Assembly (NCBI RefSeq): GCF_008801715.1
Contig: NZ_VZPG01000001.1
Coordinates: 1,240,001 to 1,304,000 of the forward strand
Reading direction: 5' to 3'
DNA: 64,000 bases
From: Pseudochrobactrum saccharolyticum
GTDB taxonomy: Bacteria; Pseudomonadota; Alphaproteobacteria; Rhizobiales; Rhizobiaceae
Shown in pieces: positions 1 through 64,000 of the stretch (position 1 is its first letter; the number at the start of each line of letters is the position of its first letter). Under the pieces are notes generated by a model. It was not told where the DNA came from, did no database searches, and worked only from the letters and a program-made list of their open reading frames with translations. A program made the translations under genes and the position numbers.

Positions 1-108
1 ATAGATATAAGACGCTGTATCGCTGATATCCTGCGGTTCATTGATAAAACTCAGAACACGCCCGCGGATAAGACGCTGATTATACTTTTGTGTCATATTC
101 ACAGACAT
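1..108 (-). CDS. guaD: guanine deaminase, N-terminal fragment (runs off the window)
   Basis: Reading leftwards from an ATG at 108 gives 36 residues: MSVNMTQKYNQRLIRGRV followed by LSFINEPQDISDTASYIY. This is the conserved opening of bacterial guanine deaminases, an amidohydrolase that converts guanine to xanthine. A GAGGG ribosome site lies about 7 bases upstream; a second ATG four codons in is possible. The zinc-binding part lies outside the window. The gene sits 53 bases downstream of puuD on the same strand, which fits a purine-degradation operon. The call rests on a short N-terminus plus this context. Confidence 0.72.
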   Translation of the reverse strand, partial: MSVNMTQKYNQRLIRGRVLSFINEPQDISDTASYIY

Positions 109-161
109 GAAAATACCCTCGCTGAAAAGCAGAAATAATCAATATTACAACATCGTTTTGA

Positions 162-1394
162 TCAGGGTTTAGAAGCTGAAGCGGTCTCATACCAGCGCCG
201 CAACAACAGACGCTCCTCCGCACTCATACCGGTGAGATTGGCAGGCGGCATGGCATGGGAGCGCGCTGCATTGAGATAGATTTCTTTGGCATGGGCAGCG
301 ATCGCAACATCACTGTCGAGAATGACACCCTTTGGTGGTACCAGAATACCCTCCCATGACGGCTCCGCCGTATGGCACATGGAACAACGCCCCAAAACCG
401 TATCGCGCACCGTCGCAAATTCCGGCGTATTGATGTATTTTTGCTGGAGTGTCGAGGCTTGCGCCTCTCCGGCATTATCCAGCTGTTTCGGCTCGGTGGA
501 AAGCCACATAATCACGATAAACAACAGAACAGTTGCCAGCCATGTCCAAGTCGGACTGCCTTTGCGCGCGTGACGGGTATTGAACCAATGGCGGATTGTT
601 ACCCCCATCAGAAACACCAGCGATGCAATAATCCAGTTATATTTCGTGCCGAATGCCAGAGGATTATGGTTCGACAACATCAGGAAGATAACCGGCAGCG
701 TCAGATAGTTATTATGGGTGGAACGCTGCTTGGCGATCACGCCATATTTGGGGTCAGGTGTGCGTCCGGCAATCAGATCCGCGACCACTTTCTTCTGGTT
801 CGGAATGATAATCATGAACACATTCGCGGACATGATGGTGGCGGTGAAAGCGCCCAGATGCAGGAAGGCCGCGCGTCCGGTAAACAGCTGCGTATAGCCC
901 CATGCCATAAGAACCAGCACAAAATAGAGGATCACCATCAATTGGGTGGTATTGCGCCCGAGCGGAGATTTGCACAACAGATCATAAATGATCCAGCCAC
1001 CGGCAATGGAAGCCAGTGAAATGATGATCGCCGTGGTGCGGGAGACATTCAGCACCTGCGGATCAATCAGATAGAGATCAGCACTGCCGTAATAGACAAT
1101 GGCCAAAAGCGCAAAGCCTGACAGCCACGTGGCATAGGATTCCCATTTGAACCAGATCAGGTCTTCCGGCATCCGCGACGGTGCCACCAGATATTTCTGA
1201 ATGTGATAGAAACCGCCACCGTGAACCTGCCATTCCTCACCATAGGCACCGGGCGGCAGATCGGGCGCTTTGCGCAAGCCCAGATCAAGAGCAATGAAAT
1301 AGAAAGATGAGCCGATCCACGCAATTGCGGTGATAACGTGGAGCCAGCGGGCAGCAAAGCCAAGCCAGTCCCACGCGATTGCCAGTTCAAACAT
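162..1394 (-). CDS. puuD: urate hydroxylase PuuD (membrane urate oxidase with C-terminal cytochrome c)
   Basis: A 410-residue integral membrane protein. Known PuuD proteins oxidise urate to 5-hydroxyisourate at the inner membrane and pass electrons to the respiratory chain. The N-terminal part holds about eight hydrophobic segments, with family features such as HVITAIAWIGSSFYFIALD near the start. The C-terminus is a cytochrome c domain with a haem-binding CSMCH at about 337-341 and a likely axial Met in HAMPP near 382. The start is the ATG at 1394, preceded by GGGAGGAATGC; an in-frame GTG at 1430 has no such site. It lies directly upstream of guanine deaminase on the same strand. Hydroxyisourate hydrolase and OHCU decarboxylase are not in view. 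Confidence 0.9.
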   Translation of the reverse strand: MFELAIAWDWLGFAARWLHVITAIAWIGSSFYFIALDLGLRKAPDLPPGAYGEEWQVHGGGFYHIQKYLVAPSRMPEDLIWFKWESYATWLSGFALLAIVYYGSADLYLIDPQVLNVSRTTAIIISLASIAGGWIIYDLLCKSPLGRNTTQLMVILYFVLVLMAWGYTQLFTGRAAFLHLGAFTATIMSANVFMIIIPNQKKVVADLIAGRTPDPKYGVIAKQRSTHNNYLTLPVIFLMLSNHNPLAFGTKYNWIIASLVFLMGVTIRHWFNTRHARKGSPTWTWLATVLLFIVIMWLSTEPKQLDNAGEAQASTLQQKYINTPEFATVRDTVLGRCSMCHTAEPSWEGILVPPKGVILDSDVAIAAHAKEIYLNAARSHAMPPANLTGMSAEERLLLRRWYETASASKP

Positions 1395-1488
1395 GCATTC
1401 CTCCCCGATATGCAGCAGACCGTCTGCCACTATAGGGGAAGAATCAGCTTAAGCGCCAGATGGTTATATGCGGCACAATGAACAGCAG

Positions 1489-2673
1489 TTAAAACCGCAG
1501 CGCAGCTACACGTTCCGGCAGTTTCGTAATGGTTTCCGCATCCACATTGGCAAAGGCAAAGCGCAGGAAGTCCTGTTGCCCTGCACCAAAATAAGCGCCG
1601 GGAATGGTGATAATCCCGCAGGTCTTTGCCAGTTTCTCTGACACAGCCGCAGATTCCACTCCTTTGAATGGATGGCGGACAAAGGCGAAATAGGCGCCTA
1701 CGGAAATGGCTTCCCAGCCTTCCATTTGCGCAATTGCACTACGCAAAGCCTGTGCCCGATGCGCAATTTCGCGGCGGTTTTCATTGCGCCATTCAGTCAG
1801 CGGTTCAATCGCCTGCGCAATTGCGGCCTGCGGCGGCAAAGGCGCACAAATCTGCAGATTGTCCATGATCTTAGCAATCTCGCCAATCACAGCTTCCGCC
1901 GCAATAATTGCACCAAGGCGATGCCCCGGAATACAGAAGGATTTGGAAAAGCTGTAAAGCTGGATCAGATAATCATTCCAGTCAGCCTCATCGAACAAAT
2001 GATGTGGCACGGCATCGGCATCTTCGAGAAAATCGCGATAGGTCTCATCGAGAATCAACCATGTGCTATTGGCGCGGCAAATCTCATAAATCTGCTTCAG
2101 CACATCTGCTGAATAAACAGCACCAGTCGGATTATTCGGCGTGACCAGCGCCAGAACTTTAATACCGGCATGCAGAACCTGTTTCAGTTCCTGCGGATCA
2201 GGCACAAAACCGTTCTGCGCACGGCATGGCATCAGCTCCAGCTTGATACCGAGCATCGCCAGCGAAGTTTCATGGTTGAAATAGAGCGGATTGCTCAGCA
2301 TCACCGTATCACCGGCACCAGCCAGCGCCATGACGGCTGCGATAAAAGCCTGATTGCAACCGGCAGTAATCTGCACCTGCGCTGCATCGAGTTTGGCTTT
2401 ATAAAGCTGGCTGACATGCGCGGCATAGGCTTCACGCAGCGCCGGCAGACCTTCAATCGGCCCGTAATTGGCAAAAGCTTTAGAGGATGCCGCTTCACCG
2501 GAAAGGCGCAGCATTTCATCATGGGGCGGATAGCCCGGCACAGCCTGTGACAAATCAATCAACGGTCCCAAAGCACCGTCATAGGCCTGCGCCCATGCTT
2601 TGACAGCGGGAATTGGCGGTAATGATAAAGCAGAAACTGCCGGATTAATCCGCGGCGCAGCATTGTCACTCAT
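1489..2673 (-). CDS. aminotransferase class I/II, PLP-dependent
   Basis: A 394-residue fold-type I PLP enzyme. Visible landmarks are NNPTG (about 180-184), an ILDETYRDF segment that holds the PLP-contacting Asp and Tyr, and SFSKSFCIPGHRLG, whose Lys near 244 should form the Schiff base. A C-terminal FLRFAFANV segment matches the substrate carboxylate-binding region. The ATG at 2673 has GGGAGCC upstream and is preferred to a start 11 codons earlier. The substrate cannot be named from sequence. It sits between puuD and a DUF454 gene on the same strand, with a gap of about 95 bases to puuD. No defect is visible. Confidence 0.85.
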   Translation of the reverse strand: MSDNAAPRINPAVSALSLPPIPAVKAWAQAYDGALGPLIDLSQAVPGYPPHDEMLRLSGEAASSKAFANYGPIEGLPALREAYAAHVSQLYKAKLDAAQVQITAGCNQAFIAAVMALAGAGDTVMLSNPLYFNHETSLAMLGIKLELMPCRAQNGFVPDPQELKQVLHAGIKVLALVTPNNPTGAVYSADVLKQIYEICRANSTWLILDETYRDFLEDADAVPHHLFDEADWNDYLIQLYSFSKSFCIPGHRLGAIIAAEAVIGEIAKIMDNLQICAPLPPQAAIAQAIEPLTEWRNENRREIAHRAQALRSAIAQMEGWEAISVGAYFAFVRHPFKGVESAAVSEKLAKTCGIITIPGAYFGAGQQDFLRFAFANVDAETITKLPERVAALRF

Positions 2674-2721
2674 AATAGGCTCCCAGATAATTGAATCCGG
2701 CAACACCCTCAGCGCCGGATT

Positions 2722-3195
2722 TTACTCCTCTGGTCGGGATACCACATAGTAAGCACAAGCCAACATAAAAAGCGCAACGCCTGCGCCTAAATATAATCCG
2801 GGCTGGGCGCTCCAGAGAAAAATCGCATAGCCGATCATCATACCGCCGCAAGCGAATTTCTTGGCACGACGCGGAATCGCCCCGCGATCCCGCCATTTAA
2901 TCACCAGCGGACCGAATTGCGGATGTGCCAGAATGCGCTTTTCAAGCTTGGGTGATGAGCGGGCAAAAAACCATGCTGCCAGAATAATGAAGATTGTCGT
3001 CGGCATCACCGGCAGAATTGCACCGATAATCCCCAATCCCAGCATCAGAAAACCGAGACACAGATAAAGAAAGCGTTGCGGACCGGACAGAACAACCGCT
3101 TGAGCAGGCGTCTGCTCTTGCTGCACGCTCTCCGGTGTCGTGACCGGCTTTAGCTCAGGCCTGCTCTGGGAATGATCCGATGGAGGAAGCGACAT
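2722..3195 (-). CDS. YbaN/DUF454 family inner-membrane protein
   Basis: 157 residues with a polar, Gln/Pro/Glu-rich N-terminus of about 40 residues. A hydrophobic hairpin follows (YLCLGFLMLGLGIIGAILP, then TTIFIILAAWFFARSS), and two more hydrophobic segments lie near the C-terminus. The string PVMPTTIFIILAAWFFARSSPK with a following HPQFG is the DUF454 signature seen in E. coli YbaN. The function of the family is not established. The gene lies 48 bases upstream of the aminotransferase and may be cotranscribed with it. Confidence 0.82.
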   Translation of the reverse strand: MSLPPSDHSQSRPELKPVTTPESVQQEQTPAQAVVLSGPQRFLYLCLGFLMLGLGIIGAILPVMPTTIFIILAAWFFARSSPKLEKRILAHPQFGPLVIKWRDRGAIPRRAKKFACGGMMIGYAIFLWSAQPGLYLGAGVALFMLACAYYVVSRPEE

Positions 3196-3905
3196 AATAC
3201 GATCCGATATAATCTTCTGTTCCGGCTTTTGCCTGCCAACGTTTGCTTATCAACGTTTTCCGGCTGAGTTTGCACGTTTTTCAGCAGCAAAACCATCCTC
3301 CCCGATTCTGCCTGCCGGTCTTATTGTGCATCCAAAAACGCCTGTATTAAGCTCTAAACCCAAAAGGTGAGACAAGCAATCAGCTTTCAAAAACGTGATC
3401 ACCGGCCAAAATCACAATTTCGCCACAATATTTACACCTTGGCGGAAAGCTTTTTAAACTTGGCCTGCAAACACAGATTGTACCGGCCGCCCCTTGGACT
3501 CAGTCTTGAATCCGAAAATAAACATGTCCAGTTCTTGAAATGCGATCAGACGCAGAGTCATATTTCCATAAAAATAAATAATGACAAATACATTTTCGAT
3601 TCATAAAAGACAAACTTGAAAATATAAAAGTCTTAACTCATAATATATACTCAATATAACGAAATTTTACAGATTGTTAACCTAAAATTCAATCCAAAAT
3701 ATATTCCATTTGCGACCATTTCAGCGCCACATTTACATTGCAGTTGAGCGCCTGAACTTCTGTTACTTCAGATTATTGATAACGACAGACCGGATGACTG
3801 ACTGCAATTTATCAGCATTCTGCGCCCGCGCTCTGACACAACCGTCGCGCCCGATATTTTGTACACTGATTGTACAACCTCCGGCTGCTGACACCGGTAC
3901 GACCT
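3196..3905. other. long AT-rich intergenic region between divergent genes
   Basis: About 710 bases separate the DUF454 gene (minus) and the RlpA-like gene (plus). The part from about 3540 to 3720 is strongly AT-rich, with TATA-like runs that could hold promoters for either direction. An open frame at 3367-3606 has no recognisable motif, no good ribosome site and atypical composition, so I do not call it a gene. No RNA gene or repeat was recognised here. Confidence 0.6.
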
Positions 3906-4283
3906 ATGACGACGATCCGCACCAAGCGCCTGCCTGCCCTCTTTGCATTTTCCGCCGCTGTCTTTTTAATTTCTGCTTTTTCCAGCAGTCAGGCTGAAGC
4001 TGCTGCTGCCAATTGCGGCCGCGCCTCCTGGTATGCACTGACATCAAAAACCGCATCAGGTGAACGCATGAATCCGGCAGGTATGACTGCCGCACACCGC
4101 ACCCTGCCGCTCGGCAGCAAAGTCCGTGTGACCAATCAGAACAACGGAAAATCGCTCGTGGTACGGATTAACGACCGCGGCCCGTTCATCAAAGGCCGTG
4201 TTCTGGATCTTTCCAAAGGCGCAGCGCAAAAACTCGGCTTTGTCGGCGCAGGCCATACCAAGGTTTGCTACAACAAGCTGTAA
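3906..4283 (+). CDS. RlpA-like septal/peptidoglycan lytic protein, secreted DPBB domain
   Basis: A 125-residue exported protein. It has a signal peptide (basic TIRTKR, hydrophobic [15 protein letters not shown], then a likely cut after SSQAEAAA) followed by a double-psi beta-barrel. RlpA landmarks are [45 protein letters not shown] and [13 protein letters not shown]. RlpA proteins bind or cleave denuded peptidoglycan. This one is only the core domain, with no SPOR domain. The start is the ATG at 3906; an upstream TTG at 3870 lies in the same frame. A palindromic repeat and the envelope-type gene at 4529 follow. Confidence 0.85.
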
Positions 4284-4318
4284 TCAACGCCGAAGCATTT
4301 CCTGTTCATCCTGAAACA

Positions 4319-4386
4319 CCGGAAATGCTCTGCCTGTTTGCTTTCACGCATTTCCGGTCGCAAACCGGTTTCCGCTTTTTCGGGAA
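4319..4386 (-). repeat. palindromic interspersed repeat, copy 1
   Basis: Read on the minus strand this gives CCCGAAAAAGCGGAAACCGG followed by a second arm around GCATTTCCGG. It shares its core with the copies at 11718, 14200, 24263, 33723, 42367 and 61538. It lies just after the RlpA-like gene. Similar short palindromic units are known across Rhizobiales. Confidence 0.65.
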
Positions 4387-4390
4387 TATT

Positions 4391-4414
4391 AAAGGGGCAA
4401 AACTGCCCCTTAAT
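4391..4414 (+). terminator. possible terminator after the RlpA-like gene
   Basis: GGGGCA and TGCCCC pair around an AAAC loop. The following sequence is only weakly T-rich (TTAATGCTT), so this is a modest candidate. Confidence 0.4.
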
Positions 4415-4419
4415 GCTTG

Positions 4420-4435
4420 TTAACCATTTCTTAAC
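4420..4435. promoter_or_regulatory. candidate CtrA binding site 1
   Basis: TTAACCATTTCTTAAC matches the CtrA consensus TTAA-N7-TTAAC exactly. It lies 94 bases upstream of the ATG at 4529 and is followed by a second TTAA-N7-TTAA at 4487. Confidence 0.5.
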
Positions 4436-4486
4436 AAACTCGGGCGCAGCGCGCCCCGCACAATTGACTCTTACCTGTTACCGATA

Positions 4487-4501
4487 TTAACATTTCGTTA
4501 A
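4487..4501. promoter_or_regulatory. candidate CtrA binding site 2
   Basis: TTAACATTTCGTTAA fits TTAA-N7-TTAA. It lies 27 bases upstream of the ATG at 4529, where a bound regulator would overlap the promoter or leader. Confidence 0.45.
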
Positions 4502-4528
4502 TAAGTAGCTGTGGCTGAGGCGTTGTGT

Positions 4529-5158
4529 ATGTTCAGTTTTGTAAAATTTAAAAATCTGACACTGTCAGCCGCAGGCTTGGTAGCAAGTTTGGTATTGGCG
4601 TTTGGCTCATCAGCACTTGCAGCCCAGACAGGCAGCCCGTTCATGGCAACCGGCGGTTTGACATCACAGCCAATCGGTCATTACGAATTCTGCAAACGAC
4701 TGCCAACCGAATGCAATGTTACTTCTGCGCAGACAGCGCCGGTCAAGCTCGATCAGGCAACATGGGCGAAAATTGTTCAGGTCAATATTGAAGTCAACGC
4801 GCTGATCCAGCCAATGACTGATATGGAAATCTATGGCGTGGAAGAATACTGGACTTATTCGACTACTGTCGGCGATTGTGAAGAATATGTCCTGCTCAAG
4901 CGCCGTGAACTGGCCAAAGCCGGTATTCCGCTGAGTTCATTGCTCATCACTGTTCTGCGTAAGCCGGACGGTGAAGGTCATGCGGTTCTGACCGTGCGTA
5001 CAGATCGCGGTGATTTCATTCTCGATAATCTGACCGATGCCGTGAAAAACTGGCAGGAAACCGATTATACCTATCTCAAGCGTCAGGCTGCGAACCATAC
5101 CGGTCGCTGGGTTTCCATTGAAACTCCGGGCAATCTGGTTGTCGGGGCTGTTAAATAA
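4529..5158 (+). CDS. transglutaminase-like cysteine proteinase (BTLCP, DUF920), exported
   Basis: A 209-residue protein with an N-terminal signal peptide (hydrophobic LTLSAAGLVASLVLAFGSSA, cut near ALAAQT). It then carries the bacterial transglutaminase-like cysteine proteinase domain. The presumed nucleophile is the Cys in GDCEEYVLLKRREL, with the His in GEGHAVLTV and the Asp in FILDNL completing a triad. Substrates of this family are generally unknown; LapG in Pseudomonas, a related protein, cleaves a surface adhesin. No LapD or large adhesin gene is nearby. The ATG at 4529 is preferred to a GTG at 4511. Two TTAA-N7-TTAA boxes upstream suggest cell-cycle control. Confidence 0.85.
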   Translation: MFSFVKFKNLTLSAAGLVASLVLAFGSSALAAQTGSPFMATGGLTSQPIGHYEFCKRLPTECNVTSAQTAPVKLDQATWAKIVQVNIEVNALIQPMTDMEIYGVEEYWTYSTTVGDCEEYVLLKRRELAKAGIPLSSLLITVLRKPDGEGHAVLTVRTDRGDFILDNLTDAVKNWQETDYTYLKRQAANHTGRWVSIETPGNLVVGAVK

Positions 5159-5185
5159 GCCAGCAGCGTAATATAAACGACCTGG

Positions 5186-6721
5186 TCAGGCACTAAGCAT
5201 TTCCGTCGATGTGCGATAGGAAACAGCCTCAGCCACATGTGTGCGCTCCACATGCGCCACCGCATCAAGATCAGCCAGCGTACGTGCGACTTTCAAAACA
5301 CGATGATAGGCACGCGCTGACAGTCGCAATTTCTCACTCACATCATAAAGCAATCTGCGTCCGTCATTGCTGACTGCGGCTACCTCCTCAAGAATATTGG
5401 GCGGACAGGCCGCATTGGTCATAATATGCGCCATACCTGATTGCCTGTAACGCGCCTGCTGGATTTGCCGCGCCTGCGCCACACGTTGTGCAACGGAAGC
5501 GCTGCTTTCCGCCGGCCCCGTTAAGATCAAATCTGAAGGTTTAAGCGCCGCTACGTCCACACGCAGATCAATACGATCCAGCAATGGCCCTGATATCCGC
5601 GCCTGATAATCGCTGCGACAACGCGGCCCCCGCGCACAAGTAAAGCCCGGTTCTCCCGCCATACCGCATTTGCACGGGTTCATCGCCGCTACCAGCTGAA
5701 ACCGTGCCGGATAGCTGATGCGATGATTGGCACGGGCGATCATACATTCACCTGTTTCCAAGGGCTGACGCATCGAATCCAGCACCTGCGGAGAAAACTC
5801 CGGTAATTCATCAAGAAACAGCACCCCGTGATGAGCCATAGATATCTCGCCGGGCTTGGCTTTATGCCCGCCGCCAACCATTGCCGCCATTGATGCCGAA
5901 TGATGCGGGCTGCGAAACGGCCGCCGGTCTGTGAGCCTGCCGCCGGATAACGTGCCGGAAACTGAGGCAATCATTGAGACATCGAGCATCTCCCGCGGCG
6001 ACAAGGGCGGCAATATCCCTGGCAGGCGCTGCGCCAGCATCGATTTGCCCGAACCCGGAGGACCGACGAACAGCAAATTATGGTTGCCCGCAGCGGCCAC
6101 TTCCAGAGCACGCTTAGCCGTCTCCTGCCCCTTCACATCCGCCAGATCAGGAAACATCTCCAGCCCCTCCGAAAAGCTTTGTATGGCCGGTTGCGGACGG
6201 GACAATACCTGTGAGCCACGAAAATGATTGGCCAATGCGATCAGACTGCGTGGATTGAGGATCGGCATGTCCGCATCCGCCCATGCGGCCTCCGCCCCGC
6301 AAGCCTGCGGGCAGATCAATCCCAGATCATGCATATTGGCGGTTATCGCTGCGGGTAGCACACCGGCAACCGGCGCGATTGTGCCATCCAGCGCCAGTTC
6401 TCCGAGCACGACAAAGGATTGCAGACAATCTTCCGGTAGCGCACCGACCGCTACCATCAGCCCCATGGCAATCGGCAGATCATAATGCGAGCCTTCTTTG
6501 GGCAAATCCGCCGGTGCCAGATTGATGGTCACTTTCTTCACCGGCATTGACAGGCCGGAGGCATGGAGTGCCGCCTGCACCCGCTCACGGCTCTCAGCCA
6601 CAGCTTTATCCGGCAAGCCGACAATCGACATGCTCATCTTGCCCGGTGCAGCCATTACCTGCACATCAACAAGCTTGGCCTCTATGCCCTGAAAAGCAAC
6701 TGTACTGACCCGTGCAATCAT
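5186..6721 (-). CDS. comM: YifB/ComM family Mg-chelatase-like AAA+ ATPase
   Basis: 511 residues. The N-terminal Lon-protease-like domain (about 1-170) is followed by an AAA+ core with Walker A GPPGSGKS at 220-227 and Walker B LFLDELPEF at about 301-309. A conserved C-terminal part has CKCG and CARGPRC cysteines and an SARAYHRVLKVARTLADL segment. ComM is a helicase that promotes branch migration during natural transformation, and YifB homologues are widespread in bacteria not known to be competent. It runs convergent to the transglutaminase-like gene with only 27 bases between stops, and lies downstream of gshB behind a terminator. Confidence 0.93.
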   Translation of the reverse strand: MIARVSTVAFQGIEAKLVDVQVMAAPGKMSMSIVGLPDKAVAESRERVQAALHASGLSMPVKKVTINLAPADLPKEGSHYDLPIAMGLMVAVGALPEDCLQSFVVLGELALDGTIAPVAGVLPAAITANMHDLGLICPQACGAEAAWADADMPILNPRSLIALANHFRGSQVLSRPQPAIQSFSEGLEMFPDLADVKGQETAKRALEVAAAGNHNLLFVGPPGSGKSMLAQRLPGILPPLSPREMLDVSMIASVSGTLSGGRLTDRRPFRSPHHSASMAAMVGGGHKAKPGEISMAHHGVLFLDELPEFSPQVLDSMRQPLETGECMIARANHRISYPARFQLVAAMNPCKCGMAGEPGFTCARGPRCRSDYQARISGPLLDRIDLRVDVAALKPSDLILTGPAESSASVAQRVAQARQIQQARYRQSGMAHIMTNAACPPNILEEVAAVSNDGRRLLYDVSEKLRLSARAYHRVLKVARTLADLDAVAHVERTHVAEAVSYRTSTEMLSA

Positions 6722-6780
6722 TTCATGCCCCCACCCGATATATCATTTTAAGCAGGGGAAATGCGCAACATCAACAAACA

Positions 6781-6816
6781 AAAACACCGGAACTGCAAAT
6801 GAGTTTCCGGTGTTTT
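6781..6816 (-). terminator. terminator downstream of gshB
   Basis: A 12-base-pair stem (AAAACACCGGAA with TTCCGGTGTTTT) with an A-run on one side and a T-run on the other, so it can act in both directions. It most likely ends the gshB transcript. Confidence 0.8.
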
Positions 6817-6849
6817 ATTAATTATATCAATTAGTTATAAAGATGAAAT

Positions 6850-7791
6850 TTAAGCGCGCTTGGCTTCAACCACATCCCAGAACAATTGCGCAATATCCGC
6901 ACCGCCGAAGCGTTTAATCTCGCGGATACCGGTTGGTGAAGTCACGTTAATCTCGGTCATGTAATCACCGATCACATCAATACCGACCAGAATAAAGCCG
7001 CGTTCTTTCAGCGATGGTCCGATACGCGCGCAGATTTCTTTCTCGCGCTCTGTCAGATCAGTCGCTTCAGCACGACCGCCGACATGCATATTGGAACGGG
7101 CATCACTCTCCGCAGGTACACGGTTGATTGCCCCCACCGGCTCACCGTCAATGAGGATGATACGCTTATCGCCGGAGCGCACATCTTTCAGATAACGCTG
7201 GGCAATAAACGGCTCGCGATACATCTGCTCGAACATTTCCAGCAATGATGTCAGATTGCGGTCATCTGTCGTCAGATGGAACACGCCTGCGCCGCCATTG
7301 CCATAAAGCGGCTTGATGATGATATCGCCGAATTCCCTGCGGAATTTGAGCACTTCCTGCAAGTCTTTAGTAATCAGTGTTTCCGGCATCAGATCCGGAA
7401 ATTCTGTGACAAAGATTTTCTCAGGGCTGTTACGCACCCATGCCGGATCATTCACCACCAATGTCTTCGGATGAATACGCTCCAGAAGATGGGTTGTGGT
7501 GATATAGTTCATGTCAAAAGGCGGATCCTGACGCAGCAGGATAACGTCCATTTCCGACAAATCCGTATGCACGGCTTCACCGAGTGTGAAATGATCGCCT
7601 TCAATATCACGCACCTGCAACGGCTCCAGAGCCGCGCTGACAACACCATCACGCATCGACAGGCGATCCGGTGTGTAATGATAAAGCTCATGGCCACGCT
7701 CTGCTGCCGCAAGGCACAAAGCAAAGCTGGTATCACCCGCGATACGAATGGAATTGATATGGTCCATCTGAACCGCAATTTTCAAAGCCAT
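6850..7791 (-). CDS. gshB: glutathione synthetase
   Basis: 313 residues, typical for GshB, the ATP-grasp enzyme that joins gamma-glutamylcysteine to glycine in the cytosol. Family strings include [19 protein letters not shown] at the N-terminus, [49 protein letters not shown] and a C-terminal [20 protein letters not shown] that holds metal ligands. The start is the ATG at 7791, with an AGAGGGCACC segment just upstream. The gene is bounded by hairpin terminators on both sides and so appears monocistronic. Confidence 0.96.
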
Positions 7792-7840
7792 GGTGCCCTC
7801 TGTCTCATAATTTCAGTAACTGCTACGCATATTTAATACA

Positions 7841-7868
7841 AAATACCGGCCAGTAAAGGCCGGTATTT
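7841..7868 (-). terminator. terminator downstream of the DUF1330 gene
   Basis: A perfect 11-base-pair inverted repeat (AAATACCGGCC with GGCCGGTATTT), followed on the minus strand by a T-containing tract. Confidence 0.75.
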
Positions 7869-7892
7869 ATAATGCTAACTACATTAATGTGA

Positions 7893-8189
7893 TCAGGCTG
7901 CATTGCCTTCAACAATTATAACCTCACCATCGGCAACAGTCTGACGAATTGCCACAGCTGCCTGATATTCCGGTGAATTATAACAATCCAATGCATGCTG
8001 CATGCTCGGGAATTCAATGATGACATTACGCGCGCGTCCCTGCCCTTCTACCGCATGGGCAGCGCCGCCACGCGCAATGAAATTGGCACCGAAGCGCTCA
8101 AAAGCGGGCTTGGCTGTGCTGATATAATCTTTGTAACGCTCAGCATCACGCACATCGACACGGGCAATCCAGTAAGCTTTCGTCATCAT
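7893..8189 (-). CDS. DUF1330 domain protein
   Basis: 98 residues (97 if the second of two adjacent ATGs is used), covered entirely by a DUF1330 ferredoxin-like dimeric alpha+beta barrel. Family strings are AYWIARVDVRDAERYKDYI, FLARGG-like NFIARGG, VIIEFPSMQHALDCYNSPEYQ and IVEG near the end. The biochemical role of the family is unknown. GGGAG precedes the start. It lies 19 bases after pyrF on the same strand and is probably cotranscribed with it. Confidence 0.88.
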   Translation of the reverse strand: MMTKAYWIARVDVRDAERYKDYISTAKPAFERFGANFIARGGAAHAVEGQGRARNVIIEFPSMQHALDCYNSPEYQAAVAIRQTVADGEVIIVEGNAA

Positions 8190-8208
8190 TTACTCCCATT
8201 CATGATTT

Positions 8209-8928
8209 TCACACAGCCGCAGCCATTTCTTCCAGAATGCTCTGTGCCGCCGCTTTACGATCTGCAGCACCGACAATCGGACGCGCCACAACCAGATGGC
8301 TCGAACCGGCGCGAAGTGCATCTGCCGGTGTCATCACACGTTTCTGGTCACCGGCTTCACTGCCCGCAGGACGGATACCCGGCGTGACAATCGCCATATC
8401 CGGCCCGACTATTTTACGGATAGCGGCCGACTCAGCGGCAGAGGCTACAATACCGCCCATACCTGCATCACGTGCCTGCTGTGCACGACGCAACACCAGT
8501 TCTTCCGGTGACATAGTGTAACCGGCCTCCAGCATATCCGCCTGATCCATTGAGGTCAGCACAGTCACACCAAGCAGGCAGAGGTCTGAGCCTTTGGCAG
8601 CTTCCACAGCGGCACGCATCGCCTTCGGATAGGCGTGCAGCGTCATCATGGTCACACCGCGCTTGGCGATATTTTCCACGCCTTTGGCGATTGTATTGTC
8701 GATATCGAGCAGTTTCACATCAAGAAAGACTTTTTTGCCCATTGAAAGCAGGCGTGAAGCAAAATCCAGACCGCCACCCTTTGCCGTTTGCGAAAACACC
8801 AGCTGGTAACCGATTTTATAGAACGAAACCGTATCGCCAAGTTCCTCAACGATCTTTTCCGCTGCAATTACATCCGGCACATCAAGGCCAACGATCAACC
8901 GGTCGCGCACGCTGCTCACATCCATCAT
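8209..8928 (-). CDS. pyrF: orotidine 5'-phosphate decarboxylase
   Basis: 239 residues. PyrF is a TIM-barrel enzyme that makes UMP from OMP, the last step of pyrimidine synthesis. Visible motifs are LIVGLDVPD at the N-terminus, the catalytic [12 protein letters not shown] (Asp-x-Lys-x-x-Asp), VTPGIRPAG and [11 protein letters not shown], which binds phosphate at the C-terminal end. The chosen ATG (8928) has GCGGAGACAG just upstream; a further in-frame start exists 4 codons earlier. It is followed by the DUF1330 gene and preceded on the same strand by an FMN reductase gene. Confidence 0.96.
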
Positions 8929-8995
8929 CTGTCTCCGCACTTCATTCTGATCTGAAATTTATCCCTCATCGCACAACAAGCGCTGAGTGAAAAGA

Positions 8996-9556
8996 TCAGA
9001 TCTTGCTGATAAGGCTGCGACAGACACGGGCAAGGGTCTGCGCCGTGCGTTCATCGCGCAAAGCGCCGTCTTCATTGAATGCCTGATGGGCATGGGGAAC
9101 AGAACATTGTTCGGAAATAATCTGGGTATTGAGCATCATCATAACCGAGCGCAGATGATACAGACCGCGCATACCGCCAAATCCGCCTGGTGAAGACGAA
9201 CACAGTGCCACCGTCAGATGCGATGTCGGCTGATACGGCTTACCACCATCTTCATGAATGCGGCTGATCCAATCCAGCGTGTTTTTCAGCAAAGGCGGGA
9301 TTGAGGAATTATATTCAGGCGAAGCAATCAGCAGGCCTTTATGCGCCGCAAACAACCGTGCAAGCTTATAAGCATTTTCCGGAATGCCCTCTTCCGCTTC
9401 CAGATCCTGATCCATAATCGGCAACGGATAATCTTTGAGCGAAATATAGGTTACGTCTGCGCCCTGCCGCGTCAGTTCCTGCACGGCAGCTCCGGCAAGC
9501 TGACCGCTATAGGCATTTTTACGGGTGGATCCGGCAAAAACGAGAACTGAGGACAT
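8996..9556 (-). CDS. NADPH-dependent FMN reductase family protein
   Basis: 186 residues with a flavodoxin-like fold. The FMN-phosphate loop is FAGSTRKNAYSGQLA, and the second flavin contact is the family motif ASPEYNSSIPPLLKNTLDW. LCSSSPGGFGGMRGLYHLR matches the third cofactor-binding loop. Members reduce quinones, chromate, azo dyes or free FMN with NAD(P)H; the substrate here cannot be told. A GGATCAGCCCT segment precedes the ATG at 9556. The gene is about 67 bases upstream of pyrF on the same strand. Confidence 0.9.
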   Translation of the reverse strand: MSSVLVFAGSTRKNAYSGQLAGAAVQELTRQGADVTYISLKDYPLPIMDQDLEAEEGIPENAYKLARLFAAHKGLLIASPEYNSSIPPLLKNTLDWISRIHEDGGKPYQPTSHLTVALCSSSPGGFGGMRGLYHLRSVMMMLNTQIISEQCSVPHAHQAFNEDGALRDERTAQTLARVCRSLISKI

Positions 9557-9620
9557 AGGGCTGATCCTTTCAATGACGGCAAAACAAATAGTCAGAACAT
9601 CACTATTTAGCGCCGCATAT

Positions 9621-9658
9621 AAAAAAGCAACGCCGCATCAACATTCTGATACGGCGTT
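9621..9658 (-). terminator. terminator downstream of pmtA
   Basis: A stem of AACGCCG-x-ATCA with TGAT-x-CGGCGTT (one mismatch), followed on the minus strand by a run of six T. It ends the pmtA transcript. Confidence 0.75.
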
Positions 9659-9687
9659 CTGTGCTGCATTCTACGGTTGGTCGTAAG

Positions 9688-10287
9688 CTATACCAGAATC
9701 CGGCGATAAACCCACAGGCGCGCAGGCGGCAAATTGCGCAGAATAAAATCGAAACCTTCGACACTATAGGCACCGCGCCCGACCGGCAGCGGTGAAACCG
9801 GCCCGTAAGAAATCTGCATCACCGGACGGCCGGCAGGAATACGGGTCAGCAAATCGCCAAGAAATGCCAGTCGTTTTTCCATCGGGAAATTAAGCAGCGG
9901 CACAGCGGAAATCACGCTGTCAAACTGCTGATCCCGCGCTTCACCAAGCACATTATCAAGATCAAAGGCATCGCCCTGCAGGAAGTTCACACCTGCATAA
10001 GTGCTCTGCAAATGGTGGAAAAACTCAGCCGAATATTCAACTGAATACAGGTTCTGCGGCTCAATTCCGCGCTCAAGAATGGCTTTGGTAATCACACCGG
10101 TGCCGGGTCCCAGTTCCAGAACCGGCAGCCCCGATGACGGGTTAACAATGCTGGCCATGCGGCGTGCTGTAACACCACTTGTCGGCAGGATGGCACCGAC
10201 AGCTTTCGGCTTATCGATCCAGCCTTTGAAGAAGCGAATCTCTTCATCGAATTTTTGTGCAAGTTTCTTTGGTATCAGCCCAGCCAT
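9688..10287 (-). CDS. pmtA: phosphatidylethanolamine N-methyltransferase, PmtA type
   Basis: 199 residues. A class I SAM-dependent methyltransferase with the binding loop VLELGPGTGVITKAIL (about 51-66), preceded by FDEEIRFFKGWIDKPKAVGAILPTS as in rhizobial PmtA. The phospholipid N-methyltransferase is expected to methylate phosphatidylethanolamine stepwise to phosphatidylcholine at the inner leaflet. Later signatures are VISAVPLLNFP and VMQISYGPVSPLP. The start is the ATG at 10287 with GGGAGTATTTG upstream; the frame stays open 34 codons further but without a ribosome site. It is flanked by terminators, so probably monocistronic. rRNA adenine methylase-like proteins share the fold, but the C-terminal motifs favour PmtA. 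Confidence 0.85.
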   Translation of the reverse strand: MAGLIPKKLAQKFDEEIRFFKGWIDKPKAVGAILPTSGVTARRMASIVNPSSGLPVLELGPGTGVITKAILERGIEPQNLYSVEYSAEFFHHLQSTYAGVNFLQGDAFDLDNVLGEARDQQFDSVISAVPLLNFPMEKRLAFLGDLLTRIPAGRPVMQISYGPVSPLPVGRGAYSVEGFDFILRNLPPARLWVYRRILV

Positions 10288-10402
10288 CAAATACTCCCAT
10301 ATGTCGCCAGCAGACAAAGAATTGCCGCGTTTCGCGGCGGAAGCAAGGCAAAAACGGAGAGAGATGATATTTTTCTTCGTGAGCCCCATAAAATAGGGCG
10401 CA

Positions 10403-10440
10403 TAAAAAAAGCGGCATTTACATGAAATACAAATGCCGCT
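10403..10440 (-). terminator. terminator downstream of dnaJ
   Basis: A stem of AGCGGCATTT with AAATGCCGCT, followed on the minus strand by seven T. A clear intrinsic terminator. Confidence 0.85.
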
Positions 10441-10487
10441 CCGGTTATTTTCTGCAATAAAAGCGCTCAGAGCATAATTTTAAAGCT

Positions 10488-11633
10488 CTAATCGCGGATA
10501 CCTTCAAAGAATTCTTTCATCCGCGAGAAAAAGCCGGTCGATTGCGGGCTGTTTTCCTTTGACGAAATCTGCTCAAACTCTTCGAGCAATTCACGCTGAC
10601 GCTTGCTCAGATTCTGCGGTGTTTCAATCGCAATCTGGATATAGAGATCACCCGTTGTCTGCTGGCGCAGCACCGGCATGCCCTTACCCTTGAGGCGGAA
10701 CTGTTTGCCGTTCTGGGTGCCTTCCGGCACTTTCACACGGGTCTGCGTACCATCAAGCGTTGCCACTTCAAACTGACCGCCCAGAGCGGCTGTCGCCATC
10801 GAGATCGGCACTTTGCAATAAAGGTCTGATCCGTCGCGCTGGAAGAATTCATGCGGCTTGATCGACAGGAAAATATAAAGATCGCCGCTCGGTCCGCCGC
10901 GTGTACCGGCTTCACCTTCACCGGTAAGGCGAATGCGTGTGCCGTCTTCAATCCCTGCCGGAATATTGACCGACAGATTGCGTTCCTGACTGATACGTCC
11001 CGCACCGTCACATTTCGGGCACGGATCTTTAATCATCTGGCCACGGCCGTTACAGGTGTGACAGGTACGCTCCACAGAGAAAAAGCCCTGCGCCACGCGC
11101 ACACGACCGGCGCCGCCGCAAGTTGTACAGGTAACCGGCTGTGTGCCTTTCTTGGCACCGGTCCCCGTGCATTCCTCACAGGAAATAGAACCCGGAACAC
11201 TGATCTGTGCCGTTTTCCCGGCATAGGCTTCTTCGAGCGTTACTTCCATATTATAGCGCAGATCGGCACCGCGCTCACGGCCGCCGGAGCGACGGTTGCG
11301 ACCGCCGCCCATAACATCGCCGAAAATATCCTCGAAAATATCAGCAAAGCCACCGGCACCAAAACCGCCGCCGCCAAAGCCACCAAATCCGCCGGCACCG
11401 CCGCCGCCATTTTCAAAGGCTGCATGACCGAAACGGTCATAGGCCGCACGTTTTTGCGGGTCTTTCAGCACGTCATAGGCTTCGCCCAGCTCAAGAAATT
11501 TGCGCTCTGCTTCCGCATCATTCGGATTGCGATCCGGATGATATTGCATTGCCAGTTTGCGATAGGCCGTTTTAATAACCTTATCATCCGCAGTTCTGAC
11601 AACGCCGAGCGTTTCGTAGTAATCCACTTTCAT
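10488..11633 (-). CDS. dnaJ: chaperone protein DnaJ (Hsp40)
   Basis: 381 residues with the full type I layout. The J domain (about 1-70) carries HPD in [10 protein letters not shown] Gly/Phe-rich linker runs at about 75-120 ([19 protein letters not shown]). The zinc domain has four CxxCxGxG repeats ([32 protein letters not shown]), followed by the C-terminal substrate-binding domains. It stimulates DnaK ATPase activity and delivers unfolded clients. It lies downstream of dnaK on the same strand, about 390 bases away, with a terminator and a repeat between, so it may have its own promoter. Confidence 0.98.
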
Positions 11634-11717
11634 AAACCATTCGTCCCGATGGCTGTTGTCTGATGATGCCGCCCCGATCAGAACATTTTCAGACAGTCAT
11701 TGAAGGTTGTCGCAGCC

Positions 11718-11824
11718 CTAGAGCGTGTCGCGTTTAATCGTATCCACGGCTCTCGCTCTAACGGTTTGTTTTACGCATGTCTTAAACCCAAAACCGGTAC
11801 CCACTTTTGGGAGACATGCTCTAG
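11718..11824 (-). repeat. palindromic interspersed repeat, copy 2
   Basis: The element starts CTAGAGCGTGTC and ends GACATGCTCTAG, so its ends are inverted. On the minus strand it reads AGAGCATGTCTCCCAAAAG, then GTGGGTACCGGTTTTGGG, then AAGACATGCGT: the same core as the other copies with a different but still paired stem (GCATGTCT with AGACATGC). It lies between dnaK and dnaJ. Confidence 0.75.
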
Positions 11825-11980
11825 TTTTTAACAAACCAATATCCGGCGCTGACCTGTTCATCCCGTCCGGTTTATGTGGTGACACCGCAAACCGATGTCC
11901 AGAGACGGGTAAATTCATATGCCCTGAATTTTGCATTTTGCCGTGAAAGACATGCAAAACCGCAGGCAACTGAATGGACA

Positions 11981-12005
11981 AAAGCCCGGCACTAAGCCGG
12001 GCTTT
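11981..12005 (-). terminator. terminator downstream of dnaK
   Basis: A perfect 10-base-pair stem (AAAGCCCGGC with GCCGGGCTTT, loop ACTAA) 19 bases past the dnaK stop, followed by TTTTGTCC on the minus strand. Confidence 0.8.
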
Positions 12006-12023
12006 GCCTTTCAACCTGATAAA

Positions 12024-13931
12024 TCAGGATTTCTTTTTGTCTTCGTCGATTTCTTCGAAATCGGCGTCAACAACATCGTCCTTATCAGCGCGGGCATCAG
12101 CGGCTTCATCGCCACCTTCTTCAGCCTGTGCTGATTCATACATAGCCTGACCAAGCTTCATGGAAGCTTCAGCAAGGGTCTGTGTTTTCGCTTTGATGTC
12201 TTCCGCATCATCGCCTTCAACAGCGGTTTTCAGTGCAGCAAGAGCTGTTTCGATCGCAGCCTTGTCATCACCGGAAACTTTATCGCCATAGTCTTTCAGC
12301 GACTTCTCGGTCGAGTGGATCAGAGCTTCAGCCTGGTTCTTGGCTTCCACAGCTTCACGGCGTGCCTTATCGGCATCCGCATTGGCTTCCGCATCTTTGA
12401 TCATCTTCTCAATATCAGCATCGGACAGACCGCCGGATGCCTGAATACGGATCTGATGTTCTTTACCGGTGCCTTTATCTTTCGCGGTCACGTTCACAAT
12501 ACCGTTCGCGTCGATGTCAAAAGTCACTTCAATCTGCGGTACGCCGCGTGGTGCAGGCGGAATGCCAACCAGATCAAACTGGCCGAGCATCTTGTTGTCT
12601 GCAGCCATTTCACGCTCGCCCTGCGAAACGCGGATCGTCACAGCCGACTGATTATCTTCAGCGGTCGAGAAGGTCTGCGATTTCTTGGTCGGAATGGTTG
12701 TGTTACGGTCGATCAGACGGGTGAACACACCACCAAGTGTTTCAATACCGAGCGACAGCGGTGTTACGTCGAGCAGCAGAACGTCTTTAACGTCACCCTG
12801 CAGAACACCGGCCTGAATAGCAGCACCCATCGCAACCACTTCATCAGGGTTCACACCCTTATGCGGTTCCTTGCCGAAGAAAGCTTTAACAACTTCCTGA
12901 ATTTTCGGCATACGGGTCATACCACCGACCAGCACAACTTCACTGATTTCACCGGCTTTGAGGCCAGCGTCGCGCAGCGCAGCTTTACATGGTTCAATGG
13001 TGCGCTGAACCAGATCATCCACCAGGCTTTCAAACTTCGCACGCGAAAGTTTGATGGCAAGGTGCTTAGGACCGGTTGCATCAGCGGTAATGAACGGCAG
13101 GTTGATTTCGGTCTGCTGAGCAGAAGACAGTTCGATCTTCGCTTTTTCAGCAGCTTCCTTGAGGCGCTGCAGAGCCAGCTTGTCGTTCTTCAGATCAATG
13201 CCCTGCTCTTTTTTGAATTCTGCTGCCAGATATTCAACCAGACGCATGTCAAAGTCTTCACCGCCGAGGAAAGTGTCACCATTGGTGGACTTAACTTCGA
13301 ACACGCCATCGCCGATTTCGAGGATGGACACGTCGAATGTACCACCACCAAGGTCGTAAACAGCAATGGTTTTGGCTTCGCTCTTATCAAGACCATAGGC
13401 CAGAGCCGCAGCGGTCGGTTCGTTGATGATACGCAGAACTTCCAGACCGGCAATCTTACCGGCATCTTTGGTTGCCTGACGCTGAGCATCGTTGAAGTAA
13501 GCAGGAACTGTAATAACAGCCTGTGTTACATTTTCACCGAGATAGGATTCAGCGGTTTCCTTCATCTTCTGAAGGATCATCGCGGATACCTGCGAAGGCG
13601 AATATTTCTTGCCATGGGTTTCTACCCATGCATCGCCATTGTCGCCCTTAACGATCTTGTACGGTACGAGATCTTTGTCTTTGGTGACCATCGGATCATC
13701 AAAGCGGCGGCCGATCAGGCGCTTAACAGCAAACAATGTGCCTTCCGGATTGGTAACAGCCTGACGTTTCGCAGGCTGGCCAGCGAGACGTTCGTCACCA
13801 TCGGTAAAAGCAATAATCGAAGGCGTTGTACGTGCACCTTCAGCATTCTCAATGACCTTCGCAGTCTTACCGTCCATAACGGCGACGCAGGAGTTGGTCG
13901 TTCCCAGATCGATACCAATTACTTTAGCCAT
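12024..13931 (-). CDS. dnaK: chaperone protein DnaK (Hsp70)
   Basis: 635 residues, full length. The N-terminal ATPase domain opens [18 protein letters not shown] and contains [20 protein letters not shown] and [16 protein letters not shown]. The linker [19 protein letters not shown] leads into the peptide-binding domain, and the C-terminus is acidic. It is the central ATP-dependent chaperone, working with DnaJ and GrpE. A strong promoter-like sequence lies about 125 bases upstream (14055-14084). The transcript ends at the hairpin at 11981. Confidence 0.99.
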
Positions 13932-14054
13932 ATTTATTCTTCTCCATTCAGCGAACTGCCGGGACCTCTGCCGAGCATTCCATGTGGCAGCCCCTATCGG
14001 GTTTTTGACAAAACGAACCGGCTTTTAAACGCCTGATCGCCACGAGTCGAGGGG

Positions 14055-14084
14055 TATATAAGAAGGGGGGATTTTCACTGCAAG
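14055..14084 (-). promoter_or_regulatory. candidate dnaK promoter, heat-shock-like
   Basis: On the minus strand CTTGCAG is followed by a spacer and TATATA. TTGCAG and TATATA are 17 bases apart, as for the housekeeping sigma. The CTTG at -35 and the C-rich spacer ending in CTTATATA also resemble RpoH promoters of alphaproteobacteria. It lies about 125 bases before the dnaK ATG, in the expected direction. Confidence 0.55.
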
Positions 14085-14199
14085 CCACAAGCCCGCGGTT
14101 GCGACAAAAATCCCGCATTTTGATGCGTTTTTTATCTGTTTTGAGCGATTTTGACGGTTTTTTCAGAATTTAAAAAATTATTACAGCACGAAGCATGCC

Positions 14200-14242
14200 G
14201 CACATCTTATCCAAAAACCGGTTTCCGCTTTTTAGGATGCGC
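14200..14242 (-). repeat. palindromic interspersed repeat, copy 3 (short)
   Basis: On the minus strand GCGCATCCTAAAAAGCGG, then AAACCGGTTTTTGGATAAG, then ATGTGC. The stem GCGCATC/GATGTGC pairs with one G.U. Only the core arm of the family is present. Confidence 0.65.
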
Positions 14243-14248
14243 TTTATG

Positions 14249-15220
14249 TCACTGCTTTTCGGCTGCTGCATAAATCCTGTCAATAACATGTTGGTTGGCT
14301 TTTGAGTTTTCAAGACTGAAAAGCACTTCTTTCTCTCCGCGGGCAAAGCGCACAAAAGCATCTGCCTGCAGGCTATATTGGTTTATATTGGAAAAAGTCC
14401 ATTCCTGTGAAGCAGTGTGTGAACTGTCATGCCATGTGACCCGTGCATGATCGTATTTTCCGGCGTTAAACGGTGCATGAACCGTAATCATCCCCTGATC
14501 ACCATGGAAAACCATCTGCTGACGCCCAGATAGCTGCGTCGCCACATAAAAACTCAGATCAAAATCCGCAAAGCGCGCCAGCACAGTTGCATAACGGTCG
14601 GTGCCGAAATCCGGATCGCGTTCAATACGGGCAAAAATCTCCTGCGGTTCCTGCCCTGTCACCATACGCGTCGCCACAGTCGGATAGACCCCGATATCCG
14701 GCAAGGCACCGCCGCCAAGCGCAACCTGATTGCGCATATTCGCCGGATCATTATTAAAATATGTGAAGCAACCCTGTACCATGCGCAAACGGCCGATCTG
14801 GCCGGAGGAGATCAGTTCACGCACCTTTGCCCATTGCGGATGATAATAGACCATGAAAGCTTCTGAAATCACCACCTGATGGCGATCACGCGCAGCGATC
14901 AGACGGTCAATCTCCTCCGCCTTCAAAGCGATTGGCTTTTCACAGAGCACATGTTTGCCCGCCTCTGCCGCTTTCAACGACCATTCAATATGCTGCGATG
15001 TCGGCAGCGGAATATAAACGCCGTCAATCTGATCGCTTGCCAGTAATTCTTCATAGGAGCCGAAGCTCAAAGGTGCGTTGAACCGGTCGGCCACAGCACG
15101 GGCACGCGCCGCATCACGGCTGGCAATGCCCTGAACCACACCGGTTTCGGATGCCGCGATTGCAGGAAGTACCTGCGTGATACCAATATTGGCGGTCGAT
15201 AAAATACCCCAGCGGAACAT
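14249..15220 (-). CDS. Gfo/Idh/MocA family NAD(P)-dependent oxidoreductase
   Basis: 323 residues. The N-terminal Rossmann domain begins [18 protein letters not shown]. The family EKP motif is in [16 protein letters not shown], where the Lys contacts the substrate and nicotinamide. The C-terminal alpha/beta domain includes [14 protein letters not shown]. Members oxidise or reduce sugars, inositols or dihydrodiols; no specific substrate can be assigned. It lies 15 bases downstream of a nucleotidyltransferase gene on the same strand, with LysR upstream of that. Confidence 0.88.
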
Positions 15221-15235
15221 AAGGATACCTTTCCG

Positions 15236-15862
15236 TTATGAATTGAGTGCGGTCATTTCAGGCCACGGAACAACCGTCACTTCCGGCCAGTTCTTCTGTG
15301 CCCGCAGACCTTTGACATGATGTGTTTCACGATTATCAGCCACCGGATTGGGTGTCATCCGAAGCGAGAAAATATCATCCAGACCGAAAGGCGCATAGAG
15401 TTTCAAGCTGCCATCCTGTTCAAGCCTTATGCCGACCGCATGGGTTTTCGAAGCAAAGCGGTCAATGCTGTTTTCACTGGAGCGCAAAGGCGGACAAACC
15501 AGTCCGAAATGCTTTTCATACCACAAATGCACCCGCGCCTGATTGCGGATTTCCACCGGCAAGGGCACAGCGGAAAACACCCCGTCACCTGTCTTGATGA
15601 TCCGGTCTTCTGCCTCGTAGGATATGTCGGAAGCATCATAATAAAACAGGTCAATATCTTTGATAGCATGGGTTTCCGGCCTGCCGGTCAGCACATTCCA
15701 CACCAGATTATACAGCGCGCCGGATACAATATACCAGTCCGGCAGGTTCAGCTGCTGTGCGCGGCTCAGCACATCCTTCAGAAGCGGGCTGTTTCGGATA
15801 ATATCCAGAAAAATATCTTGCTGCTCCTGTGCGGGCAGTCCGGAAAAACGCAAATGGGACAT
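15236..15862 (-). CDS. nucleotidyltransferase family protein (COG3575, NTP_transf_6 type)
   Basis: 208 residues. Landmarks are WYIVSGALYNLVWNVLTG, the metal-binding-like KDIDLFYYDASDISYEAED (Asp-x-Asp), VEIRNQARVHLWYEKHFG and FGLDDIFSLRMTPNP. These match an uncharacterised family of predicted nucleotidyltransferases; no substrate is known. It follows the LysR gene by 14 bases and precedes the oxidoreductase, so the three may form one transcription unit. Confidence 0.82.
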   Translation of the reverse strand: MSHLRFSGLPAQEQQDIFLDIIRNSPLLKDVLSRAQQLNLPDWYIVSGALYNLVWNVLTGRPETHAIKDIDLFYYDASDISYEAEDRIIKTGDGVFSAVPLPVEIRNQARVHLWYEKHFGLVCPPLRSSENSIDRFASKTHAVGIRLEQDGSLKLYAPFGLDDIFSLRMTPNPVADNRETHHVKGLRAQKNWPEVTVVPWPEMTALNS

Positions 15863-15876
15863 AGGATTTCCGACGG

Positions 15877-17842
<1,966 letters not shown>

Positions 17843-17848
17843 ACAAAA

Positions 17849-17879
17849 TGACACTGTTTCAACGGATGAAACAGCGTCA
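17849..17879. terminator. possible bidirectional terminator between AKR and MFS genes
   Basis: TGACACTGTTTCA pairs with TGAAACAGCGTCA (one mismatch) between two convergent genes. No strong T-run follows, so confidence is moderate. Confidence 0.5.
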
Positions 17880-17895
17880 CTCAATCACACCCCCA

Positions 17896-19131
17896 TCACA
17901 GACGGCGCAATGAACGGGGTGCCAGTGTCAGCAATGCTGCCAGCGCCATCCCAAAACCAACCCAGAGCGGGGCATGCAGGTCGAAGCCGTTTTCCAGCGC
18001 CAGACCACCTGCCCAGGGGCCAAAGCTCAGGCCGATATTAATCACCGACGCATGCATGGCATTAACCAGTGCACCGGGATGGGCAATACGCATGATACGG
18101 GCAACAAGCGGAGGATTAAGCGCAATCCCCGTCAGGCCGATCAGAACAACAGAAAGTAATGCCGCCGGTTTTGATTCTGCAAAACACGCAAAAATCAGCA
18201 TTGCAACAACCATCACCGCGATACCGCCAATCAGAAGTGGCATCGTATAGCGATCTGCAAAACGACCGTTCAGAAAGTTACCTGCAATATTGGCAATTCC
18301 ATAGAGGGCAAGCAGAAACGGCATGAGATGAACCGGAAACTGTGCCAGATCAGTCATAATCGGAGAGAAATAGCTATAAAAAGCAAAGGACGAGCCGATT
18401 GCCAATGCGCTGGTGGCATAAGCTGCCCAGAGAGCAGGGTTGCGCATATCCTGAAGCTCAGTCTGCAATGTTGCCGAGTGACCCGCAGGGCTTTTCTCAA
18501 TTTTCAGCGCAACAGTCAAAGCGCAGAATAATATCACCAGCACAATCAGCCAGAAGCTGACGCGCCAGCCAAACAGGCTGTCTATCCATGTTGCCAGTGG
18601 CACGCCCAATGCTGTCGCCAGCATCAGCCCTGCAAACACCAGCGACACGGCACGCCCCCGCATATTGGCAGCAACCAGACGCGCAGTGATTGCCAGCATC
18701 AGGCCAAATCCTGCCGCAGCTGCAATACCGGTGAGCACACGGGCAATCATCATCACCTCAAAACTTGAGGTCGAGGCTGCAACGCTTTGAGCAATGGCAT
18801 AGAAGATCAGGAGACCAAGCAAGCCGTTTTTATGTTCAACACGCAAAGCCAGAAACAGCAGCGTCACCACCGGCCCGCCAAAAACCATACCCAAAGCATA
18901 GAGGGAAATCAGATTGCCGATATCGGCAATGGACCGGCCAAAGGCCTGCTGCAGCGACGGCAACAGACCGGAAATCATCAGTTCGGATGTTGTTAAAGCA
19001 AAAACACCCAGCGATAAGCAATAAACAACCAGCGGAATTGCTGGTTTATGCGCTTCAGAACGCGTAATCGTGTTAACAGCAATATTAGTCATTCGCTCCG
19101 CAGGCAGCGCGGAATCGCAAATATCAGTCAT
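17896..19131 (-). CDS. MFS transporter, DHA1-type efflux or sugar-efflux family
   Basis: About 411 residues with twelve predicted membrane helices, beginning PLVVYCLSLGVFALTTSELM. That string, with LISLYALGMVFGGPVVTLL, resembles the AraJ/YdhP-like drug or arabinose efflux branch. ARVLTGIAAAAGFGLMLAITARL and a helix-6 to 7 cytoplasmic loop fit the fold. The start is uncertain. An ATG at 19143 lies inside an inverted repeat, the ATG at 19131 has GAG seven bases upstream, and the ATG at 19092 has a close GGAG. The TetR gene is divergent and probably represses it. The transported compound is unknown. Confidence 0.88.
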   Translation of the reverse strand: MTDICDSALPAERMTNIAVNTITRSEAHKPAIPLVVYCLSLGVFALTTSELMISGLLPSLQQAFGRSIADIGNLISLYALGMVFGGPVVTLLFLALRVEHKNGLLGLLIFYAIAQSVAASTSSFEVMMIARVLTGIAAAAGFGLMLAITARLVAANMRGRAVSLVFAGLMLATALGVPLATWIDSLFGWRVSFWLIVLVILFCALTVALKIEKSPAGHSATLQTELQDMRNPALWAAYATSALAIGSSFAFYSYFSPIMTDLAQFPVHLMPFLLALYGIANIAGNFLNGRFADRYTMPLLIGGIAVMVVAMLIFACFAESKPAALLSVVLIGLTGIALNPPLVARIMRIAHPGALVNAMHASVINIGLSFGPWAGGLALENGFDLHAPLWVGFGMALAALLTLAPRSLRRL

Positions 19132-19141
19132 CGTGAATCTC

Positions 19142-19165
19142 ATTATGTAGTGATGATTACATAAT
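19142..19165. promoter_or_regulatory. candidate TetR operator
   Basis: A perfect inverted repeat, ATTATGTA-N8-TACATAAT, lies in the spacer between the divergent MFS and TetR genes and overlaps the most upstream possible MFS start. Size and position fit a TetR-family operator. Confidence 0.55.
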
Positions 19166-19228
19166 TCATAGCAACTTGAATGCTGCGGTCAAGTGAATTA
19201 TATAAGACATACTAAAGAAAGGTATGAA

Positions 19229-19837
19229 ATGGCTTTACGCGGCAGACCGCGCAGCTTTGATCGCGAAGATGCGCTGGACAGAGTTATGAAAGTTTTCTGG
19301 GAAAAAGGCTATGAATGCGCCCAGATTAACGACTTTACTGCGGCTATTGGCATTACTCCGCCGAGTTTTTATGCCGCTTTTGGCTCCAAGGAGCAGGCCT
19401 TCCGTGAGGCGGTGGATCATTACACCGCAACAATCGGCGGAGCGCCTCTGGTTGCGCTGGATAAAGCGAAGACGATTCAGCAGGGCATCCGCGCCATGCT
19501 GGAAACTCATGCGGATAAAACCTATGCTTGTTCTGCAGGCGGCTGCATGGTCAGCGTCAGCAGCATCCAGTGCAAGCCGGAAAACAAACAGGTCAAAGAA
19601 TTTCTCAAAACCATTCGTCAAACGGCTTTCGAGCGGATTTTCGCCCGCTGTGAACGCGCGCTGAAAGACGGCGACCTGCCGCAAGGCACAGACCTGACGC
19701 AGATGGCAGAATTCTACCATGCCATGTTGCAGAGCCTGTCCTATGAAGCCCGTGACGGCGGCAGCCGCGAGTCTGTGCAAAGCATTATTGAAATGGCTAT
19801 GCGCGCCATGCCGGAGCGTGTAACAGTACCGGCCTGA
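19229..19837 (+). CDS. TetR/AcrR family transcriptional regulator
   Basis: 202 residues. The N-terminal helix-turn-helix is GRPRSFDREDALDRVMKVFW followed by GITPPSFYAAFGSKEQAFREA. The C-terminal ligand domain has Cys-containing YACSAGGCMVS, a feature seen in several TetR proteins of this branch. The ATG at 19229 has AAAGAAAGGT upstream; a start 12 codons earlier is possible. It is divergent from the MFS gene and followed at 20 bases by the GFA gene, so it probably controls both sides. Confidence 0.92.
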   Translation: MALRGRPRSFDREDALDRVMKVFWEKGYECAQINDFTAAIGITPPSFYAAFGSKEQAFREAVDHYTATIGGAPLVALDKAKTIQQGIRAMLETHADKTYACSAGGCMVSVSSIQCKPENKQVKEFLKTIRQTAFERIFARCERALKDGDLPQGTDLTQMAEFYHAMLQSLSYEARDGGSRESVQSIIEMAMRAMPERVTVPA

Positions 19838-19857
19838 CAAACGGGACATCAGAAGAA

Positions 19858-20244
19858 ATGATGAAAACCTATAGTGGCGGCTGTCTGTGTGGCTCCATCC
19901 GTTTTGAAGCGCAAAGTGATCCCTTAAAGCTCAAGCCCCATGGTTGCTGCTGCAAGAATTGCCAGCAACATACCGGTTCGCTCACAGCCGTGTGGGTGGA
20001 GTTTGCGGCTCAGGCAGTGCGCTGGACAGGGGAAGGCGGGGAACCTGCCACATATCGCTCCTCCCATTATTCCAAACGTGCCTTCTGCTCGTCCTGCGGC
20101 AGCTCTGTCGGAGCGATTGATGATGAACCGGTTGTGGCGCTGCTGCTCGGCTGTTTCGACGATAATAATCAACCGGAATTCGCACCGGAATATACGTCTT
20201 TTGAAGATATGAAGCCCGACTGGTGGCATCCTGAACGCCGATAG
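19858..20244 (+). CDS. GFA family (CENP-V/GFA domain) zinc protein
   Basis: 128 residues with the Mss4-like zinc fold. Metal-binding Cys clusters are visible in GGCLCGSIRFEA, CCCKNCQQHTGS and FCSSCGSSVG. The family is named for a glutathione-dependent formaldehyde-activating enzyme, but most members, including this one, are not characterised. Two adjacent ATGs are possible starts. It sits 20 bases after the TetR gene and 7 bases before a VOC gene, which suggests one operon. Confidence 0.88.
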   Translation: MMKTYSGGCLCGSIRFEAQSDPLKLKPHGCCCKNCQQHTGSLTAVWVEFAAQAVRWTGEGGEPATYRSSHYSKRAFCSSCGSSVGAIDDEPVVALLLGCFDDNNQPEFAPEYTSFEDMKPDWWHPERR

Positions 20245-20251
20245 AACCACA

Positions 20252-20605
20252 ATGACCAACCAGACAATCGCCTCCGTCCTCATCCATGTCAGTGATGTTG
20301 CTACAGCCTTGCAATGGTATCAGCGGGCTTTTCCGCAGGCTGTGGCAATGCGGCTGGAAGAATTTGATTTCGACTATCTCAAAATCGGTTCTGTTGATCT
20401 GGAAATTGTGCCTGCGGATGAAAAAGTGGCCTCAGGTACTGCCGGTTCTGTCGTCTATTGGCAGGTGGAGTATTTCGATAAGGCTGTCGCGCATATGTTG
20501 TCAGTCGGCGGAGTTCTTTATCGCGGCCTGATAAATATTCAGGACGGATTGCGCATGTGCCAGATCCGCGATCCGTGGGGCAATTGCATAGGCCTTCGTG
20601 GCTAA
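20252..20605 (+). CDS. VOC (glyoxalase/bleomycin-resistance/dioxygenase) superfamily protein
   Basis: 117 residues with the paired beta-alpha-beta-beta-beta layout: SVLIHVSDVATALQWYQRAF at the N-terminus and CQIRDPWGNCIGLRG at the C-terminus, where DPWGN is typical. The substrate is unknown; the family covers glyoxalases, antibiotic-binding proteins and dioxygenases. It follows the GFA gene by 7 bases and is closed by a strong bidirectional terminator. Confidence 0.85.
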   Translation: MTNQTIASVLIHVSDVATALQWYQRAFPQAVAMRLEEFDFDYLKIGSVDLEIVPADEKVASGTAGSVVYWQVEYFDKAVAHMLSVGGVLYRGLINIQDGLRMCQIRDPWGNCIGLRG

Positions 20606-20610
20606 ATACA

Positions 20611-20647
20611 AAATTATAAAAAACCCGCCGGAATGGCGGGTTTTTTG
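20611..20647. terminator. bidirectional terminator between VOC gene and pheT
   Basis: AAACCCGCC pairs with GGCGGGTTT around GGAAT, with A-rich and T-rich flanks, between two convergent genes. Confidence 0.88.
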
Positions 20648-20666
20648 TTTTCCATATTGGCAAAAA

Positions 20667-23084
20667 TCAGCCGCGTAATGTGCCGCCGGTCTGTTTGGTC
20701 ACAGCTTCGACGATCCGCTTGGCTACGCCTTCCAGATCTTCATCGGTCAGAGTGCGGTCAAGCGGCTGCAACACCACTTCCACAGCCACAGACTTCTTGC
20801 CCTCACCCAGCGATGCGCCGGTGAAAATGTCAAACACCTGTGCACCGGCAATCAGCTTCTTCTCGGCGGAATTCACTGCACGGACAATCGCTGCTGCATC
20901 AACAGTGCTGTCGACAACAAAAGCAAAGTCACGCTTCACGCTCTGGAACTGCGACAGTGTCAGAGCAGGTTTGGTCGCACCGGATTTCTGCTTTGGCTCA
21001 GGGATCGCATCGATAAACACTTCAAAGCCGCACAGAGCGCCCGAAACATCGAGCAGTTCCAGTGCATCCGGATGGAACTCACCGAAAGTACCGAGCACCA
21101 CTTTAGGACCGAGTTTCAGCGTGCCGGAACGACCCGGATGATACCATGACGGACCACCGGCTTCGATCTGAATACGGTCAACCGGCGCACCGCAGGCTTC
21201 CAGAACCGCCAGCGCATCCGCTTTCGCATCAAACACGCCAACATTTTGCGCATTGCCAGACCAGAAGCGGCCTGCACCTTCAACACCGGCTGTACCGCGA
21301 CGGATACCGCCAGCCACACGACGCTGATCTTCCGGCTTGTCGCCTTCATAGGTACCCGACACTTCGAACAGCGCCAGATCAGCAAAACCGCGATCCGCAT
21401 TACGCTGGGCTGCGGACAACAGACCCGGCAGCAGCGAAGGGCGCATATCCGACATATCGGATGCAATCGGATTTGCCAGTTTCAGTTCCGGTTTGCCACC
21501 ACCGAAAGCTTTGGCCTGTGCTTCCGAAATGAAGGAATAGGTCACCGCTTCCATCATGCCGCGTGTTGTCAGAATACGTTTGGCAAGGCGGGTACGGATC
21601 TGCAGAGTGGTCAGGATTTTTGTGTTTACACTGCCCATATTCGGCAGCGGCTGCGGTTCAATCTGATTGATGCCGTGAATACGCATCACTTCTTCAACCA
21701 GATCAGCTTTGCCTTCCACATCGCCGCGCCATGACGGCACTTTGACCTGCAAAACAGCCTTGCCATCACCTTCAACCGCGAAGCCGAGGCGTGCCAGAAT
21801 ATCCGCAGATTCCTGATAGGATACTTCAATACCTGTCAGGCGTTTGACTTCCGATACCGGAAATTCAATCGCGCGCGGGCTGTATGGTGTGTAGCCGACA
21901 GTTTCTGTTTCGGTTGGCTCACCGCCGCAGAAATCCAGCACCAGTTTCGTTGCCAGTTCAACACCGGATTCCATCATTTCCGGATCAACGCCGCGTTCAA
22001 AACGATAGCGTGCATCGGTGATGATACCCAGCTCACGACCGGTACGCGCAATCATACGCGCATCCCAGAGCGCGGATTCAATCAGCACATCCGTGGTGTT
22101 TTCATCGCAACCGGAATGTTCACCGCCCATGATGCCGGCAATGGATTCCACGCCTTTTTCATCAGCAATCACATAATGATTTGCAGACAACTTATATTCG
22201 CGCTGATCGAGTGCCAGTACGGTTTCACCTTCTTTGGCAGCGCGAACAGTCAGGTTGCCCTGCACTTTGGCAGCATCAAACACATGCAGCGGGCGGCCAT
22301 AATCGAAGGTCACATAATTGGTGATATCCACCAGTGCATTGATCGGGCGCAGACCGATTGCTGTGAGGCGCTGCTGCAACCATTTCGGGCTCGGGCCGTT
22401 TTTAACGCCCTTCACCAGACGCAGCGAGAAACCGTTACAGAACGGCTTGTCCACATCCTGATCGAGAATAACTTTAACCGGTGTAGCGCCTGCACCTTTG
22501 ACCGGCGCAATCACATCACCTTTCAGCTTGCCGAGACCGGCTGCTGCCAGATCACGGGCAATGCCGTGCACACCGGTGCAATCCGCACGGTTTGGTGTGA
22601 GGCCGATTTCGATGACCGGATCATCAATGCCCATATAGGTCGCAAAGCTCATGCCTACCGGCGCATCTTCCGGCAGATCGATAATGCCGTTATGCTCATC
22701 AGACAGTTCCAGCTCGCGTTCGGAACACATCATGCCGAAGCTCTCAACACCGCGGATTTTGCCGACAGACAAAGTAACATCCAGGCCCGGCACATAATCG
22801 CCAGGCTTGCCAAGGACACCCACCAGACCAGCGCGGGCATTCGGTGCACCGCACACGACCTGTACCGGCTGACCCTCACCGGTATCAACGGTGAGGACGC
22901 GCAGCTTATCCGCATCCGGATGCTGAACAGCTGTCAGCACTTTGGCAATTTTAAATGTTTTGAAGGCCGCACGGTCATCAACCCCGTCCACTTCCAGACC
23001 GATATCTGTCAGCTTTTCGAGAATTTCTTCCAGCGTGGCGTCGGTTTCAAGGTGATCCTTGAGCCAGGAAAGCGTGAATTTCAT
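20667..23084 (-). CDS. pheT: phenylalanine--tRNA ligase beta subunit
   Basis: 805 residues, normal length. The N-terminal tRNA-binding (EMAP-like) domain is at about 39-150 ([29 protein letters not shown]). The B3/B4 editing domain follows ([28 protein letters not shown]), then the B5 and catalytic-like core. The C-terminal anticodon-binding FDX-ACB domain is at about 710-805 ([29 protein letters not shown]). With PheS it forms the heterotetrameric synthetase. It lies 20 bases downstream of pheS. Confidence 0.98.
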
Positions 23085-23104
23085 CTGTTTATACCTTCCT
23101 GTAT

Positions 23105-24214
23105 TTACGCGCTCAGACCGCCGAACAATGTCGGCAGATCAAGCGGGCGGAAACCATAGTGATTGAGCCAGCGCACATCCGCATCAAAGAAAGCGCGCAG
23201 ATCAGGCATGCCGTATTTCAGCATCGCGATACGGTCGATCCCCATGCCCCATGCAAAGCCCTGATAGACATCCGGATCATAGCCCGCATTGCGCAGTACA
23301 TTCGGATGCACCATGCCGCAGCCGAGAATTTCCAGCCAGTCATTGCCTTCGCCGAATTTCACATTGCCGCCGGAACGGTCGCACTGAATATCAACTTCCA
23401 TCGATGGCTCAGTGAAAGGGAAGAAGCTCGGACGCAGACGCATCTTGACTGAAGGCACTTCAAAGAACGCCTTGCAGAACTCTTCCAGCACCCATTTGAT
23501 ATTGGCAACATTCGAGGATTTATCGACAACCAGACCTTCCACCTGATGGAACATCGGTGAGTGGGTGGCATCGGAATCCATACGATAGGTCTTGCCCGGA
23601 ATAACGATACGGATCGGCTCATCGCGACCTTGGCTTTCACGCAGTTTCGCAAAGCGCTCCATCGTATGTACCTGTACCGGCGAAGTATGGGTGCGCAGCA
23701 GCTTGCGCTCACCATTTTCATCCGGCTGGAAGAAGAATGTATCGTGCATTTCACGCGCCGGATGACCTTCAGGGAAGTTCAGCGCCGTGAAATTGTAGTA
23801 ATCGGTTTCAATGTCCGAACCTTCGGCAATAGAGAAACCCATATCGGCAAAAATTGCCGTAATCTCATCAATCACCTGAGAAATCGGGTGAATACGACCG
23901 CGCGATGCAGCGGAAGGGCGCACCGGCAAGGTCACATCGACCTTCTCGCGCTCCAGTTTCTCAGCAATTGCGATTTTACGCAGCTCGGCTTTACGTGACG
24001 TCAACGCATCCGTAACACGGTTTTTCAGACCATTAATGGCCGGTCCCTGTGTCTGGCGCTCTTCAGGGCTCATTGCGCCAAGCGATTTCAGCTTTTCAGA
24101 AACCGAACCTTTTTTGCCGAGAACGGCAACACGCACGGCCTCAATCGCCTGTTCATCACCGGCAGCGGCAATCTCTGCCAAAATGCCCTGTTCGAGTTGT
24201 TCAAGATCGCTCAT
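23105..24214 (-). CDS. pheS: phenylalanine--tRNA ligase alpha subunit
   Basis: 369 residues. A class II synthetase with an N-terminal coiled coil that opens [11 protein letters not shown]. Motif 2 is [19 protein letters not shown] and motif 3 is [34 protein letters not shown] and [12 protein letters not shown] are also diagnostic. It precedes pheT. A palindromic repeat and the rplT terminator separate it from rplT, so pheST probably has its own promoter. Confidence 0.98.
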
Positions 24215-24262
24215 TATTCAGATCCTTGATAATTGTGCCGTGCAACAACATCTGTTTTTCTC

Positions 24263-24306
24263 GCATACAGCAACAGGAAAACCGGTTTCCACATTTCGCG
24301 ATATGC
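24263..24306 (-). repeat. palindromic interspersed repeat, copy 4 (diverged)
   Basis: On the minus strand GCATATCGCGAAATGTGG, then AAACCGGTTTTCC, then a closing GTATGC arm. It shares the central AAACCGGTTTTC with the other copies. It lies between rplT and pheS. Confidence 0.5.
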
Positions 24307-24320
24307 TTTGATATTTCAAA

Positions 24321-24354
24321 CGAAAAACCCGCGCCAGTACCACCAGCGCGGGTT
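24321..24354 (-). terminator. terminator downstream of rplT
   Basis: AACCCGCGC pairs with GCGCGGGTT, followed on the minus strand by TTTTTCG. It ends the rpmI-rplT transcript. Confidence 0.85.
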
Positions 24355-24394
24355 CTCCAAATACAATTTCAAAAGCTTTGGAAGAGCGGCTGGC

Positions 24395-24796
24395 TTAGTT
24401 GACAGCGGACTCAAAAGCGTTTGGAGTTGTGTCTTTCAGATATTCAAGCGCTTTCTTTGCGGATGCAACGAGCGCGCCGAATGCTGCTGGCTCATGAATA
24501 GCCAGATCCGACAGAACCTTACGGTCTACTTCGATGTTCGCTTTAGCAAGACCATCGATGAAACGGCCATAGGTCAGGCCATGCATGCGAACAGCAGCAT
24601 TGATACGCTGAATCCACAGAGCGCGGAAAGTGCGCTTGCGGTTCTTACGATCGCGGTATGCATACTGTTTCGAACGATCGACAGCAGCTTTAGCAGTGCG
24701 GATCGTATTTTTACGACGACCGCGGAAACCTTCAGCCTGCTTCAGGACTTTTTTGTGCTTTGCGTGAGCTGTCACGCCGCGTTTAACACGTGCCAT
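24395..24796 (-). CDS. rplT: 50S ribosomal protein L20
   Basis: 133 residues, basic. [36 protein letters not shown] and [20 protein letters not shown] are the L20 signature. L20 nucleates assembly of the large subunit and is often an autoregulator of its own operon. It follows rpmI by 24 bases. Confidence 0.98.
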
Positions 24797-24820
24797 AGTA
24801 TGATATCCTTAAACTAATGC

Positions 24821-25024
24821 TTACAGGCCGTTCGGCAGGTAATTCTTGACAACAACTTTGGCATCGGCCTCGGAGAGAACCATGGTGCCGCGTGCATCGC
24901 GAATGAACTTGTTTGAACGTTTGATCATACCGTGACGCTTGCCAGCTGCAGCAGCCATCACTTTACCAGTACCGGTGATTTTGAACCGTTTCTTGGCAGC
25001 AGATTTGGTCTTCATCTTGGGCAT
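24821..25024 (-). CDS. rpmI: 50S ribosomal protein L35
   Basis: 67 residues: [20 protein letters not shown] through [12 protein letters not shown]. The ATG at 25024 has GGAGTAGCAAA upstream; the frame stays open 17 codons further but L35 proteins begin here. It is separated from infC by about 310 bases with a terminator, unlike the tight infC-rpmI-rplT operon of many bacteria. Confidence 0.97.
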
Positions 25025-25333
25025 TTTGCTACTCCTTAATTTTAGTCCCTGTCGTATCTGCGATACTCCACGCATCTTGTTTTAATCCCCCTCGTGCGCT
25101 GCACTCCGGTTCTTATTTTCAAGACGCTTTGTCTGCATAAGACAAAGACTCGATTGTACTTTCAGGCCGACCAAAGCCCGAAAAGCATACAAAACCGCCA
25201 CGGCATGCCCTGCCGGTCGGTTTGAACAGCGCTTCAATACGCACAAATACAGTAAAAAGCAACTCCAAAGAGTCTAAATAAAAAGCCGCCCGTAGGCGGC
25301 TATTTCATTTTACAAAACAGAAACTGTTATTGC
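25025..25333. other. infC-rpmI spacer
   Basis: 309 bases. They contain the infC terminator (25277-25301) and then a leader for rpmI. The leader includes a small hairpin, TTTGTC-N7-GACAAA, near 25130, and a TTGAAA hexamer on the minus strand that could be a -35 element. A ribosomal-protein leader control element is possible but not recognised. Confidence 0.6.
25277..25301 (-). terminator. terminator downstream of infC
   Basis: AGCCGCC pairs with GGCGGCT around CGTA, followed on the minus strand by TTTTTATTTAG. Confidence 0.85.
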
Positions 25334-25873
25334 TTATCCGCGCGGTGCGAGAACCATCATCATCTGACGGCCTTCAAGCTTTGGCTCTGCTTCAACCTTA
25401 GCGATTTCCGCAGTATCTTCCTTAACACGCTGCAACAGCTTCATGCCAAGTTCCTGATGCGCCATTTCACGGCCACGGAAACGCAAAGTAACTTTGACCT
25501 TATCTCCGTCTTCAAAGAAACGTCCTGCAGCCTTCAACTTCACTTCATAATCGTGATCGTCGATATTCGGACGCATTTTGAGTTCTTTGATCTCAACCGT
25601 CTTTTGCTTCTTACGCGCTTCGGCAGCTTTTTTCTGGTTTTGATATTTCAGCTTGCCAAGATCAACGATCTTACAGACCGGCGGCTCCGCATTAGGAACA
25701 ATCTCAACAAGATCCAGACCCGCCTCTTCAGCGAGTGCAATGGCTTCCTGAATCGTCACTGTGCCATGGTTCTGGCCTTCGGCGTCAATAAGCTGAACCC
25801 GGGGTACCCGGATATCTCGGTTGGAGCGCGGTCCGTCTTTCTGGACCGGCGTCGCTCTGAACGGTCGGCGAAT
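25334..25873 (-). CDS. infC: translation initiation factor IF-3, AUU start codon
   Basis: 179 residues when read from an ATT at 25873. ATG-only reading would begin inside the protein at [19 protein letters not shown]. Upstream of that, the frame encodes [20 protein letters not shown] and [17 protein letters not shown], the conserved alphaproteobacterial IF-3 N-terminus. GAGGAG lies 9 bases before ATT. The N-domain is followed by the linker ([17 protein letters not shown]) and C-domain ([12 protein letters not shown]). AUU starts are the known basis of IF-3 autoregulation in E. coli: IF-3 itself discriminates against the codon. A dedicated terminator follows. Confidence 0.95.
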
Positions 25874-26240
25874 GGTCGTATTCTCCTCGAATTATTAAAC
25901 ATATACGGTGAATTCATGTCCGGATACGGGCTACGAATACCGCAGCTGCATCTTCAGCCTGTCTAAGGCACGCAGTGCAGCGCGAAAGTCAATAGCATCT
26001 TTTGAAATGCAAATCACCCCCCTCGGGGCAATATCAATGCAGTAAAATCACCCGAAAACCGGCTTAAAAGCTGCTTCTCATCACAGTTTCATTACTATGA
26101 TGACAAATCGGCATCTGTGTGGCTGCTTTTAAAATGAGCATTGCCTCGCAGAATTTCAAGTTTATAGCTTGTGACAGCAATGTTTCGCCACCAAACAAAA
26201 TTTATACGCCTAAACTTATAAGCATAGTCAGGAGCACCCC
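25874..26240. other. divergent intergenic region infC / hydrolase
   Basis: 367 bases between divergent genes, so it should hold promoters for both. I recognise the GAGGAGAA ribosome site of infC at its left edge and AGGAGCACCCC before the hydrolase at its right edge. No repeat, RNA gene or clear operator was found. Confidence 0.6.
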
Positions 26241-27008
26241 ATGACCGATCAGGCCCCGCAGTTTCTTGATGTCAAAGGCACATCAATCGCCTTGCGTCAC
26301 AGAAAAGGTGACAAAGCCCCCGGTCTTGTCTGGCTCGGCGGTTATTGCTCCGACATGCTCGGCGGCAAAGCCCAGCATCTCGATCAATGGGCGGAGGCGC
26401 ATAATCATTCCATGCTGCGCTTTGACTATTCCGGCCATGGCGAATCCGGCGGTGAATTCAAAGACGGTACAATCTCGCTCTGGCTGGAACAGAGCCTTGC
26501 CACCTATCGCGCCTTCACAACCGGCCCGCAAATTCTGATCGGCTCCTCGATGGGGGGCTGGATTGCGCTGCGGATAGTGCAGGAACTCATCAAAGCCGGT
26601 GAGAAGCCTGCCGGTCTGATCCTGCTTGCCCCCGCTCCGGATTTTACTCAAGCCTTGGTAGAACCAGCGCTGACGGAAGATCAGAAAAACCAGCTTGAAA
26701 CACAAGGCTATATGGAAGAGCCGTCAGAATATTCACCGCAGCCTTATATCTACACCAAAAACCTGCTCGAGGACGGACGTAGCAATCAGGTGCTCAACGG
26801 TATTATTGAAACCGGTTGCCCTGTCCATATTCTGCAAGGCATGGAAGACCCTGATGTGCCTTATGCCCATGCGCTGCGCCTCGTCGAACATCTGCCGGTT
26901 GATAATGTGACACTGACGCTGATCCGCGACGGCGATCACCGCCTCTCACGCCCACAGGATCTTGATTTGCTGACACGCACTGTGGAAGCCATGATCGCGC
27001 AAATATAA
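26241..27008 (+). CDS. alpha/beta hydrolase (ABHD10/BEM46-like)
   Basis: 255 residues. Visible are the oxyanion region VWLGGYCSDMLGGKAQHLD, SGHGESGGEF, the nucleophile elbow IGSSMGGWIAL (Ser), an Asp in MEDPDVPYAHALRL and the His in IRDGDHRLSRPQDL. This is a complete catalytic triad of a serine hydrolase, probably an esterase or thioesterase. The substrate is unknown. The benE-like gene follows after 33 bases on the same strand. Confidence 0.9.
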   Translation: MTDQAPQFLDVKGTSIALRHRKGDKAPGLVWLGGYCSDMLGGKAQHLDQWAEAHNHSMLRFDYSGHGESGGEFKDGTISLWLEQSLATYRAFTTGPQILIGSSMGGWIALRIVQELIKAGEKPAGLILLAPAPDFTQALVEPALTEDQKNQLETQGYMEEPSEYSPQPYIYTKNLLEDGRSNQVLNGIIETGCPVHILQGMEDPDVPYAHALRLVEHLPVDNVTLTLIRDGDHRLSRPQDLDLLTRTVEAMIAQI

Positions 27009-27041
27009 CAATAAAAAGCCTGCAATAATCGGGAGGGGATC

Positions 27042-28187
27042 ATGCGGTTTTCAGTGGTAGCATCGGCTGCAGTCGCGGCTTTTGTCGGGTTTGGCGGCAC
27101 TTTAGCGCTGATTATTGCGGCAGCGACTGCACTTGGTGCAACGCAGGCCGAGACAGCAAGCTGGGTCACAGCCATATCACTCGCGCTCGCTGTCTCGTCC
27201 GGCTATCTCAGCTGGCGCTACCGTATCCCCATCATTACCGCATGGTCAACACCGGGGCTGGCGCTGATCGGCGCCAGTATCGGATTTACAATGCAGGAGG
27301 CTGTCGGGGCCTTCATCGTCACGGCCGTCGCGATCATCATCACCGGCCTGATCAAACCGGTGGCAAAATTTGTCGAGCGGATTCCCGCATCCATCGCCTC
27401 CGGCATGCTCGCCGGTGTTTTATCGAGCTTTGTCATCAATGCCGCCAAAACACTGTCGCTCGACCCGTTGCTGGTCTTGCCGCTAATCGGCTTGTTTCTG
27501 ATTATCCGACTGTATAATCCGGCTATGGCTGTCATCAGTGTACTGATCGGCGGCGTGATTTTTGCGCTGCTGCTCGGTCGTGCCGATAATCTGCCGACAC
27601 CGGAACTCTCCACTCTGACGATGATTGTGCCGGAATTCTCTCTGTCCGCCATGATCGGGCTGGCACTGCCGCTTTATCTGGTGACCATGGCATCCCAGAA
27701 CCTGCCCGGTTTTGCCGTGCTGCGCGCTGCCGGATATGAACCGCCAACGGCCGCCTGCTTGCAGATAACCGGTCTTGTCTCGCTGATTTCTGCACCTTTT
27801 GGTGCCCATACCAGCAATATGGCAGCGATTTCAGCAGCAATCTGTACCGGTCATGATGCACATCCCGATCCGAAACAACGCTGGCTGACCGGACCGTTTT
27901 ATGCACTGTGCTATCTGATTTTTGCGATTTTCGGCGCGTCACTGGTGGCGGTTTTTGCGGTGCTGCCGCCAGCATTAATTATGCTGATTGCCGGTCTGGG
28001 GCTGATCGGCCCGTTCATCAATGCCTTGTCGCTCGCTTTGAAAAACGAGCATGAGCGCTTTGCCGCAATTATCACTTTTGCCGTCACTGCTTCCGGCATT
28101 ACAATCTTAGGCATCGGCTCGGCCTTCTGGGCGCTGATTGCCGGTCTGATCGTTGCCGGATCGGAATATCTTTCAAAATTCCGCTGA
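27042..28187 (+). CDS. benE: BenE family benzoate/H+ symporter-like membrane protein
   Basis: 381 residues, almost wholly hydrophobic, with about eleven to twelve membrane helices. Family strings include FGGTLALIIAAATALGATQAE, RIPIITAWSTPGLALI, RIPASIASGMLAGVL, NLPGFAVLRAAGY and SLISAPFGAHTSNMAAISAAI. BenE in Acinetobacter imports benzoate, but many alphaproteobacterial members have no benzoate genes nearby, as here, so the transported substrate is open. A strong GGGAGGGGATC site precedes the ATG. A terminator follows. Confidence 0.88.
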   Translation: MRFSVVASAAVAAFVGFGGTLALIIAAATALGATQAETASWVTAISLALAVSSGYLSWRYRIPIITAWSTPGLALIGASIGFTMQEAVGAFIVTAVAIIITGLIKPVAKFVERIPASIASGMLAGVLSSFVINAAKTLSLDPLLVLPLIGLFLIIRLYNPAMAVISVLIGGVIFALLLGRADNLPTPELSTLTMIVPEFSLSAMIGLALPLYLVTMASQNLPGFAVLRAAGYEPPTAACLQITGLVSLISAPFGAHTSNMAAISAAICTGHDAHPDPKQRWLTGPFYALCYLIFAIFGASLVAVFAVLPPALIMLIAGLGLIGPFINALSLALKNEHERFAAIITFAVTASGITILGIGSAFWALIAGLIVAGSEYLSKFR

Positions 28188-28250
28188 GAATTTAAAGCTT
28201 TGAAAAAGTTTAAAAATCAGTTCTGAAACACTGGTAAAACCGATCTGCCG

Positions 28251-28284
28251 ACCCCGCGAAAACACCGATTCTGCGGGGTTTTTC
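28251..28284 (+). terminator. terminator downstream of benE
   Basis: ACCCCGC pairs with GCGGGGT, followed by TTTTTC. Confidence 0.75.
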
Positions 28285-28367
28285 TTGAATTCCGCCTCCG
28301 TACACACCACGTATTTTAGCGATTGGTGATTACTTCGGATCATCAAGCTGATTTACGGAGCCATTTC

Positions 28368-28799
28368 ATGAACACATCCGCATTGATCCGCCCAGCCTGG
28401 ACACCGGCAACAATTGCACTGATGGTCTTAGGCTTTATCTTTTTCTGGCCGCTTGGTCTTGCCATGCTGGCTTATATCATCTGGGGCGACCGTCTGCCCG
28501 GTGTAAAACGCGACATCAATCAGGCGACTGATGAATTTGTTGGTAAATGCCGCCGCAAAGGTCAGGATTTCTCCCGCTTCACCGGCGGCATGCAATCATC
28601 CGGCAACAGTGCCTTTGATGACTGGCGTGATGAAGAGTTGAAGCGCCTTGATGAAGAACGCCGCAAGCTTGATGAAGCCCGCTCTGAATTTGAAGCGCAT
28701 ATTCGTGAACTGCGCCGCGCCCGCGACCGTGAAGAATTCGAACGCTTCATGGCTGAACGCCGCAAAAACACATCAAAAGATGATGTGATTGAGCTGTAA
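28368..28799 (+). CDS. DUF2852 membrane-anchored protein
   Basis: 143 residues. One or two hydrophobic segments (TIALMVLGFIFFWPLGLAML, AYIIWGD) are followed by a charged region. That region is rich in Arg/Glu and predicted to form a coiled coil (DEERRKLDEARSEFEAHIRE). FRWPLG-like FFWPLGLAMLAYIIWGDRLP matches DUF2852 of alphaproteobacteria, whose function is unknown. The ATG at 28368 has CGGAG seven bases upstream. Confidence 0.85.
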   Translation: MNTSALIRPAWTPATIALMVLGFIFFWPLGLAMLAYIIWGDRLPGVKRDINQATDEFVGKCRRKGQDFSRFTGGMQSSGNSAFDDWRDEELKRLDEERRKLDEARSEFEAHIRELRRARDREEFERFMAERRKNTSKDDVIEL

Positions 28800-28828
28800 C
28801 CAGCGCGCATATTTACACACTATCTCAG

Positions 28829-28854
28829 AGGCGCATCGGCAGATGCGCCTTTCT
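28829..28854 (+). terminator. terminator downstream of the DUF2852 gene
   Basis: AGGCGCATC pairs with GATGCGCCT around GGCA, followed by TTCTTAT. Confidence 0.7.
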
Positions 28855-28889
28855 TATAGTTCTAAGAGCGAATCACTTATAGTCTCGGC

Positions 28890-29687
28890 ATGATCCTGTC
28901 TTTATTCCGCAAACCTCCGCTAAAAAAAGCAGCGAAAAAACAGCCTGCACCGAAAGCACTGCGTGCCGAGCGGACTTATCCTGTTGCGGGACGCAGTCTG
29001 CCGCTGAGTATTTGGGAAAATCCGCGCGCCAAAAGACTGACCCTGCGCATTGAAACCGGTGGCAAAGCTATCCGTGTTACCGTTCCGCCGCGCCTGCCGG
29101 AGCGTGAGCTTGATCTGTTCATTGCCCGTCATCACGGCTGGATTGAAGCACAAATTTCCAAAGTACCCGTCGCTGTGCCTTTTATGGACGGCAGTATCAT
29201 TCACATTCGCGGCATTGCGCACCGGATTGTGCATGAACCGGCAAAGCGTGGCACCACAAGGCAGGATCGCGATGAAAACGGTCAAGCAATACTGATCGTG
29301 CATGGCGATGCCCAGCATATGGGACGACGCATTGCCGACTATCTCAAAAAACTGGCCAAGCTTGATATTAACGGGCTGGTGCTGGTGCATACGGGGCGCA
29401 TCGGTAAACCGGCAACTTCTGTGCGCTTTAAAGACACAACCAGTCGCTGGGGCTCCTGCACCTCGAAGGGGGATCTGGCATTCTCATGGCGCATCATGAT
29501 GGCACCGGCAGAGGTAATCAATTATCTGGTCGCTCATGAAGTTGCCCATCTGATCGAAATGAATCACGGGCCGGATTTCTGGGCGCTTTGCACCAGACTC
29601 TGCCCTGATACACCAACATCAAGGGCATGGCTCAAACGGCATGGCAGTACACTCCATGCGGTTTCCTTTGCCTCAGTGACGGATTAA
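28890..29687 (+). CDS. YgjP-type zinc metallopeptidase (M48-like, DUF45)
   Basis: 265 residues. The N-terminus is basic (PLKKAAKKQPAPKALR). NPRAKRLTLRIE and TTSRWGSCTSKGDLAFSWR are diagnostic of the YgjP/COG1451 family. VAHEVAHLIEMNHGPDFW supplies an HExxH zinc motif with the further His in NHGPDF. The HExxH near 221-225 implies a working protease, but substrates are unknown. It lies between DUF2852 and trpF on the same strand. Confidence 0.9.
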   Translation: MILSLFRKPPLKKAAKKQPAPKALRAERTYPVAGRSLPLSIWENPRAKRLTLRIETGGKAIRVTVPPRLPERELDLFIARHHGWIEAQISKVPVAVPFMDGSIIHIRGIAHRIVHEPAKRGTTRQDRDENGQAILIVHGDAQHMGRRIADYLKKLAKLDINGLVLVHTGRIGKPATSVRFKDTTSRWGSCTSKGDLAFSWRIMMAPAEVINYLVAHEVAHLIEMNHGPDFWALCTRLCPDTPTSRAWLKRHGSTLHAVSFASVTD

Positions 29688-29754
29688 GCTGTCCCTATGG
29701 CTTTTTACGCGCTAAACTCCGTACCTACTCAATAAACAGTCTGAAATTAAGCAA

Positions 29755-30417
29755 ATGTCCTCCTCCGCTATTGAAGTTAAAATCTGCGGCCTGAAAACGC
29801 CGGAAGCCGTGGAAACCGTTCTGAAAAACGGTGCCAGCCATATCGGCTTCATCTTTTTCCCGAAAAGCCCGCGTCATCTCGAGCCTGCACAAGCAGCTAG
29901 GCTTGCCGCTGCTGCCCGTGGCAAAGCCAAAATCGTCGCTGTGACTGTGAATGCCGATGATGCGCAACTGGATGAAATTGTCGCTGCGCTGCAGCCGGAT
30001 ATTCTGCAATTGCACGGTAATGAAACACCGGAACGGGTGGCTCAGGTGAAGCAGCGCTACGGCCTGCCGGTAATGAAAGCCTTTTCCATCCGCGAAAACA
30101 GTGATTTTGATGTGGTTGCCCCCTATCAGGGCATTGCAGACCGTTTTCTGTTTGACGCAAAGGCACCAAAGGGTTCAGAACTGCCGGGCGGCAATGGTGT
30201 CTCTTTTGACTGGAACCTTCTGAAAGCACGGCAGGATCTGGGCAATTACATGCTTTCAGGCGGTCTGAACGCAGAAAATATTAATGTGGCTCTTGCCAAA
30301 ACAGGCAGCTTTGCTATCGACATTTCATCAGGTGTTGAAAGCGAGCCGGGCAAAAAAGACGTGCATCTGATTGATGCGTTTTTTGCAGCCGTGCGTGAAG
30401 CAAGCAATACGAAATAA
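29755..30417 (+). CDS. trpF: phosphoribosylanthranilate isomerase
   Basis: 220 residues with a TIM-barrel fold. The catalytic Cys is in VKICGLKTPE. GASHIGFIFFPKSPRHLEP, LQLHGNETPERV and the phosphate-binding IDISSGVESEPGKKD complete the signature, with the general-acid Asp in FLFDAKAP. It catalyses an Amadori rearrangement in tryptophan synthesis. The order trpF-trpB-trpA is the usual alphaproteobacterial cluster; trpB follows at 48 bases. Confidence 0.97.
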   Translation: MSSSAIEVKICGLKTPEAVETVLKNGASHIGFIFFPKSPRHLEPAQAARLAAAARGKAKIVAVTVNADDAQLDEIVAALQPDILQLHGNETPERVAQVKQRYGLPVMKAFSIRENSDFDVVAPYQGIADRFLFDAKAPKGSELPGGNGVSFDWNLLKARQDLGNYMLSGGLNAENINVALAKTGSFAIDISSGVESEPGKKDVHLIDAFFAAVREASNTK

Positions 30418-30465
30418 GACTGCCTTATAGGCATCCATTTGAATCAAAGATCGGAAGCATATCTC

Positions 30466-31710
30466 ATGTCGAGCGAGCTCAATTCTTTCAAAACCGGGCC
30501 GAATGAAGACGGCATGTTTGGTATTTACGGCGGGCGTTTCGTTGCTGAAACCCTGATGCCGCTGATCCTTGATCTGCAGGCTGCCTATGATGCAGCCAAA
30601 GAAGACCCGGAATTCAAAGCCGAATTGCAGGCACTCTCCACCCATTATGCCGGTCGCCCTTCCAAACTCTATTATGCTGAAGGCCTGACCCGTTATGTGC
30701 GTGAACAGGCGCAAGCCAAGGGCGGCAAAGGCGGCGCGAAGATTTATTTCAAACGCGAAGACCTGAACCATACCGGCAGCCATAAAATCAATAACTGCCT
30801 CGGCCAGATTCTGCTTGCCAAGCGCATGGGCAAAACCCGCATCATCGCGGAAACCGGTGCCGGTCAGCACGGCGTGGCATCGGCCACTGTTGCTGCACGC
30901 TTTGGCCTGCCATGCGTGGTCTATATGGGCGCAACCGACGTTGAACGCCAGAAGCCGAATGTGTTCCGCATGAAACTGCTCGGTGCAAAGGTCAATGCCG
31001 TGACCGCCGGTAACGGCACGCTGAAAGACGCGATGAATGAAGCCCTGCGTGACTGGGTTACCAATGTAGAAGACACCTATTACCTGATCGGCACGGCGGC
31101 CGGCCCGCATCCGTATCCGGAAATGGTGCGTGATTTTCAGGCCGTGATCGGCACCGAAGCCCGTGAACAGATGCTGGAACGTGAAGGCCGTCTGCCGGAT
31201 GCGATTATTGCGGCTGTCGGCGGCGGTTCCAATGCGATCGGCCTGTTCCATCCGTTCCTTGATGACACATCAGTTAAAATCTACGGTGTTGAAGCCGGTG
31301 GCCTTGGTCTGGATGGTGACAAGCATTGCGCTTCCATGACCGCAGGTAATCCGGGCGTGTTGCATGGCAACCGCACTTACTTGCTGCAGAATGAAGATGG
31401 CCAGATTCTTGAAGGCCACTCGGTTTCTGCCGGTCTCGACTATCCGGGTGTGGGTCCTGAACATTCATGGCTGAAAGATACCGGTCGCGTGAATTACGTG
31501 CCAATTATGGATGATGAAGCGCTCGAAGCTTTCCAGATCACCACCCGCACGGAAGGCATTATTCCGGCACTGGAATCTTCCCATGCGATTGCACAGGCTC
31601 TGAAACTGGCACCGGAAATGGATCAGGATCAGATCATGATCGTCAATCTCTCCGGTCGCGGCGATAAAGACGTGCACACTGTCGGCGAAATTCTCGGAAT
31701 GGAAATGTAA
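30466..31710 (+). CDS. trpB: tryptophan synthase beta chain
   Basis: 414 residues. The PLP Lys is in [14 protein letters not shown], and the phosphate loop is [40 protein letters not shown] and [16 protein letters not shown] are diagnostic. It joins indole to serine. The ATG at 30466 has GGAAGC upstream; an earlier in-frame ATG nine codons back is unlikely. Stop and trpA start are two bases apart, so the subunits are translationally close. Confidence 0.98.
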
Positions 31711-31712
31711 TC

Positions 31713-32552
31713 ATGACAAAACGTATGGATGAGAAATTCGCGGCACTCCGCGCTGAGGGTCGCCCTGCGCTGGTCACTTATTTCATGGGCGGCGATCCTG
31801 ATTACGCAACATCGGTTGAAATCATGAAAGCCCTGCCAAAGGCCGGTGCCGATGTGATTGAAATCGGCATGGCGTTTTCCGATCCGATGGCTGATGGCCC
31901 TGCCATTCAGGCCGCAGCCCTGCGCGCACTGCATGCAGGCCAGACTTTGCCGAAAGCCCTGCAGATGGTGCGTGACTTTCGCGTGAGCGATGACACAACA
32001 CCGATCGTGCTGATGGGTTATTACAACCCGATCTATATTTACGGTGTTGAGCGCTTCATCAAAGATGCGCTGGAAGCCGGTATTGACGGCCTGATCGTTG
32101 TCGATCTGCCACCGGAAATGGATAATGAACTGTGCATTCCGGCCATTAAAGCCGGCATCAATTTCATTCGTCTGGCTACCCCGACAACAGATGAAAAGCG
32201 TCTGCCGAAAGTGCTCGAAAACACGTCCGGTTTTGTCTATTACGTGTCGATGAACGGTATTACCGGCTCGGCGCTGGCAGATACAGCACAGGTTAGTGAA
32301 GCCGTTGCACGGATCAAGAGCCATACAGACTTGCCGGTTTGCGTTGGCTTTGGTGTCCGTTCAGGCGAGCAGGCAAAAGCAATCGGTGCATCGGCTGACG
32401 GCGTGGTTGTCGGCTCCGCGATCGTGGCTGCTATTGCCGGTACATTGGATGCCAATGACAAGGTTCAGGGTGATCCTGTTGCTGCCGCAACGGCTGTTGT
32501 CAGCGAGCTTGCATCCGGTGTTCGCAGCGCCCGCCTTGCTCCTGCCCAATAA
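31713..32552 (+). CDS. trpA: tryptophan synthase alpha chain
   Basis: 279 residues. The catalytic Glu is in [19 protein letters not shown] and the Asp in [31 protein letters not shown], and [19 protein letters not shown] near the C-terminus, bind the phosphate. It cleaves indole-3-glycerol phosphate and channels indole to TrpB. A moderate hairpin follows before accD. Confidence 0.98.
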
Positions 32553-32577
32553 GCAGCGTAAAATAGATAATTAAGCT

Positions 32578-32606
32578 TGCCGGAGTAATCCGGCATTCTT
32601 TGTGTT
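32578..32606 (+). terminator. possible terminator downstream of trpA
   Basis: TGCCGGA pairs with TCCGGCA around GTAA, followed by TTCTTTGTGTT. The stem is short and readthrough into accD is possible. Confidence 0.55.
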
Positions 32607-32682
32607 CTGAATTTTGCGCTTTAAGCGCAATTTGGTATAAGAGCACAAAGACTTCAGGAATTAAGAACAACGGAAAGCCCAT

Positions 32683-33588
32683 ATGAACTGGATTACGAAT
32701 TATGTCCGTCCGAAGCTCAACTCCATGCTGGGGCGTCGGGATATGCCGGAGAATCTCTGGATCAAGGACCCGTCAACCGGTGAAATGGTGTTTCACAAAG
32801 ATCTGGAAAGCAATCAGTGGGTGATCCCTGCTTCCGGCCATCATATGCGCATTCCGGCTAAAGACCGCCTGCGCTTCTTCTTTGATGAAGGCAAATATGA
32901 AGTTCTGGAAAACCCTAAAGTTGCAACAGATCCGCTGAAATTCCGCGATGAAAAGAAATATGTTGATCGTCTGAAGGACTATCGTAACCGCACGCAGCAG
33001 GATGATTGCATCATCAATGCGCTGGGTACTATTGAAGATCTGCCGATTGTTGCCACCGTTCAGGACTTCGCTTTCATGGGCGGCTCCCTCGGTATGGCTG
33101 CAGGTGACGCAATCATCAAAGCGGCAGAAACAGCCATTGCGAAGAAACGCCCGCTGGTACTGTTCACCGCTTCCGGCGGTGCCCGCATGCAGGAAGGCAT
33201 CCTTTCACTGATGCAGATGCCGCGCACAACTGTTGCCGTGGAAATGCTCAAAGAAGCAGGCTTGCCTTATATCGTGGTACTGACCAACCCGACATTTGGT
33301 GGCGTAACCGCTTCTTATGCCATGCTCGGCGATGTTCATATTGCTGAACCGGGCACAATGATCGGTTTTGCCGGTGCACGCGTGATTGAACAGACGATCC
33401 GTGAAAAGCTGCCGGAAGGCTTCCAGAGCGCGGAATATTTGCTGGATCACGGCATGATCGATATGGTGGTTTCCCGTCTCGAGATGAAAGAAACCGTTGC
33501 CCGTATCCTGAAAATCATGATGAAGCAGCCTGCAGCCGAAGTAAAACCTGCTATTGCTGAAGATGCTGCACGCGCAGCTTCTGCCTGA
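32683..33588 (+). CDS. accD: acetyl-CoA carboxylase carboxyltransferase subunit beta, zinc-ribbon cysteines absent
   Basis: 301 residues. The carboxyltransferase core is intact ([68 protein letters not shown]). It pairs with AccA to make malonyl-CoA. The N-terminal zinc ribbon found in E. coli AccD (four Cys) is here [20 protein letters not shown] followed by [16 protein letters not shown], with no Cys at all. Rhizobial relatives usually keep one of them (WIKCPETGEM-like, from memory). The protein therefore cannot bind zinc there. The accD-folC pair follows trpA. Confidence 0.96.
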
Positions 33589-33636
33589 CGGATTTATCCT
33601 GACCGGCAGAGTTTTTTGCCGGTAAGATGACTTTTC

Positions 33637-33668
33637 GCGCCGCTAAACCAGCGGCGCGTTTTCTTTTA
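33637..33668 (+). terminator. terminator downstream of accD
   Basis: GCGCCGCT pairs with AGCGGCGC, followed by GTTTTCTTTT. A smaller hairpin, ACCGGCA with TTGCCGGT, lies just before it. Confidence 0.8.
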
Positions 33669-33722
33669 TAAGTACCCTGTTGCAAAACAGACTGCAAACT
33701 GGTCAGTTCATCTGCGATTATC

Positions 33723-33843
33723 AGAGCGTATCCCGAAAAGTGTGAAGCGCCTTCGCAGGGAAATCAGTTCACTGGACTGATTTCTTTTCCTGCTTCGATT
33801 GGGATAAGATACGCGTAAAAGCAAAAAGATAGAGCATTCCCGG
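33723..33843 (+). repeat. palindromic interspersed repeat, copy 5, with an inserted hairpin
   Basis: AGAGCGTATCCCGAAAAGTG opens the element. The usual GCGGTTTTCGG arm is replaced by about 45 bases that form their own hairpin (AGGGAAATCAGT with ACTGATTTCTTTTCCT). GGGATAAGATACGC then closes the outer stem, and the AGAGCATT unit follows. The element ends about 7 bases from the folC start codon. Confidence 0.7.
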
Positions 33844-33850
33844 ATCTGCC

Positions 33851-35188
33851 ATGACACAAAATCTCACCGCCGCACATCGTATTGAACGCCTTCTGGAAAA
33901 ACACCCGAAGGGTTTTGATCTGTCACTTGAGCGCATCAGCCGCCTGCTGGAAGCGCTGGGCAATCCGCAGGATAAACTGCCGCCGATCATCCATATTGCC
34001 GGCACCAACGGCAAAGGCTCGGCCACCGCTTTCGCCCGCGCTTTACTGGAAGCGGAAGGACTGGCAGTGCATGTGCATACGTCCCCGCATTTGGTGAACT
34101 GGCATGAGCGCTATCGTCTGGGGCGCAAAGGTGAAACCGGCCAGCTGGTTGATGATGCAACGCTGTCGGATGCCGTTGCGCGAGTAACAGAGGCGAATGG
34201 TGAGCATATGATCACCGTTTTCGAAATTCTGACTGCCGTGACCTTTGTTCTTTTCGCTGAACATCCGGCGGATGCAGTTATTCTGGAGGTTGGTCTTGGC
34301 GGGCGTTTTGATGCCACCAATGTCATCACCAAACCGGCCGTATCGCTGATTATGCCGGTATCGCTCGATCACCAGTCCTATCTCGGCGATAAAGTCGAAA
34401 TCATTGCCGCTGAAAAAGCCGGTATTATCAAGCGCGGTTGTCCGGTGGTGATCGGCTTCCAGAGCAGCGATGATGCCCGTCAGGTGATGATTGATATTGC
34501 TGACCGTTTGCGCTGTCCGCTGAGCGTTTTCGGGCAGGATTTCCTCGCCTATCAGGAACATGGCCGCATGGTCTATCAGGATGAGAGCGGATTGATTGAT
34601 TTGCCGCTGCCTCGTCTCCCAGGCCGTCACCAGATTGCCAATGCAGCGGCAGCGATCAAAGCCGTGCGCGAAGCCGGTTTCGCGTTAAGTGATCAGGCAG
34701 TTGAAAAAGCCATGACATCTGTGACATGGCCAGCGCGCATGCAACGCCTGACACAGGGCGATCTGATGCGTTTTGCCCCTGAAAAGGCTGAAGTCTGGCT
34801 TGATGGCGGGCATAATCCGGGTGCAGGCGTGGTGATTGCCGAGGCTCTGGCCGAACTTGAAGAACGCGATCCGCGTCCGCTCTATCTGATTACCGGCATG
34901 ATCAACACCAAAGATCCGGTCGGCTATTTTGAAGCTTTCACCGGCATGGCAAGACAGGTCTATACGGTAGCAATCAGTTCCAGCGATTCCGGTATTGACC
35001 ATGAAACACTGGCCGATGCAGCGCGCAGAGCCGGTCTGGAAGCTCTGCCGGTTGCAAGTGTTGCTGATGGGCTCAAAGCCATCAAAGAACAAGTCAAAGA
35101 TGAGGTGATTGCACCGCGCATTCTGATCGGCGGCTCGCTATATCTGGCAGGCGATGTGCTGGCAGCAAATAACACACCGCCGCAATAA
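33851..35188 (+). CDS. folC: bifunctional folylpolyglutamate synthase / dihydrofolate synthase
   Basis: 445 residues. The P-loop is HIAGTNGKGSATAFARALL, with TSPHLVNWHERYRLG and EVGLGGRFDATNVI next. DHQSYLGDKVEIIAAEKAGI and LDGGHNPGAG (usually DGAHNP) complete the Mur-ligase-like family set. It adds glutamate to dihydropteroate and folates. The ribosome site is weak because the palindromic repeat ends just before the ATG. A perfect bidirectional terminator follows. Confidence 0.96.
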   Translation: MTQNLTAAHRIERLLEKHPKGFDLSLERISRLLEALGNPQDKLPPIIHIAGTNGKGSATAFARALLEAEGLAVHVHTSPHLVNWHERYRLGRKGETGQLVDDATLSDAVARVTEANGEHMITVFEILTAVTFVLFAEHPADAVILEVGLGGRFDATNVITKPAVSLIMPVSLDHQSYLGDKVEIIAAEKAGIIKRGCPVVIGFQSSDDARQVMIDIADRLRCPLSVFGQDFLAYQEHGRMVYQDESGLIDLPLPRLPGRHQIANAAAAIKAVREAGFALSDQAVEKAMTSVTWPARMQRLTQGDLMRFAPEKAEVWLDGGHNPGAGVVIAEALAELEERDPRPLYLITGMINTKDPVGYFEAFTGMARQVYTVAISSSDSGIDHETLADAARRAGLEALPVASVADGLKAIKEQVKDEVIAPRILIGGSLYLAGDVLAANNTPPQ

Positions 35189-35202
35189 ATGATGATCTTT
35201 AT

Positions 35203-35240
35203 AAAAAAGCCCCGCATGAACGCTCATGCGGGGCTTTTTT
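35203..35240. terminator. bidirectional terminator between folC and trxA
   Basis: A perfect 17-base inverted repeat including A and T tracts (GCCCCGCATGA with TCATGCGGGGC, loop ACGC), between convergent genes. Confidence 0.93.
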
Positions 35241-35257
35241 GATAATGCTTTATCTGA

Positions 35258-35578
35258 TTAAGCCGAAGCTTTGATCCAGTCGGCCAGACGGCTCTTTGGT
35301 GCAGCACCAACCATATTGGCAGCGATTTCACCATTTTTGAACATTAGCAATGTCGGGATGGAACGTACGCCATATTGCGCAGCCAGTTCCGGATTTTCAT
35401 CGATATTGACTTTAGCGATCTTCACCTGTCCGGACATTTCTGCTGAAATTTCTTCCAGAGCCGGTGCAATCATTTTGCAAGGTCCGCACCATTCAGCCCA
35501 GAAATCCACCACAACCGGCTCAGAAGCTTTCAGCACATCGGATTCGAAATTGCTATTGTCAATTTTAACGGTCGCCAT
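35258..35578 (-). CDS. trxA: thioredoxin 1
   Basis: 106 residues. [19 protein letters not shown] contains the redox [25 protein letters not shown] includes the cis-Pro. A general cytosolic disulfide reductant, reduced by thioredoxin reductase. The ATG at 35578 has AGAGGAAAGCCT upstream. It lies about 110 bases after addA on the same strand. Confidence 0.97.
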
Positions 35579-35688
35579 AGGCTTTCCTCTTTCGCTGTTA
35601 CAGGCCAAAACCTGCTATGAAATTCATTATTAGCTGATATGTGGTGTCATTGTGATGAAAGGTCAATATAGTTTTCGAAGCGACCTCT

Positions 35689-38600
35689 TCATACAGCCTT
35701 GCCCAGAGCAATCAGCGCATGTTCCATCACATCCTCATCCAGCACAATCAGATGCGGCCCTTCAGTGAACAGCAATGCAGCCTCAACACGTTTATGCGGA
35801 TAAAGCGGCTCAACCAGCGCGCGATACAGTGCAAGCTGCGTGATATAGGCCTGCGGCACTTCCTGCTGCGTGCGGGCTGGCGGGCGATTGCTCTTATAAT
35901 CCACAATCAGCACACGGTCGTCTTCAACACAAATCCGGTCGATCTGGCCGGAAACAACCTGTTCCTTGCCGCGCAATTGCAGTTTGCCCATCAATGAGAC
36001 TTCAGCTTTGGAAGCGGGTGAAAATACCGCAGCAAATTGCGGATCATTCAGAATAGTACTGACCGCTGCCAGTGCTTTTTCGCGTTGTGATTCATGCCAA
36101 TCGCCGGCAGCAATATTCAGATAACGCTGTGCTGCCTGTTCGCGTTGTTCCGCAGGCAAATCCGGCAAACGTTGCAGCAATGTGTGAATTACCGTTCCGC
36201 GTTGCAAACCGAAGCTGCGGCCACTGCCCTCACTTTGTGCGCCCTGCTCCAGAACCGGCGAACCGCTGCGCACAACCTGCTCCGCATCAGCCTCAATCAG
36301 TGCAGAGGCACCGGATGGCGTCAGCGGACGTGGCAGCCCCTGCTCCGGCTCCAATGGGCGGCGATAATGGTCCGGCAATGACGGATAAGCAGTCTCAGCC
36401 GCATCCGCTTTGTCTTGCATCTCCAGTTCTGCCAGTTCTGTCTTGCGATAACGCCGTGCGCTCACACCTTCCACCGGATGATCATAGGCCACGGCCTCAT
36501 CACCCAGCCCGTCAGAGGCCAGTTTCAACCATGTGTTTTCGCTCTCGCGCTCGCCGCGATAACCGCACAGGATCAGCCGGTCTTCGGCGCGGGTCATACC
36601 CACATAAAGCAGACGGCGATATTCTTCCTCAGAGCGGGTTTTGAGCTCTTCCAGCAGCTCCGCAGTAAAACCGGTGCCGTAATCGCTTTTCGGCAGCCAG
36701 AGAAAGCCCTTGCCCTCATAACCGTCCGGCTCAGCCATATCAAAGCTCAGCAGCTTTGGTGCACGCCCTGCCGACCATGCGGCATTGCCGGGATCAACCA
36801 TGAAAACCACAGCCGCTTCCAGCCCCTTGGAGGCATGCACCGTCATGATACGCACTTCATCGCGGTTCTGATCCAGCTCGCGCTTAATCTCCGGCGAGGC
36901 TGCTTCCAGCGTTTCCAAAAAGGCCTGTAGCCCGGGCAGACCACTGCGCTCGGTTGCCAATGCGTAATTCTGGAATTCGTCGATCACATCACCGGCTTCC
37001 GGCCCGAGCCGCGCCAGCAATTTACGCCGTCCGCCATCTTGCCCCAAAATACGGGCATAGAACTCAAAGACCGGCATTGTATCGGCCATATTGCGCCAGC
37101 GACGCAGTTTTGTGTACAGCACCTGCCATGCGCCCGCATCCGGCGCATCGCTTTCACCCAGCTTCTCCATCGCTGCATAAAGCGTCTGTTTTGTCCCGCG
37201 CGGCTGCGCAAGACGATAAAGTTGCTCCTCGGTCAAACCAAAGAGCGGGCTTTTCAGCACACTTGCCAGTGACAAATCATCCGCCGGTTGCAGCACAAAA
37301 CGCCCGACAGCCATCAGGTCTTTAATCCCGATATGGCTGGTCAGGCGCAAGCGGTCAGCACCGGCCACCGGCACACCGCGATTTTTCAAGGCACGGGACA
37401 GCGCAGGCATAAACAGATCACGTTTGCGTACCAGCACCATAATATCGCGCGGCTCCATGCGCCGCCCTTTGCCATGGATCGGCTCACCTGTATCAAGCCA
37501 GTGACGAATAGTTGTGGCAATTTGCTCAGCCAGCTTGACGGCCGGTGCAGGCAATTGGTCGATCGGTGTACGCCAGTCCTCAACCTCTTCAACCTTTTCA
37601 GGCGTCAGAATATCCCAGACCTCAACCTCACCGGCGTCATTGGAACGGATCGCCGCATGAACGGTTGGCTGCCGCTCAATGCCAAGTCCACGAAAAGCCT
37701 CTTCACGCGAAAATACCGTATCCACCGCCGACAATACATCCGGTGTGGAGCGGAAAGAGAAGTTGAGACTGACTTTTTCAAAGCTCAATTCCGCACGCGC
37801 TGCCATGCGCGAAACAGCTTTACCAGTCGCAGCAAAATCCTCAGGCCGTGCGCCCTGAAAGGAATAAATCGACTGTTTCTCATCGCCCACTGCGAAAAGG
37901 GTACGGCGCACATCACGCTGCCCCGAGCCGGAAAAGAACTCAGCAGAGAGCATATTGATAACCTGCCACTGCTCAGGGCTGGTATCCTGCGCCTCATCCA
38001 CCAGAATATGGTCGATACCGCGATCAAGCTTATACTGCACCCACATGCCTGCACCGTTGCGTGACAGCAGTGAGACGGTGCGGTTGATCAGATCATCAAA
38101 GTCCAGAAGTCCACGATTGCGCTTCATCTTCTCATAGCGCGACAGCAGATCATCAATCAGTGTGAAGGCCGCAAGGTTGAGCCGGATCAGCTTCAGCAGT
38201 TTAAGCCGGTCGAGCCCTTCATAAATATCGGCAGCGACACGGTTAAAGTCGTCTTCGAAATCCGGTAGTTCCGCTTTAACCGCAGCGGTTGCCACCCATG
38301 AGCCGTTTTTCGGCTCACCTGTGGATTTGAGAAATGCCTTGCGCAGAATCTCCTGCATTTGTGCCGGTGTGGTCTGCGGTTTAATCATCCGCAATTGCAG
38401 CACCACATCCTGCGCACGGGCAGCAGGTTTGCGCAGGTTCATCACCGCATCCAGCACATCTTCGGAAAACTCGGTCACCGGCCAGAGATCGGAGAGAATA
38501 TCGGCTTCAGTATCATCGGGGTCGAAGCCGAAATGACGATAGAAAACATCCTGACGGGTTTCTGCAACGCCGGTCTGCCGGATAAATCCATGCAAAGCAT

Positions 38601-39216
38601 GGCGTTTGGACACCGCTTCATCCAGCAGATTTTCCAACCCCATTTCACCGGCGGTTTCCAGCACCGTAGCGAAAGCTTCAGCCAGACCCGCATGGGCAGA
38701 GGTGGAGGCCACTTCCAGCAATTGCCGCCGTGCTTCCCCTACCAGTGCCGTCTGCATCATATCGTCGAGCATTTCAAAATGACCGGCAATATTCGCTTCG
38801 AGCGGAAACTGGTGCAGGATGGATTCACAAAAAGCATGAATGGTCTGAATTTTCAAACCACCCGGCGTTTCCAAAGCGCGGGCAAACAAACGCCGAGCGA
38901 TTTCAAGACGGATCGCATCGGGTTCACGTTTTTCCAGATCTTTGAGTTTTTTGCTCAAGCCTTCATCATCCAGTACTGCCCATTCCGACAGGCGCTGAAA
39001 AACACGGTTCTGCATCACGGCCGCTGCGGCTTTAGTATAGGTCAGACAAAGGATTTTGGACGGGTCTGTGCCCTCCAGCAACAGCCGGATCACCCGCTCT
39101 GTCAAAACATGGGTTTTGCCGGAACCGGCATTAGCCGATACCCAGACAGAATCGTAAGGGTTCGCAGCCTTGGCCTGCGCATCAATGGTTTCCTGCGGGA
39201 TGATTTTAGGTTTCAT
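35689..39216 (-). CDS. addA: double-strand break repair helicase-nuclease AddA
   Basis: 1175 residues. A UvrD-type superfamily 1 helicase: Walker A WVSANAGSGKTHVLTERVI near the N-terminus, ILVDEAQDTSPEQW as motif II, GDEKQSIYSFQGARPEDF as motif III, EVRIMTVHASKGLEA as motif V and LLYVGMTRAEDRLIL as motif VI. The C-terminal RecB-like nuclease is marked by VDYKSNRPPARTQQEVPQAY. With AddB it processes broken DNA ends for RecA. Its ATG overlaps the addB stop in TAATG, so the two are translationally coupled. Confidence 0.96.
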   Translation of the reverse strand: MKPKIIPQETIDAQAKAANPYDSVWVSANAGSGKTHVLTERVIRLLLEGTDPSKILCLTYTKAAAAVMQNRVFQRLSEWAVLDDEGLSKKLKDLEKREPDAIRLEIARRLFARALETPGGLKIQTIHAFCESILHQFPLEANIAGHFEMLDDMMQTALVGEARRQLLEVASTSAHAGLAEAFATVLETAGEMGLENLLDEAVSKRHALHGFIRQTGVAETRQDVFYRHFGFDPDDTEADILSDLWPVTEFSEDVLDAVMNLRKPAARAQDVVLQLRMIKPQTTPAQMQEILRKAFLKSTGEPKNGSWVATAAVKAELPDFEDDFNRVAADIYEGLDRLKLLKLIRLNLAAFTLIDDLLSRYEKMKRNRGLLDFDDLINRTVSLLSRNGAGMWVQYKLDRGIDHILVDEAQDTSPEQWQVINMLSAEFFSGSGQRDVRRTLFAVGDEKQSIYSFQGARPEDFAATGKAVSRMAARAELSFEKVSLNFSFRSTPDVLSAVDTVFSREEAFRGLGIERQPTVHAAIRSNDAGEVEVWDILTPEKVEEVEDWRTPIDQLPAPAVKLAEQIATTIRHWLDTGEPIHGKGRRMEPRDIMVLVRKRDLFMPALSRALKNRGVPVAGADRLRLTSHIGIKDLMAVGRFVLQPADDLSLASVLKSPLFGLTEEQLYRLAQPRGTKQTLYAAMEKLGESDAPDAGAWQVLYTKLRRWRNMADTMPVFEFYARILGQDGGRRKLLARLGPEAGDVIDEFQNYALATERSGLPGLQAFLETLEAASPEIKRELDQNRDEVRIMTVHASKGLEAAVVFMVDPGNAAWSAGRAPKLLSFDMAEPDGYEGKGFLWLPKSDYGTGFTAELLEELKTRSEEEYRRLLYVGMTRAEDRLILCGYRGERESENTWLKLASDGLGDEAVAYDHPVEGVSARRYRKTELAELEMQDKADAAETAYPSLPDHYRRPLEPEQGLPRPLTPSGASALIEADAEQVVRSGSPVLEQGAQSEGSGRSFGLQRGTVIHTLLQRLPDLPAEQREQAAQRYLNIAAGDWHESQREKALAAVSTILNDPQFAAVFSPASKAEVSLMGKLQLRGKEQVVSGQIDRICVEDDRVLIVDYKSNRPPARTQQEVPQAYITQLALYRALVEPLYPHKRVEAALLFTEGPHLIVLDEDVMEHALIALGKAV

Positions 39217-42200
39217 TATGCATCTCCGCCTTCGTCAGCACCACCGGCAGACCACTCCAGAACCCGCGCCAGATGATCATAATCACCCGTCAGATCACTT
39301 TCGCGGAACGGCAAAGCACGGGAACGATAGCCCTGCTCCTCGCGATTATATTCCGTCAGCAATTCACCGAGACGCGTCCACGATTCTTCCCCCAGCTCCA
39401 CAGCGGTTTTCACGCTGGCGCCGCGATCAGTACTGAGAATGGATTCCGGCTTGAGCCTTCCGCCGCCCTGCAAGCGCACATAGAGCAAATCCTGTGCATC
39501 GCTCTGGCCGATCTCTTTAAAGGCACCGCGCCTAAGCAAGGCCGCTTCCAGTGCCAGCTGTGGGGACAACAGCACATGAGCCTGACGCACTGATGGGGTC
39601 GAGCCGGTCTTATAGTCGATCACTACCGTCGTGCCGTCGCGCATTACATCAATACGGTCAGCACGTCCGGACAGTGTCACAGCCAGCGGCTCGACAACCG
39701 CTTTTGCCGATGAAATCTCCGCATGGCGCTCACGCACATAAGGCGCGCGTTCACGTTCCCAATGTAAGAACTCCGGTATCAGCGCAGTAAAACGCGGCCA
39801 CCACACGGCTTCGATCTCCGGCGGCAGATCGGCATCAGTGAAAGCACCGCGCCCGATTTCCAGCAATTCTTCTTCCGCCTGCGGTGACAGAGGGTCAATA
39901 TCGCGGCGGGTAAATTCGCCGAGAATGTCATGAAACAATGTTCCGCGCTCAGCCGCTGCCGGATCACGGATCAGTGGTTCCAATGCACGCAGACGCAGGA
40001 TTTTCTTGGCATAGATCGCATAAGGATCGCGGCGCAGTGTTTCAATTTCTGTCACCGAGAAATGTTTCGGTCGCGCATCAACCGGCGGCTTTGGCTCCGG
40101 ACGCGAGACAAACGGCACATCGGGGCTCACATCAAGCAGACGCGCCCAATACAGATATTTGCCGCCGCGTTCACGCATGGCGTCCGTTACCGCTTTACCC
40201 GTCACCGTTTCCAGTCGCAGCAACCAGCGCGACGGCACAGTCGGCGCATTTTCAGAGCGCTGCGAGCGAGAGAAAATCACCTGTTCCATACCCGTAGCCA
40301 TGGCAAAATCATGCGCGGCAAGGCCGGTACGCACTTCCGGCGGATCAAGCGCGATCATACCTTTCATCGGGCGCGACATGAACGGATCATTGCGGGTTTT
40401 CGCTGGCCAGATGCCCTCATTCAACCCGCCGACAATCACCGTATCAACCGTCTGAAGACGCGCCTCCAGCGCCCCCCAGATAAACACACGCGGATGGCCG
40501 CCCGGATGCGGCTTGACCGTTTCATTGGCCAGCAGCGCTTCAAACATATCCGGCCATTCTTCCGGCAGAAAATCCAACCCTGTATCAGCGGCAATCAACT
40601 GGCGCAGAAATGCACTGAACTGCTCGCCCTGCTGCCCCTGATAGAGCAGATGCACGGTATCATCGATATCCCGCGCCAGATTTTCCAGTGCCTCGACACT
40701 CGCCCGCATAATCTGCGGCACTTCAATCCGCGCTTGAATGCGGATGAGATCGGTCAGCGGTGCCACAGCAGCCGTCATTGCCGCACAGAAACTCTGCAAC
40801 TGAAGTAGCTCTGCCGCCGCAATATTATCCTGCCAGGCCGGTTCATAAGGCTTGGCAGAGGCTTCCATCATTTTTTGTTCAAGGAAGCCCGGCAGATCTG
40901 CAATATCCGCCCTGCCCGTACCGCCGCGTAACGCAACCAGTTCCAGCATTTCCGCGGCACGACGCAGATCACCACGTTTTTGCCCCAGCCGCACCAGCGG
41001 ATGCTTGGCCAGTGCCAGCAGCGCCACCGGATCACCCGGTTCAAACACACAAGTAATCAACAGACGCAGCAGAATAACCGCCTCTGTATCGCGCAGAAGT
41101 TTGCCGCCGGAATCATCCGCATCAATGCCGAAACGCGTAAGCTCCAGCACCACACGCCGCGCCAGATTACGGTCAACCGTCACCAAAGCTGCGGTTTTAT
41201 CCGGTGCTTCAATCGCATCACGTAACGCCAGCGCCACCGCCAACGCTTCTTCACGCTCATTGGCCGTTTCGATCAGCGCCACATTCTGCATCGCATCACG
41301 CACAGCCTGTGCATCGAGCTTTAAATGCCCCCATAGGTCTGTGGTTTCTGCCGGACGCAGTGCCTCACTGACAATGTGCTCACGCATACGCTTAGCCGGA
41401 TTCGTAATTTCCAGATGCTGCACATCTTCACGACGACACTGCATCTGATCCAGAAGCTTGCGCAACCCATATTGCGGGTGGCCATAGGTAGACGGATTAT
41501 TCAGCCCGTCGGCGAGCAAAGTCCACGATTTCTCATCCAGATCACGATCCAGCCCCGGAAATACCACTGCACCTTTTGGCAAGCGAGCGATGGTTGCTAC
41601 CAGTTTCGCCGTTGCCGGAATAGAGCCGGTGGAACCGGCCACAATCACAGGGCCTTGCGGCGGATTTTTCTGCATCCGCTGTGTTTCAAATTCAATCAGC
41701 CAGTTGCGGTGCTGCGATGCATTGGAACGGTTGCGCTCAGCCAGAACATCCGGCCAGATTTTGGTGACGATTTCCAGAAATTGCAGTGTCACCCGCCACC
41801 AGTCGGCAAGTTCTTCCGGTGCGATCAGACCAAGTTCGTTCCAGCTCGCGCCTTCTGTCTCCACCTGATCCATCAGCCGCACCAGATCGCGCGCCAGCCA
41901 GATAGCATCAGCAGTCGTTGCCGGAATGGCAATATCCTCTGCCCCGAACAACGCGCGAATATGCGACGGCAGGCTTTCCCGCCACGGGCGGATCAGCTGC
42001 GCGAGCAATAATAGTCGTTCCGGCTCACTCATCGGCGGGGCAAGCTGGAGAAACTCTTCCGCAGCACTGTCAAACAGCGCCGCACTTTCTTCCACATCAC
42101 CGAGCGGGCGGATAGACGGCAAAAGAGCGGCATTAGCCGGATTCCGGTCAACCAGCAAAGCGCGCAGAGCGCGTGCTGCACGACGTGTCGGCACATAGAT

Positions 42201-42344
42201 CACCGCGTCTGCCAGAGCCAGCGGATTGCCTGCATCAGCGCCAAAGCCTTCGATCAACTCACCATTCAGCAAAGCATCGGCAAAACGCGGCAGAAATGGT
42301 GTTCCCGATGCAATCGAATAAAGACGCGGACGCCGCTCACTCAT
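39216..42344 (-). CDS. addB: double-strand break repair nuclease subunit AddB
   Basis: 1042 residues. The C-terminal PD-(D/E)XK nuclease reads SGRADRIDVMRDGTTVVIDY then KTGSTPSVRQAHVLLSPQLAL. The middle has inactive helicase-like folds (VIVGGLNEGIWPAKTRNDPFM; VIVAGSTGSIPATA). Two things differ from Bacillus AddB: the N-terminus (YSIASGTPFLPRFADALLNG) has no GxxxxGK nucleotide loop, and the nuclease region lacks the Cys set of the iron-sulfur staple (RRDPYAIYAKKILRL has Asp where Cys-Pro-Tyr is usual). This fits the alphaproteobacterial AddB type. It is coupled to addA. Confidence 0.95.
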   Translation of the reverse strand: MSERRPRLYSIASGTPFLPRFADALLNGELIEGFGADAGNPLALADAVIYVPTRRAARALRALLVDRNPANAALLPSIRPLGDVEESAALFDSAAEEFLQLAPPMSEPERLLLLAQLIRPWRESLPSHIRALFGAEDIAIPATTADAIWLARDLVRLMDQVETEGASWNELGLIAPEELADWWRVTLQFLEIVTKIWPDVLAERNRSNASQHRNWLIEFETQRMQKNPPQGPVIVAGSTGSIPATAKLVATIARLPKGAVVFPGLDRDLDEKSWTLLADGLNNPSTYGHPQYGLRKLLDQMQCRREDVQHLEITNPAKRMREHIVSEALRPAETTDLWGHLKLDAQAVRDAMQNVALIETANEREEALAVALALRDAIEAPDKTAALVTVDRNLARRVVLELTRFGIDADDSGGKLLRDTEAVILLRLLITCVFEPGDPVALLALAKHPLVRLGQKRGDLRRAAEMLELVALRGGTGRADIADLPGFLEQKMMEASAKPYEPAWQDNIAAAELLQLQSFCAAMTAAVAPLTDLIRIQARIEVPQIMRASVEALENLARDIDDTVHLLYQGQQGEQFSAFLRQLIAADTGLDFLPEEWPDMFEALLANETVKPHPGGHPRVFIWGALEARLQTVDTVIVGGLNEGIWPAKTRNDPFMSRPMKGMIALDPPEVRTGLAAHDFAMATGMEQVIFSRSQRSENAPTVPSRWLLRLETVTGKAVTDAMRERGGKYLYWARLLDVSPDVPFVSRPEPKPPVDARPKHFSVTEIETLRRDPYAIYAKKILRLRALEPLIRDPAAAERGTLFHDILGEFTRRDIDPLSPQAEEELLEIGRGAFTDADLPPEIEAVWWPRFTALIPEFLHWERERAPYVRERHAEISSAKAVVEPLAVTLSGRADRIDVMRDGTTVVIDYKTGSTPSVRQAHVLLSPQLALEAALLRRGAFKEIGQSDAQDLLYVRLQGGGRLKPESILSTDRGASVKTAVELGEESWTRLGELLTEYNREEQGYRSRALPFRESDLTGDYDHLARVLEWSAGGADEGGDA

Positions 42345-42366
42345 AGACCCGTCTCCCTGATACCAA

Positions 42367-42466
42367 AGCGTATCCCGAAAAGTGTGAAGCGGTTTTCGGA
42401 TAAGATACGCGTAGAAATAAATAGATAGAGCATTTTCTATAGGTTACGGCAAACCGAAAATGCTCT
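42367..42466 (+). repeat. palindromic interspersed repeat, copy 6
   Basis: GCGTATCCCGAAAAGTGTGA, then AGCGGTTTTCGGATAAGATA, then CGC, forming a stem GCGTATC/GATACGC. A second palindrome runs from AGAGCATTTTC to GAAAATGCTCT. It lies between murU and addB. Confidence 0.8.
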
Positions 42467-42478
42467 GAATATTCTGCT

Positions 42479-43219
42479 TTACGCGAGTGTCAAAAGGGCA
42501 GCTTCTGCCTCGCCGATCGCTTCCGGCGTACCGACCGTCAGCCAATGTCCCTGCATGACCATACCGTAAAGCCGGCCTGCGGCAATGGCCGCATTAAAAT
42601 AGCTATTGAGGGAAGAAACACTGATTTCTTTACCGACAAAGAGCTGCGGATTAACCAGTGCCGCACCGGCATAAATATAATCGGAACGCTCATCCACAGG
42701 CACACGGCGCAATGTGCTGTCTTCATTGAGATGAAAATCGCCGCGTCCTTCATGACCGGTGGAATGATGCCGGTCTGCCAGCATCAGCAGAATATCCATT
42801 CTGCTTTCATCCCAGTTTTGCGCGAGGCTTCGCAGATTTGAATTCTGGCTATCAACCCAAAATGTATCGGCATTGAGGATATAAAATGTCTTATCGCCAA
42901 GCTCCGGCAGAGCTTTGAGAATACCGCCTGCGGAATCGAGCAGTAGTTCGCGCTCATCGGAAATGGTGATCGCAATATCATCACGGGTTTTCAGATGTTC
43001 TTCCATCTGATCGGCCAGATAATGCACATTGACCACGGCCTTTTTAACACCGGCCTCAACCAGCACATCCAGCCCGCGATCAATCAATGTGCGCCCCGCC
43101 ACTTTAATCAGCGGCTTTGGCGTGGTCAGGGTCAGCGGGCGCATCCGAGTGCCCAAGCCCCCTGCCAATACCATTGCTGTATCAGGAGCAAATGTTTCTG
43201 AATTCTTCTTATCCGGCAT
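42479..43219 (-). CDS. murU: N-acetylmuramate-1-phosphate uridylyltransferase-like nucleotidyltransferase (MurU)
   Basis: 246 residues. The sugar-nucleotidyltransferase motif is AMVLAGGLGTRMRPLTLTTPKPLIKVAGRTLI in two parts, with the metal Asp in FYILNADTFW, then DSAGGILKAL and GHWLTVGTPEA. In Pseudomonas and Caulobacter, MurU makes UDP-MurNAc from MurNAc-1-P in the cell-wall recycling route that bypasses MurA. The start (43219) is only 5 bases from the stop of a fusion protein whose second half is AmgK-like, the enzyme that makes MurNAc-1-P. This context separates it from generic mannose-1-P guanylyltransferases. Confidence 0.85.
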   Translation of the reverse strand: MPDKKNSETFAPDTAMVLAGGLGTRMRPLTLTTPKPLIKVAGRTLIDRGLDVLVEAGVKKAVVNVHYLADQMEEHLKTRDDIAITISDERELLLDSAGGILKALPELGDKTFYILNADTFWVDSQNSNLRSLAQNWDESRMDILLMLADRHHSTGHEGRGDFHLNEDSTLRRVPVDERSDYIYAGAALVNPQLFVGKEISVSSLNSYFNAAIAAGRLYGMVMQGHWLTVGTPEAIGEAEAALLTLA

Positions 43220-43224
43220 GGGTA

Positions 43225-44751
43225 TTAATCCTGCAAAAGACCATTGTCCTGATACCATTTGCGCACCGGTGCGAGAGACGGATGCTGCAAGGCACGGGCT
43301 GCATAGGCCTGAATACGCGGCAGATGCTGTAAATAAGCCGGCTTACCATCGCGCTTGAACAGACGCACAAAAATACCAAGAATTTTGGTGTTACGCTGCG
43401 CAGCCATAATCGCATAGGCGGAACGGAAGGCCTCTTCGTCAAAAGCCTTGGCCAGCTTGCGGCGCTCATCACAATAAGCCACGACAATCTGATCTTGTAA
43501 CTCATCAGGAATTGTCACACGGGCATCCATTGCCAGTGACGCCAGATCATAGGCGGACGGGCCTATCATCGCGTCCTGAAAATCAATGATGCCAAGACGG
43601 GCTATGCCTTCTGCCTTATCCTGCCAGAGAATATTCGGTGAATGATAATCGCGCATCAGCAGGCTATATTCTGCGTTTTCAAGGCTTTTGAATACGCTGT
43701 CCCATGCCTGTTCAAAGCTCTGTGTCTGTTCAGCACTGGCAGGCTCGCCCTGCACATAGGGCAGATACCAGACCGGCAGCAATTCCGCCTCGATCAGCAT
43801 CGCATCACGGTCAAACATATGCAGATGATGAGTACGGTCTTCACTGATCGCAGTATCCTGCGGCCAATCATGCTGATGCAAATGCGCCAGCATTCGTGCT
43901 GCCGCTACATAGCGCTCTGCGATTGGTTTGCCTTCACTATCCAGAACGCCTTCTGCGCCCAGATGCTCCATCAGCAGAAAACCACGATCGAGATTAAGCG
44001 CCAGAATTTCCGGTGCGCGGAAACCTTTTTCACGCAGCAACCGGTTCATCGCAACGAAAGCATCCATATTCTCCGCCAGATGGGCAATCTGGCGATACGG
44101 ACGACCATCTTTAACCGGCGGATCATAGGGCATAGCCGGTGCATTCATCAGTATTTCGGTACCGCTCTCACTGGTAATCAGCTCATAACCGCGCGGCGAT
44201 GCGTCGCCCAGCAGATAACGGCGGGAAGCATGATGGCGGTCAGATTTTTCCAGAAAACTGCGGATACCGAGCGAGCGGGAAATACGCCGCGCAGCTTTAG
44301 CAGTGACTTCCATCGTCAAACGGCGGCCATCACCTTCATGATCAATACTGATCGCAATCGTTGGAGCAGGTAAAACGCCCTCACCCTGCTGCGGCCATTC
44401 CACCAGCACTGCACCGCTTTCCAGCGCCTCATCAAGCCCCAGCTCATCCAGCTCTTCAGGCGAGGACAGGCGGTAGAGATCTGTGTGAGCTATGGGCAAA
44501 CGCAATTCAGGATAAGACTGTACCAGCGTAAAAGTCGGGCTCGGCACTTCGTAAAAATCATCATTGGCTATAGTGCGGATGATCGCGCGTGCCAGAGTGG
44601 ATTTACCTGCGCCCAGATCACCTTTCAGCGTAACAAGGTCGCCTTTAGCCAGCGCCAGCGCGATATCTTCCGCAAAACGGATCATCGCGGCTTCATTTTC
44701 CAACACCAACTCTACCGTATAGAGAGTGCTGCTATCCTGTTCATCAGCCAT
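43225..44751 (-). CDS. fusion of TsaE (tRNA t6A synthesis ATPase) and AmgK-like sugar kinase
   Basis: 508 residues in two parts. Residues about 1-160 are TsaE: Walker A GDLGAGKS at 44-51, then EVPSPTFTLVQSY, HTDLYRL and VLVEWPQQGEG. TsaE is needed for N6-threonylcarbamoyladenosine at position 37 of tRNAs. Residues about 185-508 are an aminoglycoside-phosphotransferase-like kinase with RDYHSPN (367-373) and GIIDFQDAMIGPSAYDLASL (DFQDA at 390-394). DFQDAxIGPxxYDL is typical of AmgK, the MurNAc/GlcNAc anomeric kinase. MurU follows directly. GGAAGCTGAT precedes the ATG. The frame is open throughout, with no sign of a frameshift. Confidence 0.92.
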   Translation of the reverse strand: MADEQDSSTLYTVELVLENEAAMIRFAEDIALALAKGDLVTLKGDLGAGKSTLARAIIRTIANDDFYEVPSPTFTLVQSYPELRLPIAHTDLYRLSSPEELDELGLDEALESGAVLVEWPQQGEGVLPAPTIAISIDHEGDGRRLTMEVTAKAARRISRSLGIRSFLEKSDRHHASRRYLLGDASPRGYELITSESGTEILMNAPAMPYDPPVKDGRPYRQIAHLAENMDAFVAMNRLLREKGFRAPEILALNLDRGFLLMEHLGAEGVLDSEGKPIAERYVAAARMLAHLHQHDWPQDTAISEDRTHHLHMFDRDAMLIEAELLPVWYLPYVQGEPASAEQTQSFEQAWDSVFKSLENAEYSLLMRDYHSPNILWQDKAEGIARLGIIDFQDAMIGPSAYDLASLAMDARVTIPDELQDQIVVAYCDERRKLAKAFDEEAFRSAYAIMAAQRNTKILGIFVRLFKRDGKPAYLQHLPRIQAYAARALQHPSLAPVRKWYQDNGLLQD

Positions 44752-44838
44752 ATCAGCTTCCGTTATTATATGCTCTGCCCGTCATCTCCGGACATGATGA
44801 GAATAATGATATTCAGAGGAAAAGACAGCCTGATCCGG

Positions 44839-47454
44839 TTATTCGGCTGCTGCACGATACAGGCGCGCATCCAGCGGGAAACGAACAAGCACAGTTGTGC
44901 CTGACGACGGTGCGGTGCGGATATCAACCGTACCGCCATGCAGCTCCACAAAGCTTTTCACCAGTGACAAACCAAGCCCTGCACCACGGCGACGGCCGCC
45001 ATTGCTGTGCGACTGGAAGCGTTTGAATACCGTATCCAGCACTTCCTTAGGCATGCCCGGCCCGTTATCGTGGACACTGAAAAGAATATGATCACCATCA
45101 AGACGCGCATCCAGACCGACAACCGAACCTTCCGGCGCATAATTGGCCGCATTGCTCAGCAGGTTGAACAGCACCTGATGCACACGATTGGCATCGCCGC
45201 GGAAACTGGTGACAGCATTTTCAATATTGATCTGCAGCGCAATATTATGTTCGCGCAGACGGTCTGCGACGCGTTCGCTGGCAGCGGTAACAGCATCACG
45301 CACCGGTACATCGCTGACATCCAGCTCCATGATACCAGCATCAACGGTCGCCAAATCAAGAATATCATTCACAATGGTCAGCAGAGTCAGGGACGATGTG
45401 CTGATATGTTCAACATATTCGCGCTGACGGTTGTTCAACTCACCGAAGCCCGGTGTCTGCAACAATTCGGTAAAGCCGATAATATTGGTGAGCGGCGAAC
45501 GCAGCTCATAGGATACGTGCTGAACGAAATCATTCTTGATCTGATCGGCCAGTTCCAGCGCTTCATTCTTGTCTTTCAGCGCACGTTCCACATGCACCGT
45601 ATCGGACACATCGACAAAGGTCAGCATCATCTGGCCTTTTGGCAGCGGCACAACGGCATAAGAAAGGATCGTGCCGGTAGACAGTTCCGCCTGCCCCTGC
45701 GTGCCTTCGCGCTTGTCGGCAATACCGGTGACGGCCGAGACAAACTCGTCCCAATAACGGTCATCGGCCAGTTCTTTGCACTGCTTGCGAATGACCGAAA
45801 TATGCGTGCCTTCAACGGCAATTGTCGGCGGGATCGACCACAATTCGGCAAAGGCCGGATTGGACAGGCGGATACGCCCGTCAGCACCAAACACAGCCAC
45901 ACCTTCCGCCAGATGATCCAGCGTTTCGCCCTGCACCTTCATCAAAGTATTATAGCGGCTTTCGAGATCGAATTTCTCGGTCATATTCTCGAAGAACCAT
46001 GTCACACCGCCTTGCGGATGCGGATTGGCAACCACGCGCAAGGTGCGGCTGTCCGGCAGATGCCACCAATGTTCCTGCGGATCAACAGCACGATAGGCCG
46101 ACAGCATGGATTCTTTCCAACGTCGCCATTCCGGCTGTTCCGGCAATTTGCCGTCACTGCGCAAACCATCAAACAGCATGGCATTGCTCGGGTGGCTTTC
46201 CAGATGGGCAATATCCAGCGACCACAATTTGGCAAAAGCCTGGTTGAAGAATTGCAGCTTCATTTCAGGATCAAAAATCGCCACAGCTGTTGAAAGCTGG
46301 TCGAGAGTTTCCGCATGGCTGCGGAGCGTGCGCTGCAATTCTGCCCGCACCTGCTCCAGATCGCTCATATTAGCTGCAAAACCGGCAGAACCAGCCGAAC
46401 AGGAAACCTCCGCCACATCCAACATATGGCGGTCACCGGCAATAACCGTGGCCAGCCGGTCACGGAAAGTGGCAATGGATGTGCCCTGTTGTGCTGCCTG
46501 CATCATAGCCGGCTGATGGCTCAGATTAGCTGCAGACGGATCGGCAGACAGAACGCGCTCACGCTCAATCTTCTGGCGCGCCTGCTCGCCGAGCAATTCG
46601 CGCCCTTCCTGCAGAACCTGATCGAGATCACTCGCACCGACAGCCTGTACATAGGCATTATTCGCCCAGTTCAGCCGCCCTTCCACATCCCGTGTCCAGA
46701 CAGTCTGATCCAGACGGTTCAGAAGTGCATGGAGCATTGTCAGCGTGTCGGACAGCTCATTATTCTGCACCTGCAATTGTGCCGCTCTGGCCTGAACACC
46801 GTCAACATTAATGAAACGGGTAATGGCATAGGCACCGGTTGTCTGCCCCTGCACTTCGAGCATGGTGCCGTTATTGGTCTCAACCAGAAAATCAAAGGAG
46901 CGGCCATATTCGCGCAGCGATAAAATCGCGCGCTCCAATGCCACCACGGAATCGGTGCGCAACCAGCGCCCGAAACTTAAAAAAGCCGCCGGATCCTGCG
47001 GCACTCCGCTGGCCACCGGCAACTGACCCAGCACTTCTGTCTGCGTATTATGTTGTGGTGTTCCGCGTTTTGCCGGTTCCGCGCCTGCCCAGACCACAAT
47101 ACGCTGATCTTTCAAATTAAGCAGGGTTTCGCTGCGCGTCACCGCATGGCTGAGATCAGCAACACGGGCACGCAAAGCACTGTTCTCGCGGTTAACACGG
47201 TTACGGCTGCGGATGATCCAGCTGACAGATAACAGCGCGGCACCTGTTACCCCTACAACAATTGCAAATTGCACCACTTCATTCGGGCCTAATGTGCTGC
47301 CGCCCGGCATCGGAATTCGTCCGATATCATAGCTTTGCGCCAGTGCCTGACCGGATACCAAAACAGAAGAAAATGCGGCTGTCGCTGCCAGAGCTTTGCG
47401 AAAATGACGGCTTATAACAGAGCCAATATTTCGAAATGAACTGACACCTGACAT
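44839..47454 (-). CDS. divL: DivL-type PAS sensor kinase with Tyr in place of the catalytic His
   Basis: 871 residues. An N-terminal hydrophobic segment (about 24-40) and a second at about 62-82 anchor it. PAS-like repeats follow (WTRDVEGRLNWANNAYVQAV; AVAIFDPEMKLQFFNQAF; GVAVFGADGRIRLSNPAF). The dimerisation box is FVQHVSYELRSPLTNIIGF, where Tyr-649 replaces the phospho-accepting His. The ATPase part is intact (NLLSNAANYAPEG, DNGPGMP, GAGLGLSLV). Caulobacter DivL has the same Tyr and controls CckA and so CtrA. GGAGAATTTTAAGGC precedes the ATG. It lies between ahcY and the TsaE-AmgK gene. Confidence 0.9.
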   Translation of the reverse strand: MSGVSSFRNIGSVISRHFRKALAATAAFSSVLVSGQALAQSYDIGRIPMPGGSTLGPNEVVQFAIVVGVTGAALLSVSWIIRSRNRVNRENSALRARVADLSHAVTRSETLLNLKDQRIVVWAGAEPAKRGTPQHNTQTEVLGQLPVASGVPQDPAAFLSFGRWLRTDSVVALERAILSLREYGRSFDFLVETNNGTMLEVQGQTTGAYAITRFINVDGVQARAAQLQVQNNELSDTLTMLHALLNRLDQTVWTRDVEGRLNWANNAYVQAVGASDLDQVLQEGRELLGEQARQKIERERVLSADPSAANLSHQPAMMQAAQQGTSIATFRDRLATVIAGDRHMLDVAEVSCSAGSAGFAANMSDLEQVRAELQRTLRSHAETLDQLSTAVAIFDPEMKLQFFNQAFAKLWSLDIAHLESHPSNAMLFDGLRSDGKLPEQPEWRRWKESMLSAYRAVDPQEHWWHLPDSRTLRVVANPHPQGGVTWFFENMTEKFDLESRYNTLMKVQGETLDHLAEGVAVFGADGRIRLSNPAFAELWSIPPTIAVEGTHISVIRKQCKELADDRYWDEFVSAVTGIADKREGTQGQAELSTGTILSYAVVPLPKGQMMLTFVDVSDTVHVERALKDKNEALELADQIKNDFVQHVSYELRSPLTNIIGFTELLQTPGFGELNNRQREYVEHISTSSLTLLTIVNDILDLATVDAGIMELDVSDVPVRDAVTAASERVADRLREHNIALQINIENAVTSFRGDANRVHQVLFNLLSNAANYAPEGSVVGLDARLDGDHILFSVHDNGPGMPKEVLDTVFKRFQSHSNGGRRRGAGLGLSLVKSFVELHGGTVDIRTAPSSGTTVLVRFPLDARLYRAAAE

Positions 47455-47585
47455 GCCTTAAAATTCTCCGCCGCAGCATTTGCTGCTTCATAACTGTTTA
47501 AAAATCAGCGGCAGAATTTTCTGCCATTATCTTCGAATCATAGCACAATACAGCTACAGGGAATCTGTTTGAAGCGCTGCGGGCG

Positions 47586-47623
47586 CAAAAATAAAGGCCG
47601 GAAGAATGTCAATCCTTCCGGCC
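47586..47623 (-). terminator. terminator downstream of ahcY
   Basis: GGCCGGAAG pairs with CTTCCGGCC, followed on the minus strand by TTTATTTTTGC. Confidence 0.8.
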
Positions 47624-47642
47624 ACAATATGTTGTATGTTAA

Positions 47643-47657
47643 TTAAACTATAGTTAA
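47643..47657. promoter_or_regulatory. possible CtrA box upstream of divL
   Basis: TTAAACTATAGTTAA fits TTAA-N7-TTAA. It overlaps the ahcY stop codon about 190 bases upstream of the divL start, beyond the ahcY terminator, so its role is uncertain. Confidence 0.25.
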
Positions 47658-49054
47658 TACCTGTAGTGATCCGATTTAAACGGCCCCTGCGGTGTTACAC
47701 CAATATATGCAGCCTGTTCCTCAGAAAGCACAGTCAGCTTCACGCCAAGCTTGGCCAGATGCAGCCGCGCAACCTTTTCATCGAGATGTTTCGGCAGCAC
47801 ATAGACTTCGTTTTTATAAGTCTCGCCACGGGTGAACAACTCGATCTGACCCAGCACCTGATTGGTGAAAGAGGCCGACATCACAAAGCTTGGATGACCG
47901 GTTGCATTGCCGAGATTGAGCAGACGACCTTCAGATAACAGGATCAAACGCTTATCGTCCGGGAAGGTGATCATATCCACCTGCGGCTTGATATTCGTCC
48001 ATTTCAGATTGCGCAGCGCACCAACCTGAATTTCATTATCAAAATGGCCGATATTGCCGACAATCACCATATCTTTCATCTTGCGCATATGCTCGATGGT
48101 GATGACGTCTTTATTGCCGGTTGTGGTGATAACAATATCCGCATCCGCTGCGGCATCATCCAGTGTCACCACCTCAAAACCATCCATTGCCGCCTGCAGG
48201 GCGCAGATCGGATCAACTTCCGTGACCTTCACGCGGGCACCGGCACCAAGCAGTGACTGGGCAGACCCTTTACCCACATCGCCATAACCGCAGACAATTG
48301 CCACTTTACCGGCCATCATCACATCGGTACCGCGACGGATACCGTCTACCAGCGACTCTTTACAGCCGTATTTATTGTCAAATTTCGACTTAGTTACGCT
48401 GTCATTAACATTAATGGCAGGGAAAGGCAGCTGACCTGCACGCTGCAACTGGTAAAGACGGTTTACGCCGGTAGTCGTTTCTTCCGTCACACCTTTCAGC
48501 GCCGCGCGCTGGCGGGTGAAAAAACCCGGTGTTTCAGCCATACGTTTTTTGATCTGCGCGAAGAGGATTTCCTCTTCTTCACTGCCCGCTTTTGACAGAA
48601 CATCTTCACCGGCCTCAGCGCGTGCGCCGATCAAAATATACATGGTGGCGTCGCCGCCATCATCGAGGATCAGATTGGAAGGCTCGCCATCCGGCCACTG
48701 GAAAATTTTGTCCGTATAGGTCCAGTATTCTTCCAGTGTTTCGCCTTTAATGGCGAAAACCGGCGTGCCTTCAGCCGCAATCGCCGCCGCTGCATGATCC
48801 TGTGTCGAGAAGATATTGCAGGATGCCCAGCGCACTTCCGCACCAAGCGCCTGCAGTGTTTCAATCAGCACAGCTGTCTGGATTGTCATATGAAGGGAAC
48901 CGGAAATCCGTGCGCCTTTCAATATCTGTTTCGGCCCGAATTCCTCACGCGATGCCATCAGACCCGGCATTTCTGTTTCCGCAATGACGATTTCCTTGCG
49001 TCCCCAGTCAGCCAGACCGATATCCTTGATGATATATTCTCCCGATACAGACAT
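47654..49054 (-). CDS. ahcY: adenosylhomocysteinase (SAH hydrolase)
   Basis: 466 residues. [41 protein letters not shown], the NAD site [25 protein letters not shown] and a C-terminal PFKSDHYRY are diagnostic. It splits S-adenosylhomocysteine into adenosine and homocysteine, freeing methyltransferases such as PmtA from product inhibition. The ATG at 49054 has GGAGTGCAG upstream; a GTG two codons earlier is too close to it. It follows HPr across a terminator. No SAH riboswitch was recognised. Confidence 0.98.
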
Positions 49055-49176
49055 CTGCACTCCGCTTTCAGCTGTTACAACTTCAATAAAAATATGTGTA
49101 GCAGATCAGAGAAAGCGGCTCAAACAAAAATATAAGGCAATCTTTATATCTTTATGTAACCTGAGTCAGCCAATAA

Positions 49177-49203
49177 AAAAGCACCGGTGTGACCGGTGCT
49201 TTT
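49177..49203 (-). terminator. terminator downstream of the HPr gene
   Basis: AAAAGCACCGGT pairs with ACCGGTGCTTTT around GTG, with T-runs. It separates HPr from ahcY. Confidence 0.85.
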
Positions 49204-49223
49204 AAAAACTGAATTAAGTCTCT

Positions 49224-49535
49224 TTAGCATTCTTCGCCGAATTTATCGCCGACAAGCTGCTCCAGCGCATCAAGTACGGCTGTTGCCTCAACGCCGCAAG
49301 CGCTGACATCAATGCAACATCCCGGTGATGCGGCAAGCATCATCAACCCCATAATCGATGTGCCACCAACACTCATTCCGTCTTTTTCAACACGGACATG
49401 AGCGTCAAAACTATCCACCAATTGCACGAATTTTGCCGAAGCCCGCGCATGCAGACCCCGCTTATTCACGATCGTAAATTTGCGGGTCTCTGCCTTATCA
49501 GGCTCATAACATCCGCTGACAGCAACCTGAGCCAT
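49224..49535 (-). CDS. ptsH: phosphocarrier protein HPr
   Basis: 103 residues with an N-terminal extension of about 14. The EI-phosphorylated His is in NKRGLHARASAKF (His-29), and the HprK target Ser is in VGGTSIMGLMML (Ser-60). Both sites are therefore present. With EIIA (49616) and HprK (50303) nearby and no EIIB or EIIC, it is probably part of a regulatory PTS rather than sugar import. The leader between EIIA and HPr is made of tandem repeats; the last copy (TACTGACGGG) supplies the only ribosome-site-like sequence. Confidence 0.95.
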   Translation of the reverse strand: MAQVAVSGCYEPDKAETRKFTIVNKRGLHARASAKFVQLVDSFDAHVRVEKDGMSVGGTSIMGLMMLAASPGCCIDVSACGVEATAVLDALEQLVGDKFGEEC

Positions 49536-49547
49536 ATTTATTTTTCC

Positions 49548-49637
49548 CGTCAGTACCTAATCTGATTACCCATCAGTACCTGAGATTATTACTTACTCGT
49601 CAGTACCTGACTTTGTTATTTGCTCGTCAGTACCTGA
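49548..49637 (-). repeat. tandem repeat derived from the EIIA gene 3' end (4 copies)
   Basis: Four units with spacing 23, 27 and 27 bases. On the minus strand each reads about CAGGTACTGACGAGYAARTAA. The first unit encodes the last residues of EIIA (QVLTSK and stop); the other three fill the spacer to HPr. Each contains GTCAG-GTA-CTGAC or a paired variant. No spacers separate the units and the units are too short for CRISPR. Confidence 0.85.
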
Positions 49638-50017
49638 CTGGCAACATTAATATATTTACGGCCTGCATCCTGCGCTTCACGCAATGATGCTTCCATATCA
49701 CCGGACTGACGCACACTGGTCAGTTTAATCAGCATCGGCAGATTAACACCGGCAATGACCTCAACCCTGCCTGCATCAAGCACCGAAATTGCCAGATTGG
49801 AAGGTGTTCCGCCGAACATATCGGTCAGAATAATAACACCCTGCCCCTGATCGGCCTTAGCAACCGCCGCGACAATATCCTCACGACGTTTTTCCATATC
49901 ATCATCGGCACCGATACTAACGGTTTCGAAATTTTCCTGAGGGCCGACAACATGCTCAACAGCATGGTGAAACTCTTCGGCCAGCCTTCCGTGCGTAACA
50001 AGCACGAGTCCGATCAT
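49616..50017 (-). CDS. PTS EIIA component, mannose type (ManX/EIIA-Man-like)
   Basis: 133 residues. IGLVLVTHGRLAEEFHHAVE has the phospho-accepting His-9, and GVIILTDMFGGTPSNLAIS and VIAGVNLPMLIKLTSVR are family strings. No permease subunits are nearby, so it is likely a sensor or regulator in the incomplete PTS typical of alphaproteobacteria. Its last codons are the first unit of the tandem array at 49548-49637. It lies about 285 bases after hprK, with a terminator between, so EIIA-HPr probably has its own promoter. Confidence 0.93.
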   Translation of the reverse strand: MIGLVLVTHGRLAEEFHHAVEHVVGPQENFETVSIGADDDMEKRREDIVAAVAKADQGQGVIILTDMFGGTPSNLAISVLDAGRVEVIAGVNLPMLIKLTSVRQSGDMEASLREAQDAGRKYINVASQVLTSK

Positions 50018-50213
50018 TATTAAACTGCTCCTGCTGGTCGCTTTTCCATTGTCGCACTCACAATATAAAAGCTTGTAAGCTCAATCCGAACCTAAAGTTC
50101 AGACATCTACCCCTAAGACATAAATTTTATGGCCGTTATTTTCTGAATTCAGGCTCAGATTTTTAATATTGGCCAGACCTTCTATGTTGGCACCGAGAAT
50201 AATGAGTGCAAGC

Positions 50214-50238
50214 AAAAAATAAAGCCCCCCACGGCTTT
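50214..50238 (-). terminator. terminator downstream of hprK
   Basis: AAAGCC pairs with GGCTTT, followed on the minus strand by ATTTTTTGC. It would end the chvI-chvG-hprK transcript. Confidence 0.6.
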
Positions 50239-50302
50239 CGTCGGTTATGCCGCACTGAAACACAGATTTTATTCTAAACCAGCCGTTAAAAAACAAGGGC
50301 TT

Positions 50303-50785
50303 TCAGGCAGTTTCACGGCTGCCCCAGCGTTTCATAAATAAAGTCGCTTCTATCGCTCTTGCACATTGCAGCGAATCGCAATCCCCTGCCAATTCCGGCA
50401 AGACCAGCACAGGAACCATAATTCCTGCCAGTTCGCGCTCTTCATCTGCCGGATAACGGGGCGCTTTATCCGCACTTACCAACTCTACCAGCAGGTTGAT
50501 TTCTGCCTGTGGCTGATACGGCACCTCAAATAAACCTGCCCCGCGAATTTCAACAGCACCGGCAATCGCTGAAGGTGTGGAAGCGATCAGCTTCCCCTCT
50601 TCTGTACTGATCGTCGTCTGGTCATCAGAAATCAATGTGCCGACACGGCCTGTCTGCTGCGCACGTTCGATCAGAGTGAGCGCCAGCGATGATTTTCCCG
50701 AGCCGGAAGCACCGCATATTAAAATGCCAAAGGAACCAAGAACCAGAGATGTGGCGTGAAACACAAAACTTTCAGAATTGCTCAT
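50303..50785 (-). CDS. hprK: HPr kinase/phosphorylase, short alphaproteobacterial form
   Basis: 160 residues, about half of Gram-positive HprK: only the C-terminal catalytic domain is present. Walker A is LICGASGSGKSSLALTLIE, with VGTLISDDQTTI, VEIRGAGLFEVPY and a short C-terminal tail. It should phosphorylate HPr on Ser-60. The ATG at 50785 has GCGGAGAAACGC upstream. It begins 19 bases after chvG and is probably cotranscribed with chvI and chvG. Confidence 0.93.
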   Translation of the reverse strand: MSNSESFVFHATSLVLGSFGILICGASGSGKSSLALTLIERAQQTGRVGTLISDDQTTISTEEGKLIASTPSAIAGAVEIRGAGLFEVPYQPQAEINLLVELVSADKAPRYPADEERELAGIMVPVLVLPELAGDCDSLQCARAIEATLFMKRWGSRETA

Positions 50786-50804
50786 GCGTTTCTCCGCTTT
50801 ATTA

Positions 50805-52646
50805 TCAGTTTTCCGTATTCTGTGCCGCCTGTGCACGCTGACGTCTGGTGTTTTCCGGTAGTTCCGCAGGCAAATCAATCAGGAACCGCGCACCCAGCCA
50901 ATGTTCAGCATCTTCAGGGTCAGGAATATTAGAAGCTGTTAGTGTACCACCATGTGCTTCGATAATCTGCCGGCTGATTGAAAGCCCCAGACCGGAATTC
51001 TGACCAAAAGCCTCCGAAGACGGGCGATCCGTATAGAAACGCTCGAAAATACGTTCAATATTTTCAGCGCCGATACCCGGACCATTATCCTCAACGACAA
51101 CCTGAATTTTTGAACCTTTATGGTTCAGGTAAATTCTGATTTCACCATTATCTTCCGGCACAAAGGTACGGGCATTTTCAATCAGGTTAGAGACAACCTG
51201 ACCAAGCCGCAAATCATGCCCCGGCAGATAAAAACCTTTTGCCCCTGCCGGAAGCTTGCCGATATCCAGCAGGATTTTTGTGCCCACTTTATTGCGGCGC
51301 ACTTCTCTCGCAGCTGCCACAATATTATTGAGCAGCGCCTGCATATCCACACGATCCGTATGCTCACGGGCAAGTTCGGCATCCAGACGCGATGCATCGG
51401 AAATATCGGTAATCAAACGATCAAGGCGGCGCACATCATGCTGGATCACGTCAAGAAGACGTTTTTTAGCACTTTCGGTTTTCGCCAGAGGCAGCGTTTC
51501 AACTGCACTGCGCAGAGAAGTCAGCGGATTTTTCAGCTCATGGCTGACATCGGCCGCAAAACTTTCAATCGCCTCAATACGTGCATAAAGCGCATCAGTC
51601 ATATCGCGGATCGACGTTGAAAGATGGCCGACTTCATCCTGACGATCGGAGAAATCCGGAATTTCAACACGGCCTTTAATACCGTGGCGCACACGATCCG
51701 CTGCTTCAGACAATTTGCGCAACGGATTAGCAATCGTAGAAGCCAGAAACAGCGACAGGATCACCATCACCAACGACACAACAACAAAGACACGCAGGAT
51801 CGCATTGCGCTCACCGCGGACAATCTTATCAATATCACCGCCCTCGGTCGACATCAGCAAAACGCCGAGCACCGCACGGTAACGCTGGATCGGCACAGCG
51901 ACGGAGACAACCAGCTCACCTTTTTCATTCCGGCGCTGTGCTTTACCGGAAGAACCGGTCAAAGCTGTAATCACTTCCGGATAGACAGAACCATTACCGC
52001 CCGGCGGCTCCTGATAGAGCGGCAGACTGTTGCGGTTAATCAGATTATTGAACCATGTGCTGATCTGCTCGCCAAAACTCTGATCGTCCTCATCCAGTAC
52101 CGGCAAATCATAGCTCAGCACCTGTCCGCGCGAATAGAGATGGCGCGAGTCCAGCAGGATATTGGCATTATTATCGTAAATACGCGCACGGGTACTGGTC
52201 GGAGAAATCAATGTCCGCAGCAGTGGCGCTACTTTTTCCGGATTGATCGGAAATTCCCAGTTATCCGGAGAATCCGGAGAAGGCGTAATACTCTGACCGG
52301 CCTGCAGCTCCAGCAGCTTATCCGGATCGATCATGATCGAATTGGTATCAACGCTTGCCGATGAGGCAATGGAAGCCGCGATAATCTTACCTTGCGTCAG
52401 AAGACTTTCAATCTTCGCGTCCACCAGACCATCACGAAACTGGTTGAGATACATAATCCCCGAAACCAGCACCGCAAGCGCCGCCAGATTGAGAAACAGA
52501 ATACGCTTGGTCAGACTGGAGAAAACATAATTGCCCAATGTACGGCGCAGCGGTGAAAACAGACGCCGCCAGACAAGCGAGCGCTGACGGCGCGCAAGAC
52601 GTTCCTTGCGGCGCAATGTCGTTCTGTTTTCCGTTTCAGCGACCAT
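50805..52646 (-). CDS. chvG: sensor histidine kinase ChvG (BvrS/ExoS)
   Basis: 613 residues. A basic cytoplasmic N-terminus (RRKERLARRQRSLVWRRL) is followed by membrane helix 1 at about 49-67 and a periplasmic domain to about 280 (YSRGQVLSYDLPVLDE, VAVPIQRYRAVLGVLL). Helix 2 lies at about 285-305, followed by HAMP. The phospho-accepting His-369 is in FAADVSHELKNPLTSLRS, and the ATPase boxes are NLIENARTF, VEDNGPGIG and NSGLGLSIS. In rhizobia and Brucella it responds to acid or envelope stress and is held in check by ExoR. The leader upstream contains a hairpin array. The ribosome site is weak. Confidence 0.96.
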   Translation of the reverse strand: MVAETENRTTLRRKERLARRQRSLVWRRLFSPLRRTLGNYVFSSLTKRILFLNLAALAVLVSGIMYLNQFRDGLVDAKIESLLTQGKIIAASIASSASVDTNSIMIDPDKLLELQAGQSITPSPDSPDNWEFPINPEKVAPLLRTLISPTSTRARIYDNNANILLDSRHLYSRGQVLSYDLPVLDEDDQSFGEQISTWFNNLINRNSLPLYQEPPGGNGSVYPEVITALTGSSGKAQRRNEKGELVVSVAVPIQRYRAVLGVLLMSTEGGDIDKIVRGERNAILRVFVVVSLVMVILSLFLASTIANPLRKLSEAADRVRHGIKGRVEIPDFSDRQDEVGHLSTSIRDMTDALYARIEAIESFAADVSHELKNPLTSLRSAVETLPLAKTESAKKRLLDVIQHDVRRLDRLITDISDASRLDAELAREHTDRVDMQALLNNIVAAAREVRRNKVGTKILLDIGKLPAGAKGFYLPGHDLRLGQVVSNLIENARTFVPEDNGEIRIYLNHKGSKIQVVVEDNGPGIGAENIERIFERFYTDRPSSEAFGQNSGLGLSISRQIIEAHGGTLTASNIPDPEDAEHWLGARFLIDLPAELPENTRRQRAQAAQNTEN

Positions 52647-52677
52647 TGAGGGCGATCAGTTCCTTCAGCGAATTAAG

Positions 52678-52713
52678 ACGGAGCGGTTATGCAATGCATT
52701 ATAACCGCTCCGT
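52678..52713 (-). repeat. 13-base-pair hairpin upstream of chvG
   Basis: ACGGAGCGGTTAT and ATAACCGCTCCGT form a perfect inverted repeat around a 10-base loop, 32 bases before the chvG start, with no following T-run on the operon strand. It follows the four-hairpin array. Confidence 0.75.
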
Positions 52714-52734
52714 GCTTTTATATCAGCTATATTT

Positions 52735-52850
52735 GCAAAGCTTCACGCTTCGGGCTTTTTTATATTACGAAGCTTTTACGCTTCGTACTTTCTAAAATGC
52801 GAGGCTTTTACGCCTCGTGCTTTCTTATATTGCGAAGCTTTTACGCCTCG
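52735..52850 (-). repeat. tandem hairpin array derived from the chvI 3' end (4 units)
   Basis: Four units with period 32-33 bases. On the minus strand each reads CGARGCGTAAAAGCYTCG plus a linker such as CAATATAAGAAAGCA. The first unit (near 52833) contains the chvI stop codon in its loop. Stems are CGAGGC/GCTTCG, CGAGGC/GCCTCG, CGAAGC/GCTTCG and CGAAGC/GCTTTG. All pair in the minus-strand RNA, two of them through G.U. The array fills most of the chvI-chvG spacer. Confidence 0.85.
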
Positions 52851-53560
52851 CGGAAGCGATAGCCAACACCGTAAAGCGTCTCAATCATTTCAAAATCATC
52901 GTCAACAACTTTGAATTTCTTACGCAGACGCTTGATATGGCTGTCGATCGTGCGGTCATCCACATAAACCTGCTCGTCATAAGCGGCATCCATCAGCGCA
53001 TCACGGCTTTTCACAACACCCGGACGCTGTGCCAGCGAATGCAGAATAAGGAATTCTGTCACAGTGAGGGTGACCGGTTCGCCTTTCCACGTGCAGGTAT
53101 GGCGCTCCTGATCCATTTCCAGCTGGCCGCGCTGCAATGACTTTGTCGGCTGACCCGGATTTTTAACCGCACCTTCACGGGCCGCCACACGGCGCAGCAC
53201 CGCTTTAACACGCTCTACCAGCAGACGCTGCGAGAACGGCTTGGTGATAAAATCATCCGCACCCATTTTCAGGCCGAACAATTCGTCGATCTCATCATCT
53301 TTCGATGTTAGGAAGATCACCGGCAGATCAGATTTCTGGCGCAGACGGCGGAGCAGTTCCATACCATCCATACGCGGCATTTTAATATCGAAAATTGCAA
53401 GATTTGGCGGACGCGCCATCAGACCATCCAGCGCGGAAGCACCGTCTGTATAGGTCTCGACCCGATAGCCTTCCGACTCCAGAGCAATGGAAACAGAAGT
53501 CAGGATATTGCGGTCATCATCTACGAGCGCAATGGTCTGTGTTACCGGAACTTCCCTCAT
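52841..53560 (-). CDS. chvI: response regulator ChvI (BvrR)
   Basis: 239 residues, OmpR/PhoB type. The receiver domain has acidic VDDDRN and the phospho-accepting Asp-58 in [13 protein letters not shown], with Thr/Lys in FLTSKDD and FITKPFS. The C-terminal winged helix has [18 protein letters not shown] and [16 protein letters not shown]. It is activated by ChvG and in rhizobia controls envelope, exopolysaccharide and metabolic genes. The ATG at 53560 has GGAG upstream; a TTG 6 codons earlier is in frame. Its stop codon lies in the first hairpin of the downstream array. It is divergent from pckA. Confidence 0.96.
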
Positions 53561-53871
53561 CAGGTCGCTTCTCCTCAATCAAATTCGACTATTCAACTTA
53601 TATAGCACGTCTTTTAAGCAGGACAAATTAAGTACAAAGTAAGGCAGCAGCAGTTTTTCTGATGCTTCGCCTGCAATTTATACCCGCTCCAGACACCTTG
53701 CTTATGTGGATAGCGGCAAAATAAATTGCCATAAAAACGATTTAAAAAAAATTTAAAAAATTTTAAACGATTAAAGATTTGAAATTGTCTCGCTAATCTG
53801 GTTGTGACTTTGCCTTAGCGCGGAGAGAAAATGCGCTGTCGACCAACCAATGAAAACTGCGAGTGAAAATT
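53561..53871. other. divergent promoter region chvI / pckA
   Basis: 311 bases between two divergent genes. The middle (about 53735-53785) is a run of A and T with several TTAA words; one pair is 7 bases apart, but low complexity makes it uninformative as a CtrA site. Promoters for both genes should be here. A ChvI site is expected but no consensus is secure enough to mark. Confidence 0.6.
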
Positions 53872-55482
53872 ATGATCGAGACTGGCAATCGCAATCCAGC
53901 TGCTTCCATTGCAACGACGGGGCTAAAAGACCTCGCCGCGGTCTATTATAATTTCGGACAGGCCCAGCTCTATGAGGAGTCGATCCGCCGCGGTGAATCA
54001 ACTCTGACTGCACAGGGCGCTTTGATGGCCGTGACCGGACAACATACCGGACGTAGCCCTAAAGACAAATTCGTTGTGCGTGATGCAACCACCGAAGACC
54101 AGATCTGGTGGGACAACAACAAGCCGATGAGCCCGGAAAATTTTGCCAAGCTGCATGCCGATTTCATTGAGCACGCCAAAGGCAAAGAACTGTTCGTTCA
54201 GGATCTGATCGGCGGCGCCGATGCCGAGCACAATATCAAGGTTCGCGTTGTAACCGAATTTGCATGGCACTCACTGTTCATCCGCAACCTGCTGATCCGT
54301 CCTGAAATTGCTGCCCTGCAGAGCTTCATGCCGGAAATGACCATTATTGATCTGCCATCCTTCCGTGCTGATCCTGAAAAATACGGCTGCCGTACAGAAA
54401 CCGTGATCGCCTGCGATCTGGTCAACAAAATTGTGCTGATCGGCGGTACTTCCTATGCCGGTGAAATGAAGAAGTCGGTCTTTACCGCTCTGAACTACAT
54501 TCTGCCTGCAAAAGGCATTATGCCAATGCATTGCTCGGCTAATGAAGCACCAAACGGCGACACCGCGATTTTCTTCGGTCTGTCCGGCACCGGTAAAACC
54601 ACCCTCTCAGCTGATCCAACACGCACGCTGATCGGTGATGATGAACACGGCTGGAGCGAAAACGGCATCTTCAATTTTGAAGGCGGCTGCTACGCCAAGA
54701 CCATCCGTCTCTCGGCAGAAGCTGAACCGGAAATCTATTCCACAACACAGCGTTTCGGCACCGTGTTGGAAAATGTTGTTCTTGATGAAAACCGCCAGCC
54801 GGATTTCAACGATGGTTCGCGCACAGAAAATACCCGTGCAGCCTATCCGCTGGATTTCATCTCCAATGCATCCAAGACAGGCACTGCCGGTCAGCCTAAG
54901 AATGTTATCATGCTGACAGCTGATGCGTTCGGCGTCATGCCTCCGATTGCCAAGCTGACCCCTGCTCAGGCTATGTACCACTTCCTGTCCGGTTACACCG
55001 CTAAGGTTGCCGGTACTGAAAAAGGTGTGACCGAGCCGGAAGCAACCTTCTCCACCTGCTTTGGTGCGCCTTTCATGCCGCGCCATCCTTCAGAATACGG
55101 CGATCTGCTGCGTAAACTGATTGCTGAGCACAAAGTTGACTGCTGGCTGGTAAACACCGGCTGGACCGGTGGCGCTTACGGCACCGGTAACCGTATGCCG
55201 ATCAAGGCAACACGCGCCCTGCTCTCCGCAGCACTTGACGGTTCGCTCAATGGCGCGGAATTCCGCACAGACCCTAACTTCGGTTTTGAAGTTCCGGTTG
55301 CAGTTCCGGGTGTTGATTCAAGCATTCTCGACCCACGTTCAACATGGGCGGATAAAGCTGCTTATGACGCACAGGCTAAAAAACTGGCCAACATGTTCAT
55401 CACAAACTTTGCCAAGTTTGAAGATCATGTAGATGCTGAAGTCCGTTCGGCGGCACCGGCTCTGGCAATTGCTGCTGAATAA
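53872..55482 (+). CDS. pckA: phosphoenolpyruvate carboxykinase (ATP)
   Basis: 536 residues. The kinase loop is [40 protein letters not shown] binds metal, and [20 protein letters not shown] and [15 protein letters not shown] are diagnostic. It converts oxaloacetate to PEP for gluconeogenesis. The ATG at 53872 is preferred to a GTG three codons earlier. It is divergent from chvI; in Agrobacterium, pckA beside chvG-chvI has been reported to depend on ChvG. A strong terminator follows. Confidence 0.98.
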
Positions 55483-55507
55483 ATAAATCTGCATTTCTGA
55501 AATTAAG

Positions 55508-55536
55508 AACGGTGCCTTTCAGGCACCGTTTTTTAT
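55508..55536 (+). terminator. terminator downstream of pckA
   Basis: AACGGTGCC pairs with GGCACCGTT around TTTCA, followed by TTTTTATTT. Confidence 0.93.
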
Positions 55537-55585
55537 TTCTGCACTTATCTTCGCAGATTTCAGATATTCCGTTATAAATCCGCTC

Positions 55586-56026
55586 ATGACGGAACAAAAC
55601 AAACATCTTATCCGCATTACCAACCGGATCAGCATTCATGAAAACCTGCTGGAGGAGAGCTTTATCCGCTCTTCAGGTCCAGGCGGACAGAATGTGAATA
55701 AGGTTTCAACAGCCGTGCAGCTGCGCTTTGCAGCCATGCAAGCGGGCTTGCCGGAAGATGTCTATGCGCGTCTCATCAGCCTTGCTGGGCAGCGTGCCAA
55801 TAAAGACGGTGAGATTGTGATTGAAGCCAGCCGCTTCCGCAGTCAGGAAAAGAACCGTGAAGATGCCCGCAACCGTATGATTGCTTTGATTATTGAGGCT
55901 GCCAAACCACCACCGCCACCGCGGAAAAAGACCAAGCCGACCAAAGGCTCTGTCGAGCGACGCCTGAAAGCAAAATCCGGTCGCGCAGACGTCAAGAAAA
56001 TGCGTCAGCGTGTCAAAGGTGATTAG
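55586..56026 (+). CDS. arfB: alternative ribosome-rescue factor ArfB (YaeJ)
   Basis: 146 residues. A release-factor catalytic domain with the GGQ motif in RSSGPGGQNVNKVSTAVQLRF, and no codon-recognition domain. The C-terminal tail is rich in Lys and Arg (KKTKPTKGSVERRLKAKSG), as needed to sit in the mRNA channel of stalled ribosomes. It hydrolyses peptidyl-tRNA on non-stop complexes. The stop codon lies at the base of a long palindrome (56023-56066). Confidence 0.95.
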   Translation: MTEQNKHLIRITNRISIHENLLEESFIRSSGPGGQNVNKVSTAVQLRFAAMQAGLPEDVYARLISLAGQRANKDGEIVIEASRFRSQEKNREDARNRMIALIIEAAKPPPPPRKKTKPTKGSVERRLKAKSGRADVKKMRQRVKGD

Positions 56027-56066
56027 AGCGACCTTTGTGTGCCAGATCTGGCACACGGCGCTCTAA
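56023..56066. repeat. nested palindrome overlapping the arfB stop codon
   Basis: Outer arms TTAGAGCG and CGCTCTAA enclose a perfect 20-base palindrome with halves GTGTGCCAGA and TCTGGCACAC. The arfB TAG is the start of the outer arm. The AGAGC ends resemble the ends of the dispersed repeats. It could also serve as a terminator without a T-run. Confidence 0.7.
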
Positions 56067-56168
56067 TACCCGATAATCCCTGTTATTTTATACGGGTGGC
56101 TTCCTTAATTCATTTACCTGCCTATATTCTTTAAGCGGATGATATCTGACACTCAAAGGAGAAACGGA

Positions 56169-56618
56169 ATGGGCATATTTGATTTTGTGAAATCGGTTGG
56201 TACCAAACTTGGCTTTGGTGACGATGAGCCTAAAGCAGAAGATCTGAAGAAAGAGCTGGATTCTCATAATCTCGGTACCAGTGATGTGCAGGTAACTGTT
56301 CAGGGCGACAAGGCTGTACTTTCCGGCAATGTCAAAGATCAGTCCGCTTTTGAAAAAGCGATTATTGCTGTCGGTAACTCCCTCGGTGTTTCCAAAGTGG
56401 AAGCCTCGGAACTGAAAGTTGACGGCGCTGCTGAAGGTGCGGCACCGGTTTTCTACACCGTGAAAAAGGGCGACAATCTCTGGAAAATCGCTGAAGCCCA
56501 GTATGGCAAAGGCCATGGCGATAAAAACCCGAAAATCTTTGAAGCCAATAAGCCGATGCTGACCTCACCGGATAAAATCTATCCGGGTCAGGTTCTGCGT
56601 ATTCCGCCACTGGCATAA
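56169..56618 (+). CDS. BON-LysM protein, Kbp/YgaU-like
   Basis: 149 residues, the same length as E. coli YgaU/Kbp. It begins GIFDFVKSVGTKLGFGDDEP. A BON domain covers about 25-85 (DVQVTVQGDKAVLSGNVKD), and a LysM domain covers about 97-147 (YTVKKGDNLWKIAEAQYGKG, IYPGQVLRIPP). E. coli Kbp binds potassium. There is no signal peptide. AAAGGAGAAACGGA precedes the ATG. It is closed by a bidirectional terminator. Confidence 0.93.
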   Translation: MGIFDFVKSVGTKLGFGDDEPKAEDLKKELDSHNLGTSDVQVTVQGDKAVLSGNVKDQSAFEKAIIAVGNSLGVSKVEASELKVDGAAEGAAPVFYTVKKGDNLWKIAEAQYGKGHGDKNPKIFEANKPMLTSPDKIYPGQVLRIPPLA

Positions 56619-56632
56619 TTCAGGTTCAAAAC

Positions 56633-56669
56633 AAAAAGCCCCGCTGTCATCAACAGCGGGGCTTTTTTT
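56633..56669. terminator. bidirectional terminator between the LysM gene and coaA
   Basis: GCCCCGCTGT pairs with ACAGCGGGGC, with five A before and seven T after, between convergent genes. Confidence 0.93.
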
Positions 56670-56681
56670 ACAACTTGAAGT

Positions 56682-57647
56682 TCAGATTTTGCGCAGAGCG
56701 ACTTCTTCAATCATATGATTTTCGCCTTTGCGCAGGATCAGATCAGCACGCGGACGGGTCGGCAGAATATTCTCAAACAGGTTTTTGAGATTGATATTCG
56801 TCCACAGGCCTTCGGCAATCGACAATGCCGCCTCTTCCGACAATTGCGAATAGCGATGGAAGAAGCTCTGCGGGTCACGGAATGCCGTTTCACGCAGTTT
56901 CATGAAGCGGTTGATATACCATTTGTGGATCAGTACCGGATCAGCATCAATATAGATCGAGAAATCAAAGAAATCCGACACAAATGGTACGGCTTTGCCG
57001 TCCGCAGGCAGATCACGCACCTGCAGCACATTGATGCCTTCAAAAATCAGAATATCCGGCCGGTCAATGGTCACATGCTTACCGGCAACCACGTCATAGG
57101 TCAGATGCGAATAGACCGGCGCCTGAACATGGCTCATGCCTGCCTTCATAGACGACAGGAAGTTGAGAATGGCACCGGCATCATAACTGTCCGGAAAACC
57201 TTTCCGCTCCATCCGGCCTTCGGCACGCAGTACTTCATTGGGATAGAGAAAGCCGTCAGTCGTCACCAGTTCGACTTTAGGGCTTGATGGCCAGCGGCTC
57301 AGCAATTCCTTCAGAATACGCGCTGTGGTCGATTTTCCGACCGCAACGGAACCGGCAATACCGATGATAAACGGTGTTTTGACCGTATCATCCTTCATCA
57401 GAAACTGTTTGCGCTGTTTGTAGAGCGATTGCAGCGCTTCCACATGGGTCGACAGCAGACGCGACAAAGCCAGATAAATCCGGCGCACCTCATCCAGATC
57501 CACCGGATCGTTCAGCGAACGCAGACGTTTCACTTCATCCAGCGTCAGGGTCAGCGGCGTATCGGCACGAAACTCTGCCCATTCCGCAGCGGTAAAAACC
57601 TGATAAGGCGAATAATGCTTCTTTTTGAAAAGATCCATGGAGTGCAT
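56682..57647 (-). CDS. coaA: pantothenate kinase, type I
   Basis: 321 residues. Walker A is [47 protein letters not shown] and [21 protein letters not shown] are CoaA signatures. It commits pantothenate to coenzyme A and is usually inhibited by CoA. An ATG three codons in is an alternative start. It follows hisE by 43 bases, so it may be read from the his operon. Confidence 0.97.
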
Positions 57648-57690
57648 TTCGATCTCTGAATAAACCCGGGAACCAGATGAATGCTTCAGT

Positions 57691-58014
57691 CTATTCCGGT
57701 TTTCGTGCAGCTTTTTCCTGAAGACCGGTTTGTGATGTACGTTTATCCAGTTCCTGCATCACGGATTCCAGCGACACACCCGCAATCTTCCATACTACCA
57801 GCAAATGATAGAGCAGATCGGCACTTTCAGAAATGACAGCTTTTTCATCCTGCATCATCGCCGCAATAACAGTTTCAACCGCTTCTTCGCCCAGTTTCTG
57901 GGCGGCCTTATGCTGACCTTTGGCAATCAGTGAGGCTGTATAAGATGAACCATCTGTTGCAGCCGCGCGATTAGCAACAATCTGCTCAAGCTCAGCAAGG
58001 GTGAAATCTGTCAT
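57691..58014 (-). CDS. hisE: phosphoribosyl-ATP diphosphatase
   Basis: 107 residues. The MazG-like fold has [39 protein letters not shown] and [12 protein letters not shown], with the metal-binding Glu and Asp residues. It catalyses the second step of histidine synthesis. HisI is not fused and not in the window. It is separated from hisF by 171 bases. Confidence 0.96.
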
Positions 58015-58089
58015 GCTGCACTCCTGTTTCAGTGCAATTTATAGAATGCGCGATGAGAATCCCGCACAGCAATGCGAATGGTCTTTAAA

Positions 58090-58121
58090 GCAAATGAGGG
58101 ATGAAAAGCACCCCTCATTGC
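58090..58121 (-). terminator. possible terminator downstream of hisF
   Basis: GCAAATGAGGG pairs imperfectly with CCCCTCATTGC. A second hairpin with mismatches (TCAAAC...GTTTGA) lies at about 58147-58174. Neither has a strong T-run. Confidence 0.4.
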
Positions 58122-58185
58122 ATGAAACAACTTAATTTTATCAGTAAATCAAACGGGTTTCCTCTCAGAAAACCAGTTTGATCTG

Positions 58186-58974
58186 TTAATTTTGAACATC
58201 ATCCAGACGCATAGCAATACCGTGACTTGCCATATAGCGTTTGGCTTCTTCAATTGTGTAAGTGCCGAAGTGGAAAATAGATGCTGCCAATACCGCGCTG
58301 GCATGGCCTTCTTTAACACCGGCCACCAGATCGTCCAGAGAGCCGACACCACCGGAGGCAATCACCGGAACGCTCACAGCATCGGCCACAGCGCGGGTCA
58401 GCGCCAGATCATAACCAACTTTGGTGCCGTCCCGATCCATCGAGGTCAGCAGAATTTCCCCTGCTCCGCGATCAACCATTGTGCGGGCAAATTCAATCGC
58501 ATCAAGACCGGTTGCATTGCGGCCGCCATGGGTGAAAATCTCCCAGCGATCTGCCTCTCCTGCTCCCGATACTTTCTTGGCATCTACGGCCACGACAATG
58601 CACTGATTGCCGAATTTATCTGCCGCTTCCGCAATCAGATCAGGATTTTGTACCGCAGCAGTATTGATAGAAACCTTGTCAGCACCGGCCAGCAAGAGCT
58701 TACGGATATCAGCAACAGCACGTACACCGCCGCCAACAGTCAGCGGCATGAAACATTGCTCAGCGGTACGCGCAACCACATCGAAAATCGTCTCGCGATT
58801 GTCGGAGGATGCAGTAATATCGAGAAAGCATAATTCGTCAGCACCGGCTGCATCATAGGCTTTTGCGGCTTCCACCGGATCTCCGGCATCAATCAGATCA
58901 ACAAAGTTGACGCCTTTCACCACTCTTCCATCTTTAACGTCCAAACATGGAATAACCCGTGCTTTCAAAGTCAT
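58186..58974 (-). CDS. hisF: imidazole glycerol phosphate synthase subunit HisF
   Basis: 262 residues, TIM barrel. [20 protein letters not shown] has the catalytic Asp-11. The second catalytic Asp is in [10 protein letters not shown], and [16 protein letters not shown] and [14 protein letters not shown] bind phosphate. With HisH it makes IGP and AICAR. The start overlaps the hisA stop in ATGA. Confidence 0.98.
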
Positions 58975-59714
58975 TGTGCGGCCTCCTTCCCGGCACGTAA
59001 CAGTGCCAGCGCTTCCGCCGGATCAATACGGCCGTCATAGAGTGCACGACCGGAAATCGCACCTTCAAGCTTGCGGGCATCAGGCAGCGTCATGCGATGA
59101 ATATCATCCATCGAGGCCAGCCCACCGGATGCGATCACCGGAATAGACACGGCTTCTGCCAAGCCCAGAGTTGACGGCCAGTTGATGCCTGCCAGAATAC
59201 CGTCGCGGTCAATATCCGTATAGATAATAGCGGCGACCCCTGCCCCTTCAAATTTCTGCGCCAGCTCAATCACGCCGAGTTCTGAAGCCTCTGCCCAACC
59301 CTCAACCGCAACCTTGCCGCCTTTGGCATCAATGCCGACAGCGACTTTGCCCGGAAATTCTTTACAGGCTTCAATCACCAGCTGCGGATCACGCACGGCA
59401 ACGGTGCCGAGAATGACGCGGGAAAGCCCCTTGGAAAGCCATGCCTCAATATGTTCCAGCGTGCGGATACCGCCGCCGAGCTGAACCGGATTTTTAGTCG
59501 CTTTAAGGATGGCTTCCACGGCCGCACCATTGACGCTGGAACCTGCAAAAGCGCCGTTCAAATCAACCACATGAAGCCACTCAAATCCCTGATCTTCAAA
59601 GGCTTTCGCCTGAGCCGCAGGATCAGTGTTATAAACCGTGGACTGGTTCATATCACCCAGTTTCAGGCGAACGCATTCACCGTCTTTCAGGTCAATTGCC
59701 GGAAAAAGTATCAT
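58971..59714 (-). CDS. hisA: phosphoribosylformimino-5-aminoimidazole carboxamide ribotide isomerase
   Basis: 247 residues, TIM barrel related to His[21 protein letters not shown] has the catalytic Asp-8; the partner Asp is in [29 protein letters not shown] and [17 protein letters not shown] are diagnostic. The ATG at 59714 overlaps the hisH stop (ATGA), and GTGGAAGCC lies upstream. Coupled on both sides. Confidence 0.98.
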
Positions 59715-60361
59715 GGCTTCCACTTCAGGAAATTAGTAATGAGTTTAAGGCCGAGGCGCTGGCTTTTTTCCGGATGGAACTGCGTGCCGACAATATTATC
59801 GCGCGCAATTGCCGCCGTTACCGCTCCGCCATAGTTGGTGGTTGCCAGCACATCAGCGCTGTTTTTCACATCAAACATATAGGAATGCACGAAATAAGCA
59901 TGCAAGCCATGCTCGCCGGTTTCTATATCGTTGAATACCGGATGGGCATGGTTCAGCTCGATGGTATTCCAGCCGATCTGCGGAATTTTCAAAGCGGCAT
60001 CAGACGGCTTCATCTCGCGCACATCGCCCTCAATCCAGTTGAGGCCATTGGTGATGCTTTTTTCCAAGCCCCGCGTTGAAAGCAGTTGCATCCCAACACA
60101 AACGCCGAGAAACGGCCGTGCTTTATGCTGAACAACTTCGCTCAAAGCATCGACCATGCCGGAAACTGCATCCAGACCGCGACGGCAATCGGCATAGGCG
60201 CCAACACCCGGCAACACAATATGATCTGCGGCCAGTACGGCTTTGGCATCACTGGTCACGTCCACATGAATGGGACTGCCCATATCCGATACCGCACGTT
60301 CAAAAGCCTTGGCTACCGATTTGAGATTTCCGGAACCATAATCAATAATGGCAACACGCAT
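59711..60361 (-). CDS. hisH: imidazole glycerol phosphate synthase subunit HisH (glutaminase)
   Basis: 216 residues, class I glutamine amidotransferase. [20 protein letters not shown] starts the protein. The nucleophile is the Cys in [11 protein letters not shown], and the His and Glu are in GTQFHPEKS. It supplies ammonia to HisF. GGAAGG lies 8 bases before the ATG at 60361. That ATG is one base after the DUF2628 stop, so the two are coupled. Confidence 0.98.
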
Positions 60362-60362
60362 G

Positions 60363-60896
60363 TCACGACCTTCCGTGATAATCAACCAGACCGATCATAG
60401 CGCCGTCTGCAGCATGTATTGCCGCAGGAACCGCCGTGCCGGTCACAGTGCCGGACAAAACCTTATTGTCAGAAGACACAGAGACAGGCTCTGCTTTTTC
60501 TGCCGGTTTTGCAGCACCATAAAAATAAAGAATTTCCGCATCGCTCAAGTCATTGGCGCTGATCAGTGCCACTTCCTCATAACCCTTGCGTCTGAGCGCT
60601 GTGAGATACCAGTTACGCCCTTCCAGCGCAACAAACAGCGACAGCAAAAGTGACAGGCCGGAAACGACAAAAGCAGAAGAAAGATAAGAACCCAAAACGC
60701 TGAATGCACCCCAGCCGATCAGAGCCACCATCAGCGCATGCCACCACAGGCGATGCGTAAGCAGCCAGAGAAACGGCAGGATCAGCGCGAAGACGGTAAA
60801 TTCATCGCGCACAAAAATCGTATGGTCACCCGCAACAGCTTTAACCGGTTTCAGTTTTACCGCATCCGTTGGTTCCAGAACGATATAGCTGGCCAT
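60363..60896 (-). CDS. DUF2628 membrane protein within the his operon
   Basis: 177 residues. The N-terminus has FVRDEFTVFALILPFLWLLT and three hydrophobic segments in all (next WWHALMVALIGWGAFSVLG and VVSGLSLLLSLFVALEG). A soluble C-terminus follows (RRKGYEEVALISANDLSDAE). This is DUF2628; function unknown. It lies 2 bases after hisB and 1 base before hisH, so it is translated with them. No tie to histidine synthesis is evident from its sequence. Confidence 0.88.
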   Translation of the reverse strand: MASYIVLEPTDAVKLKPVKAVAGDHTIFVRDEFTVFALILPFLWLLTHRLWWHALMVALIGWGAFSVLGSYLSSAFVVSGLSLLLSLFVALEGRNWYLTALRRKGYEEVALISANDLSDAEILYFYGAAKPAEKAEPVSVSSDNKVLSGTVTGTAVPAAIHAADGAMIGLVDYHGRS

Positions 60897-60898
60897 AA

Positions 60899-61501
60899 TC
60901 AGCCTTTCAGCGTGCCTTTTGTCGAAGGAATGGCATCTTTCTGCCGTGGATCGGTTTCAATCGCCATACGCAATGCGCGCGCCACAGCTTTGAAACAAGT
61001 CTCGGCAATATGATGATTATTGATACCATAGCGCATATTCACATGCAGGGTAATGCCTGCATTCTGCGCCAGCGCCTGAAAGAATTCCCGCACCAGCTCC
61101 GTATCGAAAGTACCGATTTTCGGTGCATTGAAGGCCACATTCCAAACCAGAAACGGACGGCCGGATACATCGAGTGCCGCAGAGGTCAGTGTCTCGTCCA
61201 TAGCGAGATCAATCGAGGCATAACGGACAATACCACGGCGCTCACCCAGAGCTTCCGCAATGGCCTTACCAATGGCAATGCCGGTATCTTCAACCGTATG
61301 ATGGTCATCAATATGCGTATCACCCTTGGTGGTGATTTTCATATCAATCAGCGAATGTCGCGATAATTGCTCCAGCATATGATCGAAAAAGCCAACGCCG
61401 GTCGAAATATCGAAACGGCCCGTACCATCCAGGAAAACTTCAGCTTCAATGCTGGTTTCTTTGGTGCTGCGGCTGACTTTTGCTATACGCTGATTGCTCA
61501 T
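60899..61501 (-). CDS. hisB: imidazoleglycerol-phosphate dehydratase
   Basis: 200 residues, the monofunctional form without a phosphatase domain. [36 protein letters not shown] and [18 protein letters not shown] carry the metal-binding His and Glu residues. [13 protein letters not shown] opens the domain. It is the first gene of hisB-DUF2628-hisH-hisA-hisF. Its start is divergent from hslV across 265 bases containing a palindromic repeat. Confidence 0.98.
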
Positions 61502-61537
61502 ATTGATAACCCGATCTTGTTCTTCTCCGGCCTTGTT

Positions 61538-61640
61538 CTAGAGCACATCCCGAAAAGTGTGAAGCGGTTTTCGGGTAAGATGTGCTTTAATTCTAACAAG
61601 CAGAGCATTTCCAAAAATTCTAATAATTACAAATGCTCTG
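61538..61640 (+). repeat. palindromic interspersed repeat, copy 7
   Basis: CTAGAGCACATCCCGAAAAG, then TGTGAAGCGGTTTTCGGGTA, then AGATGTGC, forming a stem GCACATC/GATGTGC. A second unit AGAGCATTT...AAATGCTCT follows. It lies in the divergent spacer between hisB and hslV. Confidence 0.8.
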
Positions 61641-61766
61641 TACAGTGGTTGAGTTTTGCCAAATGCTTTGATGAAACAGGCTGTATTATTGTCCGTTGTA
61701 ATTTACGTATGAGATCATAAATACAGCAGATCGATTTGATGAAGACCAATCAGCGGAGTTGCGCAA

Positions 61767-62324
61767 ATGATTGAACATAATCCGAATACAATTTACGGCA
61801 CCACCATTGTCACCGTGCGCAAGGGCAATAAAGTGGTGATCGCCGGTGACGGACAGGTATCCCTCGGCCAGACCATTATGAAGGGCAATGCCCGCAAAGT
61901 GCGTCGTATCGGCAAAGGCGGCAGCGTGATTACCGGTTTTGCCGGTGCGACAGCTGATGCTTTCACCCTGCTGGAGCGGCTGGAAGCCAAGCTGGAACAA
62001 TATCCCGATCAGCTGATGCGCGCATCCGTAGAGCTGGCTAAAGACTGGCGTACAGACCGCTATCTGCGCAAGCTGGAAGCCATGATGCTTGTTGCCGACA
62101 AGAATATCACGCTGGCCATTACCGGTCTCGGCGATGTTCTGGAGCCGGAAAACGGCGTGATGGCCATCGGTTCCGGTGGTAATTATGCGCTATCGGCAGC
62201 CCGTGCATTGATCGACACAGACATGGATGCGGAAACAATTGCCCGCAAAGCAATGACCATTGCAGCGGAAATCTGCGTTTACACAAACAGCAATTTCACT
62301 GTCGAAAGTCTTGATTGCGCGTAA
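61767..62324 (+). CDS. hslV: ATP-dependent protease subunit HslV (ClpQ)
   Basis: 185 residues, proteasome beta-type. A propeptide of about 11 residues ends in IYG, so the catalytic Thr is the first in [30 protein letters not shown] and [20 protein letters not shown] are diagnostic, with [14 protein letters not shown] and a metal-binding C-terminus. It forms the peptidase core with HslU. GGAG lies before the ATG. Confidence 0.98.
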
Positions 62325-62381
62325 GAACTTGCCAATTATGCGGTATCGTTATTTAGTTTTGTAAAACACTAAAGGTTTATC

Positions 62382-62981
62382 GTGACCGCATCATCACTTC
62401 CGCCTGCCGCGTCAAAGCCACATTGGCAGTGGGATAAAATCCTGCTCATCATTGCAATCACAGCAGCCATTCAGGCGGTTATTTTGTACATGATGGGGCG
62501 CGTTCCGGTCTGCGAATGCGGAACAATCCGTTTCTTCGTCAATGAAGTGAACAGCAATGAAAATTCCCAGCAATTCTTTGACTGGTACACGCTGTCTCAC
62601 ATCATTCACGGTTTTATTTTCTACGGATTGTTCTGGCTGATTGCACCAAAAGCACCGCTGCATGTGCGGTTGCTGCTGGCGCTCGGACTGGAAATCGGCT
62701 GGGAGCTGGTTGAGAATTCGAATTTCATTATTGAGCGCTACAGGGCCAATACATCCTCCGTGGATTATTTCGGCGACAGTATTCTCAATTCCGTATTCGA
62801 TACGCTCTCCATGGTGCTGGGCTTTTTTCTCGCAGCCCGGCTTCCTATATGGGTGATTATCGTCACGGCAGTGTTTTTCGAAATTCTTGCCCTTATCGTT
62901 ATTCGAGACAACCTTATTCTCAATGTTATCATGCTGCTGCATCCGGTTGACTTTATCCGGCAGTGGCAAAGCGGATCCTGA
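62382..62981 (+). CDS. UPF0314/DUF2585 membrane protein
   Basis: 199 residues with four to five membrane helices. Family strings are [58 protein letters not shown] and [18 protein letters not shown]. Function unknown. Translation starts at GTG (62382) with AAAGG upstream. It lies between hslV and hslU, only 5 bases before hslU, which places it in the protease operon. Confidence 0.93.
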
Positions 62982-62986
62982 TAAAT

Positions 62987-64000
62987 ATGACCACATTTTC
63001 TCCACGTGAAATCGTCTCTGAGCTTGATCGCTTCATTATCGGTCAGAAAGCTGCCAAGCGCGCTGTTGCTATTGCCCTGCGCAATCGCTGGCGCCGTCAG
63101 CAGCTGGAAGGCAATATGCGCGAAGAAGTGATGCCGAAAAATATTCTGATGATCGGACCAACCGGCGTCGGTAAAACGGAGATTTCACGCCGTCTTGCCA
63201 AGCTGGCCGGTGCGCCTTTCATCAAGGTTGAAGCAACAAAATTCACTGAAGTCGGCTATGTCGGCCGCGATGTGGAACAGATCATCCGTGATCTGGTGGA
63301 AATCGCCATTGGCCTCGTTCGCGAGAAAAAGCGCGAAGAGGTGAAAGCCAAAGCCCATATCAATGCGGAAGAACGCGTATTGGACGCACTAGTCGGCAAA
63401 ACTGCCAGCCCTGCGACCCGTGACAGTTTCCGCAAGAAACTGCGTGAAGGCGATCTTGATGATAAAGAAATCGAGATTGAACTGGCAGATAACAGCTCCG
63501 GTATGCCCGGTTTTGAAATTCCGGGGATGCCAGGTGCCAATATCGGGATGATCAATTTAAGCGATATGCTGGGCAAAGCCATGGGCGGGCGGACAAAACC
63601 GCGCAAAACCACGGTTAAAGAATCCTATGCGTTGCTGATCAATGATGAATCCGACAAGCTGCTTGATCAGGATCAGGTGACACAGGAAGCACTGGAAGTC
63701 ACCCAGAATGACGGTATCGTTTTCCTTGACGAGATCGACAAGATCGCATCCCGTGAAGGCGGTATGGGGGCAGGGGTTTCCCGCGAAGGCGTGCAGCGCG
63801 ATCTATTGCCGCTTGTCGAAGGTACCACCGTTGCGACCAAATACGGGCCGGTTAAAACCGACCATATCCTGTTTATCGCTTCGGGCGCTTTCCATGTTTC
63901 CAAGCCATCAGATTTGCTGCCGGAATTACAGGGACGTCTGCCGATCCGTGTTGAACTGAATGCTCTGACACGCGAAGATTTCCGCTCGATTCTGACGGAA
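62987..64000 (+). CDS. hslU: ATP-dependent protease ATPase subunit HslU (ClpY), 3' end outside the window
   Basis: The first 338 residues of an AAA+ unfoldase, open to the last base. Walker A is [18 protein letters not shown], Walker B is [13 protein letters not shown], and the pore loop is VGYVGRD. The intermediate domain runs from about 110 to 230 ([15 protein letters not shown] is in it). [18 protein letters not shown] contains sensor and arginine elements. HslU is normally about 435 residues, so roughly a hundred are missing. It starts 5 bases after the UPF0314 stop. Confidence 0.97.

Follow-up and report, generated by a model that had tools for sequence, protein, structure and literature searches.

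Stem-loops between the genes of one operon are found in the cip-cel operon of Ruminiclostridium, where they mark cleavage and set stoichiometry (PMC10311766), and in the puf operon of Rhodobacter (PMC11354728). The spacer between chvI and chvG resembles both in carrying predicted intercistronic stem-loops, which recur in relatives, and it adds to them a tandem array made from the tail of the upstream gene, a feature not mentioned in the available text on either operon. Palindromes downstream of genes, some of them at most 15 nt from the stop codon as here, are also known as the REP elements of enterobacteria, for which roles in message stability and translation have been proposed (PMC12306157). 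REPs share their sequence across the genome, whereas the arrays described below, which we call own-tail arrays, are each made from their own gene. The chvI array lacks a second site: when its own genome was searched with it, the best other match covered only 16 nt (E 0.40), so that no dispersed element was found and the shared consensus of REPs is absent. REPs are palindromic stem-loops in non-coding DNA; here stem-loops are predicted, and the 5′ arm of the first unit is coding. MIRUs have longer tandem units and form a family dispersed over the genome with a common consensus; here the unit is 32–33 bp long and occurs at a single site in its genome. In mycobacteria the spacer of the two-component pair senX3-regX3 (MIRU-VNTR locus 580) likewise carries tandem repeats in variable number; these are of 77 bp, compared with the 32–33-bp hairpin units derived from the regulator's own 3′ end in the chvI array (PMC9392950). 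Lastly, arm homogenization and spacer inversion are the described products of polymerase template switching at quasipalindromes (PMC8604942), and quasipalindromes of E. coli become more perfect in this way (PMC7202029). Loop inversions occur in three of the six own-tail families described here; unlike these arrays, the template-switch products in the available text of that description (PMC8604942) are without tandem multiplication at stop codons. Among the matches listed in our literature search, the available text held no description of this chvI-chvG array or of own-tail arrays at stop codons.

The two genes, the array and the hairpins lie as follows in the window, by which we mean the whole 64-kb stretch of DNA that was analysed:

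52841..53560, minus strand: chvI, response regulator gene; open reading frame read from the ATG at 53560, where the ORF caller began at a TTG at 53578
50805..52646, minus strand: chvG, sensor histidine kinase gene; open reading frame, best NCBIfam match ChvG NF058527 with 485 bits, below its cut-off of 740
52728..52850, minus strand: tandem array (TRF period 33, 3.8 copies, score 139)
52850-52833, minus strand: hairpin 1, CGAGGC-GTAAAA-GCTTCG, with one G.U pair
52817-52800, minus strand: hairpin 2, CGAGGC-GTAAAA-GCCTCG, 6 Watson-Crick pairs
52785-52768, minus strand: hairpin 3, CGAAGC-GTAAAA-GCTTCG, 6 Watson-Crick pairs, extending to 8
52752-52736, minus strand: hairpin 4, CGAAGC-GTGAA-GCTTTG, with one G.U pair
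52678-52713, minus strand: fifth hairpin, 13 bp, between the array and chvG

The gene name chvI is taken over from an earlier, sequence-only reading of this DNA. By NCBIfam its product is a response regulator of the OmpR/PhoB type, with none of the 25 families listed above its cut-off, and the best relative among the matches listed is a protein from Ochrobactrum sp. Q0168 with 95% identity, in a search that may leave out entries for the window's own genome and those closest to it. The sequence and TRF confirm what the sequence-only reading had described, namely four units of 32–33 bases with these stems and loops and with the chvI stop codon TAA (52843-52841, minus strand) in the loop of hairpin 1; the 13-bp hairpin reported before chvG is also present where it was placed. 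A-rich linkers join the 6-bp hairpins, and the 5′ arm of hairpin 1 is formed by the last codons of chvI. The predicted fold of the operon-strand RNA (52650-52856, minus strand) has hairpins at all five places and an energy of −74.2 kcal/mol (z −6.3), and that of the plus-strand RNA over the same positions reaches −69.6 kcal/mol (z −4.6). As 0 of 200 shuffles were as good in either case, the structure of the spacer is far above chance on both strands. Rfam gave 0 matches at the gathering score across the 64-kb window. The chvI and chvG orthologues of Brucella abortus are co-transcribed according to RT-PCR across the intergenic regions, and the same is stated by citation for B. melitensis (PMC9491525); co-transcription is thus known from orthologous genes of another genus.

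Seven genomes of the window's genus were sampled, and chvI was readable in six of them (G000, which contains the window, G006, G004, G001, G005 and G003), G002, which is 61% complete, yielding no chvI. In the order given, the array has 4, 2, 2, 4, 4 and 2 units and the chvI-chvG spacer measures 194, 130, 128, 186, 185 and 124 nt, and the near relatives G000 and G006 thus differ two-fold in unit number. Over the 18 units, 101 of the 108 stem pairs can form (93 Watson-Crick and 8 G.U, the remainder being 2 A.C and 5 other), and own arms pair better than arms dealt at random (mean 97.5, P about 0.001, kinship not removed); the species are related, and the counts are therefore not counts of independent events. 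The arms are more alike (mean pairwise identity 0.84 and 0.77) than the linkers (0.62), and the stems have a GC content of 0.78 compared with 0.24 in linkers and 0.22 in loops, A making up 0.56 and T 0.20 of 17 of the 18 linkers. In unit 1 of G004 a synonymous codon position of chvI has changed together with its 3′ partner. The sequence-only reading had looked to an alignment of the spacer across relatives, and the outcome is mixed: most pairs are kept, but some units have lost pairs, with 3 of 6 left in unit 2 of G004 and one non-standard pair each in units 1, 2 and 4 of G001 and unit 4 of G005. A TRF screen of 105 loci (a set that counts some genomes twice, as with L014 and L039), from the end of chvI to just past the start of chvG, found an array in seven. 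Three of these belong to the genus, whose two-unit members were not flagged, and in the other four (L054, L092, L102 and L104, the last two with the array past the estimated chvG start) no chvI-like unit was seen by eye. In L054 (Mesorhizobium sangaii), a 60-bp hairpin element is doubled in tandem in the chvI-chvG spacer, an independent case.

The sequence-only reading had further claimed that conservation of pairing is limited to the RNA of the operon strand, and for the array this could not be upheld. The 8 G.U against 2 A.C pairs have to be compared with the means of 11.3 and 5.5 obtained from arms dealt at random, which are unequal because particular bases vary in particular arms; the binomial P is 0.31 against the dealt-arm ratio and 0.055 against 1:1, and with the outermost seventh pair included the counts become 9 G.U and 8 A.C. 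Opposite-strand pairing also beats its shuffles (P 0.003, compared with 0.0009 for the operon strand), and the plus strand, as noted above, folds too. A scripted count over five array families, which is a weak measure, gave 4 G.U and 4 A.C in 68 unique hairpins, among them hairpins in the tail beyond the units, to which at least two of the A.C cases belong; rows of G002 and G004 for one family (L181), where the stop codon picked up differs from the one that ends the gene, were excluded. Strand-specific pairing of the array was rejected on the ground that its G.U excess is within what dealt arms give, and judged from these pair counts the array offers no clear strand evidence. The strand argument was over-read, and the better-supported RNA element is the adjacent fifth hairpin.

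For the fifth hairpin, the spacers of 35 species were compared, and 32 of them contain a hairpin with 7 or more Watson-Crick pairs, as do 507 of 1750 letter shuffles. These spacers comprise 28 from the genus of G022 (30 loci fetched, with L280 and L293 unparsed and 5 of 35 genomes having no fetched locus), six from the window's genus and one from Paenochrobactrum, and no hairpin over the threshold was found in L292, L299 and G001. Among 25 unique arm pairs the isolated interruptions are 14 G.U, 2 A.C, 3 T.T, 1 C.T and 1 A.A, whereas the shuffles gave 88 G.U and 98 A.C (binomial P 0.002, kinship not removed); one of the G.U cases comes from L306, which together with L290, L297 and L305 forms a group in which the scripted choice probably fell on non-homologous palindromes. 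Selection acting on the RNA of the operon strand predicts such a bias toward G.U, and a C-to-T bias on the non-template strand could contribute to it. Within the window's genus the sequence of the fifth hairpin differs by species, yet it remains largely paired. In the genus of G022, 26 of the 28 parsed spacers are over the threshold, and in 21 of these 26 the chosen hairpin begins once 11–16 nt of the spacer have passed, its stem occurring in several sequence versions. Over the 341-base query, the Brucella tritici sequence (L033) and that of G078 of this genus are identical. Five spacers of the same genus (L290, L296, L297, L304 and L305) are longer and have further palindromic stretches beside the hairpin. 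In the wider set of 105 loci, 32 of the 80 spacers of at least 35 nt have a z below −2 (median −1.3), the six of the window's genus included, and a spacer hairpin is not general in this set. The reading as selected RNA fits the fifth hairpin better than the array.

Other genes of the genus also have own-tail arrays at their 3′ ends, and the chvI array belongs to this class. A second member lies in the same gene cluster:

49616..50017, minus strand: PTS EIIA-like gene (mannose type), open reading frame, the 3′ end of which is repeated in the second array
49546..49645, minus strand: second array, four copies of the EIIA 3′ end by eye (TCAGGTACTGA...), filling the EIIA-HPr spacer
49224..49535, minus strand: HPr gene downstream of the second array, open reading frame, NCBIfam TIGR01003 above cut-off

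The EIIA gene matches the NCBIfam families AgaF and EIIA-man, both below cut-off. Its spacer to HPr measures 80, 53, 76, 133, 106 and 136 nt in six species, with a copy number that varies by eye. As an array of RNA hairpins this one was rejected, the fold mainly forming pairs between units, and in G003 the palindrome that has been multiplied is broken, which makes an intact palindrome unnecessary for multiplication.

Of the 15 arrays of period at least 20 in 764 kb of G000 with 705 ORFs, 8 lie within ORFs, 6 span a stop codon, 1 is intergenic and none is at a start. The six stop arrays follow chvI, the EIIA gene, a dipeptidase (L166), an ABC transporter ATPase (L174), lspA (L180) and a phosphodiesterase (L181), and two of the six come from the window, which is part of the sample and was itself chosen for its array. 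The L181 gene belongs by NCBIfam to the RNA 2′,3′-cyclic phosphodiesterases and is presumably thpR. We scored own-tail repeats as recurrences of the final 45 nt of a gene within the 160 nt behind it with a score of at least 26, a cut chosen from a table of cuts, on gene ends from our own, untrained ORF caller. They were found at 8 of 647 3′ ends in G000, 4 of 330 in G005 and 3 of 326 in G003 (permutation means 0.5, 0.4 and 0.17), and in the outgroups at 0 of 320 in G022 and 1 of 325 in G021 (means 0.17 and 0.4). In total 15 of 1303 3′ ends in the genus contrast with 1 of 645 in the outgroups (Fisher P 0.03), a contrast between partial samples of each genome and with two outgroup genomes; at 5′ ends the counts are 2 of 1235 and 1 of 619 (genus 3′ vs. 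5′, Fisher P 0.002). With a laxer score of 24 there are 17 of 1303 against 3 of 645 at 3′ ends, and 2 of 1235 and 4 of 619 at 5′ ends, where G022 has 4 of 312 (permutation mean 0.8). Seven matches listed in G000 score at least 28, that of EIIA among them and that of chvI not. Stop arrays of period at least 20 called by TRF number one in G005 (plus two at starts), three in G003 (plus three intergenic), none in G022 and one in G021; at period 15–16 there are four stop arrays in G022, so that short repeats at stops are not confined to the window's genus. Single stop-spanning hairpins were considered as a genome-wide trait and dismissed, as at score 16 they are only in mild excess (19 against 8.4 expected over 472 ends in G000, 5 against 4.0 over 221 in G005) and this is seen in G022 too (10 against 5.7 over 217); because of this mild excess it is the arrays, and not single stop hairpins, that mark the genus.

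How arms come to match can be compared among the array families. In thpR the 5′ arm of the first hairpin lies in the last codons and the 3′ arm after the stop, and four species (G000, G006, G003 and G001) of the five readable carry four different paired versions, three uninterrupted and one with a G.U, which differ at synonymous positions; in the fifth species, G005, only 5 pairs are left. Taken alone, these versions would read as RNA selection. In three of six families, however, hairpins with equal inner arms have inverted loops: TCTC and GAGA in L166, both in G004; TTAC (G000, G005) and GTAA (G006, G003) in the distal hairpin of thpR; and GTA and TAC in EIIA. The chvI, L174 and L180 families showed no such inversion, two species (G001 and G005) giving no match for the L174 gene. 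In the L166 family G006, G005 and G002 have no array and end in a non-palindromic tail, for which reason the palindromes look newly made, and the old gene end appears to be in the last copy. The inversions point to template switching in the sister arrays, not in the chvI array itself. Arm homogenization between relatives is found for the chvI arms and for the four versions of thpR, and RNA selection predicts the same. The compensatory change that the sequence-only reading had taken as a sign of RNA selection is present, and as proof it is weakened, because the loop inversions indicate template switching in three sister families; a compensatory change alone is weak evidence of RNA function here.

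We favor, with a probability of about 0.6, a reading in two parts, that is, a conserved intercistronic RNA hairpin together with a genus-specific own-tail array. The fifth hairpin would belong to the chvI-chvG message as an RNA element whose structure, and not its sequence, is maintained in the window's genus and the neighboring Brucella/Ochrobactrum genus. It could form a barrier to 3′-to-5′ RNA decay that shields the chvI part after cleavage in the spacer, with the result that the regulator would outnumber the kinase. The four-unit array would be an amplification of the chvI 3′ end within the genus, born by tandem duplication of the chvI tail, which may have been tolerated because the first copy keeps the protein and the stop codon. 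Template switching may make or keep palindromes and in this way at least partly keep the stems of the array matched. The array is lineage-specific and probably born of mutation; through it the message probably carries additional small, independent hairpins joined by A-rich linkers, the benefit of which is putative. Its origin is thus probably wider and more ordinary than the sequence-only reading had proposed, and what looks in an array like a textbook case of RNA covariation may have arisen, at least in part, by mutation. In the chvI array both RNA selection and template switching may have acted. Its lack of inverted loops and the better fit of own than of dealt arms, which RNA selection would likewise produce, count against our two-part reading.

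The sequence-only reading had instead held the whole array to be a selected RNA element, in which hairpins and A-rich linkers would serve as RNase sites and exonuclease barriers and tune the chvI-to-chvG ratio, with the number of units setting the strength. The observation behind it is real, and the interpretation has partial support: six species share the hairpins, arms pair better with their own partners than with dealt ones and vary less than the linkers, stems are far richer in GC, hairpins are predicted at all five places, the joint change in unit 1 of G004 fits, and stem-loops in the spacers of cip-cel set stoichiometry (PMC10311766). Yet the array shows no strand bias beyond column composition, the number of units differs two-fold in near relatives, pairs are missing from some units, unrelated genes carry the same kind of array behind them, and the loop inversions of sister arrays offer a neutral route to matched arms. 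We regard selection on the whole array as rather unlikely. Somewhat less doubtful, though still only tentative, is the idea of a genome-wide class of self-made hairpin arrays at 3′ ends in the genus. The final codons, the stop and the palindrome would be multiplied behind the gene, each array with its own sequence and with synonymous positions kept matched to the untranslated arm, and these locally born hairpins would serve single genes as dispersed REPs serve other genomes.

Two narrower explanations concern the direction of action and the stop codon. That the spacer hairpins work on the plus strand as a row of terminator-like sites halting antisense transcription into chvI appears highly improbable to us. 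Three such sites occur on the plus strand in 52600-53700, two of them within the spacer, while the minus (operon) strand has 0 intrinsic terminators there, and linkers that are A-rich on the operon strand become T-rich after the stems on the plus strand. The excess is small, however, against 1.5 sites expected over both strands, the interruptions of the fifth hairpin favor operon-strand G.U (14 vs. 2), and the only plus-strand ORF of at least 100 aa touching the spacer (52817-53140) is mechanical and antisense to chvI. It is also quite improbable that hairpin 1 affects termination of chvI translation, in the manner of E. coli REPs at most 15 nt from a stop codon, with the other units as by-products. 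REPs near a stop codon stall ribosomes according to earlier work cited in PMC12306157, and all 6 of the 6 species compared in the genus have a stop-spanning hairpin at chvI that scores at least 12, with 5 of the 6 reaching at least 14. Outside the genus its frequency is near chance (24 of 100 loci vs. 18.5 expected at score 12, and 13 vs. 7.7 at score 14, by which we reject it as a general chvI trait), the stem is small (6 bp and −8.2 kcal/mol for unit 1), and in G001 the stem of hairpin 1 has a mismatch. Our two-part reading tells the likely functional part of the spacer, the fifth hairpin, apart from the lineage-specific array, and the sampled gene-tail arrays provide material for telling selection from template switching.

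Several other repeats were observed at or near gene ends in these genomes. Behind thpR in G000 (L181, 6909-7062) the 3′ end is repeated about four times, a 10-bp hairpin enclosing the stop codon in its loop, and the converging neighbor gene (about 7140-7170, and its orthologues in G004 and G006) seems to have a tail array of its own, with four to five copies of GTCGGCTAGCGCCTCA-like units by eye in G004 and G006. A stop-spanning hairpin with a second copy of the tail about 50–80 nt downstream occurs twice in G000 (L160, 8070-9713; L172, 10167-11831). In G003 a 54-bp unit present in 3.4 copies spans a stop codon and forms GTCTC-GTAA-GAGAC hairpins (L324, 3174-3358), and a 59-bp intergenic repeat in 3.5 tandem copies does not lie at a stop codon (L308, 8141-8346). 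The top 5′-end repeat in the G000 sample, with a score of 70, is an ORF start that is duplicated just upstream of itself (L175, 767-1072).
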